64,000 bases of DNA from Proteus vulgaris (GTDB lineage: Bacteria; Pseudomonadota; Gammaproteobacteria; Enterobacterales; Enterobacteriaceae): assembly GCF_033708015.1 (NCBI RefSeq), contig NZ_CP137920.1, positions 1,612,001 through 1,676,000 on the forward strand. Reading direction: 5' to 3'. Within the stretch, counting starts at the first letter, position 1; the number at the start of each line of letters is the position of its first letter. The translations under genes and the position numbers were made by a program. Shown one piece after another: positions 1 through 64,000 of this stretch. The notes under the pieces were generated by a model. That model did not search any database. It saw nothing but the letters and a program-made list of their open reading frames with translations, and was not told the DNA's origin.

Positions 1-1212
1 TATCCGCGATAAAAGCTCTTGTACGGTTTCGCGCCGTCCTTCACTTTCCACTGAGAAAATAATACTGCCTGAAAATTGTTCTTGGAATCGGCGTAAGTTA
101 TCTAACGGTGATTTGCTTTGAGCGTTAATCGATAAATCAGGAAGGGGTTGATAGCCTAAATTGGTCTGTCCAGCTTTTTCTGGCAACGTTTCTGTTTTAA
201 GTTGAATACGAGGCCACTGCTTTAATGCTTGATTAAATTTATCAACATTCAGCCAAATGTCATCAGGGGGTAATAGTGGTCGCATAGGATCAACACGACG
301 GCTTTCAAAACGTTGATTAATGTCTTGCCAAAATTTTTCCACAAAATCGTGTAAATCTTGCGTCACTATTAATGTGTTTTTAGGGAAATAAGCAAATAAG
401 CTAGATAAAGGCTGTTCAAAAAATAGGGGTTGCCAATATTCAATGCCCGTTGGCAATATGTGTTTACTGACTTGCTGATAAATATGTTCAGGATCACGTC
501 TTACATCAAACCGTTCACGCCATTGGCTACGGAAAATTTCTATCGCATTTGCATCAGTTGGAAATTCATGGGCAGGCAGTAAATTAATTTGATCAACTTC
601 AGCTAATGTTCGCTGTGTATCGACATCAAAAGTACGTAGACTATCTATTTCGTCATCAAAAAAATCAATACGATAAGGAAATTCACTTCCCATAGGAAAT
701 AAGTCTAATAAGGCGCCACGCGTTGCATATTCACCATGTTCTAATACTTGTTCGACATGACGATATCCCGCTTCATCTAATGTTTTACGTAAATTATCAC
801 GAGAAAGTACCTCTCCTTTTTGCATTACCAGCGCATGACTTGCGAGATAATCCGTAGGACAGACCTTCTGCATTAACGTATTGACAGGTAAGATTAAAAT
901 TCCCTTGAGAAGTGATGGAATACGGTATAGCGTAGAAAGGCGGTTTGAGATAATTTCTTGGTGAGGTGAAAAACTGTCGTATGGCAGCGTTTCCCAATCT
1001 GATAATGTCTCAACAGGATAATCACAAAACTGACGGATTTCATCTTGTAAACGCAATGCATTTTGCATATCACGAGTAACAAGAACGACTAATCCAGAGT
1101 GACGTTTGATGATCTCTGCACATTCTAGAGCACAAGCGGCACCAGTCAGTTGACCTAGCTGACGAGTATCCCCTTGTTTTATAGGAAGTTGATAACGATA
1201 TTCTGAGGACAT
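1..1212 (-). CDS. mfd: Transcription-repair coupling factor Mfd, N-terminal part (runs off left edge)
   Basis: Mfd is the ATP-driven translocase that removes RNA polymerase stalled at DNA lesions and recruits UvrA for strand-specific nucleotide excision repair. The minus strand is open from an ATG at 1212-1210 to the window edge, giving the first 404 residues. I recognise near-identity to E. coli Mfd in stretches such as DWETLPYDSFSPHQ, HGEYATRGALLDLFPMGS, INLLPAHEFPTD and VFSVESEGRRE. This part covers the UvrB-homology domains and the start of D3; the RNA polymerase-binding and motor domains lie outside the window. It is divergent from lolC across a 193-bp gap. Identification is firm; the gene is partial only because of the window boundary. 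Confidence 0.97.
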   Translation of the reverse strand, partial: MSSEYRYQLPIKQGDTRQLGQLTGAACALECAEIIKRHSGLVVLVTRDMQNALRLQDEIRQFCDYPVETLSDWETLPYDSFSPHQEIISNRLSTLYRIPSLLKGILILPVNTLMQKVCPTDYLASHALVMQKGEVLSRDNLRKTLDEAGYRHVEQVLEHGEYATRGALLDLFPMGSEFPYRIDFFDDEIDSLRTFDVDTQRTLAEVDQINLLPAHEFPTDANAIEIFRSQWRERFDVRRDPEHIYQQVSKHILPTGIEYWQPLFFEQPLSSLFAYFPKNTLIVTQDLHDFVEKFWQDINQRFESRRVDPMRPLLPPDDIWLNVDKFNQALKQWPRIQLKTETLPEKAGQTNLGYQPLPDLSINAQSKSPLDNLRRFQEQFSGSIIFSVESEGRRETVQELLSRI

Positions 1213-1405
1213 AAGCGTGTAATGTGAACTCTTTGTTGTAGTTAACTCCCAACACATCTTTAGCATAATGGCTAAAGCTTAAACTGGCGGGCAGGTTAAG
1301 ATAAAAGAAAAACCACAGTTTGGGAATAGAGTGGTTCCATTCAGTAAGACTACCCTTTATTATCCCTGAACACTTCGCATTAGCAACAGGAACAGCACAG
1401 ATTTC

Positions 1406-2608
1406 ATGTACAATTCTGTCTCATTTTATATAGGGCTCCGTTATATGCGGGGTCGTGCGGTCGATAAATTCGGTCGCTTTGTCTCATGGCTATCCGCTTT
1501 AGGGATTATGTTAGGTGTAGCAGCACTGATCACAGTGACTTCTGTCATGAATGGCTTTGAACGTTCATTGCAACAAAGCATTCTAGCGTATATTCCACAA
1601 GCAATCGTGACATCACCTAACGGGCAGTTACCCCGAGATCCAAATATAGCTGAAAGATTACTGACGCGTGAAGGTATCATAAACGTTACCCCTTTAGTAG
1701 AAGGTGATGTCGTTTTACAAAGTAAAGACAATATCAGCGTTGGTGTCATGCTGGGAATAGAAAAAGAGCAAGATGAACCTTTAACGAAATATATTCGTTA
1801 TGGGGATTTTTCTATGCTGAAAGCGGGAGACTATGGTGTGATTTTAGGAAGTGGCCTCGCTAAACAGTTAAAAGTAAAAGTGGGGGATAACATCCGTCTT
1901 ATTGTACCAAGTGTTAGCCAATTAACACCCATGGGAAGATTACCTAGTCAACGATTATTTACCGTTAAAGGTATTTTCCAAAGTGGTGGTGATGCAGATG
2001 CTTCTCAAATCTTAGTTAATCAGCAAGATGCTGCTCGTTTAATGCGTTATCAGTCGGGTCATATTACCGGGTGGCGTCTTTTCTTTACCGATCCTCTCAA
2101 TATTGAAAAATACAGTGCACAATCTTTAGATAAAAATCTAAGTTGGAAAGATTGGCGCGAACGTAAAGGTGAATTTTTCCAAGCGGTTAAAATGGAAAAA
2201 AATATGATGGGATTATTATTAAGCTTAATTATAGCCGTGGCGGCTTTTAATATTATTACCTCACTTTCTTTATTGGTCATGGAAAAACAAGGTGAAGTTG
2301 CTATTTTGCAAACGATGGGGTTAAAACGCGCTCAGATCATGTCTATTTTTATGCTACAAGGTGCGGGGGCTGGTATTTTAGGGGCGGTAGCGGGTGGTTT
2401 ATTAGGGGCATTACTCTCAAGCCAATTAAATGTCATCATGCCTGCGGTAGGACTTATCCCTCAAGGGGTTGAATTGCCTGCAACACTTGATTGGGGACGC
2501 GTTTTTATGATTGGTTTCTCCGCTATTATCATTTCCCTTTTATCCACTTTATACCCGTCTTGGCGGGCCGCGGCAATTCAGCCAGCAGAGGCGCTACGTT
2601 ATGAGTAA
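1406..2608 (+). CDS. lolC: Lipoprotein-releasing ABC transporter permease LolC
   Basis: Inner-membrane subunit of the LolCDE complex, which extracts outer-membrane lipoproteins from the inner membrane and passes them to the chaperone LolA. The 400-residue protein matches E. coli LolC (399 aa) from its first residues ([17 protein letters not shown]). One membrane segment lies near residues 23-46, a large periplasmic domain follows, and three further segments lie in the C-terminal FtsX-type domain (about 270-290, 318-345, 365-385). The motif [11 protein letters not shown] after TM1 is typical of the family. It is the first gene of a tight lolC-lolD-lolE operon; its stop overlaps the lolD start by 8 bp. 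Confidence 0.97.
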
Positions 2609-3359
2609 TTCTTCTTTGAATAAACAATCAATGACATCAGAAAAACAAATACAAATTAACAAAGAGGGTTTATTGGATTGCCACGCTCTATGTAAACAAT
2701 ACCAAGATGGCTCTATTTCTACACAAGTGTTGAAATCCGTCTCTTTTAAAATGGATAAGGGCGATTTTCTTGCCATCGTGGGAAGTTCAGGTTCAGGGAA
2801 AAGCACTTTATTACATTTACTAGGCGGGTTAGATTCTCCAACATCAGGTGAAGTCTTTTTTAAAGGCCAATCACTTAATAAATTATCCTCTTCTGAAAAG
2901 GCTGATTTACGTAATAGCCAATTGGGTTTTATTTATCAATTTCATCATCTATTACCTGATTTTACAGCACTGGAAAATGTTGCTATGCCATTGATGATTG
3001 GCGGAGCAAACGCTTCTGTTGCGAAAGAAAAAGCGATGTCTTTACTTGAAGCGGTTGGATTAAAAGATCGTGCTCATCACCGTCCTTCCGAGCTTTCTGG
3101 TGGTGAAAGACAACGTGTTGCGATTGCGAGAGCATTAGTGAACGATCCCGCATTAGTCCTTGCTGATGAACCAACGGGTAATCTTGACCAGAAAAATGCA
3201 GAAGGGATTTTTGACTTGTTGATTAAATTAAACAGAGAAAAACAAACAGCTTTTCTGGTCGTAACGCATGATTTGTCACTGGCAGCTCGTTTTCAGCGCC
3301 AACTTGAAATGAAAGATGGTCAATTACAGTCACAAAACGCAATTTCAGGAGTGAAATAA
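2601..3359 (+). CDS. lolD: Lipoprotein-releasing ABC transporter ATPase LolD
   Basis: Cytoplasmic ATPase that powers LolCDE. With the start at 2601 the protein has 252 residues: Walker [10 protein letters not shown] at 61-69, ABC signature LSGGERQR around 165, and Walker B with [13 protein letters not shown] around 184-196. The LolD-type Q-loop region reads [18 protein letters not shown] longer frame upstream (from 2511) lies wholly inside lolC, so I prefer the ATG at 2601, which overlaps the lolC stop. E. coli LolD is 233 aa, so this N-terminus is about 19 residues longer; an in-frame ATG at 2631 is an alternative start. The stop overlaps the lolE ATG by one base. Confidence 0.96.
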
Positions 3360-4606
3360 TGGCGCAATTGCCACTTGCATTAGTGACCGCATTACGTTTT
3401 TCAAGAGGGCGAAAACGTGCGGGAATGGTTTCTTTAATTTCAGTTATTTCAACACTGGGCATTATGCTTGGTGTTGCTGTTTTAATTATTGGCCTAAGTG
3501 CGATGAATGGGTTTGAACGTGAATTAAAAAATCGTATTTTATCTGTGGTGCCTCACGGACAAATTTATTCAGTAGAACAGCCATTTGTACAATGGCAATC
3601 AGCATTACCTCGTATTGAAAATACCCAAGGTGTTGTTGCTGCGGCTCCTTATATTTTACTCACTGGATTATTAGAAAAAGGAACCGAGTTAAAAGCGGTG
3701 CAGGTTATGGGAGTCTCACCTGAGAAACAAGGTGATATCAGTTTATTACCTCAATATGTACAAAATAATGCATGGCAAGATTTTAAGGCGGGTAAGCAAC
3801 AGATTATTATTGGGCAGGGTGTTGCTGATGCATTAAAGATCAAACAAGGTGATTGGCTCACCGTATTGATCCCTAATAATGATGATCCAACTAAGCTTTT
3901 ACAACCTAAACGTATTCGCTTACAAGTGAGTGGCATATTTAAACTGAGTGGTATGCTCGATCATCAATTAGCGTTAATTCCTTTAGCTGATGCTCAGCAA
4001 TACATGGATTATGGGCATGGCATTACAGGGATTGAAGTGAAAACAGTAGATCCTTTTTTCGCGAATGAAATTATTCATAATGCAGGTTTAAATAGCGAAG
4101 AGTATGTTTATGCCAAAAGTTGGATAAGTGATTATGGCTATATGTATAGCGATATTCAGATGATCCGCAGCATTATGTATTTATCGATGATCTTAGTGAT
4201 TGGTGTCGCTTGTTTCAATATTGTCTCAACGTTGATTATGGCGGTAAGAGATAAAAGTAGTGATATTGCTATCTTGCGAACGTTAGGTGCAAGAGACAGT
4301 CATATTCGTAATATCTTTTTATGGTACGGCTTATTATCTGGCATGATTGGCTGTATTGCTGGTGTGATATTCGGTGTATTGGTTGCTTATAACTTAACGC
4401 CATTAGTATCTATTATTGAATCATTAACGGGACATAGTGTGTTGTCTGGCGATGTTTATTTCGTCGATTTTCTACCTTCAGAAGTGCATTTAATTGATGT
4501 TTTCTCTGTATTTATTACCACTGTGATCTTAAGCCTGATTGCAAGTTGGTATCCTGCACGTCGAGCCACTAAACTAGATCCTGCAAGAATTTTAAGTGGA
4601 CAATAA
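3359..4606 (+). CDS. lolE: Lipoprotein-releasing ABC transporter permease LolE
   Basis: Second membrane subunit of LolCDE, the one that contacts the lipoprotein substrate first in E. coli. It has 415 residues, matching the family length. Membrane segment 1 (about 22-47) is followed by [16 protein letters not shown], then a periplasmic domain, and a C-terminal FtsX-like domain with three more segments. The C-terminus [17 protein letters not shown] is characteristic. Translation is coupled to lolD through TAATG at 3357-3361. In E. coli nagK and then cobB follow; here nagK is absent and cobB is next after 85 bp. Confidence 0.97.
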
Positions 4607-4691
4607 GTTTATTGGCATACAAAGAAGAAAAAACGCTTAAACTAGTGAAGAAAAGAAACGCGATATTTAAACTTGAAAACCAAGGATTGTA

Positions 4692-5549
4692 ATGATGAAA
4701 CTTAAACTTCGTCATCGTCGGCTTAGGAAGTTTCGTAAAATTAAAAGTTTACGTAGACAACATTCACGTTGTCGCTATTTTCATCTAACCCATAAAACGG
4801 AACATGAAATGAATTTACCCAAAGTTGTCGTATTAACAGGGGCTGGCATTTCGGCTGAATCAGGAATTAGAACATTCCGATCAGAAGATGGATTGTGGGA
4901 AGAACATCGCGTTGAAGATGTTGCAACACCTGAAGGTTATCAACGCAATCCCCAATTGGTTCAGCAGTTTTACAATGACCGCCGCCGCCAATTGCAACAA
5001 CCCTCGATCCAACCTAATGAAGCACATTATGCATTAGCAAAATTGGAGCAACGTTTAGGTAAAGAAAATTTTTTACTTGTTACGCAAAATATTGATAACC
5101 TGCATGAAAAAGCAGGTAGTAAACATATTTTGCATATGCATGGTGAATTGCTAAAAGTACGCTGTCCCCAATCTCGCCAAGTATTTGAGTGGAAAGGGGA
5201 CTTAGAAACAACGGATCGCTGTCATTGTTGTCAATTCCCATCGCCATTACGACCGCATATTGTCTGGTTTGGAGAAATGCCAATTGGTATGGAAGAGATT
5301 TATCGCGCTTTGTCTGAGGCTGATATTTTTATCTCTATCGGGACATCTGGAAATGTTTACCCAGCGGCGGGTTTTGTCCATGAAGCTCGATTAACAGGCG
5401 CTCATACCGTTGAATTAAACCTTGAACCAAGCTTGGTTGAAAGCCAGTTTGAAGAGAAACATTATGGTCCTGCTAGTCAGGTCGTTGATGAATATGTTCA
5501 TAAATTGTTTGAATTAATTAATGATCCTAAAGCTGATTTGACGCAATAA
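4692..5549 (+). CDS. cobB: NAD-dependent protein lysine deacylase CobB (sirtuin)
   Basis: Removes acetyl and succinyl groups from protein lysines using NAD+, regulating acetyl-CoA synthetase among other targets. The 285 residues show the NAD-binding motif [14 protein letters not shown] (50-63), TQNIDNLH (131-138) and catalytic His150 in HMHGEL. Tyr94 and Arg97 in FYNDRRR correspond to the pair that gives CobB its desuccinylase activity. The first 39 residues are strongly basic (Arg/Lys-rich), as in the longer E. coli isoform; an in-frame ATG at 4809 would give the short form starting MNLPK. pepT follows 52 bp downstream. Confidence 0.96.
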
Positions 5550-5601
5550 TTATTTTATAGAGTTCCCTATTATTGTTCTTAGAGAGATTTTAGGGGGCAA
5601 A

Positions 5602-6843
5602 ATGGATAAATTATTAGAACGTTTTTTTGAATATATTAATTTTGATACACAATCAAAACCATCTTCAAAAATGTCACCAAGCAGTGATGGACAATTAAAA
5701 CTTGCCAAGGCATTGGTTCAAGAATTAAAAAAACTGGGTTTTTCCGATGTAACGCTCAGTGATAAGGGATGTGTAATGGCAAGTTTACCATCCAATGTTT
5801 CTTGGCCAGTGCCGGTGATTGGCTTTATTTCACATCTTGATACATCTCCTGACTTTTCAGGAAAACATGTAAAACCACAAGTTCTTGAAGATTATCGTGG
5901 TGGTGATATTGCATTAGGTATTGGTGATGAAGTGTTATCGCCGGTTATGTTCCCAATCTTACATTCAATGATTGGTAAAACATTAATCACCACAGACGGT
6001 AAAACGTTATTAGGTGCTGATGATAAAGCGGGGATCGCCGAGATCATTACCGCTATGGTACGTTTAAAAGAAACCAATCGACCTCATGGTGATATTCGTA
6101 TTGCATTTACACCTGATGAAGAAATTGGCCGTGGTGCACATTATGTCGATTTAAAAGCATTTGGTGCAAGTTGGGCTTATACCGTTGATGGTGGTGGTGT
6201 TGGTGAATTGGAGTATGAAAACTTTAATGCGGCATCCGTGAATATCAAAATTGTTGGTAACAATGTTCACCCAGGCAGTGCAAAAGGGGTGATGGTAAAC
6301 GCATTAGGATTAGCTACGCGCATTCATCAAGAATTACCTGTTGATGAAACACCAGAAAATACTGACGGTTATGAAGGTTTTTATCATCTTCAAAGTATCA
6401 AAGGTACGGTAGAAAGAGCGGAAATGCATTATATTATCCGTGATTTTAATCGTAATTTATTTGAAAAACGCAAACAGAATATGATTGCGATTGCGGAGAA
6501 AGTGGGTAAAGGCCTGCATCCTGATTGCTATATTGAGCTAACGATTGATGATAGCTATTACAATATGCATGATAAAGTTGTTCAATTCCCTCACATCATT
6601 GAAATAGCTAAACAAGCCATGGTTGATTGTGATATTGAGCCAAATATCAAGCCTATTCGTGGTGGTACAGATGGCGCTCAACTTTCTTACCGGGGATTGC
6701 CTTGCCCTAATATTTTCACCGGTGGCTATAATTTTCATGGTAAGCATGAATTTATCTCTTTAGAAGGTATGGAAGCAGCGGTGAGTGTGATTATGCGTAT
6801 CGCTGAAATTACTGCTGAGAGAGAAAAGGCTAAAGTGATATAA
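5602..6843 (+). CDS. pepT: Peptidase T (aminotripeptidase)
   Basis: Cytoplasmic dizinc M20 aminopeptidase that releases N-terminal residues from tripeptides. It has 413 residues against 408 in E. coli. All expected metal and catalytic positions are visible: His78 and Asp80 in ISHLDTSPD, Asp140 in GADDKAG, Glu173-Glu174 in PDEEIGRG, Asp196 in YTVDGGG, and the C-terminal His in FHGKHEFIS. The start follows a clear ribosome binding site (AGGGGG) at 5592-5597. In E. coli potABCD lies next to pepT; here no pot genes are present on either side. A terminator follows at once. Confidence 0.97.
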
Positions 6844-6868
6844 TTGCTTATTGAGTTATCGATGATAA

Positions 6869-6901
6869 AAAATAGTAGCCGATATCTCGGCTATTATTTT
6901 T
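6869..6901 (+). terminator. Rho-independent terminator of pepT
   Basis: A 12-bp stem (AATAGTAGCCGA paired with TCGGCTATTATT, one G-T wobble) with a three-to-four base loop and a run of T, 26 bp after the pepT stop. Confidence 0.85.
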
Positions 6902-7185
6902 GGGGTTATCTTGTTTTAGCTATATCGCTAGTGTTGATTATTTATTTACATTCTTAATCTAATTCTATCTTATGGATAATTGATAAAATAAAATAGAAGA
7001 AATAGCTAAAAATAAATTGAAAAGAGTTACTTAATCTAAAATAAAGCTACTTTATAATAATGATAGTGCTAATTATGAGTTTTCCAAACTGAAAATATAC
7101 GCTACTTTATCGTAATAGATTGATAAATTAGAATAAATATATTTCATTTATAATTATTATAAAACGATACTATAAGGATGGTAGA

Positions 7186-7494
7186 ATGGATTCAGTTTCA
7201 GAAAAACTAGTTAACCCCATAATTGAAAAACAAGTTAAATTAAACAAACAAAAAGAAAATAATATTAATAATGAAAGTGAATATTTAATTAAAAAGTCTG
7301 GAAAATACGAATTTATTATTATTCTTAGCTATTTTATTATCACTTTTATCATTTTATTTTCTTTATTTGCTACAAACAGTAAACACACTTTATTACTCTT
7401 TTTCTTACAAAGTATTTTTTTTATCACAATTCCTTTCTTCTTTCATAATACAAGAGTGCTTTTAAAAGAGTCTATAACTTATTTAATTCGTTAG
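7186..7494 (+). CDS. Small two-segment membrane protein of unknown function
   Basis: I do not recognise this 102-residue protein. The N-terminal 44 residues are hydrophilic and rich in Lys, Asn and Glu. Two hydrophobic stretches follow (about 45-66 and 70-88: FIIILSYFIITFIILFS and TLLLFFLQSIFFITIPFF), ending in a short basic tail. A ribosome binding site (AAGGATGG) precedes the ATG. It stands alone after a 284-bp AT-rich spacer and is closed by a terminator shared with roxA. Base composition is more AT-rich than its neighbours, which may mean recent acquisition. The frame could be spurious, but the RBS and membrane profile favour a real gene. Confidence 0.55.
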   Translation: MDSVSEKLVNPIIEKQVKLNKQKENNINNESEYLIKKSGKYEFIIILSYFIITFIILFSLFATNSKHTLLLFFLQSIFFITIPFFFHNTRVLLKESITYLIR

Positions 7495-7514
7495 TTATGT
7501 AAAATATTAAATAA

Positions 7515-7550
7515 TAAAAAGCCCTGTTATTAATATAGCAGGGCTTTATA
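7515..7550. terminator. Bidirectional terminator between the small membrane gene and roxA
   Basis: Stem AAAGCCCTG / CAGGGCTTT with a 12-base loop, A-rich on the left and T-containing on the right, so it can serve both converging genes. Confidence 0.8.
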
Positions 7551-7568
7551 ACTGAAAATTAGTGATAA

Positions 7569-8690
7569 TTAATCTTCAAAGTACCAATAACCTTGATTAA
7601 CTAAGTGTGTTAATAAACGAACAAATTTCGGATCAGCTAACGCATCACCTAAGTGTTGTTTATCAATATAGTCATATTGGCAAAGTGCATCTGCAGCTTC
7701 TATATGATCAGTATCCATCAATTCACCATTTACAAAACAGTTATCACCAACCCGCAGTGCACGAAGACCATTTAAACGATGAAGTTGCTCACCTTGTTGC
7801 AGCAAATCATGAATTTCCGCGTTTTCATATAAAGGCTCTGGGATCGCGAGATCAAGTTCATGACGAGATTGAGAAATAAATTCCCCAAACCAATGACGGA
7901 ATACTTCGGGTTGAGCAAGTAAATCTTCCATCATGTCATGAAGCTTATTGAGCTCTTGATGTTGCACTAATGCTGGGTTTTCACGCAGTGTTAGATCAGG
8001 ATCACTGTAACGATAGCTACCTAAATCATTTGCTAACACATAGTCAGCAAAACCACTGAAAAGTTCACGAGCATTCGGTGATCGGAAACCAACAGAGTAG
8101 TTTAGCGATTCTTCAATCGCATATCCTTCATGAGGGAATCCAGGTGGGATATAAAGAATATCGCCCGGTTCTAATTCCTCATCAATAATTGCTTCAAAAG
8201 GATCAACTTGAAGCAGATCAGGGTGAGGGCAGTGTTGTTTCATGGGGATTTTTTCCCCAACTCGCCAACGACGACGACCTTGTCCCTGAATAATAAAGAC
8301 ATCATATTGATCAAGATGTGGACCAACACCACCACCGGGAACAGAATAAGAGATCATTAAATCATCAATGCGCCAATCGGGTAACACACGAAATGGCTTC
8401 ATTAGTGCCGCACTCGGAAAATGCCAGTGATCGACGGCTTGTACAAGTAAAGACCAATCTTTATCACCCAGTCCTTCAAAGTGTTCGAAAGGCCCGTGTT
8501 TGACTCCCCATTGTCCGTCTTGACAGCTAACAAGACGGCTATCTACTTCATCTTCCATTGCAAGACCAGCAAGTTCGTCAGGAGATAAAGGATCAACAAA
8601 ACGAGAGAAGCCGTTTTTAATTAATAAAGGGCGTTTCTGCCAATGGCTTTCGAGAAATGATTGCCAATCTAAATTAAGTTTATAGTCCAT
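7569..8690 (-). CDS. roxA: Ribosomal protein uL16 arginine hydroxylase RoxA (YcfD)
   Basis: JmjC-type Fe(II)/2-oxoglutarate oxygenase that hydroxylates an arginine of ribosomal protein uL16. The 373-residue length matches E. coli YcfD. The iron-binding triad is intact: His125 and Asp127 in GPHLDQYD and His187 in PPGFPHEGY. A C-terminal dimerisation/winged-helix region follows (about 210-373). Monocistronic on the minus strand, between phoQ and a convergent terminator, as in the E. coli pepT-ycfD-phoQ order. Confidence 0.96.
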   Translation of the reverse strand: MDYKLNLDWQSFLESHWQKRPLLIKNGFSRFVDPLSPDELAGLAMEDEVDSRLVSCQDGQWGVKHGPFEHFEGLGDKDWSLLVQAVDHWHFPSAALMKPFRVLPDWRIDDLMISYSVPGGGVGPHLDQYDVFIIQGQGRRRWRVGEKIPMKQHCPHPDLLQVDPFEAIIDEELEPGDILYIPPGFPHEGYAIEESLNYSVGFRSPNARELFSGFADYVLANDLGSYRYSDPDLTLRENPALVQHQELNKLHDMMEDLLAQPEVFRHWFGEFISQSRHELDLAIPEPLYENAEIHDLLQQGEQLHRLNGLRALRVGDNCFVNGELMDTDHIEAADALCQYDYIDKQHLGDALADPKFVRLLTHLVNQGYWYFED

Positions 8691-8869
8691 TGTGTATATC
8701 CTGAATTCGGGAAGCCTGAAACCATAGTATAATGAATTCTTATTTCCTGCTAAACATTCCTTTGAGCAATGTGAGTAATAGCGAGTAACACAATAATAAC
8801 TGAACAGATATCATACATAATGCTGGATATTTGGCGGTAATTTAAAAAGACGTTTTTTATCAATAATGA

Positions 8870-10333
8870 TTATTCACGTTCAGTAGTCAGCTGTTGCTCA
8901 GCAAAGATTACGGTGATACGAGCACCACCTAAAGGACTATTGGTGATCGTAATTTCGCCACTGTATTGCTCAATAATATCTACTGCGATAGATAATCCTA
9001 AACCTTGCCCTGGACGCAGAGTGTCTGCTCTTGTTCCTCGCTGGAAAATAGCTTCTCTTTTTTCATCTCTGACACCTGGACCATCATCATCAACAATTAT
9101 CATTACACTATTTTCATTATTGCTAACATTGATTTCGACAAATTCTAAGCAGTATTTACAGGCGTTATCAAGAATATTACCCATCACTTCCATAAAATCA
9201 TTTTTCTCACCTAACCACATGATTTCAGGTGAAACATTGAGTGTTAAATCAACCCCTTTTGACTGATAAACTTTATTTAATGCACTGCAAAGATTATCGA
9301 GTAATCCGGATAATGAGTGGAGTTTTCGCGTGCTAATATCGTGATCCCCATGGATGGATGCTCGATGCAGATAATAACCGACTTGCTGTGAAATTCGCTC
9401 TATTTGATCGAGCATAATAGGTTCAGCTTGCTCTATCGTCATCTGTTTGCCTGAACGTAAAGAGCGTAATGTCGATTGTAACACGGCAAGCGGTGTTTTT
9501 AAGCTATGGGTAAGGTCAGATAAACTTGTGCGATATTTACTGTAACGACTGCGTTCATTACGCAACAATACATTTAAATTTCTGACCAAGCCTTTTAACT
9601 CGGTTGGCGGATTTTCATCCAAATCATTGCGAGTTCCTTTTTCTAATGCACTGATTTGTTCAATAACTTGTTTTATAGGTCTTAAACTCCAATGTGCTGC
9701 CAGCCAAATTAAGGGGATAACCAAAAATAGATTTGCAAGAATGATATATAAGAACCAATCCCAAACCTGACTGACTTTTTGCATACGTTGAGGAATAGGA
9801 TCGATAACGGCGATTGCCATGTAAGGCATATTATCAGCCGCAGGATAATGATTAATCACAACTGAATGAGTTAAAAACTCATTACTGGCGTATTCTTCAA
9901 GACGTTTAATATAAACACGGTATTGCGGTAGCTGTTTTAACATTAAACGTGTTGTTTTTATATCAACAGAGATCTCAAATAAGCCTTCTTCATGGCGCCA
10001 TTTATGTTTAATGCTATCCGGAATTGCTTTAGGCAAATCGGGAGGCGTCCATAATACACCACCTTTATCATCAAAAATGACTACCAGTGACGTGTTGTTA
10101 TTATTAAGATTTGTTGGAAACTCAATATTCAGCTTGCCCTTATCCCACTGCGCTAAACTGTAGTAAAGATTACTTTGACTACGCATCAGCATAAAAGTGG
10201 TTTTATCTACACTGACAATCGAACCGACAATAGCAACTAATCCATAAGAGAGCGTAAGTGCTAAAATTATGGCACTGGTTGCAAGTAAAAAACGAGTTCG
10301 TAATGAGAGTGGAGAGCGCTGTTTTTTTTGCAT
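8870..10333 (-). CDS. phoQ: Sensor histidine kinase PhoQ
   Basis: Inner-membrane sensor of low Mg2+, acid pH and cationic peptides that phosphorylates PhoP. The 487 residues show TM1 (about 17-40), a periplasmic sensor domain (41-190), TM2 (193-213), HAMP, and the H-box LTHSLKTPLA with His276. The ATP-binding domain has NILDNACKYC, DDDGPGV and RPGQGLGLS. The periplasmic acidic cluster of E. coli (EEDDDAE before MTHSV) is reduced here to LEEYASNEF before LTHSV, so divalent-cation sensing may differ. It lies one base after phoP, so the two are co-transcribed. Confidence 0.96.
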   Translation of the reverse strand: MQKKQRSPLSLRTRFLLATSAIILALTLSYGLVAIVGSIVSVDKTTFMLMRSQSNLYYSLAQWDKGKLNIEFPTNLNNNNTSLVVIFDDKGGVLWTPPDLPKAIPDSIKHKWRHEEGLFEISVDIKTTRLMLKQLPQYRVYIKRLEEYASNEFLTHSVVINHYPAADNMPYMAIAVIDPIPQRMQKVSQVWDWFLYIILANLFLVIPLIWLAAHWSLRPIKQVIEQISALEKGTRNDLDENPPTELKGLVRNLNVLLRNERSRYSKYRTSLSDLTHSLKTPLAVLQSTLRSLRSGKQMTIEQAEPIMLDQIERISQQVGYYLHRASIHGDHDISTRKLHSLSGLLDNLCSALNKVYQSKGVDLTLNVSPEIMWLGEKNDFMEVMGNILDNACKYCLEFVEINVSNNENSVMIIVDDDGPGVRDEKREAIFQRGTRADTLRPGQGLGLSIAVDIIEQYSGEITITNSPLGGARITVIFAEQQLTTERE

Positions 10334-10334
10334 A

Positions 10335-11009
10335 TTAAGGTTTCATATCGAAACGGTAGCCTTGCCCACGTACTGTGACCACCACGTCATCAGGGTATTT
10401 CTCTAAGATTTTTTTACGTAGTCTCCCCATCAGGACATCAATAGTGTGACTCTCTTTTAACTCAGCATCTGGATACAACTGACGCATTAATGCATCTTTG
10501 CTAACAACTTTATTTTGATTGCGCATTAAGGTTTCTAAAATTGTATATTCAAATGCGGTTAACTTAATTTGTTCTCCTGAGATCATGAACGCTTTACGTG
10601 ACAAATCCAATTCAAAAGGTTCAATAGCCAGAGTTTGCGATGCAATTCCCATGTTCCTTCGCATTAATGCCTGAATACGTGCAACAATTTCCTCAAAATG
10701 AAAGGGTTTTGTCACATAGTCATCCGCGCCTGCATTTAACGCTGAAACTTTTTCTTGCCAACTTTCTCGTGCCGTTAAGACCATTATTGGTAGGGTAATA
10801 TTATGCTCTCGCCATCGACGAATAAGGCTAATGCCATCTTCATCTGGTAACCCTAAATCCACAATGGCAACATCAGGTGTACCTTCTGCAATAAAACTAT
10901 CTGCCTCTTTGGCATCTTCTGCCGCATCAACTTGATGTCCTGCATCACGAAATTGCACAGATAAGTGATGGCGAAGTAAGATATTATCTTCAATAATTAA
11001 GATCCGCAT
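10335..11009 (-). CDS. phoP: Response regulator PhoP
   Basis: DNA-binding partner of PhoQ, controlling Mg2+ transport and envelope-modification genes. With the start at 11009 (ribosome binding site AAGGTGG just upstream) the protein has 224 residues against 223 in E. coli; a longer frame to 11042 adds 11 residues without a family match. The receiver domain has the acidic pair in IEDN, the phosphoacceptor Asp in [10 protein letters not shown] and the Lys of TKPF. The C-terminal winged helix carries [11 protein letters not shown] and [15 protein letters not shown] looked for a PhoP box upstream and found none I would defend. Confidence 0.96.
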
Positions 11010-11182
11010 TATTCCACCTTGAGTACAAGCAGCAAAATTCACTGTTGTAAAATAATATAGGAAATGATAGTTAACCTATCAGATAAAAATATGGGCTCAT
11101 CATAGACAATCTATCGCTTAAAAAACACTGTATCCGACAAAGTGTTTAAGTTACAGATAGTTTTCTTTGTGTTTGGTTATAA

Positions 11183-11209
11183 AAAAAGGCAGAAATTATC
11201 TGCCTTTTT
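11183..11209 (-). terminator. Rho-independent terminator of purB
   Basis: AAAAAGGCAGA / TCTGCCTTTTT with a 5-base loop, 10 bases after the purB stop. Symmetric, so it may also act on transcription from the other side. Confidence 0.85.
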
Positions 11210-11219
11210 AGAGAGGGAA

Positions 11220-13251
<2,032 letters not shown>

Positions 13252-13253
13252 AT

Positions 13254-14366
<1,113 letters not shown>

Positions 14367-14466
14367 TCACTGCGGAAAAATAAGCGCCATACTTTACCAT
14401 ATCACTGAGATAGGTGCATCATGTCTTACTCTGTTTTTGATGCTTTTTTTTTCCCTTTTCTATTAT

Positions 14467-14916
14467 TTAGTTAAAAGGTGTTCCAAAGCTACTTAATAAG
14501 GAAAGGGGATAGCGCTCACCTTGCTGATAACAGAGTAGGCTTTCTCTTACCAAGGGTGAGCGTAATTGTTGACTATGAATAATTTCATCGGCGCTAACCC
14601 AGTGACAACAATCAATATCGCTATCTTGAGGATGAGTTTCCAATTGTTCCTGCGCTTCAATAAGAAAAAGAAAACGTAGAAAAGGTGTTTTATCTGGGGC
14701 AATCCATTGATGTAATTTAAGAAAATGTTGAACGGGAAGTGTTAAGCCAGTTTCTTCCCATAATTCACGTTGAACAGCCTGAATAAGTGTCTCATTGGCT
14801 TCAAGGTGTCCAGCTGGTTGATTCCATGTCGCTTTTCCATCGACCGTTTCTTCAACAACGAGAAACTTATTTTTTGCATGGACGATACACGCAACAGTTA
14901 CATTAGGTTTAAACAA
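14467..14916 (-). CDS. nudJ: Nudix phosphatase NudJ
   Basis: Nudix hydrolase acting on HMP-PP (thiamine intermediate) and nucleoside tri/diphosphates. The Nudix box is complete: [23 protein letters not shown] (seen here as GHLEANE...RELWEETG), followed by [14 protein letters not shown], which is typical of NudJ. E. coli NudJ begins at FKP; the equivalent start here is a TTG at 14916 with AAGGAG seven bases upstream, giving 149 residues and overlapping the rluE stop by 8 bp. An in-frame ATG at 14937 adds seven residues but would sit on top of that ribosome binding site. The TTG start is my inference. Confidence 0.9.
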
Positions 14917-15538
14917 AATCAATCTCCTTCCATTCACCAGGTAATAAATTATCCAATGTAATATTACCCATACTAAAGCGGATCAAACGCAATGTTGGAT
15001 AACCAATATGAGCGGTCATTCGTCTCACTTGACGGTTTTTACCTTCAAATAACGTTATTTTTAACCAAGTTGTCGGGATAGTTTGACGTTCTCTAATGGG
15101 AGGATTTCTCTCCCATAGCCATTGGGGTTGTTCAACTATTTCGACTTGTGCTGGTAATGTTTTACCATCTTTAAGTTCTAATCCATCTCTAAATTGTTGT
15201 AATGAAGCAGTATTTGGAACGCCTTCAACCTGAGCATAGTAGATTTTTCCTGTCTTTTTACTTGGTTGTGTTAATTTTGCTTGTAGCTTCCCATCATTTG
15301 TTAATACTAAAAGTCCTTCACTGTCTCTATCTAAACGTCCTGCTGCATAAACATCACGAATAGGAATAAAATCTTTTAGTGTTTTTCTGCCATTTTCGTC
15401 CGTAAATTGCACAAGAACATCGAAGGGCTTGTTGAAGATAATGACCTTACGTTCACCTCTTGGGCGTGCTGGTTTTCTTTGTGCTGATGGAGTGTGATAT
15501 TTTTTCGATTTAGCGCTATTTTTAAATTGATTTGCCAT
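14909..15538 (-). CDS. rluE: 23S rRNA pseudouridine synthase RluE
   Basis: Isomerises U2457 of 23S rRNA to pseudouridine. The 209 residues have a basic N-terminal tail (about 1-30), then the RsuA-type core: [14 protein letters not shown], the catalytic Asp in [12 protein letters not shown], and the C-terminal [20 protein letters not shown]. The rluE-nudJ overlap implies translational coupling. It is divergent from icd, as in E. coli. Confidence 0.95.
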
Positions 15539-15618
15539 AGTTAATTTTTGTAAAAAATGGGAGATTGATTATACCTTAAAAGAGAAGCGATTGGCGTTAG
15601 CTGAATAATCAAGTAGTA

Positions 15619-15647
15619 TTGACAGGTCTCTTACAAAAAATTAACAA
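15619..15647 (+). promoter_or_regulatory. Candidate icd promoter
   Basis: TTGACA at 15619-15624, a 17-base spacer, then TAACAA at 15642-15647, 30 bp upstream of the icd start. The -35 is perfect; the -10 is weak. Confidence 0.5.
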
Positions 15648-15676
15648 AGCGTGCGCTTACATGAAAGGAGAGGTAA

Positions 15677-16930
15677 ATGGAAAGCAAAGTAGTTGTTCCG
15701 GCTAATGGCGCTAAAATTACACTAGATGCTAAAGGTAAGCTTGTTGTTCCAAATAATCCGGTTATCCCTTATATCGAAGGGGATGGTATCGGTATCGATG
15801 TTACGCCAGCAATGTTAAAAGTTGTTGATGCAGCGGTTGAAAAAGCTTACGGCAAAGAACGTAAGATTGAGTGGATGGAAGTCTACACCGGCGAAAAATC
15901 AACGCAGGTTTATGGTAAAGATGTTTGGCTACCAGAAGAAACTTTAGATCTTATCCGTGAATATCGAGTTTCTATTAAAGGCCCTCTTACTACCCCAGTT
16001 GGTGGTGGTATCCGTTCATTAAACGTTGCATTACGTCAACAATTAGACCTCTATATTTGCCTACGTCCGGTACGTTATTACAAAGGTACTCCAAGCCCAG
16101 TTAAACAACCTGAACTAACCGATATGGTTATCTTCCGTGAAAACTCAGAAGATATCTATGCTGGTATTGAATGGAAAGCGGGCTCAGCAGAAGCAGATAA
16201 AGTGATTAAATTCCTACAAACTGAAATGGGAGTCACCAAAATCCGCTTCCCACAAGATTGCGGTATTGGTATCAAACCTTGTTCAGAAGAAGGCACTAAA
16301 CGTTTAGTTCGCGCTGCAATTGAATACGCTATCGATAACGACCGTGATTCAGTTACATTGGTACACAAAGGTAATATTATGAAATTTACCGAAGGTGCCT
16401 TTAAAGACTGGGGTTATGAGTTAGCTCGAGAAGAATTTGGTGGTGAATTACTAGATGGCGGTCCTTGGGTTAAAATCAAGAATCCAAAATCAGGTAAAGA
16501 GATCATTGTTAAAGACGTTATCGCTGATGCTTTCTTACAGCAAATCCTGTTACGCCCAGCAGAGTATGATGTCATCGCATGTATGAATCTAAATGGTGAC
16601 TATATTTCTGATGCATTAGCCGCTCAAGTGGGAGGTATTGGTATTGCTCCTGGCGCAAATATTGGTGATGAATGTGCATTGTTTGAAGCAACACACGGCA
16701 CAGCACCAAAGTATGCTGGTCAAGATAAAGTTAACCCTGGTTCTATCATTCTTTCCGCAGAAATGATGCTACGCCACATGGGTTGGACAGAAGCCGCTGA
16801 CTTAATCATTAAAGGTATGGAAGGCGCAATTGCTGCTAAGACCGTAACTTATGATTTCGAACGTCAGTTAGAAGGCGCTAAACTGCTGAAATGTAGCGAG
16901 TTTGGTGACGCGATTATCAAACATATGTAA
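15677..16930 (+). CDS. icd: Isocitrate dehydrogenase (NADP+)
   Basis: TCA-cycle enzyme converting isocitrate to 2-oxoglutarate and CO2. The 417 residues match E. coli Icd. The regulatory phosphorylation serine lies in [12 protein letters not shown] (Ser114 here). Also visible are the substrate-site [19 protein letters not shown] and the cofactor region [18 protein letters not shown]. The start follows AGGAGAGG. The last 165 bp (16766-16930) are repeated at 60499-60663, because the prophage uses this 3' end as its attachment site; the copy here keeps the full reading frame, so the enzyme remains intact. Confidence 0.98.
16866..16926 (+). other. Prophage attL core in icd
   Basis: A 61-bp stretch identical to 60599-60659. 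It lies within the last codons of icd. Flanking bases outside it differ between the two copies (C/T before, G/A after), so the strand exchange took place in or near it. The site matches that used by the e14-type icd integrases. Confidence 0.88.
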
Positions 16931-16951
16931 TTGTTGATTTGATAAATAGTT

Positions 16952-16979
16952 AACGGGAGCTTATTAGTTCCCGTTTTTT
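16952..16979 (+). terminator. Rho-independent terminator of icd
   Basis: AACGGGA / TCCCGTT with a 10-base loop and six T residues. A diverged version sits at 60687-60713 behind the second icd 3' copy. Confidence 0.88.
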
Positions 16980-16998
16980 ATTGTCAATTTTGAAATGG

Positions 16999-17031
16999 TT
17001 ATCAAAAAGTTATCAAAACGAATTATCAAAA
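16999..17031 (+). repeat. Three direct repeats of TTATCAAAA, candidate integrase arm sites
   Basis: TTATCAAAA occurs at 16999-17007, 17010-17018 and 17023-17031, spaced 11 and 13 bp, about one helical turn. The same 9-mer recurs near the other prophage end (inverted at 60245-60253, direct at 60372-60380). This fits arm-type integrase binding sites, which is inference. Confidence 0.5.
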
Positions 17032-17726
17032 TGAATATAGACCTTTGCAAACCTTTAGAGTTGCCCAATAAATTTGTTAATCGGTTAAAGGCGATTGGAA
17101 ACTCATGTATAGATGAACAATACTCAGAATCACTAATCGAGCAATGTAGTGTTTATTCTTTGGTTAGAGATATTGATCAATACTGTAGAAGCAATCGAAT
17201 TATAGGAATACATTACACAAGAGCTATGCCTGAAAGTATTCGCTCACAAGGACTATTAGTTCGGGATGGAGAGACGATCAGGGATACATTTCTGAATGAA
17301 CATGGACATCTCTTTACACAGAAAGAAATTTTGGAGATCAAGAATCGATGGAAGAGTTATTTTAATCATAATCAGAGCTCCATTAGAAATAATCGTATTT
17401 TTTTCAATTTTACAGAATCTGCACTTGGGGGCGAAGGAACAAAGCACCTACTTGGGTTATATGGTGGTGAGCAGGTCAGTATGTGCTTTGAATTAGATGA
17501 CCCAATTGGACTTAAACTTGGAAAAATCGGAGTACCAATAGTTGTTCGGTGCTCCCTTAATCCTAATCAAGTAAAAACTTTTACTGAGTATCCTTGGGGA
17601 AAAATATTAGTTTCCTCTTTTCATAAGTTAATCAACCCAAACGCATGTGGAATTGACCAAGATGGATATCAGATAATACCTGTAATATCAAAAGATATTA
17701 TCGAGATCAGAATACTGAAAAATTAA
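17031..17726 (+). CDS. Unknown prophage cargo protein between icd and int
   Basis: I do not recognise this protein (231 residues from the ATG at 17031; an earlier in-frame ATG at 16995 would add 12 residues encoded by the TTATCAAAA repeats). Neither start has a good ribosome binding site. It has no signal peptide or membrane segment. The stretch GIHYTRAMPESIRSQGLL resembles the His-Tyr-Thr...Ile...Gly-Leu pattern that opens many ADP-ribosyltransferase-fold proteins, and RIFFNFTE and ILVSSFHK could be later core strands; this is a weak resemblance only. It faces the integrase and sits outside the phage operons, a typical place for lysogenic cargo. Strongly AT-rich. Confidence 0.6.
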   Translation: MNIDLCKPLELPNKFVNRLKAIGNSCIDEQYSESLIEQCSVYSLVRDIDQYCRSNRIIGIHYTRAMPESIRSQGLLVRDGETIRDTFLNEHGHLFTQKEILEIKNRWKSYFNHNQSSIRNNRIFFNFTESALGGEGTKHLLGLYGGEQVSMCFELDDPIGLKLGKIGVPIVVRCSLNPNQVKTFTEYPWGKILVSSFHKLINPNACGIDQDGYQIIPVISKDIIEIRILKN

Positions 17727-17828
17727 GACTTACTATTATTTTAAATAATAAAGTCTGCTACTTGCTCAGATTAGATTATCAAGTTTGATTATGTTCTACT
17801 TATAAAAATATATTAACTAAAGTCCAAG

Positions 17829-18959
17829 TTAATACGATTTAATAACTAGCCAATCTTTTCCTCTGTCATCATGATATCTATCGGTTTGCTGTTGGTTTTT
17901 ATGACCCAGCAAATCTTTAGTGTTTATACCTTGTGCTCTATATAACCTTTCAGATAAAGATCGTTGTTCATGAAATGTTGCAGGCGTTCCTTCTCCCCAA
18001 TCAATATCTGTTTTATTTCTCGCCTTTTTAAAGTTAGTTGTTAGCGTATTTGCTGTAACTTGATCACCACGTTTAGATTGTGAAGTGGTATGAAAATAAT
18101 GAATAAGATAAGGGCTAATAACGCGATCACGACAACGGGAAACAACATCACGTAATGACATATTTAATTGTTCAGAACGTAGTGATAATGGAATAGCTAA
18201 TTTAGTACCCGTTTTCTCTTGAGTAATATGCAAATGATCATCCCAAATATCATTAAACTTCATTGCGGAAATATCACCTAATCGTTGGCCTGTAATAAGT
18301 GCAAGCAACATGGCATTCCCAACATAACGATGTTGTTTATCAGCAATCTCAAATATCTTTTTCCATTCATCAAAATTAAGGCGTTGGCGAGTTACTTTTC
18401 GTTTTGGTTGTTTAGTGGCAAGGGCAGGGTTGTAACCAGGAGGAACTTCACCGGCATGTTGTGCTTCTTTAAACACATCAATTAAAACAGAGCGAATAAC
18501 TTGAGCCATTCTGTGTTGGCCATTAGATTTATACTCATCAAGAATTTCAGCAATATCTCTGGCATCAACAGCGGGTAATGGTTTCATGGATAAGGCTTGC
18601 CTCATTAAATCTACCGGCTTCCTTTTTTGTTTATAAGTATTCGGCTTTATATCACCTTCTTTTAAACGCTCTTCTTGAATAATCCAGTATTTATCCAACC
18701 AAGTATTAACCGTGATTTCTTTACCTTTTATTTTTGCCACCCGATCACCAATAGCCATAACTTGTCGGCTACGTTGTTCCGCTAATCTTGTGTTAGCTTC
18801 AATGGCTATTGCTTTCGCCTCGGCTTCATTATCACCGAGGGCATGATATTTACCTGTTACAGGATGGCTGTAACGCCAATAAACCTTGTTAGCTTTACGA
18901 CTAAATAATGGGTAAAGATTAGGGATATTGACGTTATTTTTACGAGGTCTGGCAGCCAT
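17829..18959 (-). CDS. int: Prophage tyrosine integrase
   Basis: Lambda-type tyrosine recombinase that inserts and excises the prophage at icd. The 376 residues show an N-terminal arm-binding domain (1-65, with VYWRYSHPVTGKYHALG), a core-binding domain (about 85-180) and a catalytic domain with Arg226 (TGQRLGD), Lys249, His330 and Arg333 (FHEQRSLS), His353 (LLGHK) and nucleophile Tyr362 (TDRYHDDRG). All six active residues are present, so it is probably functional. Its start overlaps xis by 20 bp. A second, truncated relative lies at 60967-61155. Confidence 0.95.
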   Translation of the reverse strand: MAARPRKNNVNIPNLYPLFSRKANKVYWRYSHPVTGKYHALGDNEAEAKAIAIEANTRLAEQRSRQVMAIGDRVAKIKGKEITVNTWLDKYWIIQEERLKEGDIKPNTYKQKRKPVDLMRQALSMKPLPAVDARDIAEILDEYKSNGQHRMAQVIRSVLIDVFKEAQHAGEVPPGYNPALATKQPKRKVTRQRLNFDEWKKIFEIADKQHRYVGNAMLLALITGQRLGDISAMKFNDIWDDHLHITQEKTGTKLAIPLSLRSEQLNMSLRDVVSRCRDRVISPYLIHYFHTTSQSKRGDQVTANTLTTNFKKARNKTDIDWGEGTPATFHEQRSLSERLYRAQGINTKDLLGHKNQQQTDRYHDDRGKDWLVIKSY

Positions 18960-19182
18960 CTTTGAGGATCCTTTGTAAAATAGGGTTATCGTTGTTATTG
19001 ATAACCGGTGATGTCAAATTACCGACAAGGTCGGCATCTTCTCTCACGCGCCAAATGCCACCTTCTTTCCTTGCTGGTGGGTAGAACAGGCCACCACGAG
19101 CATATCGTTGTAGCGTTCCTAACTTTGGTGGACGACTTTTATATCTTTCTTGTGCCCACTCCTCTAAAGTCAACATTTGCAT
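18940..19182 (-). CDS. xis: Excisionase
   Basis: Small DNA-bending directionality factor for prophage excision. From the ATG at 19182 (GGAGAG six bases upstream) it has 80 residues. The winged-helix pattern MLTLEEWAQERY...TLQRYARGGLFYPPARKEGGIWRV (quoted in parts) parallels lambda Xis LTLQEWN...ETVRRWVRE..IFPPP. Position directly upstream of and overlapping int supports the call. A longer frame to 19209 has no better start. Confidence 0.88.
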   Translation of the reverse strand: MQMLTLEEWAQERYKSRPPKLGTLQRYARGGLFYPPARKEGGIWRVREDADLVGNLTSPVINNNDNPILQRILKDGCQTS

Positions 19183-19243
19183 ATTTTTCTCTCCACACTG
19201 TCCGTACACAGTTTAAATAGATATTAGTTAATGCTGGTGGTAA

Positions 19244-19729
19244 TTATTCAATCTCTTTAAGAAAAGAGATCCAATGTGTTTTATCATTTTTCCCTACACG
19301 CTGAACAACGGTTGGTTTTTCATTGGTTAAAGCTAATATTTGTTTGGCTGGTATTTGGGTTTCATTCCATTTGAACAGTAATGTCCCTCCAGGCCTAAGC
19401 ACTCTAAATGCTTCACTAAACCCTTTACTTAAATCTTCTCTCCATGATTCTTTATTTAACGAACCGTATTTTTTAAACATCCAACTATTTTTACCAACTC
19501 TAATTAAATGAGGTGGGTCAAATAACACTTGGTAAAATGTATTATTAGAAAATGGAAGGTTTTTAAAATCAGAAATAACATCTGGTGTTATATTTAAAAT
19601 TCTTCCGTCACATAAAATATGTTCTTCAGCTCTAATATCATTAAATAAAATACGGTCATCTTGTTTATCAAAATAAAACATACGAGAGCCACAACACATA
19701 TCAAGTATCGGTTTCACTCTTAGCCTCAA
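19244..19729 (-). CDS. Phage SAM-dependent methyltransferase-like protein
   Basis: A class I methyltransferase fold of 161 residues: motif I region ILDMCCGSRMFYFD, an acidic strand end ILFNDIR, a catalytic-type LFDPPHL (DPPH rather than DPPY/NPPY), and a C-terminal FRVLRPGGTLLFKW. Short proteins of this type occur in many lambdoid prophages; whether they methylate DNA is not evident from sequence. It overlaps the upstream 73-aa gene by 29 bp; a GTG at 19717 with GAGG upstream is an alternative start that shortens the overlap. Confidence 0.75.
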   Translation of the reverse strand: MRLRVKPILDMCCGSRMFYFDKQDDRILFNDIRAEEHILCDGRILNITPDVISDFKNLPFSNNTFYQVLFDPPHLIRVGKNSWMFKKYGSLNKESWREDLSKGFSEAFRVLRPGGTLLFKWNETQIPAKQILALTNEKPTVVQRVGKNDKTHWISFLKEIE

Positions 19730-19922
19730 ATTTAATATTTGAATCTTTATTTATCGATAATCTTAAACATGTCTTGTCATGATAATAAGATAATAGATCC
19801 TCTTCTTTTTGTAGGTCTATTGATGTTTCATTTCCCCAATATCTTAAATACCTAATTCGATACCATTTATCACCAATTTTAATAACATCATTGGGACTTA
19901 ATTTGTTTATTGATTTATCCAT
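19701..19922 (-). CDS. Small early-operon protein, function unknown
   Basis: Seventy-three residues, hydrophilic, with the fragments DVIKIGDKWYRIRYLRYWG and LSYYHDKTCLRLS suggesting a small beta-rich fold. AAGGA lies eight bases before the ATG. It is packed between the ASCH-like gene (2-bp gap) and the methyltransferase-like gene in the leftward operon, which argues that it is real. I do not recognise a family. Confidence 0.6.
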   Translation of the reverse strand: MDKSINKLSPNDVIKIGDKWYRIRYLRYWGNETSIDLQKEEDLLSYYHDKTCLRLSINKDSNIKFEAKSETDT

Positions 19923-19924
19923 TA

Positions 19925-20560
19925 TTAAATCCTTTTAAACTCAATAACCCACACCCACGGATTAGACGACCAACTTCCATCTCCATATATTTTTTCCCAT
20001 AAAGTAGGAAATTGATCGCTAGGTGTAATAGCCTTATCGGGAACTCCACCCCCACGCCCATACCAACAACCTTCAGATTTAGCATCATCGTTACTGATAT
20101 CATTCAGTCGCTCAACACGAATGTTGGTGATTTCTAACGTAATGCGTGAAGCCCAGCGAGGCATGTGTATAGATGGAGTCCAGCCAATCATTTCAGCACC
20201 ATCCCAAGATGCACGATAAATACAATGCTCTGGAGTACGATAGCATTCAGGTATCATGCTTAATTGTGAGTCTTTACATCCGTAAAACTCAACATCACCC
20301 CAAGTTCCATCGCGAGGAGCATCAGGCATCCATGTTTCACGAACCCAAAGGTGATCACCAGCTTTACCAAGGGGACATAAATTATATTTTGGAGCATCCA
20401 ATACATGTGTAGTTGTGCCACTTCTTGTTTTGGTCGGTTTCTTTAGCCATATTCCATTATCAGGCATTACATTTTTAACGATGCGACGAGTTTGAGTTTT
20501 ACGCCCATCTAAAATGGCGCGCACCATTTCTGCATTAAAAATAATTCCGCGTTCTTTCAT
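19925..20560 (-). CDS. ASCH-like phage protein
   Basis: A 211-residue protein opening KERGIIFNAEMVRAILDGRKTQTRR (quoted from MKERG to TQTRR in parts), a start well known from lambdoid phages, with a fold of the ASCH/PUA-like class (RNA- or nucleotide-binding inferred for the class). Later conserved pieces are LWVRETWMP, YRASWDG, PSIHMPRWASRI and NPWVWVIEF. I take the ATG at 20560 behind GGTGG; a start three codons earlier overlaps the upstream stop. Molecular function is not established. Confidence 0.75.
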   Translation of the reverse strand: MKERGIIFNAEMVRAILDGRKTQTRRIVKNVMPDNGIWLKKPTKTRSGTTTHVLDAPKYNLCPLGKAGDHLWVRETWMPDAPRDGTWGDVEFYGCKDSQLSMIPECYRTPEHCIYRASWDGAEMIGWTPSIHMPRWASRITLEITNIRVERLNDISNDDAKSEGCWYGRGGGVPDKAITPSDQFPTLWEKIYGDGSWSSNPWVWVIEFKRI

Positions 20561-20561
20561 A

Positions 20562-21017
20562 TCATCCACCTATACGCGTAGCTGTTCTAATACGCTGGTA
20601 GATTTCGTGTGCTTGAATTCTCTCTTCGCCGATATCGCAAGCGCAGAAATATTTATAAGCTGTTTTTTCAGCTTCTCGATGGGCTTTTGAAAACTGTTCT
20701 TTTAATTGATATTTTGAAGAGCGTAACCAACGGCAGACGGGGCCATCTTCACTTTCGTATATAGCTCCAATAAACCAGCCTTCACCAGGAGGTTCCGTTG
20801 GCATCCAAGCTGATACATTAGGGTTACCGTGAGTGAAATAGTTTTGGAAAACAGGTGTATTCTCTCCGACATCTTCACTCATATAAATACAGCGTTGCTC
20901 TAATTGGTTATCCGCTACCCACTGCATAATTTCATTACTATTTTCGGAATATGGCAGTTTTGAATGAGCCCAATAACCATTTTCATCATATTCTACAAAT
21001 TCTGGAGTAATTGACAT
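20562..21017 (-). CDS. Conserved lambdoid early protein, function unknown
   Basis: A 151-residue soluble protein, acidic and aromatic, with pieces such as WMPTEPPGEGWFIGAIYESEDGP (in parts: PPGEGWFIGAIY) and VCRWLRSSKY. Position in the leftward operon between ssb and the ASCH-like gene, with tight spacing on both sides, supports a real gene. Similar proteins are common hypothetical genes of enterobacterial phages; no catalytic motif is visible. Confidence 0.65.
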   Translation of the reverse strand: MSITPEFVEYDENGYWAHSKLPYSENSNEIMQWVADNQLEQRCIYMSEDVGENTPVFQNYFTHGNPNVSAWMPTEPPGEGWFIGAIYESEDGPVCRWLRSSKYQLKEQFSKAHREAEKTAYKYFCACDIGEERIQAHEIYQRIRTATRIGG

Positions 21018-21025
21018 AAAGCCTC

Positions 21026-21523
21026 CTAAATCACATTAATTAAATGGCGTGGATACATCAGCCCAATCGGTGCGAATGGAATATCATCGTCAAAATCCAT
21101 TGGTGGTTGACTACTCTGTGCTTGAGATTGAGCTGGTGGCTGATTTTGCTGTGCCGACTGTGACCCTGCTGATTTACTAGCACCACCTAGCATCTGCATC
21201 GAACCGCCAACTTTTACAACAATTTCTGTTGTATAGCGTTTAACACCGTTATCATCCCATTCGCGCGTTTGTAGTTGGCCCTCAATATAAATTTGAGAGC
21301 CTTTGCACAAATAGCCACTGGCGATATCTGCGAGTTTTCCAAACAGAACGACACGGTGCCATTCTGTCTTTTCTCGGTTGTCACCCGTTTGTTTATCTCG
21401 CCATTTTTCACTTGTGGCCACAGCTAAATTAGCAACAGCACCACCAGAGGGAAGATAACGAATTTCAGGGTCACGACCTAAATTACCGATAAGAATTACT
21501 TTGTTTACTGATCCGTTAGCCAT
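21026..21523 (-). CDS. ssb: Phage single-stranded DNA-binding protein
   Basis: Coats single-stranded DNA during phage replication and recombination. From [16 protein letters not shown] (start 21523) it has 165 residues: an OB fold (about 5-112) with [18 protein letters not shown] and [11 protein letters not shown], then a flexible Gln/Ser/Pro-rich linker. The acidic protein-interaction tip DFDDDIPF, normally the exact C-terminus, is followed by 14 more residues ([14 protein letters not shown]...). The start region overlaps the HD gene by 8 bp. An in-frame ATG at 21547 is less likely. Confidence 0.92.
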
Positions 21524-22049
21524 TTTCAGCCCCATTATAAAGTTCATTAAAACGGCGGAGGAATAAAGCTTTTGCTTGTGGTGGTGTTAGTGGGTTAACA
21601 ACAAAATCACTTGCTGGAATACCCTCAAGCATTAACCAGTTACTACCTACATCAATTTCTAAATCACGCTTTTCTGTGGCTAACATCATTAAGTCAGCAA
21701 AATGAACTGCATCAGATATAGATTCGGGTAATCCAAACTTTTTGCGGATCATCTTTTCTACACGTAATTCAATTAATTTATATTCAGGCAATAGCTTTTT
21801 AAGTGGTGATGGTAGGTCTTTGACATAAGCTTCACTGGCATCATGAAGTAGGGCCTCTAAAGCAAATTCAGGTGCAACTAAATAACTTGCATATACAGAA
21901 TGCTGAGCAACAGAATAGAAATTATCAATCTGTCCATTAAAGCGACATTCATTAGCAAGACCACTGGCAATATCTTGAATATCTATATCCTCGATCCGTA
22001 CATCGAGGTAATAGAAGTGCTTATTTGTTGCTGTTGCAATATAAGACAT
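21516..22049 (-). CDS. HD-domain phosphohydrolase, YfbR-like
   Basis: A metal-dependent HD hydrolase of the YfbR/5'-deoxynucleotidase kind frequent in phages, perhaps adjusting nucleotide pools. From [10 protein letters not shown] (start 22049, GGAGAG upstream) it has 177 residues. Metal ligands are visible in QHSVYASYL, in [19 protein letters not shown], and a later Asp in [16 protein letters not shown]. The substrate is inferred from the family only. First recognisable gene after the structured leader 22157-22430. Confidence 0.85.
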
Positions 22050-22156
22050 TATTCTCTCCACACAATTTTTAGGTAATAAGAATTCCTCTCGAATTAATCG
22101 AGATTAAATTTCCCTGGTGTTGCTAATAAAAAATAAAAATGGATTTACACTTCACA

Positions 22157-22233
22157 CAATAAGAAAGGGCACTAGCTACAGTAGATACCTGATATGGACT
22201 GTCATGGATGAATGCCAGCACCCTTACTTATTG
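22157..22233. other. Long stem-loop 1 in the pL leader
   Basis: CAATAAGAAAGGG at 22157-22169 pairs with CCCTTACTTATTG at 22221-22233, 12 of 13 positions, around a 51-base loop. No reading frame fits. See findings. Confidence 0.7.
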
Positions 22234-22247
22234 TTAGAGTCATAATC

Positions 22248-22341
22248 AAAAAGAGCGGACCACCTGTGGTTTCATCAGCCCGATTGGGATTCGGATTTCT
22301 AGCTGACTGCAGGTTACTTTTTTTTCACGCCCACGCTCTTT
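22248..22341. other. Long stem-loop 2 in the pL leader
   Basis: AAAGAGCG at 22250-22257 pairs with CGCTCTTT at 22334-22341. The interior holds a smaller hairpin (ACCAC/GTGGT) and CCGATTGGGATTCGG. Non-coding on both strands. Confidence 0.55.
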
Positions 22342-22364
22342 GGTTATAAAACTAACTCTATAAA

Positions 22365-22430
22365 AATGGCTGACTGAGCAGAACATTATCACCATACCCC
22401 CGTTAATGGTTTAAGACTCAGCCAGCCATT
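22365..22430. other. Long stem-loop 3 in the pL leader
   Basis: AATGGCTGACTGAG at 22365-22378 pairs with CTCAGCCAGCCATT at 22417-22430, 13 of 14 positions, loop 38 bases. The loop contains CCCGTTAATGGT, which recurs in the rha leader at 36098-36109. Confidence 0.7.
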
Positions 22431-22464
22431 GTTTCTCTTCACACGTTCTCTTCACACATAAAAA

Positions 22465-22668
22465 TCATTTACTTTGTATCTGAATAGCACTTTTATTTGT
22501 GTACTCTGCTATTTCAGCATCCAGTTTTGCTAGTTTATCCACCAGCTCTTCACGTCTTGCGTTTAACTCACCGAGGACTTTGATAGACGATAGTTTTTCT
22601 TCCATCCAAGCAACAACATCTTCATCAATGAAATTGGCTGGCGGTATAATTACTGGTTCAGTTGTCAT
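22465..22668 (-). CDS. Small coiled-coil protein, first gene of the leftward early operon
   Basis: From MTTEPV at 22668 it has 67 residues; an ATG at 22680 adds four. The centre (LGELNARREELVDKLAKLDAEI) reads as a short coiled coil. It occupies the position of lambda N, just downstream of pL, but lacks the arginine-rich RNA-binding motif of N proteins, so I do not call it N. Function unknown. Confidence 0.6.
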   Translation of the reverse strand: MTTEPVIIPPANFIDEDVVAWMEEKLSSIKVLGELNARREELVDKLAKLDAEIAEYTNKSAIQIQSK

Positions 22669-22696
22669 AAGTATTCTCAATAACTATTTAGTATAG

Positions 22697-22724
22697 ATAT
22701 TAGTAAACTTACATTTTAAGTCAA
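22697..22724 (-). promoter_or_regulatory. Candidate leftward early promoter pL
   Basis: On the minus strand TTGACT (22724-22719), a 16-base spacer, then TAATAT (22702-22697). One repressor operator (22698-22713) overlaps the -10, as expected for repression in the lysogen. Confidence 0.65.
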
Positions 22725-22747
22725 GAAAAAATATAAGTAATCTTACA
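22698..22747. promoter_or_regulatory. Left operators OL
   Basis: Two 16-bp sites, TATTAGTAAACTTACA (22698-22713) and TATAAGTAATCTTACA (22732-22747), match the right-operator consensus TGTAAGCAATCTTACA at 12 and 14 positions. They flank pL. Confidence 0.7.
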
Positions 22748-22776
22748 TTTCTTTCTTTTTTGTGAGGAGATTGGGA

Positions 22777-23424
22777 TCAGTCTAGATTTATAATGACTTG
22801 TTTAACTTTACCAGCTATAACGCAGTCACCGTTTATTTGAATAGGGTTAAATTGTGGATTTAAAGGAGCTAAGTATTTGTTTGGTCCATCAATAATAAGT
22901 TTTTTAATAGTAGCTTCATCACTACCTTTTTGTTGTGCTATAACTATTTTTCCATTTATATCATCTAGATAACCATAATCAGGTTCAACTATAACCACTG
23001 CTCCTTCAGGAATACTCAACTCCCCGTTGTATGTAGTCATTGATTGACCTTTAACGATTAGTGCAAATGCTTTATCTGATAATTTTAAATTGGTATCAAC
23101 ATATTTGTAATCACTAGGATCTGATTCACAGTATGTTTCAGTCCATACTCCAGCCTGGACCCAACTAATGATAGGTATAGACTTATAAATAGCAGCTTGT
23201 AATTTAACATCATCCTCAGGAAGTCCTGTTCCGAACATTAACCATGTTGGATTGCAATTCAAAACGGATGATAGTTTTAATAAACTTTCTGCAGATAAAC
23301 CAGTGTTGTCACTTTCCCATTGAGTAACCGCTGACGCTGATATACCAACACGTTCAGCTATATCTTTTTGAGTCATTTTTAACTGTCGTCTACGCTGCTT
23401 TATTCTCTCTCCTACTGTTTCCAT
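22777..23424 (-). CDS. cI: Prophage repressor, HTH plus S24 peptidase (CI/C2-like)
   Basis: Keeps the prophage silent by binding OL and OR, and self-cleaves on RecA activation. From METVGERIKQRR (start 23424, GAGG seven bases upstream) it has 215 residues. An HTH (about 18-40: MTQKDIAERVGISASAVTQWE) is followed by the S24 domain, with an Ala-Gly cleavage site in WVQAGVW, the catalytic Ser in VKGQSMTTYNG and the Lys in GSDEATIKKL. All are intact, so the prophage should be SOS-inducible. The longer frame to 23478 runs through the OR operator and is unlikely. Confidence 0.93.
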   Translation of the reverse strand: METVGERIKQRRRQLKMTQKDIAERVGISASAVTQWESDNTGLSAESLLKLSSVLNCNPTWLMFGTGLPEDDVKLQAAIYKSIPIISWVQAGVWTETYCESDPSDYKYVDTNLKLSDKAFALIVKGQSMTTYNGELSIPEGAVVIVEPDYGYLDDINGKIVIAQQKGSDEATIKKLIIDGPNKYLAPLNPQFNPIQINGDCVIAGKVKQVIINLD

Positions 23425-23450
23425 AGTTGGCCTCAAATTCACACTCATCA

Positions 23451-23515
23451 TGTAAGCAATCTTACATTTTATTGACATTAGTATCCTGCTACATTAAATT
23501 GTAAGTATGCTTACT
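23451..23515. promoter_or_regulatory. Right operators OR
   Basis: Two near-palindromic 16-bp sites, TGTAAGCAATCTTACA (23451-23466) and TGTAAGTATGCTTACT (23500-23515), one on each side of pR between repressor and cro. Confidence 0.75.
23472..23500 (+). promoter_or_regulatory. Rightward early promoter pR
   Basis: TTGACA (23472-23477), a 17-base spacer, TAAATT (23495-23500), 29 bp before the cro start and bracketed by two operators. Confidence 0.78.
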
Positions 23516-23529
23516 TTATGGGGAGTGTA

Positions 23530-23724
23530 ATGCTTAAAAGTTTAGTTTTAGAACATTTTGGGGGAACGGTAAAAACAGCTTCGGCACTTGGAGTTTCTCA
23601 TAGCGCTGTTTGTCAATGGTCGCTTATTGTTCCTGAAAAACAAGCCTTGAAAATAGATAGATTAACTAAAGGAGCTCTTAAATACAGTCCCGAATTTTAT
23701 ACAAACAATAACAAAACCGTTTAA
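23530..23724 (+). CDS. cro: Cro-type repressor
   Basis: Early repressor that antagonises the lysogenic repressor and turns down early transcription. From MLKSLVLEHFGG (start 23530, GGGGAG upstream) it has 64 residues and follows the P22 Cro pattern: HFGGTVKTASALGVSHSAVCQW, a single HTH, then VPEKQALKIDRLTKGALKY (in parts: TKGALKY). A start four codons earlier is possible but lacks spacing. Divergent from the repressor gene. Confidence 0.9.
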   Translation: MLKSLVLEHFGGTVKTASALGVSHSAVCQWSLIVPEKQALKIDRLTKGALKYSPEFYTNNNKTV

Positions 23725-23762
23725 AGCAGTTAACTACAAGAATTTATCAATGGTGGTAGGAA

Positions 23763-24221
23763 ATGAGTAACCAATCAATAAAACAGGTAGTGAAAGAAAT
23801 GTGTGAGGCGACAGCTGGTGGGCGTGAGGCAATGGCTGGAGCACTTGGTCTGTCTTTAACGTCATTTAATAACAAGCTTTATGAGAAAAACGGTTGTCGC
23901 TCATTTGATTTAAACGAGTTGTTAGCGATGCAAGATATTTCTAAGACCGTTTTATTTGCTGAATTTGTCGCTCGTGAATCAAATCGTTTACTCGTTGACA
24001 GAATTAGTCCTGCGGAACTGGATGAAACGGAATTGTTTGTACTGCGTAGTGGTGTTGACGAAATGCAGGGGCGTTTAGCGTTATTCATGAAAGATAGCTT
24101 GGCTGATGGCGTTATTGATAACGAAGAAGAGCAAAAGATAAAAATGATGTTGGATGGATTAATTTCGCAGATCCGCACATTTATGAATGCGTTTGTTTCG
24201 TTGCATCAAAAGAGAAATTAA
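23763..24221 (+). CDS. CII-like regulatory protein (CP76 / YmfL type)
   Basis: A 152-residue regulator in the cII position. EATAGGREAMAGALGLSLTSFNNKLYEKNG (in parts: AGALGLSLTSFNNKLY) is an HTH closely like e14 YmfL and phage CP76-type regulators, which are thought to act like CII in the lysogeny decision. The C-terminal half is helical and acidic. GGTAGG precedes the ATG. DNA-binding role inferred from the family. Confidence 0.8.
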   Translation: MSNQSIKQVVKEMCEATAGGREAMAGALGLSLTSFNNKLYEKNGCRSFDLNELLAMQDISKTVLFAEFVARESNRLLVDRISPAELDETELFVLRSGVDEMQGRLALFMKDSLADGVIDNEEEQKIKMMLDGLISQIRTFMNAFVSLHQKRN

Positions 24222-24223
24222 AG

Positions 24224-24313
24224 ATGGCTATATCCAGAAAGGGTGAAGCCAAAGGTGTACGGCCTCTGGCTTCGGTTTGCAAATTTCAATTGTGTGAAGA
24301 GAAATTAGCATGA
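24224..24313 (+). CDS. Possible 29-residue leader peptide
   Basis: An open frame beginning MAISRKGEAKGV and ending in a TGA that overlaps the next ATG (ATGA at 24310-24313). Its codons span a stable hairpin (24245-24273). The overlap suggests coupling, but there is no clear ribosome binding site. Confidence 0.35.
   Translation: MAISRKGEAKGVRPLASVCKFQLCEEKLA
24245..24273 (+). other. Hairpin after the CII-like gene
   Basis: GAAGCCAAAGG pairs with CCTCTGGCTTC (one internal mismatch), loop seven bases, no T tract. It sits where lambda has tR1, so it may be a weak or antiterminable terminator. Confidence 0.45.
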
Positions 24314-24519
24314 GTAGATTAGCGCATTTAATACCTAAAAAGCAATTCCGTTGTTTACCTGTCTCGGGTAGTCAGTCATTTCGCTATGTGGAAATCATAG
24401 CGTCTGACGAACAACCAGACAACTACAAGAAACCTGCATATTTGGTAGATAGACAGTCTCTTAAAAAGGCATGGGCTGATTTTTATTTTTCAAGTGGAGA
24501 GCGGGGCAATGAGCAATGA
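24310..24519 (+). CDS. Small early protein, function unknown
   Basis: Sixty-nine residues, basic and aromatic (PKKQFRCLPVSGSQSFRYVE, ending FYFSSGERGNEQ). It is coupled to the frames on both sides: start in ATGA overlap with the 29-residue ORF, end overlapping the DUF4222 gene. GAGAAA precedes the ATG. I do not recognise a family. Confidence 0.55.
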   Translation: MSRLAHLIPKKQFRCLPVSGSQSFRYVEIIASDEQPDNYKKPAYLVDRQSLKKAWADFYFSSGERGNEQ

Positions 24520-24688
24520 GAACCCAAACCAACTTGATCGCTACTACAAAAATCACAGGGGTATCGTTGTTCATGTTGTTCGTTATGACAGAGAAAAACA
24601 GCGAGTCATTTTTATGCTGGATGGTTGTGACGATCCACAATGTGAACCCTTACAACGATTTAAAGAGAAGTACACACATATTAAGTAA
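24509..24688 (+). CDS. DUF4222-type phage protein
   Basis: Fifty-nine residues from MSNENPNQLDRYYKNHRG, with VVHVVRYDREKQRVIF and the ending LQRFKEKYTHI. This pattern is the DUF4222 family found in the early region of lambdoid prophages; function unknown. GCGGGG precedes the ATG at 24509. It overlaps the previous gene by 11 bp. Confidence 0.75.
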   Translation: MSNENPNQLDRYYKNHRGIVVHVVRYDREKQRVIFMLDGCDDPQCEPLQRFKEKYTHIK

Positions 24689-24700
24689 TGAGGTGGCAAG

Positions 24701-25804
24701 ATGAGTTTATTATTACTAAAAAGTCGCCCTTTAGTCGTTATTCCTGAATTAGCGGTACGTCTTGGTTTAAATGAGGCGATGCTGTTACAGCAAATTCAAT
24801 ATTGGCTAACTGAAACTACTTCAGGTGTTGAATATGACGGCTCACGCTGGATTTATAACACCGTCGAAGAGTGGAAAAATCAATTTCCTTTTTTCTCTGA
24901 ATCAACGATTAAACGTGCTTTTACTAATTTGAAAAAGCAGGGCGTTTTACGTATCGAGCAAATCAATAAATCGAACCATGACCGTACTAATTATTATGCG
25001 ATTAACTACGATCACCACTTGCTGACCGATGAGGTCAATATGACCCAATCGAACGGTGATAACTCATCTAGTCGAACAGTTCAAAATGACCTTATCGATA
25101 AGCGCAAATTGAAACCTTCAAGCAGTTCAAAATGCACTGTTCTGAACGGGTCAAAATGGCCTGTTCTTACAGAGAATACAACAGAGATTACTTCAGAGAT
25201 TACTTCAGAGAGTACAACAGAAACAGATCATTCGTCGCAGAATTCTGGCGAATCCAGCGACCAGCCAAAAAATGATTTTTTAACTCGTTATCCCGAAGCG
25301 GTAATTTACAGCCCTAACTTCCAAAAATGGGGTGATGAAGGTGATTTGAAAACGGCGAAATGGATGTTTGGTCGTGTTAAAAAACTGAATCCATCCGCGC
25401 TAGAGCCTACTTGGTATGACTGGGCGAATGATATTCGTTTGATGCGCCAAATCGATGGACGTACCCATGAACAAATTTGTGGATTGTTCGACTGGGCCAA
25501 CAAAGATTCATTCTGGCACCAAAACATTTTAAGCCCTCGTAAGTTACGTAAACACTTTGATGAGCTGATCGTTCGTAGTCAAAAACCAAAGGATGAGCCA
25601 AAGGTTCAAGTTGATACTGTTGAACGTGACAGCGCATTCTCACGCTTGATTGGTTCTCGCTCTAAACCTCAAAACCGTATTGAAGAGATCGCACTTGAAT
25701 TAGCAGGTAAGACAGGCATTCGTCGTATGAGTGAGTTTTCGGGGCGCCAGGCATGGAACAGCATTTGGAAACAAGCGACTGAAATGTCACAGGAGGCTCA
25801 GTAA
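24701..25804 (+). CDS. Phage replication protein, O-like
   Basis: A 367-residue replication-initiation protein. The N-terminal winged helix (about 1-105; VIPELAVRLGLNEAMLLQQIQYWL, in parts, and FFSESTIKRAFTNLKKQGVL) is typical of phage replisome organisers that bind the origin. The middle (about 110-190) is Ser/Thr-rich and contains an ITSEITSEST repeat, a likely linker and, as in lambda O, a possible site of origin iterons, which I did not identify. The C-terminal part (200-367) is the helicase-loader/DnaT-like region (WYDWANDIRLMRQ, FSGRQAWNSIWKQ). No separate P gene is visible. Confidence 0.8.
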   Translation: MSLLLLKSRPLVVIPELAVRLGLNEAMLLQQIQYWLTETTSGVEYDGSRWIYNTVEEWKNQFPFFSESTIKRAFTNLKKQGVLRIEQINKSNHDRTNYYAINYDHHLLTDEVNMTQSNGDNSSSRTVQNDLIDKRKLKPSSSSKCTVLNGSKWPVLTENTTEITSEITSESTTETDHSSQNSGESSDQPKNDFLTRYPEAVIYSPNFQKWGDEGDLKTAKWMFGRVKKLNPSALEPTWYDWANDIRLMRQIDGRTHEQICGLFDWANKDSFWHQNILSPRKLRKHFDELIVRSQKPKDEPKVQVDTVERDSAFSRLIGSRSKPQNRIEEIALELAGKTGIRRMSEFSGRQAWNSIWKQATEMSQEAQ

Positions 25805-25884
25805 TGCTAACTAAATACATTTTGTTCGTTGGGTTTTGGTTTGTGGTGACATTGCTAATTGGCTTATGGGGGGCTTATGCCTGA
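25804..25884 (+). CDS. 26-residue membrane peptide between replication gene and rusA
   Basis: ATG at 25804 overlaps the replication gene stop (TAATG) and the frame ends in a TGA overlapping the rusA start. A perfect AGGAGG lies eight bases upstream. The peptide begins MLTKYILFVGFWFVV and is one hydrophobic segment ending GLWGAYA. The strong ribosome binding site and couplings at both ends support translation. Function unknown. Confidence 0.6.
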   Translation: MLTKYILFVGFWFVVTLLIGLWGAYA

Positions 25885-26263
25885 ACTAGTTCTCATACTC
25901 CCATTTCCACCTAGCGTAAATACTTATTGGAGAAATACCAAAAGAGGAACCTTAGTTAGTGCAAAAGGGCGAGTCTTTAGAGCAAATGCGATTGCAGCAG
26001 TCTATGAACAATTAAAGCGTAGACCTAAAGCGATTGAGAGTGATGTGTTTGTTTCAGTGAAATTATATCCCCCAACTAGGCAAGCTAGAGATATTGATAA
26101 TTTCTTAAAAGCACCTTTTGATGCCCTTACTCATGCCGGTGTATGGGTGGATGATAAACAGATTAAAAAAATGGATGTTGAATGGATGGACGTTATTAAA
26201 GGCGGGAAGCTTGAAATAACCATTCGTCAGCATAGTAAAAATGTGATGTACGGTCACGAGTAA
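25877..26263 (+). CDS. rusA: Holliday junction resolvase RusA
   Basis: Metal-dependent resolvase cutting four-way junctions during phage recombination. From MPELVLILPFPPSVN (start 25877, GGGGGG upstream) it has 128 residues against 120 in E. coli. Catalytic Asp residues lie in RDIDNFLKAPFDAL (with the conserved Lys) and in VWVDDKQI. A start at 25859 would add six residues. Confidence 0.92.
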   Translation: MPELVLILPFPPSVNTYWRNTKRGTLVSAKGRVFRANAIAAVYEQLKRRPKAIESDVFVSVKLYPPTRQARDIDNFLKAPFDALTHAGVWVDDKQIKKMDVEWMDVIKGGKLEITIRQHSKNVMYGHE

Positions 26264-26280
26264 AAGTGGAGAGAAATAAC

Positions 26281-26481
26281 ATGAATGGATTAATTGTTAT
26301 TGATGAAATTTCGACCGCTCCTGAGATCACAGGAGCGCCTATTGCTACTGCTAGATGTTGTCAGCTTGGGAAGAACATGACCAGTCCTAATACTCCTCGT
26401 GAAATCCAACTCCATTTCTTTGAGAGTAAAACGGATGAATTGATCCGCATGGTGATGCTGAATAAACAGGTGAGTGCATGA
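26281..26481 (+). CDS. Small early protein, function unknown
   Basis: Sixty-six residues from MNGLIVIDEISTAPEITGAP (start 26281, GGAGAG upstream). It has a Cys pair (ARCCQLG) and the rest is helical. It overlaps the DUF968 gene by 4 bp, so it is coupled to it. No family recognised. Confidence 0.6.
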   Translation: MNGLIVIDEISTAPEITGAPIATARCCQLGKNMTSPNTPREIQLHFFESKTDELIRMVMLNKQVSA

Positions 26482-27503
26482 AATTATTATTAACGCCTTA
26501 TATTCAGCCAGAACTTGGTGTTGTGTTGCTTAAACCGGGTGCTGAATTACTTGAGCAATTTAAAAATCACCATCGTGTGATTATCAGTGATGTGCCTAAA
26601 AGTTTAGATGTGCTGCCCTCAGGTGCATTAACGGGTGATGAACAGCCTATTTTAAACAATAAGCACATCGTCCAATTTCTCAATAGTAAAAAAGTGATCC
26701 ACACCATCGATAAGGTGGCACCGATGGATACATGGGTTATTCGTCATATTCAATGCTGTCAGATCGATAACGATGAAGATAATTATCATCACCATGAATT
26801 AGTAACGACCTTTCATGAAGTGGGTGTAATCCGCACTTGTTGGCATCACGATAATCATATTAGAAATTCATCTGCTGGGTGGGTTGCTGAATTGGCCCAT
26901 AAAAACCGCATTAACTGGATGTTAGATACTATTCGTAGTCGCTTGAGATTAGATGATGGCCACCAGCTAACGATACCTGATTTTTTCTCATTTGCAGTAA
27001 TGCATAGTTTGGTTGATGAATTACCCGAAGCAATATTACGCCAGATTTTAAATTGGTCAGATAAACAAGAAGAACGCAGAGTTCACGGTGGTTTTCCTGA
27101 GGCAGATATTATTCCAAGCAACGTAACTGCATTATCTGTAATGAATGAACGTTTAGATGCGATAAAGCCGGTTATTAAAGTATCTGTCGATCCGGAGCCA
27201 CCAGCGTCATTTCTTCTTAAACCTAAAATGCAACGTTGGGAAAGCCCCGACTGGCTCCAATGGGTAAAGACTCAACCGTGTTGCGTGTGTGGGCAACAGG
27301 CTGATGATCCGCACCACATCATAGGTCATGGCATGGGCGGTATGGGTACTAAGGCTCACGACTTATTCACTATTCCATTATGCCGCATTCACCATGATGA
27401 GTTACATCGAGACCCAAAACAATGGGAAGCCACTCACGGCAATCAACTCGAATTGTTATTTCATTTTTTAAACCGTTCATTAGGCATCGGTGCATTTATT
27501 TAA
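26478..27503 (+). CDS. DUF968 phage protein with HNH-like C-terminus
   Basis: A 341-residue protein of the DUF968 type found next to rusA and Q in lambdoid prophages. The C-terminal 90 residues look like an HNH-type nuclease or zinc site: PCCVCGQQADDPHHIIGHG, then PLCRIHHDELHRDP (His/Cys-rich). The N-terminal two thirds hold a His-rich stretch (DNYHHHELVTTF and CWHHDNHIRNS) with no known fold visible to me. It starts in ATGA overlap with the preceding small gene. Nuclease activity is inferred. Confidence 0.78.
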   Translation: MKLLLTPYIQPELGVVLLKPGAELLEQFKNHHRVIISDVPKSLDVLPSGALTGDEQPILNNKHIVQFLNSKKVIHTIDKVAPMDTWVIRHIQCCQIDNDEDNYHHHELVTTFHEVGVIRTCWHHDNHIRNSSAGWVAELAHKNRINWMLDTIRSRLRLDDGHQLTIPDFFSFAVMHSLVDELPEAILRQILNWSDKQEERRVHGGFPEADIIPSNVTALSVMNERLDAIKPVIKVSVDPEPPASFLLKPKMQRWESPDWLQWVKTQPCCVCGQQADDPHHIIGHGMGGMGTKAHDLFTIPLCRIHHDELHRDPKQWEATHGNQLELLFHFLNRSLGIGAFI

Positions 27504-27531
27504 CGTGTGTACGGCACGAGGAGTATTAAGT

Positions 27532-27879
27532 ATGAGAGATATTCAAACTAGATTAGAGCTATGGGGGGCATGGGCAGCATCAGAAAATAGTGGTGTTGAT
27601 TGGAAACCTATAGCCGCAGGCTTTAATGGATTATTACCTAATACAAAAAAATCCAGACTTAGGTGTGATGATGATGAAGGAATACTTTTAGACAGTTGTG
27701 TAGCATGTTTGAAAAAATATCAACCTAGAGAATACGAATTAATTATAGCTCATTTTGTTGTCGGAATATCTTTACGTAATATAGCTAAAAAAAGAAAGTG
27801 CGCTGATGGTACAGTAAGAAAAGAACTTCAATCAGCAATGGGTTTTATAAATGGTTGTTTATGTTTTATTTTAATTTGA
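27532..27879 (+). CDS. Late gene antiterminator Q
   Basis: Q-type antiterminator (phage_antitermQ family) that lets RNA polymerase read through terminators into the late genes. From MRDIQTRLELWGAWAA (start 27532, GAGGAG upstream) it has 115 residues, with DWKPIAAGFNGLLP, LRCDDDEGILLDSCVA and the C-terminal HTH ISLRNIAKKRKCADGTVRKEL. The ending (CLCFILI) looks slightly altered. A nonsense-riddled second gene of this family lies at 32077-32412, nearer the lysis genes. Confidence 0.88.
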   Translation: MRDIQTRLELWGAWAASENSGVDWKPIAAGFNGLLPNTKKSRLRCDDDEGILLDSCVACLKKYQPREYELIIAHFVVGISLRNIAKKRKCADGTVRKELQSAMGFINGCLCFILI

Positions 27880-27891
27880 ACTTATAATCCT

Positions 27892-27920
27892 AAAAGCCAC
27901 AATTGTGGCTTATTCTTTAT
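27892..27920. terminator. Terminator between Q and the rexB-like gene
   Basis: AAGCCAC-AATT-GTGGCTT is a perfect palindrome at 27894-27911, with T-rich sequence to the right and A-rich to the left. It can end both converging units. Confidence 0.8.
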
Positions 27921-28395
27921 TCAGATCTCTTTTTTCTTTAAATAATTCCTTTATTTTCAAAGGAATAAAGGTGGATTGGATAAAAGAAAAACAGGTTAAA
28001 AATGAAATGGTATAGCTAATAAAAGATTTCGTTAATAAAAAACATTCACTAGTGTTGTTTTTATCCTTAGATAGTAGATAAAAGATAAAAATTAACGCAA
28101 GAGTTAATATATAGAGTAGAAACAACATATAATATTTATTAAATCTCATTAAAAACCGTCTTTCCTGATTTTCTTCGTCAAGTAATGAAAGTCCATTCAT
28201 AATTGTTGAATTTTCACCTGACATGGTTATTACTAGCAGTAAAAAGCCAGAAAGAATAGAAAAAACGTTAGCAACAAGATTTAGTGCATCAGTATTGTTT
28301 ATTAAGCTATAAGTAAGAAAATAAGAAAACATAGCTGAGGCTAGCATATTAAATGCTGTTATAAGTATTCCTTTTAAGTTAATATTTTTAAACAT
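27910..28395 (-). CDS. Four-segment membrane protein, RexB-like candidate
   Basis: A 161-residue protein with four hydrophobic segments (about 10-31, 38-59, 88-109, 122-146) and a basic C-terminal tail. It is the second gene of a two-gene minus-strand unit, 23 bp after the 273-aa gene, with AGAGAGG before the ATG. Size, topology and order match lambda RexB (144 aa, four segments), the membrane effector of Rex exclusion. I see no convincing residue-by-residue similarity, so the name is a hypothesis. Kiwa's KwaA is another four-segment protein but pairs in the opposite order. Confidence 0.6.
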   Translation of the reverse strand: MFKNINLKGILITAFNMLASAMFSYFLTYSLINNTDALNLVANVFSILSGFLLLVITMSGENSTIMNGLSLLDEENQERRFLMRFNKYYMLFLLYILTLALIFIFYLLSKDKNNTSECFLLTKSFISYTISFLTCFSFIQSTFIPLKIKELFKEKRDLNKE

Positions 28396-28418
28396 GTTAG
28401 CCTCTCTATTTCTCTGTA

Positions 28419-29240
28419 TTATAACTCTTTTACAGCGAAATCTTCTAGAATTTCTTTAGCATATTTAGCATTGATGGATTTTGAGCCATATGGAACAGTA
28501 TAGTATGTTTTTGTGAGCTTCATATCATCACCATATATTTTTTCACCTTTTTTGGTCTCAATATAAAAATCAGAAGCAAGATCTCCAATCCATTTAGAGG
28601 GATTTTTTTCTATCGATTGAGCTAAATCTGCGTTTCCAGATGCATCAATTTTTAGATGTCCTGTAATTCCTTTAGTTTTTGTCTTTGGTTCATTTTTGAA
28701 TATTGATTCTAAAAATTTGGGGGTCTTAACAAAATCAGATTCATCAACAGAAAGATCAAGATGCAAAGCTCTTAATTTTTGCTCTTTAATCTTATCAATA
28801 ACTTTTTTTTCTAAAATTGGAGTTGGCGTGATTTTAATCCCAAATTGCTCAAAAATAAGAGCAATTTTTTTTTCACACCAATTGGTTGATATTTGCATTA
28901 GTGATGCGATCTTATTATTTTTCACTAATAAAAAAGCATGTAGATTATCTAGATTTTCGACATCTAATAAATCCTTTGTTTTGTTATTACTTGGAGTGAT
29001 AGAAACTTGTTCTTTGGGGTTGTATAAAGCAAAATGTAAATAATGATAATTTGTCGTTGTTGAAAAGCTTTTTAATTTTAGATGCTTATCTTTACTTATT
29101 TTAATTATAGTATTAGGGACAAATTTTTTCGAGTTAGATATTTGATCAAAAAGAATATTTTTAGATGATGTATTAACTTTAAATGCTCTAACTAAGCATT
29201 TTTTTGTATTTCCATCTTTTTTAGAGTCAGAAAAATTCAT
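28419..29240 (-). CDS. Soluble partner, RexA-like candidate
   Basis: A 273-residue soluble, Lys-rich protein, close in length to lambda RexA (279). By eye the two share a pattern: a central LHAFLLVKNNKIASL against RexA PSFLFVEGDTIGFAR, a later hydrophobic FLESIFKN, and a C-terminal GKxKIxxxxN...NPSKWIGDLASDFYIETKKG against NPSPQFSDISLRAKDEAG. It has its own promoter, opposite to the phage late operon, which fits expression in the lysogen. RexA senses infecting phage and activates RexB in lambda; that role is inference here. Confidence 0.62.
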   Translation of the reverse strand: MNFSDSKKDGNTKKCLVRAFKVNTSSKNILFDQISNSKKFVPNTIIKISKDKHLKLKSFSTTTNYHYLHFALYNPKEQVSITPSNNKTKDLLDVENLDNLHAFLLVKNNKIASLMQISTNWCEKKIALIFEQFGIKITPTPILEKKVIDKIKEQKLRALHLDLSVDESDFVKTPKFLESIFKNEPKTKTKGITGHLKIDASGNADLAQSIEKNPSKWIGDLASDFYIETKKGEKIYGDDMKLTKTYYTVPYGSKSINAKYAKEILEDFAVKEL

Positions 29241-29272
29241 ATATAAGCCATTAGTAAAATTTGAGTTTAATT

Positions 29273-29301
29273 ATTGTAGTAAAAAACTAACGCGTACGCA
29301 A
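29273..29301 (-). promoter_or_regulatory. Candidate promoter of the rexA/rexB-like unit
   Basis: Minus strand TTGCGT (29301-29296), a 17-base spacer and TACAAT (29278-29273), 33 bp upstream of the first gene. A GCGTACGC palindrome overlaps the -35. Confidence 0.55.
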
Positions 29302-29409
29302 AAAAGTTGGTATTGTGATAAGAATAAAAACTTTGCCGCATAACTTATGGAATATAATTTCCTTTTTTGGGTTCTTTTATACCTAGATTTATTTAAAACT
29401 TGCCTTTCT

Positions 29410-29456
29410 CTTTGGTCAGAGTTACATGTGTAGTTATGCACGATAACTGACCAAAG
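29410..29456. promoter_or_regulatory. Inverted repeat upstream of the small wHTH gene
   Basis: CTTTGGTCAG (29410-29419) and CTGACCAAAG (29447-29456) are exact complements, 13 bp before the next ATG. It could be an operator or an RNA hairpin. Confidence 0.5.
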
Positions 29457-29468
29457 GTATAAAATATC

Positions 29469-29663
29469 ATGTTAAAACAGTATGATATGACAACGCAGGC
29501 AAGTTGTGTACTTGAAACAATCTCAAAAAGTGATTGGCAAACAGTACAAGCGATTTCAAATCAAACTGGATTAAGTAATGAAAATTGTGAGTTTTTATTA
29601 ACTCAGTTTGAAATAGCAGGGTTTGTCGCAAAGCAAGGAAATAGCTATATGCGTACAGCCTAA
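29469..29663 (+). CDS. Small winged-helix-like protein
   Basis: Sixty-four residues (MLKQYDMTTQASCVLETISK...). QTVQAISNQTGLSNENCEFLL reads as an HTH and FEIAGFVAKQGNSYMR as a wing, so it may bind DNA. It is monocistronic: an inverted repeat precedes it and a terminator follows. Only weak ribosome binding sequence is visible. Similar short proteins are common in prophages; function unknown. Confidence 0.55.
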   Translation: MLKQYDMTTQASCVLETISKSDWQTVQAISNQTGLSNENCEFLLTQFEIAGFVAKQGNSYMRTA

Positions 29664-29681
29664 AAATAGGAAGCTTTTATA

Positions 29682-29714
29682 AAGCTGGTGGCTTAATAGT
29701 CATCGGCTTTTTTA
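29682..29714 (+). terminator. Terminator before the methyltransferase gene
   Basis: AAGCTGGTG pairs with CATCGGCTT (two G-T wobbles) followed by TTTTTT. A similar terminator precedes the methyltransferase remnant at 61839. Confidence 0.7.
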
Positions 29715-29735
29715 TTGCGTAGAAAAGGACTTCTG

Positions 29736-30758
29736 ATGCAACTATTTAACGATGACGCACTCTCTGTATTGAAAACACTACCCGAAAATAGCATTGATTT
29801 AATTGTGACTGATCCACCGTATTTCAGAGTGAAATCGTGTGCATGGGATAATCAGTGGGATAGTGTTGAGGCATATCTATCTTGGCTTGATGAGGTATTA
29901 GCTGAATTCTGGCGGGTATTAAAGCCTAATGGAAGTTTGTATTTATTCTGTGGATCCAAATTAGCGTCAGATACTGAACTGCTTGTTCGTGGGCGATTTA
30001 ATGTATTAAGCCATATAATTTGGGCTAAACCATCAGGACCATGGCGACGACAAAATAAAGAAAGCCTCCGTGCCTTTTTTCCTTCAACAGAACGAATACT
30101 TTTCGCTGAACATTATCAGAGACCGGTTACAGCCAAAGGTTCTGAATTCTCTTTAAAATGCAAAGAGCTAAAACAGAACGTATTTAAGCCCCTGATTGAT
30201 TATTTTAGAAATGCTCGTTTATCACTGCAGGTGAGTGCAAAAGAAATAGACCAAGCAACAGGTAAGCAAATGTGCAGTCATTGGTTTGGTAGTAGTCAGT
30301 GGCAATTACCCGGCGAAGAAGACTATAAAAAGTTACAAACACTGTTTACACACATTGCTGATAAACAAGAAAAAATATCACCGTTATCTCGTCACTTTAG
30401 TGAGTTAGAACGAGAACAACTCACTTTACAAAAAGACTACCAAGAGTTAATAAAAGAATATGGTTTATTAAGACGACCATTCTTTGTGACTGCAGATGTA
30501 CCTTATACAGATGTGTGGACTTATCCCCCTGTTCAATATTACCCCGGCAAACATCCTTGCGAGAAACCATCAGACATGATGGAACATATTATTCGTTCTA
30601 GCAGTCGTGAGGGAGATCTGGTTGCTGATTTCTTTATGGGATCAGGCGCAACTCTGAAAGCAGCATTAAAACTTAATCGAAAGGTTTTAGGTGTTGAGCT
30701 TGAGAAAGAGCACTTTGAACAAACAGAGCAAGAAATAAAAAAGCTAACTTGTAAGTAA
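29736..30758 (+). CDS. Prophage DNA methyltransferase (N6-adenine/N4-cytosine, beta class)
   Basis: From MQLFNDDALSVLKTLP (start 29736, AAAGGA upstream) it has 340 residues. The catalytic motif IV DLIVTDPPYF lies near residue 30 and the SAM-binding motif DFFMGSGATLKAALKLNRKVLGVELE (in parts: FFMGSGATLK) near 300, the beta-class order, with a long target-recognition region between. It may protect phage DNA from restriction or mark replication. No cognate nuclease is adjacent. The first 37 codons of a related gene are at 61839-61958. Confidence 0.88.
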   Translation: MQLFNDDALSVLKTLPENSIDLIVTDPPYFRVKSCAWDNQWDSVEAYLSWLDEVLAEFWRVLKPNGSLYLFCGSKLASDTELLVRGRFNVLSHIIWAKPSGPWRRQNKESLRAFFPSTERILFAEHYQRPVTAKGSEFSLKCKELKQNVFKPLIDYFRNARLSLQVSAKEIDQATGKQMCSHWFGSSQWQLPGEEDYKKLQTLFTHIADKQEKISPLSRHFSELEREQLTLQKDYQELIKEYGLLRRPFFVTADVPYTDVWTYPPVQYYPGKHPCEKPSDMMEHIIRSSSREGDLVADFFMGSGATLKAALKLNRKVLGVELEKEHFEQTEQEIKKLTCK

Positions 30759-30771
30759 CCCTTACAGGTTC

Positions 30772-30796
30772 AACTATCCAGAATTTCTGGATAGTT
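30772..30796 (+). terminator. Perfect hairpin after the methyltransferase gene
   Basis: AACTATCCAGAA and TTCTGGATAGTT are exact complements around one base, starting 13 bp after the stop. No T tract, so intrinsic termination is uncertain; it may stabilise the mRNA end. Confidence 0.5.
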
Positions 30797-30878
30797 CCTT
30801 GATATGTGATCTAATGGTAAGAATAACTTAACTATTTAACATATTATCTCTTTGTGTACACAACAGTAGGAGATATTT

Positions 30879-31088
30879 ATGGATCATTATTATGTTCACA
30901 AATTCACAGATAATCATGGTGATTATGAGGTGCATAAGGAAGGCTGTAATCATATGCCTGGTGTACTAAATAGAGAGTATTTAGGCATATTTTCTAATTG
31001 TACTCAGGCTGTTGCTAAAGCAAAAATTAATGGTTATAGAACTGCTGATGGTTGTTATTGGTGTTGTAGAGAGTGTCATACATCATAA
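30879..31088 (+). CDS. Small Cys/His-rich protein, function unknown
   Basis: Sixty-nine residues (MDHYYVHKFTDNHGDYEVHK...). KEGCNHM and the ending YWCCRECHTS provide Cys/His ligands for a possible zinc site. AGGAG precedes the ATG and a strong terminator follows, so it looks like an independently expressed small gene. I do not recognise the family. Confidence 0.6.
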   Translation: MDHYYVHKFTDNHGDYEVHKEGCNHMPGVLNREYLGIFSNCTQAVAKAKINGYRTADGCYWCCRECHTS

Positions 31089-31110
31089 ATAAAAAATTTG
31101 TGAATTAATT

Positions 31111-31136
31111 AAAGATCGCCTAGGCGGTCTTTTTTA
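31111..31136 (+). terminator. Rho-independent terminator
   Basis: AAGATCGCC-TA-GGCGGTCTT followed by TTTTT, 22 bases after the preceding stop. Confidence 0.85.
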
Positions 31137-31160
31137 TTATCTAAAATAAGGAACGAAATT

Positions 31161-31409
31161 ATGTACGCACTTAAATTAATTACTGAACGTGAAGGTCGTA
31201 AAGTGGAAGAAGTCCACTGCTTAGGGGATATGTACCGTTTGGAGTTTTATCCTGAATCTGAAAATAAAGATATCGTGGCTAGAGTCGAACACACGAAAAA
31301 AGACTCTATTCCATCGTTTGATATTAAACGTATAGATCACGCCTACATTACAACAGTAACAGGTGATACGGTTAGAGTTATCTCTAGAGGTAAAGAAGTT
31401 TATCAATAA
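31161..31409 (+). CDS. Small soluble protein, function unknown
   Basis: Eighty-two residues, strand-rich (MYALKLITEREGRKVEEVHC, RLEFYPESE, YITTVTGDTVRVISRGKEVYQ). AAGGAA precedes the ATG. It lies in a run of short singly expressed genes between the methyltransferase and the lysis cassette. No family recognised. Confidence 0.55.
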   Translation: MYALKLITEREGRKVEEVHCLGDMYRLEFYPESENKDIVARVEHTKKDSIPSFDIKRIDHAYITTVTGDTVRVISRGKEVYQ

Positions 31410-31490
31410 ATTGCTTAGTATGGTTTTTTCGTATAAGAGAAGTAGTTATGGATAATAAAAATATCCAAGAAATTAAAGATAGTGATGAAA

Positions 31491-31510
31491 AAGGCTACCA
31501 AGGTAGCCTT
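31491..31510 (-). terminator. Terminator of the 92-residue minus-strand gene
   Basis: Perfect palindrome AAGGCTACC-AA-GGTAGCCTT; T tract on the minus strand only. Confidence 0.75.
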
Positions 31511-31528
31511 TAGTAGGAAGTTTCCTGT

Positions 31529-31807
31529 TTACGCACTCAATCTCATATTGTTCTCTGCCACAGAATCGTAACCAAGATTGTATGCCTCAAAAGCATCTTT
31601 ATGGCGTACTGTGCCTGCTTGACTGTCCGAAGTGTATGCTAGAACAGAGTCATTTTTTGCTTTTGGTGCTCCAATGAGAGCGTGATGCCGACCTAATTCA
31701 TATGCGCATCCAGCACATTTATGTCTTCCAGTCTGTCCTTGATTTTCAGACAGATAAGTAAATGAATAGTCGTATCGGTGAGCGTGTTTACAGATATTTT
31801 TGTTCAT
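31529..31807 (-). CDS. Small protein with duplicated RHK...AY-LG motif
   Basis: Ninety-two residues on the minus strand within otherwise rightward genes. Two similar segments are visible: GRHKCAGCAYELGRHHAL (about 28-45) and TVRHKDAFEAYNLGYDSV (about 65-82). The first has a CxxC; the start MNKNICKHAHRYDY adds more Cys/His, so one half may bind zinc. A minus-strand terminator follows. Function unknown; opposite orientation suggests expression in the lysogen. Confidence 0.6.
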   Translation of the reverse strand: MNKNICKHAHRYDYSFTYLSENQGQTGRHKCAGCAYELGRHHALIGAPKAKNDSVLAYTSDSQAGTVRHKDAFEAYNLGYDSVAENNMRLSA

Positions 31808-32042
31808 AGTTTAAAACCCTGTATGAATTTCAGGGCTTTACACTGATCACCGGGTAAACTAGACTGTGAAGGTGATCAAATGTAGCACCCTGCAGTTTTG
31901 TCATGCCTTTTTGTAGCTCGATACTACATAGAGGCGCTTCTATATCTAGTGCGTTCTCTTCCACAAGAACACAAGATATTCGGTCATTATAACTGACTGA
32001 GTAAAAAAAGATCAATCAAATGATCAACTTATGAGCATTTCA

Positions 32043-32072
32043 AGAAACCCTGCCATTTGGTGGGGTTTTTTC
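32043..32072 (+). terminator. Terminator-like hairpin before the Q pseudogene
   Basis: AAACCCTGCC / GGTGGGGTTT with a 4-base loop and six T residues. Confidence 0.7.
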
Positions 32073-32076
32073 GTAT

Positions 32077-32412
32077 GTGCAGGAAGTTTTATCACGTTGG
32101 GAAGCGTGGTCGGTAGATAATACTGAATAGGTCCAATAATATTCGATTACTGCGGGATTAAAAGGATTAATATCACCATCATCCAGTTCACGTATTACGT
32201 GCAGTGATGATGATAGATTATTAATTGATGGTGTTATTAGCCATTTAAAACGAATTAGGAAAGAAGATTGGTTGGAATTAATTGTTACTCATTATATTTA
32301 TGGAATATCAAAGCGTGGCATTGCTAAATTATGGAATGTAAATGAAGGGCGCATTGGATAGCAAATGCAAGTAGTTGGGGGGATGTTTGACTATGTTAAA
32401 TCTTTCTCTTGA
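32077..32412 (+). pseudogene. Decayed second Q-type antiterminator
   Basis: Read in one frame from GTG 32077 to TGA 32412, the translation is clearly of the Q family (VLSRWEAWSVDN, ITAGLKGLISPSSSSRITC, DDDRLLIDGVISHLK, HYIYGISKRGIAKLW) but has three in-frame stops: TAG and TAA near codons 18 and 21, and TAG near codon 95. It lies just upstream of the lysis cassette, the usual place for Q. The intact Q at 27532-27879 is a distant paralogue. No frameshift is needed, so decay has been by point mutation. Confidence 0.8.
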
Positions 32413-32462
32413 GATAGATATCGAAGTAATGAAAAAGGAGAAATAAATTCCCCTTTTAAAAT

Positions 32463-32709
32463 TTACTTTTTCTCTATATTTATTGAAAGATGACATTCAG
32501 CCTTAAGAAAACCAATAGAAAATCCACAACTAGCATTTACTTTTTGGTTAGCCAAAAGCCTGATTAAATATAGCATGATAGAAAATATGACCATCATATA
32601 GTTTGTAAATCCAATGTTCGTCTCTTTACTTAGGCTATAGAAGCGACTAATATTCTCAAAGACAAAGAAAGGCGCTAATAATGAATAAAAGAGACGTTGT
32701 ATTATTCAT
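32463..32709 (-). pseudogene. Possible frameshifted small membrane protein
   Basis: On the minus strand MNNTTSLLFIISAFLCL ends in a stop, but a shift of frame at that point continues ENISRFYSLSKETNIGF...YMMVIFSIMLYLIRLL and on to a TAA at 32465-32463. Together this would be a protein of about 80 residues with two membrane segments. CATAAGGG precedes the ATG. Tentative: the first and second parts could be unrelated. Confidence 0.3.
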
Positions 32710-32720
32710 TAGCCCTTATG

Positions 32721-32760
32721 AAAGCCCATCAAGACTGGTACTCTTGGTGGGCTTTGTTTT
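32721..32760 (+). terminator. Strong terminator upstream of the lysis cassette
   Basis: AAAGCCCATCAAGA pairs with TCTTGGTGGGCTTT (one G-T) around seven bases, then GTTTTT. It sits between the Q-family genes and the late genes, where a Q-dependent tR' would be. Confidence 0.8.
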
Positions 32761-33032
32761 TATATGATATGACAATATTTAGGCAACACAATAAATTAAA
32801 TCTTATCTTGAACTGATATAGATCAAGGTATTTTTCATGACTCAAGTCTGCCAAGGGATTACGTACATTGTAAATATAATTATTGATATATGGTTTGCTT
32901 TTATTTTCTCTTTTTTATTAAATTTTAACTTAAATATGTTTTCTAAATCTCCAATCTAATATTTTTACTTGTTACTTCTTACACTTAATCCTCTTACATT
33001 AATCATCAACGGACACTCCGTAGGGGGTGTAT

Positions 33033-33302
33033 ATGCGCATGGAAAAATTAACCAATGCTACCTACGGAACGGCTGGCTTAACTGCCTTTTTTGCAAGTCT
33101 TTCACTTTATGAATGGGGATTTGTAATAGGGATGGGATTCAGCATGCTCCTTGGATTAGCGACTTACTTTATGACACAGCGAGAACAACGGAAACGAACA
33201 GCGTTATTTGCTGAATTAGTTCATCGAAATTGTTCTAGTGATCCGCAAGACATAGAAAAGATAGTTGGTGAAATGCTGACTAAAGCTAAAAAGGACATTT
33301 AA
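33033..33302 (+). CDS. Pinholin-like holin (S21 type)
   Basis: Membrane protein that triggers lysis by depolarising the membrane. From ATG 33033 it has 89 residues (MRMEKLTNATYGTAG...) with two hydrophobic stretches (about 10-27 and 31-48) and a basic cytoplasmic tail. The pattern MEKLTxxxYGTxxG...W...IG..FS.LLGLxTYF parallels phage 21 pinholin. AGGGGG precedes it. Codons 1 and 3 are both ATG (33033, 33039), a dual-start arrangement like holin/antiholin pairs. It overlaps the endolysin start by one base. Confidence 0.85.
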   Translation: MRMEKLTNATYGTAGLTAFFASLSLYEWGFVIGMGFSMLLGLATYFMTQREQRKRTALFAELVHRNCSSDPQDIEKIVGEMLTKAKKDI

Positions 33303-33772
33303 TGAATCTAAAACAGAAGGTAGCAGCAGTTGCGAGTGCCGGTGCGGTAAGTATTGCGATAACTATGATTGGTTACTTTGAAGGTGTGCGTTATGAACCT
33401 TATCGTGATGTCGCTGGGATCCTGACTGTTTGTTATGGCCATACTGGAAACGACATTATTCCAGGTAAGACATACACACAGCAAGAATGTGACGAGTTAC
33501 TTCAGAAAGACTTTATTAGAACGCAACAACAAGTTGATGTCCTGGTTAAAGTTCCACTGGATGATAAAACAAAAGCTTCTCTATATTCCTTTGCTTTTAA
33601 TGTTGGTACCACAGCCTTTGCACGTTCTACATTGCTAAAGAAATTAAACTCAGGTGATCAGTATGGCGCTTGTGAAGAAATGAAACGCTGGGTTTATGCA
33701 GGCGGAAAGGTTTGGCGAGGGTTAGTCAGTCGTAGAGATGCGGAGTCAGCACTATGTCATGGAAACCTTTAA
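33302..33772 (+). CDS. SAR endolysin (GH24 lysozyme)
   Basis: Cleaves peptidoglycan at lysis. The 156 residues start with a weakly hydrophobic Ala/Gly-rich signal-anchor-release segment (about 8-24), so export is Sec-driven and activation follows release from the depolarised membrane. The catalytic triad is visible: Glu27 (YFEGVRYEPYRD), Asp36 and Thr42 (GILTVCYGHTG). The fit with a pinholin is the phage 21 pattern. It overlaps the following 52-residue gene by 19 bp. Confidence 0.93.
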   Translation: MNLKQKVAAVASAGAVSIAITMIGYFEGVRYEPYRDVAGILTVCYGHTGNDIIPGKTYTQQECDELLQKDFIRTQQQVDVLVKVPLDDKTKASLYSFAFNVGTTAFARSTLLKKLNSGDQYGACEEMKRWVYAGGKVWRGLVSRRDAESALCHGNL

Positions 33773-33912
33773 TTATCGTTATTAGCTTTATCCTCGTATT
33801 ACTCATCACGGTCGCTGGTGGCGTTTATCTCTCAATTGATAATTCATGTGTTAACGACAAAGCCAGTTTAGAAAAACGCTGTCAGATAGCTCTCTCACAT
33901 CATCGGTACTAA
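33754..33912 (+). CDS. 52-residue membrane-anchored lysis-cassette protein
   Basis: ATG 33754 to TAA 33912, overlapping the endolysin end. It begins MSWKPLIIVISFILVLL; one membrane segment (about 5-24), then a short outside domain with two Cys (SCVNDKASLEKRC). It is placed between endolysin and Rz with 2-bp spacing to Rz. It could modulate holin or spanin action, or be a small exclusion factor; function unknown. Too short for most gene callers. Confidence 0.6.
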   Translation: MSWKPLIIVISFILVLLITVAGGVYLSIDNSCVNDKASLEKRCQIALSHHRY

Positions 33913-33914
33913 TT

Positions 33915-34379
33915 ATGAAGCATTGGAAACTTTACATTGTTATTGTGATAGTAGGGATTATTGCTGGTGGTTGTGTGCTGATTAATGCACAAGCGAAAAG
34001 AATTAACACACTGACAGAAAACCACAAAAAACTTACCGCCATGCTCGAAGAGCAAAAGATTATCAATGCAGACTATCAAGCACGCATAGAGCGACTAAAT
34101 CAACTTGATACAAGGCACACTCAGGAGCTTGTTAATGCAAAGAATGAAATTAGTCGTTTGCGTGATATCAGTGAGCGTCATCCTGAGCGGGTGTACATCA
34201 AAGCCAACTGTTCAAAATCCGAAGGCGTTACCACCACCTCCGGCATGGATGATGCAACCACCGCCAAACCTACTGACTCCGCTATCCGAAATTATTGGTT
34301 ACTCAGAGAGCGAATTGCAGAATCAGAGCAGATGATTAAAGGGTTGCAGGATTATATTAGAGAGGAGTGTGTTCAATGA
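33915..34379 (+). CDS. Rz: Rz inner-membrane spanin
   Basis: Spanin subunit that, with Rz1, fuses inner and outer membranes in the last step of lysis. The 154 residues have an N-terminal membrane anchor (about 5-24: LYIVIVIVGIIAGGCVLI) and a long periplasmic coiled coil (27-90), ending with a helical C-terminal segment (NYWLLRERIAESEQ). The embedded Rz1 frame confirms identity. Confidence 0.92.
   Translation: MKHWKLYIVIVIVGIIAGGCVLINAQAKRINTLTENHKKLTAMLEEQKIINADYQARIERLNQLDTRHTQELVNAKNEISRLRDISERHPERVYIKANCSKSEGVTTTSGMDDATTAKPTDSAIRNYWLLRERIAESEQMIKGLQDYIREECVQ
34135..34335 (+). CDS. Rz1: Rz1 outer-membrane spanin lipoprotein, embedded in Rz
   Basis: A +1-frame gene wholly inside Rz, as in lambda. 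From ATG 34135 (AGGAG seven bases upstream) it has 66 residues: a lipoprotein signal with lipobox ILSGC, then a proline-rich mature part (PKALPPPPAW, QPPPNLL). The lipidated Cys is expected in the outer membrane. Confidence 0.9.
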   Translation: MQRMKLVVCVISVSVILSGCTSKPTVQNPKALPPPPAWMMQPPPNLLTPLSEIIGYSESELQNQSR

Positions 34380-34398
34380 ATGAAAATAAAGTATTAGG

Positions 34399-35063
34399 CT
34401 AAATATATCTATAGGACTCTCGTGATACATCTCTAATAGAATTATCATTATCGTCAGATATGAAGTTTTTCAGTGTAGTAAGTGCCGGATAAGAAATATT
34501 AATCGCATATTTAGCCGCATCTTCATCTACGGAAGCTCCATGGGCTGCCTGATTACCTAAAATTATAAGCTCTGTTAGTATAGATACAAGGTTAGATGGT
34601 ATCTCATTACTTCTTGCAAGAAGTTCAATTTTGCGTCTTAATGCTAATCCATTCCTTCCCTTTGGGGAAAATATTCAAATGGAATTCTATCTATAAGTTG
34701 CTCTATCTCAATTCTAATTGCAACCAACGTAAGAGCGGGTTTTATTTTAACTATATCCTCGAAGTATGAATATTCTTGAGGTTTTTCTTGGGGAGTAGGA
34801 GATTGTTGTTCTTCAGTTGTTGTTCCTAGTGCTTTTTGAATCTCAGTTAGTGTGATTTTTAATCCACCCAAACTTCCAATCTCTATTGTATTTATATATG
34901 GGCGAATTATCGGAAGTAACCAGCTCATTAACCAAGGAAGAAAAGCTATAATTATTAGAATGATAGTTATCAAATCAATATTAAGATCTTTTATAAAAAT
35001 ATGAAGTATCGCTAATAGGGAAAAAATTGCTGTTAGCGTTGTTGGTATTACTTTATTTTCCAT
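34399..35063 (-). pseudogene. Frameshifted membrane protein with C-terminal AAHG domain
   Basis: The first part (MENKVIPTTLTAIFSLLAIL..., to 34644) has two membrane segments and a cytoplasmic helical region ending IEQLIDRIPFEYFPQ. It then meets a stop, but the -1 frame continues GRNGLALRRKIELLARS...LIILGNQAAHGASVDEDAA to TAG at 34399. The joined protein looks like a family of membrane-anchored proteins with a DUF4145-like LGNxAAHG motif. The break is at the run CCCCAAAGGGAAGG. Because the second half keeps protein-like sequence, the lesion is recent, or a sequencing error or recoding site. Confidence 0.65.
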
Positions 35064-35357
35064 AAAATATTTCCATTCCAAAATAAATAGATAATTAATC
35101 ATATATTACTAAATATTAGAATACTAAAATACTAGTATTTTTATATTTTTGTATGGAGAGGAAATGATAAATATTGCTTTATTCTGAATATAATATCTAT
35201 TTTTGACATTGATATTGATATTGATGTGGTTTTACATAAAACACTAGAATAATATTTCATATATATCAATTAATTGTTGAGGGTTATTAAAAAAACACGA
35301 GAGAGTATAATCTTGTATATAATTTAGTTATTTGATAATAACGTAGCCGAGGTTTAT

Positions 35358-35774
35358 ATGAGTGGTGGTGATTGGCTCTCAGGTATATCAATCTTTGCAT
35401 CGGTAGTAAGCGCTATTGGTACGGCAATTACTGCGTATATTGCGTACAGGGCATTAAATGCATGGGTGCCAGAAAGAGAAGTTAGATATAGAGACGCTTT
35501 TATTACATCTATTCTTCATTATAAAGCATGTGTTAAGAGTTTACCTCAGTATATAGATGAAAAAAATCATTCAGAACTGTTAGATGAGTTATTACAGGCA
35601 AAATTAGAGTGTGATAAAAACTGGTGTTTTGTTGATTACAGAAAGAATAAGTCATTATTCAATTGCTATACTCGTATTAATTCACATCATGTGATGGTTA
35701 TGGGATTTCAAATTGAACAGAATGAATTGTTAGATTGCTGTTATGAAATGATTAGTTTATTACTAGATGAATAA
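35358..35774 (+). CDS. Membrane-anchored protein, function unknown
   Basis: A 138-residue protein with one N-terminal membrane segment (about 8-30, ISIFASVVSAIGTAITAYIAY) and a soluble Cys-containing helical remainder. CGAGG precedes the ATG. It lies alone between the lysis genes and cos, with AT-rich flanks, like the preceding frameshifted gene in the other direction. Such pairs of single-segment proteins in this interval are typical lysogenic cargo. No family recognised. Confidence 0.6.
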   Translation: MSGGDWLSGISIFASVVSAIGTAITAYIAYRALNAWVPEREVRYRDAFITSILHYKACVKSLPQYIDEKNHSELLDELLQAKLECDKNWCFVDYRKNKSLFNCYTRINSHHVMVMGFQIEQNELLDCCYEMISLLLDE

Positions 35775-35861
35775 CAAATAAGCCATATCTATATATTAAA
35801 TAAACAAGAAAAAAACAATTAATTAATTCAAAAGGTACTCCCAGCGGGGTACCCTCTCCAC

Positions 35862-35886
35862 GGGGCGACGCGCACGCGGGAAACGG
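35862..35886. other. Candidate cos site
   Basis: GGGGCGACGCGCACGCGGGA and following bases form a short GC-rich island in an AT-rich gap. It resembles the lambda cosN sequence in order (GGGCGGCGACCTCGCGGG). It lies upstream of the small terminase gene, with rha between. GpA/Nu1-type terminase implies cos packaging. Confidence 0.5.
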
Positions 35887-36061
35887 CTCATTTTTCAATT
35901 TTTATCGGCCGTCACCACCAGTATAATTATTTGATAAATATATATTAAAAAAATAACAGTGATGAATTTGCTTGTTTTTTGTTCATCACTATCTCAAAAC
36001 TTTAACTCTCATTTTTATTGTTTTACATCTCATTTCACTGCGCATTCACCGCGCAAAATAA

Positions 36062-36170
36062 CCCATAGAACCTTACAGAAAGTCGAACCTGAGAAATCCC
36101 GTTAATGGTGTTTCTATGGGGCGGTTATTTCTGGTGAACAGGTTCGCTTTTCTATAAGGATTTACACCAT
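36062..36170 (+). promoter_or_regulatory. Structured C4-like leader of rha
   Basis: Two interlocked complementary pairs: CCCATAGAA (36062-36070) with TTCTATGGG (36112-36120), and CGAACCTG (36084-36091) with CAGGTTCG (36139-36146). ATGGTG (36105-36110) also complements CACCAT over the rha start (36165-36170). The a'-b'-a-b order is that of C4 antisense RNAs controlling phage antirepressors. Inference from pattern. Confidence 0.5.
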
Positions 36171-36699
36171 GAGTAATGTAGTCGTTATTCCTGAATTTAA
36201 TTTTCAAAAAATGGTTATGGCATCTGACGGTAAAGTGTTCACAACGAGTAAAAAGATTGCTGAGTATTTTGGTAAGCGCCATAAGAATGTGTTGAAGAAA
36301 ATAAAGCAAACAATCAGTGATTGCCCTAGTGAATTTGCTGGGCTCAATTTTGAGCCCACTGATTACATTGATAAAAATGGTGATATTCAGCCAATGTATA
36401 AGTTATCCAAAGACGGATATATGCTATTGGTAATGAGTTTTACGGGTAAATCAGCAATGCTTATTAAAATAAAATTTATCCAAGCATTTAATTGGATGGT
36501 AGATCAAATCAATCGCTGGAAAGGTTTAGGTGAAGAGGCTCAGCATCGGCACGCATTAAAATCTGCTAAGTCGGAGTTAAAAGGTCGCCTTGGTAGCCAG
36601 TTAATGAATAAACGTAAGAAAGAAAAGAAAGCATTGCAATTGGAATATGAGCAAATACTTTCACTCACACAACCCAAATTATTATTTGTAGATGAATAG
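36169..36699 (+). CDS. Rha-family phage regulatory protein
   Basis: A 176-residue Rha-type protein, related to antirepressors. The N-terminal domain has KVFTTSKKIAEYFGKRHKNVLKKI and MYKLSKDGYMLLVMSFTGKSAM (in parts: DGYMLLVMSFTG). The C-terminal third is helical and basic. Rha proteins influence phage growth and may relieve repression. Expression is probably governed by the leader described at 36062-36170. AAGGA lies before the ATG. A terminator directly follows. Confidence 0.85.
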   Translation: MSNVVVIPEFNFQKMVMASDGKVFTTSKKIAEYFGKRHKNVLKKIKQTISDCPSEFAGLNFEPTDYIDKNGDIQPMYKLSKDGYMLLVMSFTGKSAMLIKIKFIQAFNWMVDQINRWKGLGEEAQHRHALKSAKSELKGRLGSQLMNKRKKEKKALQLEYEQILSLTQPKLLFVDE

Positions 36700-36717
36700 G
36701 CCCTAGTGGCCTTTTTT
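36698..36717 (+). terminator. Terminator of rha
   Basis: AGGCC-CTAG-TGGCCT with six T residues, overlapping the stop codon of rha. Confidence 0.75.
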
Positions 36718-36763
36718 ATTATTGAATTCGTTATGATCAGGAGTGGAATAAAACAAATGAAAT

Positions 36764-37258
36764 ATGGACAAAGAACTCAAACACCTAAAACTCAATATCA
36801 GCCAGATAGCTGCACTTTCTGGTGTCCATCGGCAAACTGCTTCCGCTCGTCTTAATCATTTAGAGCCTGTTGCAGGCAATAGCTCAAATCTAAAACTCTA
36901 CGCACTCACTGATATTTTATCTGAAATGATGAAGGCGCCAGCCCCTGTCGATAATCAGGAAATGTTACCTCAAGATCGGAAAGCGTGGTATCAGTCTGAG
37001 CGGGAGCGTTTGAAGTTTGAACAAGAAGTGGGGGAGTTATTGCCTGCCTCAGACGTTGCACGAGAATATTCAGCACTGGCTAAAGCGATGGTACAAGTGT
37101 TGGAAACGTTACCTGACATATTAGAACGTGATTGTGCATTAACACCGACAGCCGTATCTCGTGTTCAAGGTATTATTGATGATCTTCGCGACCAGATAGC
37201 ACATCAAGTCTTAAGTGATCAATCGGATGGTGAAGAGAGCGATGAGGATGAGTTATGA
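36764..37258 (+). CDS. Small terminase subunit, Nu1/DUF1441 type
   Basis: DNA-recognition subunit of the packaging enzyme. The 164 residues have an N-terminal winged HTH (LNISQIAALSGVHRQTASARL), a long helical middle (DRKAWYQSERERLKFEQE) and an acidic C-terminus (DGEESDEDEL) that probably binds the large subunit. It overlaps the large terminase start by 4 bp. Confidence 0.88.
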   Translation: MDKELKHLKLNISQIAALSGVHRQTASARLNHLEPVAGNSSNLKLYALTDILSEMMKAPAPVDNQEMLPQDRKAWYQSERERLKFEQEVGELLPASDVAREYSALAKAMVQVLETLPDILERDCALTPTAVSRVQGIIDDLRDQIAHQVLSDQSDGEESDEDEL

Positions 37259-39357
37259 CAGCAACAGTGTCAGCAACCACATTAAGAAAAAATGTGGCAC
37301 AACTCATTAAAGCACCGAGGCGAATGCCGGTTGCGGATGCTGTGGCAAAATATATGCGCGTGCCTGTGGGAGCGGGTAACTCTGTTCCTTGGGACCCAGC
37401 AGTATCCCCTTACATTGTTGAACCTATGAATTGTTTATCGTCACGGCTCTATGATGCAGTGATATTTGTGGGACCTGCGAGAACAGGAAAGACGGTCGGG
37501 TTAATTGATGGGTGGGTGATTTATAATATTGTGTGCGACCCTTCTGATGTGTTGCTGGTGCAAATGACGCAAGATAAAGCACAAGAGCACAGTAAAAAAC
37601 GGCTTTCTCGCACCTTTCGTTGTAGTCCTGAAGTCAGTAAGCAACTCAGCCCTCGTCGTAACGATAATAACGTGTTTGATAAATACTTTTTATCGGGCAG
37701 TTTTTTAAAAATGGGGTGGCCATCGATTAATGTGATGTCCTCATCTGACTTTAAATGTGTGGCACTCACCGATTATGACCGTTTTCCAGAAGACATCGAC
37801 GGTGAAGGAGATGGCTTTTCTTTAGCCTCAAAACGGACAACCACTTTTATGTCAGCGGGTATGACGCTGGTGGAAAGTTCTCCGGGGCGTGATATCACCG
37901 ATACTAAATGGAGTCGCTTATCGCCTCATGAAGCTCCGCCCACAACGGGCATTCTATCGCTCTATAATCGGGGTGATCGCCGTCGCTGGTACTGGCAATG
38001 TCCTCACTGCCATGAATATTTTCAGCCTATTTATGATGCAGTAAAAGGGTATCGTGATAATCCTGATCCCGTAGAAGCGAGCGAATCGGCGTATGTGGAA
38101 TGTCAGCACTGTTTAGGTCGTATCGAGCCCCATCAAAAACGGGATCTCAATAATAAAGGGGTGTGGTTGATTGAAGGGCAGTCCATTGATAAGCAAGGGA
38201 AGATCTCAGGCTCAGGGCGTCGTTCTCGTATTGCCTCTTTTTGGATGGAAGGGCCTGCTGCGGCTTATCAAACGTTGTCTCAGTTAGTTTATAAATTACT
38301 GACTGCAGAACAAGAATACGAATTAACCGGCAGTGAAGAAACCTTAAAAGCGGTCACGAATACAGACTGGGGTTTACCTTATTTACCGCGCACAGCACAA
38401 GAGCAACGTCGGAGCGATGAATTAATCAATCGTGTTGAAGACTTAGGCGAATTGATTGTTCCTGATGGCGTACGATTTTTGGTTGCCACAGTTGACGTAC
38501 AGGGCGGTAAAAAACGACGCTTTGTGGTTCAGGTGGTCGGTTACGGTGAAAAAGGCGAACGCTGGGTGATTGACCGCTTTGAAATCACCCAATCCCTACG
38601 TTATGACAACAACGGTGAATGCCGTCGAATTGATCCGGGCTCTTATCCTGAGGATTGGCAAGTATTAATCACGGATGTATTAGAGAAAACCTATCCATTG
38701 CAACATTATCCTCACCATGAAATGGAAATCATGATGTTGGGCGTGGACTCTGGTGGTGAAGATGGCGTTACTGATAATGCTTATAAATTTTGGCGTCGCT
38801 GTCGAAAAGAGGGATTACACCGTAAAGTGTATCTCTTTAAGGGCGACGGGCATAAACGCAGTAAGTTAATTACTAAATCATTCCCTGATAACACTAGTCG
38901 TTCTGAAAGGCGCGCCCAAGCCAAAGGGGATGTGCCTCTTTATTTACTGCAAACAGACCAACTTAAAGATCGGATCAGTTCTGCGTTATCGCGCGATACC
39001 GTCGGGCCTAATTATATTCATTTCCCTGATTGGCTGGATGAATCGTTCTATGACGAGTTGACGTATGAAGAGCGTGATGAAAAAGGGCATTGGGAAAAAC
39101 CGGGTCGAGGCGCTAATGAGGCATTTGACTTGATGGTTTACGCTCATACCTTGGTGATATTAAAAGGGTACGAGAATATTAATTGGGAAAAACCGCCTAA
39201 ATGGGCGAGATTGCCTGATGTAATGCTTTCCTCATCCCCGCCAATTGCCGATATCGCCACAGAGCCTGAAATAAAACCCTCACCCGAAATCCAAAAACAG
39301 GAAACGCCTGCCGTATCAGCATGGGCACCGGTATCAAACAGCGGAGGCTGGATATGA
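37255..39357 (+). CDS. Large terminase subunit, GpA family
   Basis: ATPase and nuclease that cuts concatemers at cos and pumps DNA into the prohead. The 700 residues are GpA-like: Walker A-like VGPARTGKT (about 77-85), CxxC pairs (CPHCHEYF, CQHCLGRI) forming a zinc site near 245-290, and a nuclease region with ATVDVQGGKKRRFVVQVVGYG (in parts: VDVQGGKK) and GVDSGGEDG. Length is somewhat above lambda A (641). The C-terminal tail is Pro-rich. Confidence 0.93.
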   Translation: MTATVSATTLRKNVAQLIKAPRRMPVADAVAKYMRVPVGAGNSVPWDPAVSPYIVEPMNCLSSRLYDAVIFVGPARTGKTVGLIDGWVIYNIVCDPSDVLLVQMTQDKAQEHSKKRLSRTFRCSPEVSKQLSPRRNDNNVFDKYFLSGSFLKMGWPSINVMSSSDFKCVALTDYDRFPEDIDGEGDGFSLASKRTTTFMSAGMTLVESSPGRDITDTKWSRLSPHEAPPTTGILSLYNRGDRRRWYWQCPHCHEYFQPIYDAVKGYRDNPDPVEASESAYVECQHCLGRIEPHQKRDLNNKGVWLIEGQSIDKQGKISGSGRRSRIASFWMEGPAAAYQTLSQLVYKLLTAEQEYELTGSEETLKAVTNTDWGLPYLPRTAQEQRRSDELINRVEDLGELIVPDGVRFLVATVDVQGGKKRRFVVQVVGYGEKGERWVIDRFEITQSLRYDNNGECRRIDPGSYPEDWQVLITDVLEKTYPLQHYPHHEMEIMMLGVDSGGEDGVTDNAYKFWRRCRKEGLHRKVYLFKGDGHKRSKLITKSFPDNTSRSERRAQAKGDVPLYLLQTDQLKDRISSALSRDTVGPNYIHFPDWLDESFYDELTYEERDEKGHWEKPGRGANEAFDLMVYAHTLVILKGYENINWEKPPKWARLPDVMLSSSPPIADIATEPEIKPSPEIQKQETPAVSAWAPVSNSGGWI

Positions 39358-39569
39358 CGAAAGAAGAAATTGAACACATGATTGAGCAATACCGTTTAGC
39401 GGAAGAGGCGGTATTAAAAGGCAAATCCATCACCTTTAATGGACAAGCCATGACAATGGAAAATCTCAACGAGATCATAAAAGGTCGTGAGCGTTGGGAA
39501 ACCCGTTTATCGGCGTTGATATCACGAAAACGAGGTAATCCGATGTATAAATTAGCGAGGTTTAGATGA
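39354..39569 (+). CDS. gpW/DUF6148-like head-tail joining protein
   Basis: Seventy-one residues from MTKEEIEHMIEQYRLAEEA (ATG 39354 overlapping the terminase TGA). Two helices flank a short hairpin (GKSITFNGQAMT), and the basic C-terminus RKRGNPMYKLARF fits the W position between terminase and portal. It stabilises the filled head. Ends in ATGA overlap with the portal gene. Confidence 0.8.
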   Translation: MTKEEIEHMIEQYRLAEEAVLKGKSITFNGQAMTMENLNEIIKGRERWETRLSALISRKRGNPMYKLARFR

Positions 39570-41056
39570 CATTATTAGACAGCGCCATTGGTTATTTCGC
39601 CCCAAACTGGCAAGCCTCACGCCTCCGCTCTCGATTACAAATTAAAGCTTATGAAGCCGTTTTACCCACTCGCACACATCCCGCTAAACGTGAAAATCGT
39701 AATGGTAACCAACTGACTCAATTTGGTGGCACATCATTACGGGAGCAAGCGCGATGGTTAGATAACAATCATGATATCTCTATCGGCATTCTCGACAAGA
39801 TGGAAGAACGCATTGTCGGGGCAAAGGGCATTATTGTTGAGCCTCAGCCCTTAGATGGCGCAGGGCAAATCCATGAAGATTTAGCGTCGCAAATTCGTCA
39901 AGCTTGGGCGGAATGGTCCGTGTTACCCGAAGTGACAGGGCAATTTAGTCGCCCTGTATTAGAACGTTTATTGGTGAGAACGTGGCTACGTGATGGTGAA
40001 GTCTTTGCTCAGCTCGTCAAAGGTAAAGCCAAGGGGTTAGATCCTCAAGCCAATATCTATTTTTGGCTCGAAGCCTTAGAGCCTGACTTTGTGCCTATTC
40101 ACATGAATATGCCAGAAAGTAAGATTATCCAAGGCATTAAGTTCAATGAGTGGGGGCGAGCCACAGGGTATCAGGTATATAAAAACCTCCCCCAATTCAG
40201 TGCCAATTTGGGGGATATCAAAACCATCGATGCTGAAAATATGTTGCACCTGAAGTTCACTCGTCGGCTTCATCAAGCGCGGGGTGTCAGTTTGTTTTCG
40301 GGGATCTTAATGCGCTTAAGTGCGTTAAAAGATTACGAAGATGCGGAATTGACCTCCGCACGTATTGCAGCTTCATTGGGGATGTACATCAAAAAAGGGG
40401 ATGCCGGCTCTTTCCCTGAAGGTGAATACGACGAAGATGAGCAACGTAATATTGATATTCAGCCGGGCATGATTTACGACGGTTTAAAGCCGGGTGAAGA
40501 AGTGGGCATGATCAAATCAGACCGCCCCAACCCTAATCTACAAACCTTTCGCAATGGGCAATTACGTGCGGTTTCTGCGGGCAGTCGGGGCAGTTATTCC
40601 AGTATCGCCCGTGACTATAACGGCACATATAGCGCTCAACGACAAGAGCTGGTGGAGTCATTTGAAGGCTATAACATTTTTCAAGACACCTTTGTGGCGG
40701 GCATTAGCCGTCCGATGTATCGCAATTGGTTAAAAATGGCGATAGCCAGTGGTGTGGTCGCCGTGCCACCTGATGTTGACCCTAAATCCCTGTTTAATGC
40801 GGTTTACAGTGGACCTGTGATGCCGTGGATTGATCCGAAAAAAGAGTCTGAGGCATGGAAAACCTTATTACGCGGTGGTGCGTCAACAGAAAGTGACTGG
40901 ATACGCGCCAAAGGGGGCAACCCTGCGGATGTGAAACGTCGTCGTAAAACCGAAATTGACGAAAATAAACGATTAGGACTGGTATTTGATACTGATCCTG
41001 CTAATGACAAAGGGGCACAAGATGCTAAACAACAAGAACCTGATAACGATGCCTAA
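39566..41056 (+). CDS. Portal protein, lambda gpB type
   Basis: Forms the dodecameric ring at the head vertex. The 496 residues match phage_portal_2 proteins: ARWLDNNHDISIGILDKMEERIVG (in parts), WLRDGEVFAQLVKG, HLKFTRRLHQARGVSLFSG and SRGSYSSIARDYNGTYSAQRQELVE (in parts: SSIARDYNGTYS). The C-terminus overlaps the start of the protease-capsid gene by 35 bp, suggesting translational coupling. Confidence 0.93.
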   Translation: MTLLDSAIGYFAPNWQASRLRSRLQIKAYEAVLPTRTHPAKRENRNGNQLTQFGGTSLREQARWLDNNHDISIGILDKMEERIVGAKGIIVEPQPLDGAGQIHEDLASQIRQAWAEWSVLPEVTGQFSRPVLERLLVRTWLRDGEVFAQLVKGKAKGLDPQANIYFWLEALEPDFVPIHMNMPESKIIQGIKFNEWGRATGYQVYKNLPQFSANLGDIKTIDAENMLHLKFTRRLHQARGVSLFSGILMRLSALKDYEDAELTSARIAASLGMYIKKGDAGSFPEGEYDEDEQRNIDIQPGMIYDGLKPGEEVGMIKSDRPNPNLQTFRNGQLRAVSAGSRGSYSSIARDYNGTYSAQRQELVESFEGYNIFQDTFVAGISRPMYRNWLKMAIASGVVAVPPDVDPKSLFNAVYSGPVMPWIDPKKESEAWKTLLRGGASTESDWIRAKGGNPADVKRRRKTEIDENKRLGLVFDTDPANDKGAQDAKQQEPDNDA

Positions 41057-43013
41057 AATGTCGGGGCCAGTAACTCAAAAAAACTGGTTTCGCATGCAAG
41101 CTAAAGAAGACCAAACTGCAGATATCTATATTTATGATGAAATTGGTGGGTGGGGAATTAGCGCAAGACGCTTTACGGAAGATTTAATTTCGCTGGGTAA
41201 TCTCAGCCATATCAATCTGCATATTCACTCGCCGGGTGGTGAGGTGTTTGATGGTATCGCCATTTATAACCAACTTAAAAACCATTCGGCAACAATCACG
41301 GTTTATATCGATGGTTTGGCCGCCTCAATGGCGTCGGTCATTGCGATGGTCGGTGACACGGTCATTATGCCGAAAAATGCCATGATGATGATCCACAAAC
41401 CGTGGGGCGTTTCATGGGGGGATGCGAATGATATGCGCGAATATGCTGACTTGCTCGACAAGTTAGAAAACGTATTAATCCCTGCTTATGTGGCGAAAAC
41501 AGGGAAAACAACCGAAGAAATTACCGCCATGTTAGAGCAGGAAACATGGCTTGATGGTGACGAGTGTGTTGAACATGGTTTCGCCGATAAAGTGATTGAG
41601 CCAGTGAAAGCAATGGCAAGTCTTACATCTAAACGAATTGAGGAATTTTCATCTATGCCAAGTGCAATTAAAAATCAAATTACCCCTAAAAACACCACGA
41701 GTCCTACACAACCTAATCCAACTCCAGTGCCAGCACCAGAGCCACAGCCTAGCGCCACCTATACGGATGAGCAAACGCGCTTAAATGGCATTAAAGATTT
41801 ATTTGCCATGTTCGGTGGTCGTCACAATGATTTGATGATCACCTGTTTAGCAGATGCGAGCTGTTCTGTTGAGAAAGCGCGGGAACAATTACTCAATACC
41901 GTTGCACAACAACAAAATCCTGAGCCATCCAATAAAGGTAATGCGCATATTTACGCAGGAAACGGCAATATTGTGGGTGACAGTGTGCGTGCCTCTGTGA
42001 TGGCGCGTGCGGGTTATCAAGATTATGAAAAAGATAACGCCTTTAATAGCATGACACTGCGTGAGTTAGCACGCGCATCACTGACGGAGCGTGGTATCGG
42101 TGTGGCTACGTATAATCCGATGCAAATGATTGGTATGGCTTTTACGCACAGCACCTCTGATTTCGGTAATATCCTGCTGGATGTCGCGAATAAAGCGATT
42201 TTGCTTGGTTGGGAAGAAAATGACGAAACCTTTGAAAAATGGACGAAAAAAGGACAACTCAGTGACTTTAAAACCGCACACCGTGTGGGATTAGGGGCAT
42301 TCCCTTCCTTACGTGAAATACGTGAAGGTGCTGAGTATAAGTATGTTACGCTCGATGATAAAGGCGAAACCATCGCGCTGGCGACCTACGGTGAGTTATT
42401 CAGTATTACCCGTCAAGCCATCATCAATGATGATATGAACATGCTGACAGATGTGCCAATGAAGTTCGGTCGTGCAGCGAAAGCCACTGTCGGTGATTTG
42501 GTGTATGCGGTGCTTATTGACAATGAAAAAATGAGCGATAAAAAAGCACTATTTAGTGCCGATCATAAAAACATGATCACCGGCGGGATGGATGTAGAAA
42601 CCATCAGTGCAGGTCGTACTGCGATGCGTCAACAAAAAGAAGGTGAACGCTCATTAAATATTCGTCCCGCGTTTATGTTGGTACCGACCACACTGGAAAC
42701 ACAAGCTATCCAAGTGGTTAAATCAGGCAGTGTGAAAGGCGCGGATGTTAATGCCAATATTATTAACCCAGTGCGTGATTTAGCGGAAATTATTGCCGAA
42801 CCTCGTTTAGATGATGCAAGCGAAAAAGATTGGTATATGGCCTCACGTCAAGGTAGCGACACCATTGAGGTGGCGTACTTAAACGGAATCGATGTGCCGT
42901 ATATTGACCAACTTGAAGGTTTTACCTCAGACGGTGTTACCACAAAAGTGCGTATTGATGCGGGTGTAGCGCCAGTTGATTATCGCGGTCTGCTGAAAGT
43001 GACGGGTAAGTAA
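41022..43013 (+). CDS. Prohead protease and major capsid protein fusion
   Basis: One 663-residue frame joins a ClpP-like head maturation protease to an HK97-fold capsid protein. Protease part (about 28-200): HIHSPGGEVFDGIAIYNQL, catalytic Ser102 in DGLAASMASVIA, His125 in MIHKPWG. A Pro-rich linker (about 215-250, PTPVPAPEPQPS) follows. The capsid part runs from about 320 to the end (TLRELARASLTERG, FGNILLDVANKAIL, LKTAHRVGLG-like DFKTAHRVGLGAFP). Self-cleavage presumably frees the capsid protein. Start at 41022 has AAAGGGG upstream; 40986 lacks one. Confidence 0.92.
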   Translation: MLNNKNLITMPKMSGPVTQKNWFRMQAKEDQTADIYIYDEIGGWGISARRFTEDLISLGNLSHINLHIHSPGGEVFDGIAIYNQLKNHSATITVYIDGLAASMASVIAMVGDTVIMPKNAMMMIHKPWGVSWGDANDMREYADLLDKLENVLIPAYVAKTGKTTEEITAMLEQETWLDGDECVEHGFADKVIEPVKAMASLTSKRIEEFSSMPSAIKNQITPKNTTSPTQPNPTPVPAPEPQPSATYTDEQTRLNGIKDLFAMFGGRHNDLMITCLADASCSVEKAREQLLNTVAQQQNPEPSNKGNAHIYAGNGNIVGDSVRASVMARAGYQDYEKDNAFNSMTLRELARASLTERGIGVATYNPMQMIGMAFTHSTSDFGNILLDVANKAILLGWEENDETFEKWTKKGQLSDFKTAHRVGLGAFPSLREIREGAEYKYVTLDDKGETIALATYGELFSITRQAIINDDMNMLTDVPMKFGRAAKATVGDLVYAVLIDNEKMSDKKALFSADHKNMITGGMDVETISAGRTAMRQQKEGERSLNIRPAFMLVPTTLETQAIQVVKSGSVKGADVNANIINPVRDLAEIIAEPRLDDASEKDWYMASRQGSDTIEVAYLNGIDVPYIDQLEGFTSDGVTTKVRIDAGVAPVDYRGLLKVTGK

Positions 43014-43042
43014 GACGTCTTTTTTCTTCGTTTTATCCTGAT

Positions 43043-43062
43043 GCCCTGATGGGCTTTTTTTA
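43043..43062 (+). terminator. Attenuating terminator after the capsid gene
   Basis: GCCC-TGAT-GGGC with seven T residues inside the morphogenesis operon, 30 bp after the capsid stop; short stem, so probably partial. Confidence 0.55.
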
Positions 43063-43101
43063 TATCTAAAATCCGGTGCTTCGGCATCGGAAGGAGTTTT
43101 T

Positions 43102-43443
43102 ATGGCTAAAAATTATGTACAACAGGGTGGCACAATTGCCGTGATTAACAGCACAAAAGAGATCATTAAAAGTGGTCAACTGGTACACGTTGGCACTATT
43201 GCTTGTGTTGCGATCACGGATATTCAACCTAGTGAGAAAGGTGATGGTTTCTCAGAAGGTGTTTTCTTACTGAACAAGAAGGCGGGAATTGCCTTAAAAG
43301 CCGGCACTACGGCATCCGTTAAAGACAATATCGTGGTGGATACAGGTGGCACACCTGCTGGTGTGGTTTGGGATGATGCGGATGCATCGAGTGAAAATGT
43401 TACGGTTAAACTCAATGTGTTCGCACCAGCGGGTACGCCATAA
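43102..43443 (+). CDS. Capsid cement/decoration protein, DUF2190 type
   Basis: A 113-residue strand-rich protein (MAKNYVQQGGTIAVINST..., IKSGQLVHVGTIACVAITDI, FLLNKKAGIALKAGTTASV in parts). DUF2190 proteins decorate and stabilise capsids, replacing lambda gpD. GGAAGGAG precedes the ATG. Position directly after the capsid gene agrees. Confidence 0.85.
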   Translation: MAKNYVQQGGTIAVINSTKEIIKSGQLVHVGTIACVAITDIQPSEKGDGFSEGVFLLNKKAGIALKAGTTASVKDNIVVDTGGTPAGVVWDDADASSENVTVKLNVFAPAGTP

Positions 43444-43454
43444 GGTAGGAAACG

Positions 43455-43727
43455 ATGAATCCATTTGAACGGTTGGTAAAAAGAATGGATAACGTGACCG
43501 AAGAACGGATGGGGATCCCCATCCGTATTAATGGTGTTTTTTATCAAGCACTCGAATCTCACTTTATCCCTGAATTGGGTCCGATGAGTGGTGATGGGGT
43601 GAGTTATGTTATTTTTTCGTCAACCTATCAACCTGACCGTAAGGATACTGTTGAAATTGATGGGAAAACTTACCAAATTACTCGATATCAAAAGTTTAAT
43701 GGTAAACCACATATTTGGATTAAATAG
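43455..43727 (+). CDS. gpFII-like head-tail connector
   Basis: Ninety residues (MNPFERLVKRMDNVTEERMG...). The pattern INGVFYQALESHFIPELGP and YQPDRKDTVEIDGKTYQITRY (in parts) resembles phage_attach (gpFII) proteins, which join the filled head to the tail. It stands in the FII position before gpZ. Compact beta-rich fold expected. Confidence 0.8.
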   Translation: MNPFERLVKRMDNVTEERMGIPIRINGVFYQALESHFIPELGPMSGDGVSYVIFSSTYQPDRKDTVEIDGKTYQITRYQKFNGKPHIWIK

Positions 43728-43736
43728 GTGGGTGAT

Positions 43737-44300
43737 ATGAAAGGATTAGAGCAAGCCATTAAAAACCTGAATAGCATTAATGATGAAATGGTACCGAAAG
43801 CAACGGCAATGGCGATCAACCGTGTTGCTCGCCGTGTCATTAGCCATAGTGTTAAACGGGTTTCAGCTGAAACCAAAGTGCCTCAACGCCTGATCCGTCA
43901 ACGTGTTCGACTTAGTCGAGCGAGCAGTCGCTATAAAACGCCTCGTGCTAGATTAGTGATAAACCGAGGTAATTTACCCGCCATTGCTTTGGGTAGTGCT
44001 CGCGTTCAACTATCAAGAAAACGAGGTAATCAGAAAGGAGCAGGGAGTGTGTTGAAAGTGGGCAAGTTTTCTTTTCCTAATGCCTTTATTCAACAGCTTG
44101 ATAATGGGCGCTGGCATATTCTTCAGCGCGTTGGGAAAAGTCGTTATCCCATCGAAGTAGTTAAAATACCCCTCGTCACACCGTTAACAACGGCTTACAC
44201 CGAAGAGTCAGAGAAGCTTATTGAATCTGATATGCCTAAAGAAATGGCATCGGCATTAAAGCAACAATTACGGCTTTATATAAAAGGGAGGGTTTGGTGA
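43737..44300 (+). CDS. Minor tail protein Z
   Basis: Tail completion/terminator-associated protein. From ATG 43737 it has 187 residues, basic (RVARRVISHSVKRVSAETKVP, in parts; RQRVRLSRASSRYKTPRAR in parts), with SFPNAFIQQLDNGRWHILQR, typical of gpZ. A GTG at 43728 is another possible start. Its TGA overlaps the gpU start. Confidence 0.85.
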   Translation: MKGLEQAIKNLNSINDEMVPKATAMAINRVARRVISHSVKRVSAETKVPQRLIRQRVRLSRASSRYKTPRARLVINRGNLPAIALGSARVQLSRKRGNQKGAGSVLKVGKFSFPNAFIQQLDNGRWHILQRVGKSRYPIEVVKIPLVTPLTTAYTEESEKLIESDMPKEMASALKQQLRLYIKGRVW

Positions 44301-44695
44301 TCAAACACACACAGATCCGACACGCAATTAAAGAGGCGATTGAGCCTCATGCCAATGGGGCGACAGTATTTGATGGTCGCCCTTTTTTTGTGGATGAAAA
44401 CGACTTCCCAGCCATTGCTGTGTATATCACCGATGCTGTTTCAACAGGTGAAAACCTCGATGAAGACAGCTGGCAAGCGATTGTTCACATAGAAGTTTTT
44501 CTCAGTGCGAATAGTCCTGATGCTGAATTAGATAAATGGGTTGAGGCTGTGATTTATCCCGCACTGACCTCCATTCCCGCACTGTCCGATCTTATCGAAA
44601 ATATGACCCCTAACGGCTACGACTACCATCGCGATGAAGAAATGGGGTTGTGGGGTTCAGTCGATCTCAATTATCAAATTAATTATTCAATGTAA
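44297..44695 (+). CDS. Tail terminator protein U
   Basis: Caps the growing tail tube and sets the head-side interface. Taken from GTG 44297 (GGGAGGG six bases upstream) it has 132 residues: [35 protein letters not shown] (in parts) and [16 protein letters not shown] one codon earlier is possible; no ATG fits. The start overlaps the gpZ stop. Confidence 0.88.
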
Positions 44696-44706
44696 AAGGA
44701 ATCATT

Positions 44707-45228
44707 ATGCCTACACCAAACCCATTGGCACCCGTAAAAGGTGCTGGTACTACGCTTTGGATTTATAGCGGTACCGAAGACCCATTAAAAGATCCGTTTA
44801 CTGATACGGATTGGACGCGACTGGCAAAAATTAAAGAGTTACAGCCGGGTGAAATTACCGCAGATAGTTATGACGATACCTATCTTGACGATGAAGATGC
44901 AGATTGGAAAGCGACTGCTCAGGGGGAAAAATCAGCAGGTGAAGCCAATATTACGCTGGCATGGAAGCCGGGTGAGCAAGGACAAAAAGATCTGGTTGAT
45001 TGGTTCCAACTGGGTGATGTTCGTCACTATCGCATTCGTTATCCGAATGGGGCGGTTGATATTTATCGTGGCTGGGTTAGTTCGCTTGGAAAAACAGTGC
45101 CCGCAAAAGAAGTAATCACCCGCACGATTAAGATCACTAATAGTGGTCGTCCAGCTCTTGCTGAAGAAATTAAATCAGCGTCAGAGCAAGGAAAAAGTGC
45201 GCCCGTTATTAAAAAAGACAATGAATAA
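44707..45228 (+). CDS. Major tail tube protein V
   Basis: Builds the tail tube. The 173 residues carry the gpV-N pattern: [30 protein letters not shown] (in parts) and [14 protein letters not shown], then [20 protein letters not shown]. It lacks the C-terminal Ig-like domain of lambda gpV (246 aa). GGAATC lies before the ATG. Confidence 0.9.
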
Positions 45229-45239
45229 AAGGTAACAGT

Positions 45240-45629
45240 ATGTTTTTAAAGAAAAAAGAGTTTACTTATGGTGGTAATTCTGTTGCGTTATATGAATTAT
45301 CAGCACTGCAACGCATTGAATACTTTGATTTTTTAGTCGAGCAAGCAGAAAAAAACGACGATATTGAAAAAGTGGAAGGCGTTAAAAAAACCGCCCTGAT
45401 TATTCGTGCAAACACAGAATCGAATGCCTGGTTAGTGTCTCGTTCATTAGAGCACGGTGGTTCGGATGATGTTGAGCAAATTTACAATGATGTTCTTTCT
45501 ACATGGAATCCGGAAGCACTTGGTCTTGCAGCTAAAGAAGTGCTGGTGATTAGCGGGATGGCACAAGTTGAAAGCGCGGAAAATGAAAATATTCACAGTG
45601 ATGCACAGGAAGAGTCACTGGAAAAGTAG
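45240..45629 (+). CDS. Tail assembly chaperone G
   Basis: Tail chaperone that coats the tape measure with its frameshift product GT. The 129 residues have an N-terminal domain (MFLKKKEFTYGGNSVALYEL, LQRIEYFDFLVEQ) and an acidic tail before the stop at 45627. The end reads CTG GAA AAG TAG, a shift-prone site; the -1 frame continues into T. Confidence 0.88.
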   Translation: MFLKKKEFTYGGNSVALYELSALQRIEYFDFLVEQAEKNDDIEKVEGVKKTALIIRANTESNAWLVSRSLEHGGSDDVEQIYNDVLSTWNPEALGLAAKEVLVISGMAQVESAENENIHSDAQEESLEK

Positions 45630-45970
45630 TCGCCCGTGAACATCAATTTATCCTGCGCCTGTCGCATGAATTTAAACGTGCTGATTGGCGCAGGATGCTC
45701 AGCGAAATGACAGCGACTGAACTCGCTGATTGGTTACACTTCTTTAATGAAACTCCCTTCACCCTCCAACTCATTGATCATGCTTTTTCTGGACTTAACT
45801 TCACTGTCGCCAGTGTTTTTGGTGGCAGTGATAATTTATCGCCAGAGGATTTTAGCGTGTTGTTACGAAAACCCGCTGTTGATATGGACGATGAAACCAT
45901 GATGGCGGTCAGTGAAGGGATAGCGGGCGGAGTACGATATGAGCCAACAAATAGCCGATCTCACGATTAA
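45620..45970 (+). CDS. T domain of the G-T frameshift protein
   Basis: The -1 frame after gene G is open from 45620 to TAA 45970 and encodes a helical, Trp-rich domain (REHQFILRLSHEFKRADWRRM, in parts; TELADWLHFFNETPF), the usual T partner that recruits V. It has no good start of its own, so it is probably made only as GT by -1 frameshifting at GGAAAAG (45620-45626). An ATG at 45695 is the only internal one. It overlaps the H gene by 32 bp. Confidence 0.8.
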   Translation, partial: GKVVAREHQFILRLSHEFKRADWRRMLSEMTATELADWLHFFNETPFTLQLIDHAFSGLNFTVASVFGGSDNLSPEDFSVLLRKPAVDMDDETMMAVSEGIAGGVRYEPTNSRSHD

Positions 45971-48932
45971 CTTAGGCGCTGAGACAGCAGATTTCAGCCA
46001 GCAAATGGGGCGTGTTGAACGTCAACTGCAAGAAACCGCAGAAAAAGCCGAAGCCAGTCAACGACGCATGGCTCAACTGGTTGAACAGCAAGCGCAATCT
46101 GCTCGCAGTTCTGCAGAGAGTACTGCGCAATCTCTTCAAGAACTTAACAATCAACAAGAAATTTCTCAGCAACAACGAGCGGATTATTATCAGCGGATCG
46201 CACAGGAAGAAGCGCGTGCAGCTATTGAATCACGCAAACAAGCCGATGCTTTTTTAGAGCAAGCTCAAAGTGTTGGGCAAACGAGAAATGCACTCGAACA
46301 ACTCACTGAGGTTTTAAATAAATCAACAAAGGCTTATGACAAGCTCAAAATTACAGGTGAGCAGTTTGCCGAAATTCAGAATGTCACTAAATCAAGAATA
46401 AGGGCAATACAAGATCAGCAAGACGCGAATACTGAGAGATATTATAAACAAATTGAAGCCGTTAAAGGCCTATCCGGCAGTGAATCGGCGTTAAGAGCGA
46501 TTCAGGCTCAGTTAAACCAAGAAGTGAAAAAAGGCACTATCCATCAGCGCGATTATCAGGTGCTTATTTCTGCTATTACTTCAGAGTCAATGAAGTTACG
46601 CCGAGAAGAAGAGTCTCTAACACAACAAAAAACACGGTTTATTCAGCGACTAAAAGAACAGGTTGCCACTCAAAATTTAAGTCGTGAACAGATGTTGCGT
46701 TATCAAGCTTCTCAACTTGGCGTCAGTTCTTCAGCCGAGATCTATATTCGTCGATTATCTGAATCGAACAAAGAAACTAAAGAGTTTGATAAAAACAGTA
46801 AGTCATTATCTGGTCGTCTTCAAGGTATTGCCAACTCCTTTCATATGGGCTCATTGGTTCGTGGTGGTATTTGGGGAGGAATTACTGCTGGTTTAACGGG
46901 CGTTGCAAAATTAGCTTATGATGCAGAAAGAGAGTTTTCCCAATTTAACAAGCAGTTGATATTAACGGGTAACTACGCAAATAAATCCGCGAGCCAATTA
47001 AATGAAATGGCACGGACACTGGCTGGTGGCGGTATTACGCGTGGTGAAATGGCATCATCCATTTCGAGTGTTGTTGGTACAGGCGTATTTTCAAATAATG
47101 AGATTTCCCGTGTTTCAAAAGCGGCCGCACAGATGAATTACATCACAGGGCAGGCGATTGATACCACGATTGATCAGTTTAAACGCTTGCAAGATGAACC
47201 GCTTCAAATGTCGCTTGAATTAGAAAAAGCGAATCACCACCTCACGGCATCCCAATTAGAGCAAATCAGAACGCTCGAATTACAAGGTAATAAAACTGAA
47301 GCAGCACGATTGGCAATCGATGCTTATGCGCAATCTATCAATGATGGTGCTAATGATATTGTTGAAAATCTTGGATACTTAGAGTCGGCATGGGTAGGCA
47401 TTAAGAACGCAGCAAAAGAAGGCTGGGATGCCATGCTTGATATAGGTAGAGAAAAAACACTAGCAGAGCAAATTAGGGAGCAGGAAAACTTATTAAGGAA
47501 TTTAAATAATGTTGGGATTGCACCTCAATATAGAATAAATGAGATACAGGAAAAGATTTCATCTTTAAATGAGCAAAAATTTCAACAAGACCTTAGAAGT
47601 GCTCAGGATCAAGCTGAAAAAGTAGCCAATCAATTAGAGGTTAATAAATTCAGGACAAGAGATGAGTGGAGTAGTTTCTTAAGTTACGAAACGAAACGAA
47701 AGAATAAAATTGCACAATTCGATGCAGTAAAATATGCATTTACCGAGGATGAGCAAAAAGAAATAATCGAAAGAATTAATTTTGTACTTAGAGATCGCCA
47801 AATGCCCGGCACGGGTAAAGGTAAGGGATATGTAGTACCTGCTGGCGATCGTGAAGAGGAAAAAGCCTCTCGTGATTTATTGGCATTACAGGCTCAATTG
47901 GAAGTTCTTAAGAAGCATCAGGGTGCTAATGATGTTATTAGCCAACAACGCAAAGATTTTCAAAAAGAGCAGGCGCAATTTGCAATTTTAGAACAAGCAC
48001 AATTAACGCGTCGATTAACTAACGCGGAAAAATCTTTATTATCAGATAAAGAAAACATTCTTGCTCAAAAGGAAAAACTTGCATTAGTGGGTGATGAAGT
48101 TGCTTTGCAAGATCGTTTAAATAAGATGCAAGATCAGGCTGATAAATACATTGCTCAACAATCGGAAAAACGTAAAGCGATTGAAGAAAGTATGGGTAAA
48201 TCAGCAAGAGAGCAACAACGGTACTTAGAACGCGCTCAATTGCTTGCTGGACAAAAAGACAGTCCGCATCTGAATAATATGTTAGCCGAGCAACAAAAAA
48301 CCTATGAAGTTGAAGATCAGAAGCGGGCTGATTGGTTAGCGGGTGCCCAAACCGCGTGGGGCAACTATAAAGACACCGCTCTTGATGTTAACTCTCAAGT
48401 GCAAAACGCAACATCAATGGCGCTTAATGGGTTTAGTAGTCAGTTAACCAACGTATTATTTGAAGGTGAAGCTAATTTCAAAGACTTTACAAAATCCATT
48501 CTTAAAATGCTAACGGATATTTTAATTAAAATGTCATTAGTTAAAGGAATAGAGGCGATGGGCTTTGGTTTTGGTGCACCAGTAGCGAATGCAGATGGTG
48601 GAGTTTACAACTCAGCTAGTTTAAGTGCTTACAGTGGACAGATCGTTCATAAGCCTACTATGTTTGCGTTTGCAAAAGGTGCTGGTTTGATGGGAGAGGC
48701 AGGCCCAGAAGGTATTTTCCCTTTGCGTCGTGGTGCTGATGGAAAACTAGGTGTTATCGCTAAAATGCCCAATCAAGGATCAGGAGTTACTCAGCATTAT
48801 CATATTAATATTCAAAATGACGGTAGCAATGGTCAGATAGGGCCTGAAGCATTGAAAAAAGTTTATGAGATCAGTAAGCGAGGTGCTCAGGACTATATTA
48901 TGAGCCAACGTCGGGATGGTGGAGCTATGTAG
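45939..48932 (+). CDS. Tail length tape measure protein H
   Basis: Sets tail length and is ejected with DNA. The 997 residues are mostly coiled coil (about 20-320 and 640-830), with a central hydrophobic stretch near 300-320 (GGIWGGITAGLTGVAKLA), tape-measure core LARTLAGGGITRGE-like text (MARTLAGGGITRGEMASS) and the C-terminal ANADGGVYNSASLSAYSG...MGEAGPEGIFPLRRG motif. Length predicts a tail of roughly lambda size. Confidence 0.93.
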   Translation: MSQQIADLTINLGAETADFSQQMGRVERQLQETAEKAEASQRRMAQLVEQQAQSARSSAESTAQSLQELNNQQEISQQQRADYYQRIAQEEARAAIESRKQADAFLEQAQSVGQTRNALEQLTEVLNKSTKAYDKLKITGEQFAEIQNVTKSRIRAIQDQQDANTERYYKQIEAVKGLSGSESALRAIQAQLNQEVKKGTIHQRDYQVLISAITSESMKLRREEESLTQQKTRFIQRLKEQVATQNLSREQMLRYQASQLGVSSSAEIYIRRLSESNKETKEFDKNSKSLSGRLQGIANSFHMGSLVRGGIWGGITAGLTGVAKLAYDAEREFSQFNKQLILTGNYANKSASQLNEMARTLAGGGITRGEMASSISSVVGTGVFSNNEISRVSKAAAQMNYITGQAIDTTIDQFKRLQDEPLQMSLELEKANHHLTASQLEQIRTLELQGNKTEAARLAIDAYAQSINDGANDIVENLGYLESAWVGIKNAAKEGWDAMLDIGREKTLAEQIREQENLLRNLNNVGIAPQYRINEIQEKISSLNEQKFQQDLRSAQDQAEKVANQLEVNKFRTRDEWSSFLSYETKRKNKIAQFDAVKYAFTEDEQKEIIERINFVLRDRQMPGTGKGKGYVVPAGDREEEKASRDLLALQAQLEVLKKHQGANDVISQQRKDFQKEQAQFAILEQAQLTRRLTNAEKSLLSDKENILAQKEKLALVGDEVALQDRLNKMQDQADKYIAQQSEKRKAIEESMGKSAREQQRYLERAQLLAGQKDSPHLNNMLAEQQKTYEVEDQKRADWLAGAQTAWGNYKDTALDVNSQVQNATSMALNGFSSQLTNVLFEGEANFKDFTKSILKMLTDILIKMSLVKGIEAMGFGFGAPVANADGGVYNSASLSAYSGQIVHKPTMFAFAKGAGLMGEAGPEGIFPLRRGADGKLGVIAKMPNQGSGVTQHYHINIQNDGSNGQIGPEALKKVYEISKRGAQDYIMSQRRDGGAM

Positions 48933-49262
48933 ATGGAAACATTTAAGTGGAAAGTTAAACCTGATATGAAAAAGGAGTTTGAGCCTCGAGTAAAATCAGT
49001 GAAATTTGGCGATGGCTATGAACAGCGTCGCCCTGATGGTATTAATAATAATCTAAAAAAATACAATGTAACGCTGATCTATATAAATAGTGAAAGTTTG
49101 CAGATTGAATCATTTTTAGAAAAACATGCTGGTGTTACCGCATTTTTATGGAAGCCACCTCATCAATCAGATCTAGTTAAGGTACTATGTCGAAAATGGT
49201 CGTATTCAGTTGGGATGATTAGAACTGAAATAATGGCTGAATTTGAACAGGTTTTATTGTAA
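48933..49262 (+). CDS. Minor tail protein M
   Basis: Tail tip component. The 109 residues show FKWKVKPDMKKEFEPRVKSV (in parts), VKFGDGYEQRRPDGIN, and FLWKPPHQSDLVKVLCRKWS (in parts), the canonical phage_min_tail pattern. It starts immediately after the H stop. Its end overlaps an alternative start of the next gene, but the true next start is beyond it. Confidence 0.92.
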   Translation: METFKWKVKPDMKKEFEPRVKSVKFGDGYEQRRPDGINNNLKKYNVTLIYINSESLQIESFLEKHAGVTAFLWKPPHQSDLVKVLCRKWSYSVGMIRTEIMAEFEQVLL

Positions 49263-49275
49263 TGAGGATATTAGT

Positions 49276-49908
49276 GTGAAAAGAATAATCTCAATAATTT
49301 TTATATTTTTTAGTATTAATGTGCAAGCGATTGAGAAAAAAATATCAGCTCCGTTTGGATTAAGTTGGGGTATGACGTATGAAGAAGTATTAAATAAAGC
49401 TGGAAATATAAAATTAATTGGGAGCAAAGAAAATAGAATAAAAGAATATTTAATTAACAGTGATTCTAAATTAATAGATGGTCTTGAGCGATATGATGTT
49501 GGTATCGATGATAAATATGGATTGGTTAATGTCGGAACATTAATTTCTATAAGTGATTACGAGAATGCTGATAATGTTGTGGAAAAATATAATATATTAA
49601 AACAGGCATTGTCTTCTAAATATGGTGAGCAGTATTCTGAAGAGTATTTATGGAAAAATAGAACAAAAAGAAAATTAACTTTACCTGAATGCTTAAGTAA
49701 TGAATTTTGTGGTAAATATATTTCTATATTTCAAGGTGATGATTCAAGTAGAGTTATATTAATGATGGGGGCATCGCCTAGTAAAGAAGATGTAATCATA
49801 TCGTTATTTTATAAATCTAGTTTTATTGAAAAAATAAAACAAGAAGAAAAAGATCAGCAAGAAAAAGTTATAAAAGAAAAAGCAAAAGGTCTAGCTGATT
49901 CTTTATAA
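49276..49908 (+). CDS. Exported moron protein inserted between tail genes M and L
   Basis: From GTG 49276 (GAGG upstream) the 210-residue protein begins with a Sec signal peptide (VKRIISIIFIFFSINVQA, cleavage after QA). The mature part starts IEKKISAPFGLSWGMTYEEV, the start of many small periplasmic proteins with an Fxx-G-SWGMT motif; two Cys (LPECLSNEFCGKY) could form a disulfide. It is much more AT-rich than M and L and is closed by its own terminator, the usual form of a moron. It may alter the envelope or block superinfection; function unknown. Confidence 0.75.
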   Translation: MKRIISIIFIFFSINVQAIEKKISAPFGLSWGMTYEEVLNKAGNIKLIGSKENRIKEYLINSDSKLIDGLERYDVGIDDKYGLVNVGTLISISDYENADNVVEKYNILKQALSSKYGEQYSEEYLWKNRTKRKLTLPECLSNEFCGKYISIFQGDDSSRVILMMGASPSKEDVIISLFYKSSFIEKIKQEEKDQQEKVIKEKAKGLADSL

Positions 49909-49927
49909 TATTTTTGTTTAGAATATC

Positions 49928-49949
49928 AACCACCTTCGGGTGGTTTTTT
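49928..49949 (+). terminator. Terminator of the moron gene
   Basis: AACCACC-TTC-GGGTGGTT with six T residues, inside the tail operon and 20 bases after the moron stop. Confidence 0.85.
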
Positions 49950-49962
49950 ATTTGGAGCTAAT

Positions 49963-50667
49963 ATGCAACATATTCCTCCTGAAATGCGAATTAGTGTTAC
50001 CGAACTCTCCTCAACTGATGCTTTGCTTGAGCTTTACGAATTTGATTTAACTAAAATAGGCGGTATTCGGTACCGCTTTTTTGATGGACTCAATCAACGT
50101 AAAGAGCCGTTAATCTGGCAAGGAAATACCTATGAACCTTACCCTGTGAAAGGTGAGGGATTTACCTTTAATGGCAAAGGCCCATCAGGGCGACCCACTA
50201 TTACATTGTCGAATTTATTCGGGCTGATTACAGGGATTGCCAGTCAGCTAGATAGTGCAATTGGTGGGCTGGTGGTGCGTCGCATTGTCAGCACCCAATT
50301 TTTAGATGCGGTAAATTTTCCTCATGGCAATCCTAATGCCGACCCATCACAAGAGATTGTGACACGTTGGATCATTGAGCAGATGACCAGTTTAAATTCA
50401 GTAACCGCTACCTTTATGTTGGCGACCCCCAGCGAAACTGACGGATTAATGCTTCCTGGTCGTGTGATTTTGTCAGATATCTGCCCTTGGGGATATCGTT
50501 CAGAAGAATGCGGATACAAAGGGCCTCCTGTTGCCGATGAATGGGGAAATCCAACCACCGATCCATTAAAAGACAAATGCGGTAAACGCCTTAGTGATTG
50601 TAAATTAAGGAAAAACGAATCACGTATAGGCGCGTTTGTCTCAACTTCCCGTATAGGTAATAGTTAA
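49963..50667 (+). CDS. Minor tail protein L
   Basis: Tail tip protein with an iron-sulfur site. The 234 residues include TELSSTDALLELYEFD, the central GKGPSGRPTITLSNLFG, and four Cys in DICPWGYRSEECGYKG and DKCGKRLSDCKLR, ligands of the 4Fe-4S cluster reported for gpL. A second possible start (MRISV, four codons in) is preceded by no better site. Confidence 0.92.
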   Translation: MQHIPPEMRISVTELSSTDALLELYEFDLTKIGGIRYRFFDGLNQRKEPLIWQGNTYEPYPVKGEGFTFNGKGPSGRPTITLSNLFGLITGIASQLDSAIGGLVVRRIVSTQFLDAVNFPHGNPNADPSQEIVTRWIIEQMTSLNSVTATFMLATPSETDGLMLPGRVILSDICPWGYRSEECGYKGPPVADEWGNPTTDPLKDKCGKRLSDCKLRKNESRIGAFVSTSRIGNS

Positions 50668-50688
50668 TTCCCTCCTAAGGTGTTTCTT

Positions 50689-51417
50689 ATGATTGAACAA
50701 GCAATTTTGGCGCAGGCAAAAGAGCAAGCGCCCTTAGAGGCGTGTGGATTATTGATAAGTACCGCGCAGGGTGAACAGTATTTACCTTGCGTTAATCAGC
50801 ACGCTGATCCGAAAAACCATTTCACAATTTCTTTTGATGATTTTATTCGAGCCGAACAGCAGGGCGAGGTGATCGCGGTTGTACATAGTCACCCTGACGG
50901 ACAACAGTATCTCAGTACATTAGACCGCCAATTGCAGGTGAACAGCGCATTGCCGTGGTGGGTGGTCTGTGATGAAAAAATTCACTGTTATCAGCCAGTG
51001 CCTCATCTATTAGGTCGCCAATTTATTCATGGCTCAACAGATTGTTATGGGTTGTTTCGTGATGCTTACCATTTAGCTGGGCATGAATTGCCTGATTTTG
51101 AGCGACATGATAATTGGTGGCGACAAGGTAAAGAGTTGTACCTCGACAATATGGCGAACAGTGGTTTTCGGCAGGTCAAAAAAGAGGCGCAACCCGGCGA
51201 TATTATTTTGTGTTGTTATGCCAGCTCTCGCGCTAACCACGCAGGGATCTATTTAGGCAATCAAACGATTTTGCATCACATTCCAAACCAACTGAGTAAA
51301 CGCGAGGAGTATAACGAACGATGGCAACGAATGACGCACTCAATTTGGCGTTACCGCGATTGGCAACCTTCCGATTTTACGGGAATTTGCAACGATTTGG
51401 ACGTCGCTTTGATTTAA
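50689..51417 (+). CDS. Tail tip assembly protein K (JAMM and NlpC/P60 domains)
   Basis: Needed for tail tip assembly. From ATG 50689 (AAGGTG upstream) it has 242 residues: an N-terminal JAB/MPN metalloprotease domain (EACGLLIS, VVHSHPDGQQYLSTLD with the JAMM His and Asp residues) and a C-terminal NlpC/P60 peptidoglycan hydrolase domain (STDCYGLFRDAY with catalytic Cys, NHAGIYLGNQTILHH with His). The end overlaps gene I by 97 bp. Confidence 0.92.
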   Translation: MIEQAILAQAKEQAPLEACGLLISTAQGEQYLPCVNQHADPKNHFTISFDDFIRAEQQGEVIAVVHSHPDGQQYLSTLDRQLQVNSALPWWVVCDEKIHCYQPVPHLLGRQFIHGSTDCYGLFRDAYHLAGHELPDFERHDNWWRQGKELYLDNMANSGFRQVKKEAQPGDIILCCYASSRANHAGIYLGNQTILHHIPNQLSKREEYNERWQRMTHSIWRYRDWQPSDFTGICNDLDVALI

Positions 51418-51971
51418 ATGTGAATACCGCCTCTGAAGGGCTTCACGCGCTTTTTATTCAAATCCCCGCATTACGCCTCGCCATTCGTGAGGGTTGGTAT
51501 CAAGTCCGTATTGCGGGTACCGATATTTCCCCGCAAGAAGTTCACCAAAAATTCAATGAAACCTTACCTGATAACGCGGTCGTCCATATTGTTCCTAAAT
51601 TATCAGGGGCTAAAAACGTCGGCGTTTTTCAGTTTGTTGCGGGTGCTGCTTTATTTTCATTGGGATGGTGGGGACCTGCGTGGATCTCCGCAACAGTGGC
51701 GACTTCTTTGATGGCAGGTGGTGCGGCCATGATGATTGGTGGTGTCGCTCAAATGCTGATCCCCGCACCTAAACCCCCTAATTTATCTCGTGGTGATGAA
51801 GAAAAAGGCAATACCTATTTTAGTAATCTTGATAACGCAGTTGCACAAGGGATGCCGGTGCCCATTGCGTATGGCGAAATTATGTGTGGTTCACGCGTCA
51901 TTTCACAATCTGTTGAAATTATGGATGACAGTGACGGCGAAGATATCGATGCCGGCAAACACGGCGGTTAA
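51321..51971 (+). CDS. Tail assembly protein I
   Basis: Tail tip assembly factor. The 216 residues have an N-terminal ubiquitin-like part (LATFRFYGNLQRFGRRFDLNV in parts; SEGLHALFIQIPALRLAI), a hydrophobic glycine/alanine hinge (about 118-152) and the C-terminal PVPIAYGEIMCGSRVIS typical of gpI. It is read in another frame from the K 3' end, as in other lambdoid phages. Confidence 0.9.
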   Translation: MATNDALNLALPRLATFRFYGNLQRFGRRFDLNVNTASEGLHALFIQIPALRLAIREGWYQVRIAGTDISPQEVHQKFNETLPDNAVVHIVPKLSGAKNVGVFQFVAGAALFSLGWWGPAWISATVATSLMAGGAAMMIGGVAQMLIPAPKPPNLSRGDEEKGNTYFSNLDNAVAQGMPVPIAYGEIMCGSRVISQSVEIMDDSDGEDIDAGKHGG

Positions 51972-51985
51972 GAGGAGTTCGTATT

Positions 51986-54900
51986 ATGGGTAAAGGTGGT
52001 GGTGGTCAAAGAACACCGTATGAGGCACCAAACGATTTAACATCACGTCAAAAAGCCTCATTAATTGATTTAATCAGTGAGGGGCCAATTGAAGGCCCTA
52101 TTCATATTCAAGGCTCGATGGATGATTTAGGGTGTATTTACTTGGATGATACGCCTGTGATAGACGGCTCTGGCAATAGCACGATTAATGGGATGTATGC
52201 ACAATGGCGGGCAGGGACATTAGAGCAACCGGCAATGAGTGGCTTTACCGCGTCTGCGAATGAAGTGCCGGTGGGTATCGAAGTTAAATATAATTCACCG
52301 GTTACCCGCACCATCACCTCACCCAATATTGACCGTTTACGTCTAACCTTTGGCACACAAGCTCTCGTTGAAACCAAAGATAATGGTGATCGCGTACCGA
52401 CTTCTGTTCAATTACAAATCCAAATCCAGCGCAATGGGGCATGGATAACAGAGAAAAACGTCACGATTAATGGCAAGCGCTCTAACTCACCTTATTTAAT
52501 GGCCGTTGTGTTGGATGATTTACCGCCTGTACCATTTAGTGTGCGCATGATCCGTATCACTCAAGACAGCACTTCTGACAAAATTCAAAATAATACCGTT
52601 TGGTCGAGTTATTCTGAGTTAGTCGATATTTCACAAACTTATCCGGGCTCTGCGGTTGCGGGATTGATGTTTGATAGTGAGCAGTTTGGTAATAAATTTC
52701 CACGCCGTAATTATTTAATTAAAGGTCGTATTATTCAGGTACCGAGTAATTATGATCCAGATAAACGGATTTATTCGGGAATTTGGGATGGCACCTTTAA
52801 ACCGGCATTTACCAATAACCCCGCATGGATATTATGGGATTTATTAACCCATCCGCGTTATGGCATGGGGAAACGTCTCAATATCAGCGAGGTCGATAAA
52901 TTCGCTCTGTATGCAATTGGTCGTTATTGTGATGAGCAGGTTGATGATGGTTTTGGTGGAAAAGAGCCCCGTATGACGTGTAATGCCTATATTACGGATA
53001 TGCGGAAAGCCTATGATGTCATGGGCGATATGTGTGCCATGATGCGCATTATGCCAGTCTGGAACGGGCGAACATTAACCTTTATTCAAGATAGGCCGTC
53101 TGATGTGGTGTGGCCCTATACCAACGCCAATGTGGTTGATGGTAACTTCCAATACAGCTTTAGCGCATTAAAATCGCGTCATACCGCTGTCGAGGTTCGT
53201 TTTATTGATCCCGATAATGGCTGGAAAACCAGTGTTGAACTGGTTGAAGATGATGCCAGCATTGCCCGCTTTGGTCGTAATGTGATGCGCGTCGATGCTT
53301 TTGGTTGTACTAGCAGAGGGCAAGCCCATCGTCATGGTCTTTGGTTATTAACCACTGAGAAATTAGAGACACAGACGGTTGAGTTTACTATCGGCAGTGA
53401 AGGCTTGCGTCATATGCCGGGTGATATTATCGAAATTGCCGATAACTATTACGCGGATAATCAAATTGGTGGGCGTCTGACACACATTGATTATGCCTCT
53501 CAAACATTAACCTTAGATCGCAATATAGAGATACCCAAAAGCGGTAAATCAAGCGTCACACTTATTAATGCTCAAGGTGAACCGCAATCGTATGAAGTGC
53601 TGAGTTACCCCGCATCTAACCAAATAAAGTTAGACAACTTACCGTTAGGGTTGCGGGAGGGCGGAGTTTGGACGTTAACGCTCCCATCTTTACGTCGTCG
53701 ATTATTTCGTGCCATTAGTTTAGCTGATAATGGTGATGGCAGTTTTACGGTTATAGCCGTGCAGCACATACCCGAAAAAGAGGCGATTGTTGATAAAGGC
53801 GCTAAATTTGAGCCAAAGCCCGATACGCCACTGGGTGGATTTATTCCACCTGTTGAAAATCTTTCTGTGGATATCGAATCAGATGCAAGTGCATGGCAAG
53901 TGGAAGCCAGTTGGAACACGCCTTATTCCAGTCGAGGAGTAGACTTTTTATTAAAACTCACTACCGGTGATCGCATTGTCGGTACTGCCTCAACCACGGA
54001 TACGATGTATCGTTTTGGTGGTTTGCCTCAAGGAAATTACGTTTTATCCGTCGTACCTCAAAATGATCGGAAACAAAAAGGCGAGGTGGCCACAACTTCA
54101 TTCGCGATTAATCCACCCTTACCACCGAGTTATATTGAAGTGGAATCCGGTTATTTTAGCTTGGGTATTATTCCGCGTTCCGGTGGTCAAAATAGCCTAC
54201 GGGCACAGTATGAATTTTGGTTTTCAGAAAAGCAGATCACGGATATTCGCGAAGTGGAAAGTCGTGCTGAATATTTAGGTGTTAGTTCTATGTGGGTTAT
54301 TCAAGGTAGAAACCTAAAAGCAGGGCATACCTATTATATTTATGTTCGTAGTGTGAATGCCGTTGGAAAATCAGTATTTGTTGAAGCGAAAGGCGAGCCA
54401 GATAGTAACACCAAAGAAATACTTGATGAACTAGACGGCCAATTTATGACAACTGAGGCAGGAAAGCAACTCAGTGAAAAATTAGATTGGAATGCTGAGA
54501 CAGCGCTCATTCTTAGTAACGCTGACTCTCAACTATCACGCAGTTTGTTAATGAAACACGGTCAATCACAAGCTGGAATCAAAGAGCTATGGCAAGTCCG
54601 TGCAACGGATAACGAAGCATGGGCACAGACTGTTACTCAGCTCTACTCATCAATTGATAATGCAGAGAACACTTTTAACTCAGAAATTAAAGAAGTTAAA
54701 ACATCTATTTCTAAACTCGATCAAGCGTTCGGTCAAACAACAACTGAAATTAGAACGGAGATAACAACAACTAATAGTGCAACTAATCAGCGTATTGATA
54801 GCACGAATAACAATTTGGCTGGCACTAATAAAAACCTTGGTATCACTAATCAAAATTTAGATAAAACTAATCAGAATCTCGAAAAGACCAATCGTTCATT

Positions 54901-55966
54901 GCAAATAACGGATGAAGAACTTGTTCGTGTTGCTGCAGATGTTGTGACAAACAAAGAAGCAATATCTAAAACAGATAAGGCACTAGCTAAATCAGAGGAG
55001 CAAGTACAAGCGCAATTCGGCAAACAGCAAGGCATGATTAACCAGAAAATGCAGGCTGAATTTAGCCAGACCGGTGACGGTGTTGTCACTCACTCAATTA
55101 ATATCACGATTGTTCATGACAAGGTTAAATATAACGCAGCAGGGCAAGTGATTAGTGCTCAAGTTAAGAATGGAAAGCTCGAATCATTCTTTGGTTACAA
55201 TGCGAATAACTTTGCTTGGTATAACCCTGTAAATGGCAAGATGGAATTATTCATGTATGCCAAAAATGGGCAGTTTTTTATTAAGGAGGCGTTTTTAGAT
55301 AAAGCGAATGTTCGTGAAATGGTGTTATCTGAAGCTATAAAGTCCAAGAATTACGAATTAGGTAAGACGGGATTTAATATTGATGCTAATACGGGTAATG
55401 CTGAATTTAATAATGCGACATTTCGGGGAACTATCGATGGTGCGGATGGAAATTTTAATGGAACAGTTAAGGCCGGAAAGCTAATAGGAAATATTGTTTC
55501 AATTTCTGATGAGATTTATATAAATGATAGATGGAAAGGCGATGGAATAAAAGAGTTGTTTAAATTTAAACAACGAGACACCCCATGTTATTTGTGGGTT
55601 AGCGGTTCACTACATCAAGAAGATTATATCCCTGACTGGTTTGGAACAAAAACACCAAACGGGGCATTAATGGGGTATATGGCTCCATTCATGGGAGATG
55701 GTAGAGGGGTTGCTGAAATTTATGTTGATGGAATTTTTAATGTCAAAACAGTCTCGGTCTGGTCAGGAAATACATCGAATGCTAGAAAAGATGAATATGT
55801 TTGCAACGAATTTGTCGTAAAAATACCAGCGGGAAAGGGAATTAGTAGTGTTGGTATAAAAATACCTTATGCGACCGGAGGGGTTGCTGGAGAGTGGACG
55901 GAGTTTATTCTCAGGGGGAGAGTTTTTGCATTTCCTGATTCAAGCGAAGAATTTCTAATTAATTAA
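51986..55966 (+). CDS. Host-specificity central tail tip protein J
   Basis: Forms the central tip and determines receptor specificity. The 1326 residues open MGKGGGGQRTPYEAPNDLTS, typical of J, with SDLLSEGPIEG-like DLISEGPIEGPI, and continue through tail hub and fibronectin-III-like domains (about 590-780). From about 860 there is a coiled coil with repeated TNxNLxxTN units (about 930-970), then a region like DUF1983, and an unrelated-looking C-terminal 250 residues, the likely receptor-binding part. GAGGAG precedes the ATG. Confidence 0.93.
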   Translation: MGKGGGGQRTPYEAPNDLTSRQKASLIDLISEGPIEGPIHIQGSMDDLGCIYLDDTPVIDGSGNSTINGMYAQWRAGTLEQPAMSGFTASANEVPVGIEVKYNSPVTRTITSPNIDRLRLTFGTQALVETKDNGDRVPTSVQLQIQIQRNGAWITEKNVTINGKRSNSPYLMAVVLDDLPPVPFSVRMIRITQDSTSDKIQNNTVWSSYSELVDISQTYPGSAVAGLMFDSEQFGNKFPRRNYLIKGRIIQVPSNYDPDKRIYSGIWDGTFKPAFTNNPAWILWDLLTHPRYGMGKRLNISEVDKFALYAIGRYCDEQVDDGFGGKEPRMTCNAYITDMRKAYDVMGDMCAMMRIMPVWNGRTLTFIQDRPSDVVWPYTNANVVDGNFQYSFSALKSRHTAVEVRFIDPDNGWKTSVELVEDDASIARFGRNVMRVDAFGCTSRGQAHRHGLWLLTTEKLETQTVEFTIGSEGLRHMPGDIIEIADNYYADNQIGGRLTHIDYASQTLTLDRNIEIPKSGKSSVTLINAQGEPQSYEVLSYPASNQIKLDNLPLGLREGGVWTLTLPSLRRRLFRAISLADNGDGSFTVIAVQHIPEKEAIVDKGAKFEPKPDTPLGGFIPPVENLSVDIESDASAWQVEASWNTPYSSRGVDFLLKLTTGDRIVGTASTTDTMYRFGGLPQGNYVLSVVPQNDRKQKGEVATTSFAINPPLPPSYIEVESGYFSLGIIPRSGGQNSLRAQYEFWFSEKQITDIREVESRAEYLGVSSMWVIQGRNLKAGHTYYIYVRSVNAVGKSVFVEAKGEPDSNTKEILDELDGQFMTTEAGKQLSEKLDWNAETALILSNADSQLSRSLLMKHGQSQAGIKELWQVRATDNEAWAQTVTQLYSSIDNAENTFNSEIKEVKTSISKLDQAFGQTTTEIRTEITTTNSATNQRIDSTNNNLAGTNKNLGITNQNLDKTNQNLEKTNRSLQITDEELVRVAADVVTNKEAISKTDKALAKSEEQVQAQFGKQQGMINQKMQAEFSQTGDGVVTHSINITIVHDKVKYNAAGQVISAQVKNGKLESFFGYNANNFAWYNPVNGKMELFMYAKNGQFFIKEAFLDKANVREMVLSEAIKSKNYELGKTGFNIDANTGNAEFNNATFRGTIDGADGNFNGTVKAGKLIGNIVSISDEIYINDRWKGDGIKELFKFKQRDTPCYLWVSGSLHQEDYIPDWFGTKTPNGALMGYMAPFMGDGRGVAEIYVDGIFNVKTVSVWSGNTSNARKDEYVCNEFVVKIPAGKGISSVGIKIPYATGGVAGEWTEFILRGRVFAFPDSSEEFLIN

Positions 55967-55981
55967 GCTAGGAAATAAATC

Positions 55982-57685
55982 ATGATATACACAACAGGCA
56001 CTGTTAGCACAGTGTCGGGGTCTGCTATTGTCCGCGGAACTGGCACTAAATTTAAAAATAATAATCCCGCCATTAATATCGGAATGACAATTTTAATTAA
56101 ATCAGGAAATACTAATATTCCCTACATGATTAAATCCGTTAATTCCGACACTGAATTAGTATTAGCACAACCTGCATTAGCAACGACTACTAACACCACA
56201 TTCTCAATTCATATTACTGAGCCCGATAATAATAGTGATGCAGCTAGAACCATGGTTGCTATAAATGCATACACGCAATATTTTCTCGATGCGATGAATA
56301 CGTGGATGACTGAAACAGGGCAAACAAAAATTGAGATGCCAAACGGTGAAGTTATCACGCTCGATAGCATTAAGAAGATGCAGGGGGATATTAGTAAAAA
56401 AGCGGATGATAATAAAACAGTACATATTGGGGATTTTGGTGTTGGTGCTGTAAACAGACTGAATGCTAAAAATTTAAATGAGGTCATAATTGCGGGCGAT
56501 TATCAGCAAGATGCAACTAATGAGGCCACACTTGAGAGAAATTATCCAATAAAAGAAGCCGGCGCATTAAGAGTGGCTCAAACCGTTGGTGGCTGGGCGT
56601 TGGGTGGTTGCATTCAGGAATACACTACATATCTATCAGCAAGAAAATTTATTAGAGTTAGGGTATCAGTTGACTGGTATCCATGGGAAGAAATGCCAAA
56701 TCGACATACAAGTGAGACTCAACGATTTAACGGTCAGCTAATGTCGTACAACGGAATATTTAGCTCAGATAAAAATAACCCAAATGACTATTTTGGTTTT
56801 CTAAAAGCAATAAGAGGGAATCAGTACGGAATATACTCAAATGTTAGTGGTGTGGGTGGTTTTACTGTAAAAATACCGCAGAAATCAGGGGAGATGATGC
56901 TCGTTGGTGATCATGGCGTTGGTGGTAAGGCTGGTTATGTAACTGACTCTGATTTGAAGGATCCATTAAGGGGTTCTTATTTCTTTTCTCAAGGAGCTAA
57001 TGTTGGAAGTAATTATTTTGGCTCATATGGCTCAGGGATTTCCTTGCAATACGATAATAATATATCGTTTAAGTTTTTTGTTGCGGGGAACGGAATTACC
57101 ATTACTGAGTGCCTGAATGCAGGAAATCAGAGAAGAAATGTGTTGTGGGGCAGTGTTAATACAACACTGGATTCAAATGGCTTTATCAAAAGAGCTTCCC
57201 CTATTATCGACATCAATCCCGACGGCACATTCAACACTAACGATGAATCAGAAGGCGCTACGGTTACTCGAGTAGCTCAAGGTGAGTATCTCATTGAAGG
57301 AGTTCTTGGGTTTAACGCTGACGCAGGCTGGGGTGGTATCGATGGTGGTATTGAAATTCCACTCGATGTCAATAAACAGCCACTTATTCGGGTAGACTCT
57401 GAAGTTAACAAAGACGGTTCTATTCTCGTTAAAACTTATCACCGCACTCATCCTAATGCACCTAAGTTCGCTCGTAATGATATTGATGGTTACAACGACG
57501 GTGATCCGATTGATATTCCATCCGATCGTTTTATTTCAGTGCGTGTACAGATGCCAGAGCAATCAATCTATAACGTGAGAATGCGTGAGATGGAAGAGGT
57601 GCAGAAAGTGGAAGAGGAACGCAGACAAAAGGAAGAGGAGATGAAAGAGAAATTTGGGTTAGGTAAGAATGACGTATTACTTTAA
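55982..57685 (+). CDS. Tail fibre protein
   Basis: Side or tip fibre of 567 residues. The N-terminal domain MIYTTGTVSTVSGSAIVRG and LVLAQPA resembles fibre attachment domains. The middle (about 150-390) contains the pyocin-knob-like DVNTLTTPG-free segment and glycine-rich strands (VGGWALGGCIQE). The distal WGSVNTTLDSNGFIKRASP and GFNADAGWGGIDGGIEIP segments are widespread in enterobacterial fibres. It ends in a charged helical tail (MEEVQKVEEERRQKEEEMKE). GGAAATAAATC precedes the ATG. Confidence 0.88.
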   Translation: MIYTTGTVSTVSGSAIVRGTGTKFKNNNPAINIGMTILIKSGNTNIPYMIKSVNSDTELVLAQPALATTTNTTFSIHITEPDNNSDAARTMVAINAYTQYFLDAMNTWMTETGQTKIEMPNGEVITLDSIKKMQGDISKKADDNKTVHIGDFGVGAVNRLNAKNLNEVIIAGDYQQDATNEATLERNYPIKEAGALRVAQTVGGWALGGCIQEYTTYLSARKFIRVRVSVDWYPWEEMPNRHTSETQRFNGQLMSYNGIFSSDKNNPNDYFGFLKAIRGNQYGIYSNVSGVGGFTVKIPQKSGEMMLVGDHGVGGKAGYVTDSDLKDPLRGSYFFSQGANVGSNYFGSYGSGISLQYDNNISFKFFVAGNGITITECLNAGNQRRNVLWGSVNTTLDSNGFIKRASPIIDINPDGTFNTNDESEGATVTRVAQGEYLIEGVLGFNADAGWGGIDGGIEIPLDVNKQPLIRVDSEVNKDGSILVKTYHRTHPNAPKFARNDIDGYNDGDPIDIPSDRFISVRVQMPEQSIYNVRMREMEEVQKVEEERRQKEEEMKEKFGLGKNDVLL

Positions 57686-57725
57686 TAATCAGGACACCAA
57701 TAGCGCACCAGAAATTGATAACTGA
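57669..57725 (+). pseudogene. Possible stub of a tail fibre assembly gene
   Basis: ATG 57669, overlapping the fibre end in another frame, gives 18 residues (MTYYFNNQDTNSAPEID). Fibre assembly (tfa) genes usually start at this place. The remainder is missing, so this may be a truncated remnant or chance. Confidence 0.25.
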
Positions 57726-58157
57726 TTGATTATATAACTCGGTCGGTTCCATCGAGCATCGGCACTACTCTGTTTTCAAATACTGCACTGAATTCACATC
57801 AGGAAACTTCTTACTTCTCTCTCAATAAAATACCAATCGTTCATTAAAGAACTCGCGCAAATGTGTGTTTTTTGAATTCCTCACCCCAAACTTATCAGAA
57901 AATAGCCTAGCAGTAAGATGGGGCAACATTTTTATATGGTATGCTGATATTATGGGTTAAATAACTAATGATTAGATGAAGATTTTTGTTAAAGCATAGA
58001 TTATTGCCAAATATATACAATTGTTTTGATACATTGAATCACCTCCATTGATATAATAACTCATGATATTTATCATTTATTGCCAAATAAGGATGTTTAA
58101 CTGGCGACATGTGCCAGTGATGTGTATATTAATACGATATCTAAATAGGGAAAAACT
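57726..58157. other. Non-coding gap between tail fibre and RloA-like gene
   Basis: About 430 bp without a credible frame. The left half has moderate GC (CTCGGTCGGTTCCATCGAGC), the right half is AT-rich and probably contains the promoter of the rloA-like gene. I see no strong terminator after the fibre gene. Confidence 0.5.
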
Positions 58158-59417
58158 ATGTTAATCGAATTGTCAATTACTAACTATAAATCAATCGCAG
58201 AAAAGCAAACATTTTCAATGTCTGCAAGCAAGCTAACTGATTTGAAAGATAATGTGTTCACGTTAATGGAGCCAAATGTAATTGAACTTTTAAAAACAGC
58301 TGCTATGTATGGCGCTAATGCATCTGGTAAATCAAATTTTCTTGAGGCTATGCATACGATTTGTGAAATCGTTGTTGAGTCAGCATCTGGCTATAAAGAA
58401 AGCGATCCACTTCCTATTAGTCAATATAAATTAGACGAAGAGCTTTTATCTTCTCCTAGTGAATTTGAAGTTACATTTATTTCTGATAGCGTTAGATACC
58501 AGTTTGGGTTTTCAGCTACTAAAGAAAGAATTATTTCTGAATGGTTGTTTTCTTTCCCTTATGGACGAGCGAGGACTTTGTACCAAAGGGAGTGGGATAA
58601 TGAGACTTATAACTATAAAACCTATTTTGGTCAGGAATTAAAAGGGGATAAAAGTGTTTGGACTCGCTCGACAAGAAGTAATGCGTTACTTTTATCTACA
58701 GCCGTTTTATTAAATAGTGAACAGTTACTTCCTGTATATAGATGGTTTGAGAGGAAGGTTAAATTTAGCTCTAGTAAAGGATGGGGGGTAGCATTTACTG
58801 CTGAGAGTTGTTTGAATGGTAAAAAAGAAAGAATTCTTAAAGCATTAAGAAATGCAGATACGGGGATTGACAACATTGAAGTAAAAAAACGTAAGTTTGA
58901 CCTTAATGATCTCCCATCTGATATGCCAAAGGAACTAAAAAGCTTTTTATCTAAAGAGGCCGAAGGATCGGAAGCTATCGAGGTGATGACATATAGAAAA
59001 AATAAAAAAGGTGATTTAGTTAAATTTGATTTGTCAGAGGAATCAGATGGAACGACAAGGCTTTTTGGTTTTCTTGGTCCATGGATCGATAGTTTAAATG
59101 CTGGAAATATTTTATTTATTGATGAATTACATAATAGCTTACATCCTAAAATGGTAGAATACTTGGTTAAGTTATTTAATAATCCCTCAACAAACCCTAA
59201 TAATGCACAATTAATTTTTACTACACATGAAACATCGATTTTAAAACAAAATGTATTTAGAAGAGATCAAATTTGGTTTTCTGAAAAACTTAATAATGAA
59301 ACATCAATTTATCCATTAACTGACTTTGTAGTTAGAAAAGGTAGTGAGGATTTAGAAGCGTCGTATTTAGCTGGAAAATTTGGAGCTCTTCCTTTCATTG
59401 GTGATGATGATGTCTGA
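58158..59417 (+). CDS. AAA ATPase, RloA/AbiLi-like
   Basis: An SMC/OLD-class ATPase of 419 residues. N-terminal LIELSITNYKSIAEKQTFSM, Walker A GANASGKSN (52-60), a long insertion, the signature-like DLSEESDGTTRLFGFL (about 295), Walker B ILFIDELHNSLHP (317-329) and a switch His in IFTTHETSIL (about 355). This is the RloA type found with RloB in restriction loci and as AbiLi in the AbiL abortive-infection system. It probably senses phage and controls its partner. Located just inside attR, a common place for defence cargo. Confidence 0.85.
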   Translation: MLIELSITNYKSIAEKQTFSMSASKLTDLKDNVFTLMEPNVIELLKTAAMYGANASGKSNFLEAMHTICEIVVESASGYKESDPLPISQYKLDEELLSSPSEFEVTFISDSVRYQFGFSATKERIISEWLFSFPYGRARTLYQREWDNETYNYKTYFGQELKGDKSVWTRSTRSNALLLSTAVLLNSEQLLPVYRWFERKVKFSSSKGWGVAFTAESCLNGKKERILKALRNADTGIDNIEVKKRKFDLNDLPSDMPKELKSFLSKEAEGSEAIEVMTYRKNKKGDLVKFDLSEESDGTTRLFGFLGPWIDSLNAGNILFIDELHNSLHPKMVEYLVKLFNNPSTNPNNAQLIFTTHETSILKQNVFRRDQIWFSEKLNNETSIYPLTDFVVRKGSEDLEASYLAGKFGALPFIGDDDV

Positions 59418-60075
59418 TAAACTTTTTCAAAAAAGAAAAGCTAAAAAGATAGCTGAGTTAGGAAGAAAATCTGCTAAAAAAGAGTCTTATGATCGAATAT
59501 TGATAGTAACTGAAGGTGAAAAAACAGAGCCCAATTATTTTAATGAAATAATTAGATTATATAAATTAAGTAGTGCTAATGTAAAAGTTGATGGTAGTTG
59601 TGGCCCATCACCTAAAACGGTTGTGCAGTATGCAATAGAGTTAGCTAAAGAAGAAGAGCGAAGTAAAAGAATACCTTTCGACAAGATATATTGTGTTATT
59701 GATAAGGATGCACATCCTTGTTATAAAGAAGCTCATGAAATAGCCAGAGATACTAAACTTAAAGGTGAATTGATTATAATTAGTTCTGTTCCTTCATTTG
59801 AATTTTGGCTACTTCTTCATTTTATTTTTACAACAAAGAGTTATCAGCAGCAAAAGAAAAACAGTACAGGCAAACAGGTATTATCTGATCTTAAAAAATA
59901 TATACCAGATTACAATAAAGGTATGATTGATATCTTCTCTCAATTAGAAGATAAATTGCCTACTGCGATTAAGAATGCAATTGCAGTAAATAAAAAGGCT
60001 GCGGAGTATCAAACTGATATGCCAACTACAAAAGTTTATGAATTGGTTCAAAAGTTGACAAATCTCAAAAGTTAA
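59410..60075 (+). CDS. RloB/AbiLii-like TOPRIM-type effector
   Basis: Partner of the RloA-like ATPase, coupled by an 8-bp overlap. From MSDKLFQKRKAKKI (59410; ATGs at 59404 and 59407 are equally possible) it has 221 residues. DRILIVTEGEKTEPNYF gives the TOPRIM-like acidic start, KIYCVIDKDAHP the DxD pair, and SVPSFEFWLLLHF the RloB signature. Such proteins are thought to be nucleases, toxic once released by the ATPase. The C-terminal helical part follows YQQQKKNS. No immunity gene is evident. Confidence 0.83.
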   Translation: MSDKLFQKRKAKKIAELGRKSAKKESYDRILIVTEGEKTEPNYFNEIIRLYKLSSANVKVDGSCGPSPKTVVQYAIELAKEEERSKRIPFDKIYCVIDKDAHPCYKEAHEIARDTKLKGELIIISSVPSFEFWLLLHFIFTTKSYQQQKKNSTGKQVLSDLKKYIPDYNKGMIDIFSQLEDKLPTAIKNAIAVNKKAAEYQTDMPTTKVYELVQKLTNLKS

Positions 60076-60498
60076 CTAGTTACAATTTAGAAAAGCCTTT
60101 TTCGAGGTTTTTTGTTGCCTAAAATTCATGATATCTATTAATTTTACATAATAGATAAAGTATTGTTCATCTTTAAATAACTATAGTCTCTAGTATCCAA
60201 GAAATGCTCACTTTTTCTCAAATAATTACATAGATCATAACTATTTTTGATAAAAAGTGAGTTCTTTATGTTTTTGTACCATATATCTTAATTGGGATGT
60301 TTATTCTTTTCTTCAACTAGTATTTTTCCTGCATATAATCATTAAAAGCTATTTATATTTCTAACTTGCAGTTATCAAAACCAATAAAAGCATTATGGTA
60401 ATCAAGTAGTTATAAAAAGGTACAATCATCGTCTTTTAAACCTATTAAGTGTGAATATGCCTTAATAAACAAATAGTTAATGATGGCAGTTTTATATA
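60076..60498. other. Non-coding right arm of the prophage
   Basis: About 420 bp, very AT-rich, with no credible frame. It contains TTTTGATAA (60245-60253) and TTATCAAAA (60372-60380), copies of the 9-mer seen three times beside attL, so it probably includes the second integrase arm region. Confidence 0.5.
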
Positions 60499-60663
60499 AT
60501 GCTACGCCACATGGGTTGGACTGAAGCTGCTGACTTAATCATTAAAGGTATGGAAGGCGCGATTGCTGCTAAGACCGTCACTTATGATTTCGAACGTTAG
60601 TTAGAAGGCGCTAAACTGCTGAAATGTAGCGAGTTTGGTGACGCGATTATCAAACATATATAA
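60499..60663 (+). pseudogene. Displaced 3' end of icd
   Basis: 165 bp aligned without gaps to 16766-16930, the last 55 codons of icd, differing at six bases: four silent third positions, one CAG to TAG nonsense, and ATG to ATA in the last sense codon. It has no start or promoter of its own. It was separated from the rest of icd by prophage insertion. Confidence 0.92.
60599..60659 (+). other. Prophage attR core
   Basis: Sixty-one bases identical to 16866-16926. The prophage between the two cores is about 43.7 kb. Confidence 0.88.
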
Positions 60664-60686
60664 TATAATTAGCGTTGTGAATTGAT

Positions 60687-60713
60687 TACGGGAACTTAAG
60701 GGTTCCCGTTTTT
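60687..60713 (+). terminator. icd-type terminator behind the displaced 3' end
   Basis: ACGGGAAC / GTTCCCGT with TTTTT. It corresponds to the icd terminator at 16952 but has a different loop. Confidence 0.85.
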
Positions 60714-60882
60714 GTTACAGGATTTTTTATGAGTGCGTGTAACGTGTTGATGCGTATTTTTGTATTAAAAGTAGCCTAATGTAGCAAAACCAAACAAACA
60801 ATAAATAAAACGTAAGTGTTAAAATCAATACTTTAAAAGAGGCGATAAGGCTTTATTTATGGCAAAATGAAAAAGAAAGAAA

Positions 60883-60935
60883 ATAATCTGCAAACCGCAT
60901 GATAAACGTGGCGAAAATTATCATTTGCAGATTAT
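60883..60935. repeat. Nested inverted repeat beside the integrase stub
   Basis: ATAATCTGCAAA (60883-60894) and TTTGCAGATTAT (60924-60935) are exact complements, with an inner pair ATGATAA / TTATCAT. It may terminate the integrase stub or be a protein-binding site. Confidence 0.6.
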
Positions 60936-60966
60936 CTTATGAATTAAAATAAAGTCAGAAATAAGA

Positions 60967-61155
60967 TTAACACGCGATGGTTATCCATTCTTTGCCACGA
61001 ACATCATTATAACGATCTGTCTGTGCTTGAGTGGCATGCCCTAATAAAGCTTGCGTATCGATACCCTGTTTTCGATATAAACGTTCTGATAATGAACGTT
61101 GCTCATGAAAGGAAGCGGGTATTCCTTCACCCCAATCAATATCACGTAATAACAT
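60967..61155 (-). pseudogene. C-terminal fragment of a second icd-type integrase
   Basis: Sixty-two codons encode the end of a tyrosine recombinase: DIDWGEGIPASFHEQRSLSE, ALLGHATQAQTDRYNDVRG. It is very like residues 318-374 of the intact integrase at 17829-18959 and has the same orientation relative to an icd 3' end. The N-terminal 80% with the first catalytic Arg is missing, so it is inactive. It marks a second, deleted element. Confidence 0.88.
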
Positions 61156-61357
61156 ATAAAAGAATTGATTAAAGACTTTATATTATAAGAAAAGCTATCA
61201 GTTCATATTTTTCTTGCATAAAAGATAAATTTACACTTAATAAGCCCTAGATAAAGATAAGACTGAATAATAACTTTATAAATAAAAATTCAAGATAAAG
61301 CTTTTCGATTAATTGACGATATACATAATGACTTATCTTAAATGAGAGATTAAATTT

Positions 61358-61741
61358 GTGAAAAAAATCTTATTATTATCACTACTGTTTAGTTCTTCTG
61401 TTTTTGCACAAAATGTTGATGTAGGGCAAGTATGTAAAGCTTCTGCGGCAACTATGTTTGGTCGAGATCATAAGATTATGCAATTAGAGACTATTGAAAA
61501 CGGTATTGCTTATGTTCATTACATTCGTTCAGTAGATAACAGTCGCTGGGCTATTAAATGCAAGCTAAACGGTGAAAAGGTAATTTGGGCATCAAATAAT
61601 GCTGATAGTATTGGTCGATGGAGGGATGATCCTTTAGATAGCATTGTGAAATATTCAGTAAATGGCGGGGACATTACGATTTCTGAAATTTATAGTGATG
61701 GTTCTAAAACGGAAAAAACATATCCAATAAAAGAGCTATAA
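61358..61741 (+). CDS. Small exported protein of prophage origin
   Basis: A 127-residue protein with a clear Sec signal (MKKILLLSLLFSSSVFAQ, cleavage after FAQ). The mature part has two Cys (VGQVCKASAATMFGRD, WAIKCKLNG) likely joined, and YVHYIRSVDNSRWAIKC, IGRWRDDPLDSIVKYSVNG (in parts), a fold known to me only from hypothetical prophage proteins. It survives intact within the deleted second prophage, which suggests selection or recent decay. A terminator follows. Function unknown. Confidence 0.7.
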   Translation: MKKILLLSLLFSSSVFAQNVDVGQVCKASAATMFGRDHKIMQLETIENGIAYVHYIRSVDNSRWAIKCKLNGEKVIWASNNADSIGRWRDDPLDSIVKYSVNGGDITISEIYSDGSKTEKTYPIKEL

Positions 61742-61784
61742 ATTACCACCTGTTTTTGCACCCTTTTATATTAAATATAAATAC

Positions 61785-61816
61785 AAGTCAGAAGTTTGAT
61801 AATTTCTGGCTTTTTT
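61785..61816 (+). terminator. Terminator of the exported-protein gene
   Basis: AAGTCAGAA / TTTCTGGCTT (one G-T) followed by TTTTTT. Confidence 0.75.
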
Positions 61817-61838
61817 GTTGCCTCAATAAAGGATATAG

Positions 61839-61958
61839 ATGCAATTATATAATAATGACGCATTGATTGTGCTGAAAGCGTTACCAGAGAATTGTATTGA
61901 TTTGATAGTGACAGATCCCCTTATTTTCGGATTAAATCATGTGCATGGTTTAACATAA
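61839..61958 (+). pseudogene. 5' fragment of a phage DNA methyltransferase
   Basis: MQLYNNDALIVLKALPEN then DLIVTDP closely matches the first 27 residues of the intact methyltransferase at 29736. One base is then missing compared with that gene (GATCCCCTTATTTTC against GATCCACCGTATTTC), the catalytic DPPY is lost, and similarity ends at TGTGCATGG. A leftover of the second prophage. Confidence 0.85.
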
Positions 61959-61962
61959 AAAC

Positions 61963-62005
61963 GCACCCTTCAATTTAGACTAAAAGAGTCCAACTTTTGG
62001 GGTGC
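61963..62005. mobile_element. IS-end-like inverted repeat, possible IS3-family remnant
   Basis: GCACCCTTCAATTTAGACT (61963-61981) and AGTCCAACTTTTGGGGTGC (61987-62005) are inverted copies at 14 of 19 positions, five bases apart. The right one extends to TGAACTGCACCCC, an end type seen in IS3-family elements. It sits exactly at the change from prophage to higher-GC sequence. No transposase is present. Confidence 0.45.
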
Positions 62006-62035
62006 AGTTCACGACAGGGCGGGGCGCAGTCACAT

Positions 62036-62527
62036 TTATGTGTTAACGGTTTCCTGTTGCAGATTTTTTTTCGTCGGTACGGCTTTTGGCTTGCTGCTAG
62101 AGTAAATGAAAAAAAGTGCGATACCCAAACAGATAACGGCACTAAGTCTGCTTAAGGAGAACGAGATTGCCTCATTGCCTAGCCAGCCGAAGTTATCAAT
62201 CAGCATGCTCATGGTTAACTGGCCAAAAATGACCGCGACCGTAGCAACTGCTGTGCCAATACGTTGAACGGCTAGAACCATAATAACGATATATGGTACG
62301 CCAAATATTGCGCCTAGCAATTGCCATTTAGGCACATCCATCAAAGTCAGAGCGTGTTTGGGCTCGAAAAAAAAGATCAGCAACGCCGTCACCAGCGCGC
62401 CTACAGAAAATGTCAGGAACGCACTTTTGAATACGCCGACCTTGCTGCCCAGCTGGCCATTGATAGCCGCTTGGATACTCAACATAGCACCACCGACGAC
62501 GGCGAGAAGGATCATGATAATAGTCAT
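62036..62527 (-). CDS. DMT-family (DUF606/YdcZ) membrane protein
   Basis: A 163-residue protein with five hydrophobic segments (about 3-22, 34-53, 70-90, 95-113, 127-144) and a short polar tail. VVGGAMLSIQAAINGQLG and VAVIFGQLTMSMLIDNFGW are typical of DUF606 transport proteins, which occur in pairs as here and are thought to work as heterodimeric exporters of small molecules. It follows its partner by 9 bp. GC content is well above the chromosome, so it was probably acquired. Confidence 0.85.
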   Translation of the reverse strand: MTIIMILLAVVGGAMLSIQAAINGQLGSKVGVFKSAFLTFSVGALVTALLIFFFEPKHALTLMDVPKWQLLGAIFGVPYIVIMVLAVQRIGTAVATVAVIFGQLTMSMLIDNFGWLGNEAISFSLSRLSAVICLGIALFFIYSSSKPKAVPTKKNLQQETVNT

Positions 62528-62536
62528 AATGTTAAT

Positions 62537-62971
62537 TTACTCCTGTGCAACCATAACCAGCGCTGCAATGATGAAAAACAGCGCGATGATACGTTTTCTG
62601 TCAATTTTCCTGTGTGACGAACCAAACAGGCCAAAGTGGTCAATAATCAGGCTATTAAAGACTTGACCTGCCAATATGCCGATCATAGTCATAGCGATGC
62701 CGATTGTTGGTGTTGCTACAGTCAGGATGATGACGTAAATTGGCCCAAGCACACCACCAAGCAGATACCACGAAGGCTGTGCAAAGAATGATGGGCTGGT
62801 ACGTGGGCTGAAAAAAAGCATCAGCAAGAAGGTCAGTGCCGCGCCCACACCAAATATGCTGAAAGTAGCCCAGAGATCACCAACCTCCCCACCAAGAGGT
62901 CCAAGCAATCCTGCCTCTATGGACAGTCCCATACCTCCGGCAATTACGATAAAAATTAATATCAGCTGCAT
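62537..62971 (-). CDS. DMT-family (DUF606/YdcZ) membrane protein, partner
   Basis: From MQLILIFIVIAGGMG (start 62971; an ATG three codons earlier is possible) it has 144 residues, again five hydrophobic segments. LLGGVLGPIYVIILTVATP and GILAGQVFNSLIIDHFGLFG (in parts) are the family pattern. It is the first gene of the minus-strand pair, divergent from the LysR gene, whose product probably controls it. Substrate unknown. Confidence 0.85.
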   Translation of the reverse strand: MQLILIFIVIAGGMGLSIEAGLLGPLGGEVGDLWATFSIFGVGAALTFLLMLFFSPRTSPSFFAQPSWYLLGGVLGPIYVIILTVATPTIGIAMTMIGILAGQVFNSLIIDHFGLFGSSHRKIDRKRIIALFFIIAALVMVAQE

Positions 62972-63070
62972 AGCAATCAATCTCCCGTTGTCTAGGTGGA
63001 GAAGATTACAGCTTTACATAGATGAGAAAAATGCCACAATAAGATAAACACTTGTGCAGGATATGCATTA

Positions 63071-64000
63071 ATGAATAAACTTGGAAACATCAGTATTCGT
63101 ACCCTACTGATTTTTATAGATGTTTATGAAACGCAGAATTTCTCTGTAGTGGCACGGCGGGAAGGGATATCAGCTTCTCAGGTATCGCGCGTCATCCATC
63201 AGATAGAGGATATGCTCGGGCAGCAGCTTTTTTACCGTAATACCCGTGCGATAATTCCGACGGAAAGTGGCCATATTTTTGTCCGCTATGCGCGGGCCAT
63301 GACTAGCAACATGGAGGAAGCGCGACGAGAACTTAACGAGAGAACGCTTGAGCCTTCTGGAATGGTTCGCATAAACGCACCGGTGTTCTTTGGACAGCGC
63401 CATGTAGCACCCGCGTTACCCAGCTTGGCGGATCGATACCCTCGGCTTAGCATTGAACTTACGCTGACTGATGATTACATCGATCCACACCAAAAGGCGG
63501 CTGACGTAATTTTCCGAATTGGAGTGCTGACGGACTCCTCGTTTCATGCGCGCGTGTTTGGCCAGCAGTTCTATCATCTTGCTGCGTCACCGGATTACAT
63601 CCGCCGCCACGGTAGACTAAACTCACCCGAAGAGTTCGCACATCATAAATGCCTGGTCTATCGCGGTTCGTCAGGACCAAACCACTGGCTGCTACGTAGG
63701 CATGGAGAGGAATGGGTGCACTATCCCGTCTCACCTCTGATGTCGTCTAATAATGCTGAAACCCTGCTGATTGCCGCACTCGGAGGAATGGGAATTGTGC
63801 TGTTTCCTGACTGGCTGATTGGAGACCGGTTGAAGAGTGGCGATCTAGTCGAACTGTTGCCGGATCTGGATATATCTATAAAAACCGAGCCACAGCATAT
63901 CGCGGCAATCTACCCAAATGCCCGCCACCCTCCACTGAACGTTCGGGCAGTTATCGATTACTACATAGACGCGTTCAGTTCACCACTTTACTGGCAGTCT
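63071..64000 (+). CDS. LysR-family regulator (runs off right edge)
   Basis: From ATG 63071 the frame is open to the window end (310 codons, no stop reached). The N-terminal winged HTH reads TQNFSVVARREGISASQVSRVIHQIEDMLG (in parts: ISASQVSRVIHQIE), then LFYRNTRAIIPTESG. The effector-binding domain follows (SGMVRINAPVFFGQRHVAP, VIFRIGVLTDSS, NNAETLLIAALGGMGIVLFP in parts), as in the AaeR/DmlR-type branch. It most likely regulates the divergent DMT pair. GC content is higher than the Proteus-like chromosome. Confidence 0.92.
   Translation, partial: MNKLGNISIRTLLIFIDVYETQNFSVVARREGISASQVSRVIHQIEDMLGQQLFYRNTRAIIPTESGHIFVRYARAMTSNMEEARRELNERTLEPSGMVRINAPVFFGQRHVAPALPSLADRYPRLSIELTLTDDYIDPHQKAADVIFRIGVLTDSSFHARVFGQQFYHLAASPDYIRRHGRLNSPEEFAHHKCLVYRGSSGPNHWLLRRHGEEWVHYPVSPLMSSNNAETLLIAALGGMGIVLFPDWLIGDRLKSGDLVELLPDLDISIKTEPQHIAAIYPNARHPPLNVRAVIDYYIDAFSSPLYWQS

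Follow-up and report, generated by a model that had tools for sequence, protein, structure and literature searches.

In phage lambda, rexA and rexB are arranged as a gene for a soluble protein followed by a gene for a small multi-pass membrane protein, directly behind cI and on the cI transcript. A two-gene prophage pair of P. putida, RexABpp (PP_5643/PP_5644), is similarly described as a soluble protein with a four-helix membrane protein; it was missed by BLAST, and its tested activity includes RexB-dependent membrane damage triggered by RexA overexpression (PMC12894663). Fixed phage sites with varied, mostly unannotated cargo including defence genes are reported for the hotspots of P2 and P4 (PMC9122126, PMC9519451). 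In phi80, the defence gene taiEcA lies antisense to the late genes and is expressed in the lysogen; according to that account, the TaiEcA level was the same after mitomycin induction and was lowered only by Q overexpression (PMC11364771). Phages 21 and L have a Q protein with the domain PF06530, which is assigned to the Q21 family (PMC7171158), and a 16-bp element upstream of the late start; as reported, this Q-binding element differs between the two phages along with Q, the element of phage L being itself a prediction (PMC8022706). Here we compare with these systems a locus in a 64,000-nucleotide stretch of Proteus vulgaris DNA (assembly GCF_033708015.1, contig NZ_CP137920.1, positions 1,612,001 to 1,676,000), referred to in its full length as the window.

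A two-gene unit between Q and the late genes

The pair is located on the minus strand between Q and the late genes with the 273-aa gene first, and both ORFs are present with the sizes given in a first-pass annotation of this DNA, which had described a minus-strand unit of 273 and then 161 aa. The neighbouring Q carries the PF06530 domain of Q21-type antiterminators. The features of the region, in window coordinates, are as follows.

27490..27879, plus strand: Q antiterminator of the Q21 family (PF06530 match, 1.9e-43)
27894..27911, no strand assigned: stem-loop terminator at the junction of Q and the pair, an 18-bp palindrome (sequence and terminator scan)
27910..28395, minus strand: ORF for the 161-aa small multi-pass membrane protein, RexB-like by layout
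28419..29240, minus strand: ORF for the 273-aa soluble protein, RexA-like by layout; phrog_23561, no annotated function
29273..29278, minus strand: -10 TACAAT of the cargo promoter, 17-bp spacer (locus comparison)
29288..29303, no strand assigned: 16-bp palindromic block TAACGCGTACGCAAAA (late strand), candidate Q-binding element (locus comparison)
29296..29301, minus strand: -35 TTGCGT of the cargo promoter, within the 16-bp block (locus comparison)
29311..29316, plus strand: -10 TATTGT of the late promoter pR' (T1, A2 and T6 kept in 127 of 127 distinct loci)
29317..29325, plus strand: second -10-like element after pR', GATAAGAAT in the window and TGnTAAGAGT in most relatives

The unit had also been credited with a promoter of its own and with a bidirectional terminator shared with Q. 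A stem-loop with a T-rich tail was found at 27894-27911 in the direction of Q (the scan gave two terminator-like sites against 0.5 expected), but no terminator was flagged for the minus strand, on which the stem is followed by TTAGGATTAT. The promoter was recovered by comparison between loci (-35 TTGCGT, 17 bp, -10 TACAAT, at 29301-29273), but not by a generic promoter scan, which yielded nothing above chance (7 sites against 10.4 expected) and did not list it. With its own promoter, seen by comparison rather than by the generic scan, its terminator and its orientation opposite to the flanking genes, the pair has the make-up of a moron. On account of TATAAT at 27883-27888, placement of the late promoter at the 3' end of Q, the arrangement of phage 21, had been considered; it was dropped because the bases directly after Q vary between loci. 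Of the four membrane segments claimed for the 161-aa protein, three passed a crude hydropathy cut-off that returned four in lambda RexB, while the fourth is plausible by eye only.

Neither protein had a PADLOC match or a Pfam or NCBIfam match above cut-off, and PDB sequence searches returned weak, unrelated matches only. Assignments of the 161-aa protein to DUF4064, DUF3522, E1-E2 ATPase or BrkB were discarded as weak Pfam matches below the cut-offs. In a search of 5.8 billion proteins, the 273-aa protein had 63 homologs and the 161-aa protein 136 (120 of these listed); among the matches listed, the named sources were mainly Enterobacterales, plus Aeromonas. In all 39 IMG/VR viral loci fetched with the 273-aa family, the gene for the soluble protein is followed by the adjacent gene for the membrane protein, and in all 39 a Q gene of the Q21 type (PF06530) is convergent with the pair. 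The two genes form a conserved pair, more than chance would give. One version of the pair was matched at the DNA level by at least 16 of 5,426 complete E. coli genomes, 15 of them over at least 80% of its length; E. coli NT1F25, the one genome examined, has it between Q and the holin gene. Among 394 genomes sampled from the order, the 273-aa family was found only in the window's own.

Relation of the pair to lambda RexA and RexB

The first-pass annotation had read the pair as a displaced, diverged Rex-type exclusion system, citing lengths and order parallel to those of lambda rexA and rexB and short motifs aligning by eye with RexA. The layout does match, with the same order and similar lengths; the motifs found no support in any profile comparison. 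HMM-HMM comparison by hhalign detected no homology to RexA or RexB (probabilities 0.1-0.3%). With shallow profiles (family Neff 2.0-2.8), the 273-aa family gave E values of 0.25, 0.21 and 0.45 against RexA sets of one, four and five sequences. The 161-aa family gave 0.37, 0.29 and 0.21 against RexB. When 23 targets (17 decoy clusters and 6 named) were ranked by the 161-aa profile, lambda RexB came 21st; the best matches outside the family were partner proteins from other cargoes of the slot described below (clusters C31, C29 and C13), none of them significant. For want of profile support, a displaced lambda Rex as a proven homolog was rejected. The word "displaced" is itself misleading, because the family is usually found beside Q (39 of 39 loci), in what is a general cargo slot.

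The pair differs from lambda rexAB in having no detectable sequence similarity, in lying beside Q and in being driven by its own promoter instead of the cI transcript. A position directly downstream of cI, which the window pair does not have, was found only in the branch of coliphage 2G7b, where both proteins have distant homologs (30.5% and 39.2%) encoded directly behind cI, that is, at the rexAB position; in viral loci L018-L056 the pair is beside Q. The 2G7b branch is the best link of the pair to Rex. In a further locus, L016, homologs of both genes lie behind a different repressor-like ORF, and its A gene is cut short.

A true remote homolog of lambda RexAB, with the same fold (RdgC-like RexA) and the same ancestor but diverged past sequence detection, would be in keeping with the shared order, the similar lengths and the cI-linked branch in 2G7b. 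There is also a precedent in RexABpp, reported to be likewise without an informative BLAST match and tied to RexA by HHpred and fold (PMC12894663). Given hhalign E values of 0.21-0.45 against RexA and 0.21-0.37 against RexB, we consider common descent rather doubtful. What stands of the earlier claim is its functional side, which makes a good reading in view of the matching layout, the branch at the rexAB place in 2G7b and the defence-type genes that use the same site: the pair may be regarded as a RexAB-type exclusion module by analogy rather than membership. Its descent from lambda Rex is not supported by the profiles. The pair represents a new family within a functional kind already known.

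A search with RexA within the window's class returned L271, a real RexA relative, together with five weak matches. RexA/RexB pairs with overlapping ORFs were observed in two genomes of this class but of other orders, with sizes of about 304 aa + 156 aa (L271) and 309 aa + 158 aa (L278). Profiles of RexA and RexB to which L271 had been added still did not reach the window's families; L278 was compared only as a single RexB target in the decoy ranking. A bridge candidate, L269, one of two weak same-class matches, resembles an MsrB-type protein by eye.

The RexB profile built from lambda-type sequences and L271 aligned with the membrane partner of a DUF6731 cargo from the slot at a probability of 74.5% (E 2.7e-5), compared with 1.1% for the reversed control and 12.3% without L271. 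Another slot cargo may therefore be a closer RexB relative than the 161-aa protein, and the DUF6731 cargo is a candidate RexAB-type system. It consists of a DUF6731 protein and a membrane protein of 144-159 aa and was observed at L166:3890-5298 and in L073 (cargo clusters C30/C31). Adding this partner to the RexB profile left the 161-aa family unlinked (E 0.38).

The promoter region and its 16-bp block

In 34 distinct sequences, that of the window included, the DNA upstream of the 273-aa gene has in common a block around GCGTACGC and some 45 bases more; past these, most of the similarity is lost. The sequence TTGCGTACGC was present in 38 of the 39 loci found by the 273-aa protein, the remaining locus (L039) beginning at the gene. 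Read in the cargo direction, the region contains the -35 TTGCGT and, after 17 bp, a -10 in which T1, A2 and T6 are kept in 102, 100 and 98 of 130 distinct loci. Read in the late direction, it contains a -10 of the form TAnnnT in 127 of 127 distinct loci, followed by TGnTAAGAGT and, in many relatives, by a GC-rich hairpin. We interpret this layout as that of a Q-dependent late promoter, pR', in which the hairpin would serve as terminator and the second -10-like element is a probable promoter-proximal pause site. The candidate Q-binding block contains the -35 of the cargo promoter, and the divergent cargo and late promoters overlap.

In the window the hairpin after pR' looks eroded by eye (29325-29400), and termination there may therefore be weak. 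Further downstream, an inverted repeat at 29410-29456 with perfect outer arms of 10 bp (CTTTGGTCAG...CTGACCAAAG), possibly an operator, is located just before a 64-aa ORF (29469-29663) that has weak winged-helix matches only.

The block varies between Q subgroups. Among 115 phage records with a relative of Q, seven (six phages, SfII twice) had a Q at least 60% identical to that of the window, and the same seven accessions were those with a long promoter-region match; one of them, Kp4865-4, has the block with one base changed. Two other phage records gave short, weak promoter-region matches only. No long match was obtained for the other 108 Q-bearing records at the sensitivity of blastn with one query; one of these, 2G7b, carries a different block on the scaffold. 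On the same scaffold, the palindrome GCGGTCCGC occurs in SfIV and mEp390 (Q about 54%) and the palindrome TTTACGTACGTAA in the E. coli quuD prophage and 2G7b (2G7b Q 45.5%); no such scaffold was seen in the stretch fetched from PhiR5_1 (Q 54.9%). One scaffold is thus combined with three block variants for three Q subgroups (two examples each), and a -10 lies downstream of an element that differs between the subgroups, as in Q21-type late promoters. The block is a candidate Q-binding element, its variation with Q, in a small sample of other subgroups, being as expected of one. The elements of phages 21 and L are described instead as tandem 8-bp repeats, in phage 21 overlapping the end of Q (PMC8022706); the present block is a palindrome and, in 151 of 152 distinct stretches, is found behind the cargo, 0.6-3.8 kb past Q.

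Viral (at least 120) and genome (72) loci were collected by exact match to the 16-mer, and invariance of the block among them is by construction. The late -10 signature was present in 38 of the 72 genome loci (36 from Enterobacterales, 2 from Actinobacillus); the other 34, from many phyla and including three Enterobacterales records, we take for chance matches. The two Actinobacillus loci (L211, L214) have the late-promoter block and -10 outside Enterobacterales. Within the order, the exact 16-mer was detected in 6 of the 394 sampled genomes, of which one, L190, lacks the promoter scaffold around it. Among the complete E. coli genomes (5,426), 3,673 matched the promoter region, 2,968 of them over 80% or more of the query; many of these matches represent the quuD subgroup with another block.

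A cargo slot and a proposed role for Q

The pair is one of many occupants of the interval between Q and the block. The 120 or more loci of the viral 16-mer scan comprised 97 with Q (88 without the pair, 9 with it), while 10 had the pair, one of them without Q at a contig end, and 22 had neither, 20 of which end within 2.2 kb. In other loci the interval holds other genes, which run antisense to the late genes. Inclusion of genome and phage loci brought the number with the signature to 203, 168 of them with Q, giving 152 distinct Q-to-block stretches. The pair was present in 41 of these, 36 of which had also been found in the search by the 273-aa protein; among the 28 genome loci with Q, five hold the Rex-like pair. 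The distance from Q to the block ranged from 604 to 3,754 bp, except for 124 bp at one nearly empty site (L216), and ORFs on the cargo strand outnumbered those on the late strand in 151 of 152 stretches, the exception being the same empty site. The loci form 29 groups, 28 with cargo and one (L216) without; one cargo type (L121) is doubtful because its ORFs include a Q fragment.

At the nearly empty slot, from Serratia grimesii, three tandem 16-bp blocks were observed at about 4113-4451, each followed by TAnnnT. Late-promoter elements are thus repeated there, and Q ends 124 bp from the nearest block.

Position between Q and pR' could suit a regulator of lysogeny or of the late genes, the soluble protein tuning the phage's switch or late promoter and exclusion being a by-product. 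Such a role has been proposed for RexA, which is reported to bias the lambda switch (PMC11077077). However, no specific regulatory role is needed at a slot that about 28 cargo types occupy, and we judge a regulator unlikely.

Of the 50 cargo representatives, 30 were scanned with Pfam; 13 of these had a domain above cut-off and 17 had none. The matches were NA37 (two), KwaB, RelA_SpoT, GmrSD_N, HEPN, AAA_15/21, C5 methylase, Metallophos+NACHT, DUF6731, a metallo-beta-lactamase fold, DUF6575 and AAA_21, and combinations within a slot include GmrSD with HEPN and an ATPase with a partner C5 methyltransferase. Eight of the 13 we take to be of defence type (KwaB, RelA_SpoT, GmrSD_N, HEPN, AAA_15/21, C5 methyltransferase, Metallophos+NACHT and AAA_21). 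PADLOC matched 259 families among the 50 representatives, and the 25 listed each match only two members. The layout of a small soluble plus a membrane protein recurs in other slot cargoes. The commonest cargo other than the Rex-like pair (L154/L164 type, clusters C1/C2) encodes a protein of about 308 aa and a multi-pass protein of 176-189 aa, with no Pfam match at E<=0.01.

The KwaB-type cargo bears on Kiwa (KwaAB), which the first-pass annotation had named as the alternative identity. A Kiwa variant would likewise join a small membrane protein to a soluble partner, and KwaB-type cargo exists in this very slot. Nevertheless, the 273-aa protein had no KwaB (PF16162) match at E<=1, hhalign gave E 0.66 against the KwaB-type cluster, and the gene order of the pair is the reverse of that of the KwaB-type cargo. 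This identity was rejected as highly improbable.

Some cargo is of another kind. In the E. coli quuD/essD prophage (DLP12, porin NmpC) and in 2G7b the slot is filled by a porin, a non-defence cargo; SfIV and mEp390 have antisense hypothetical genes. The pair might by this example be a non-defence moron that is expressed from a lysogen promoter and serves host fitness, the cell surface or membrane physiology. The defence type that we assign to 8 of the 13 Pfam-bearing representatives and the occurrence of the pair also at the rexAB place speak against this, and we find it improbable.

With fixed flanks and 28 cargo types (one doubtful) that include known defence domains, the slot has the features of a defence hotspot. 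It is a hotspot of interchangeable, often defence-like cargoes, probably under the control of Q. The P2 and P4 hotspots, as described (PMC9122126, PMC9519451), differ from it: here the phages are lambdoid, the slot extends from Q to pR', and the cargo is antisense, with a fixed promoter that overlaps the late promoter. The tai defence of phi80 is placed elsewhere in the late operon and consists of a single defence gene with a separate counter-gene, and the available account describes no promoter shared with pR' (PMC11364771). Among the titles, abstracts and passages listed for us from open-licence PMC text, none describes the slot.

Our preferred reading, which we hold with slightly more confidence than doubt and by analogy, is that the pair would be a prophage two-gene exclusion (abortive-infection) module, RexAB-like, one of about 28 slot cargoes, with a cargo promoter lowered by Q. 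The conserved pairing, the 2G7b branch, the defence-type proteins in the slot, the recurring soluble-plus-membrane layout, the promoter and block anatomy and the precedents of RexABpp and taiEcA count in its favour. Against it count the lack of profile homology to Rex and of domain matches, the porin cargo, the unchanged TaiEcA level after mitomycin, the absence of the scaffold from the PhiR5_1 stretch and the eroded hairpin of the window. In the lysogen, where Q is lacking, the cargo promoter would fire leftward and the pair would be made. The 273-aa soluble protein would sense an infecting phage, probably through the phage DNA or DNA-protein intermediates, and once activated would trigger the 161-aa membrane protein; this in turn would damage or de-energise the membrane, so that growth stops before the invader multiplies, in line with what is reported for RexABpp. 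Upon induction, Q would bind at pR' and late transcription would start. Because the -35 of the cargo promoter lies in the block, cargo expression should then fall, the takeover of the promoter region by Q sparing the prophage itself. Somewhat more tentatively, and at a little under even chances, we propose that Q could also be the off-switch of defence cargo in general, its occupancy together with RNA polymerase at pR' excluding cargo transcription.

If this is true, any defence system in the slot would be on in the lysogen and off in the phage's own lytic cycle. Such an arrangement would provide generic self-immunity without a cognate immunity gene, and arbitrary defences could be carried without self-harm. 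The slot itself offers a plain, testable rule as to where interchangeable defence-type genes are kept in a large group of lambdoid prophages. The DNA signature finds slot cargo regardless of protein family, and the 17 scanned representatives without a Pfam domain are candidate new systems.
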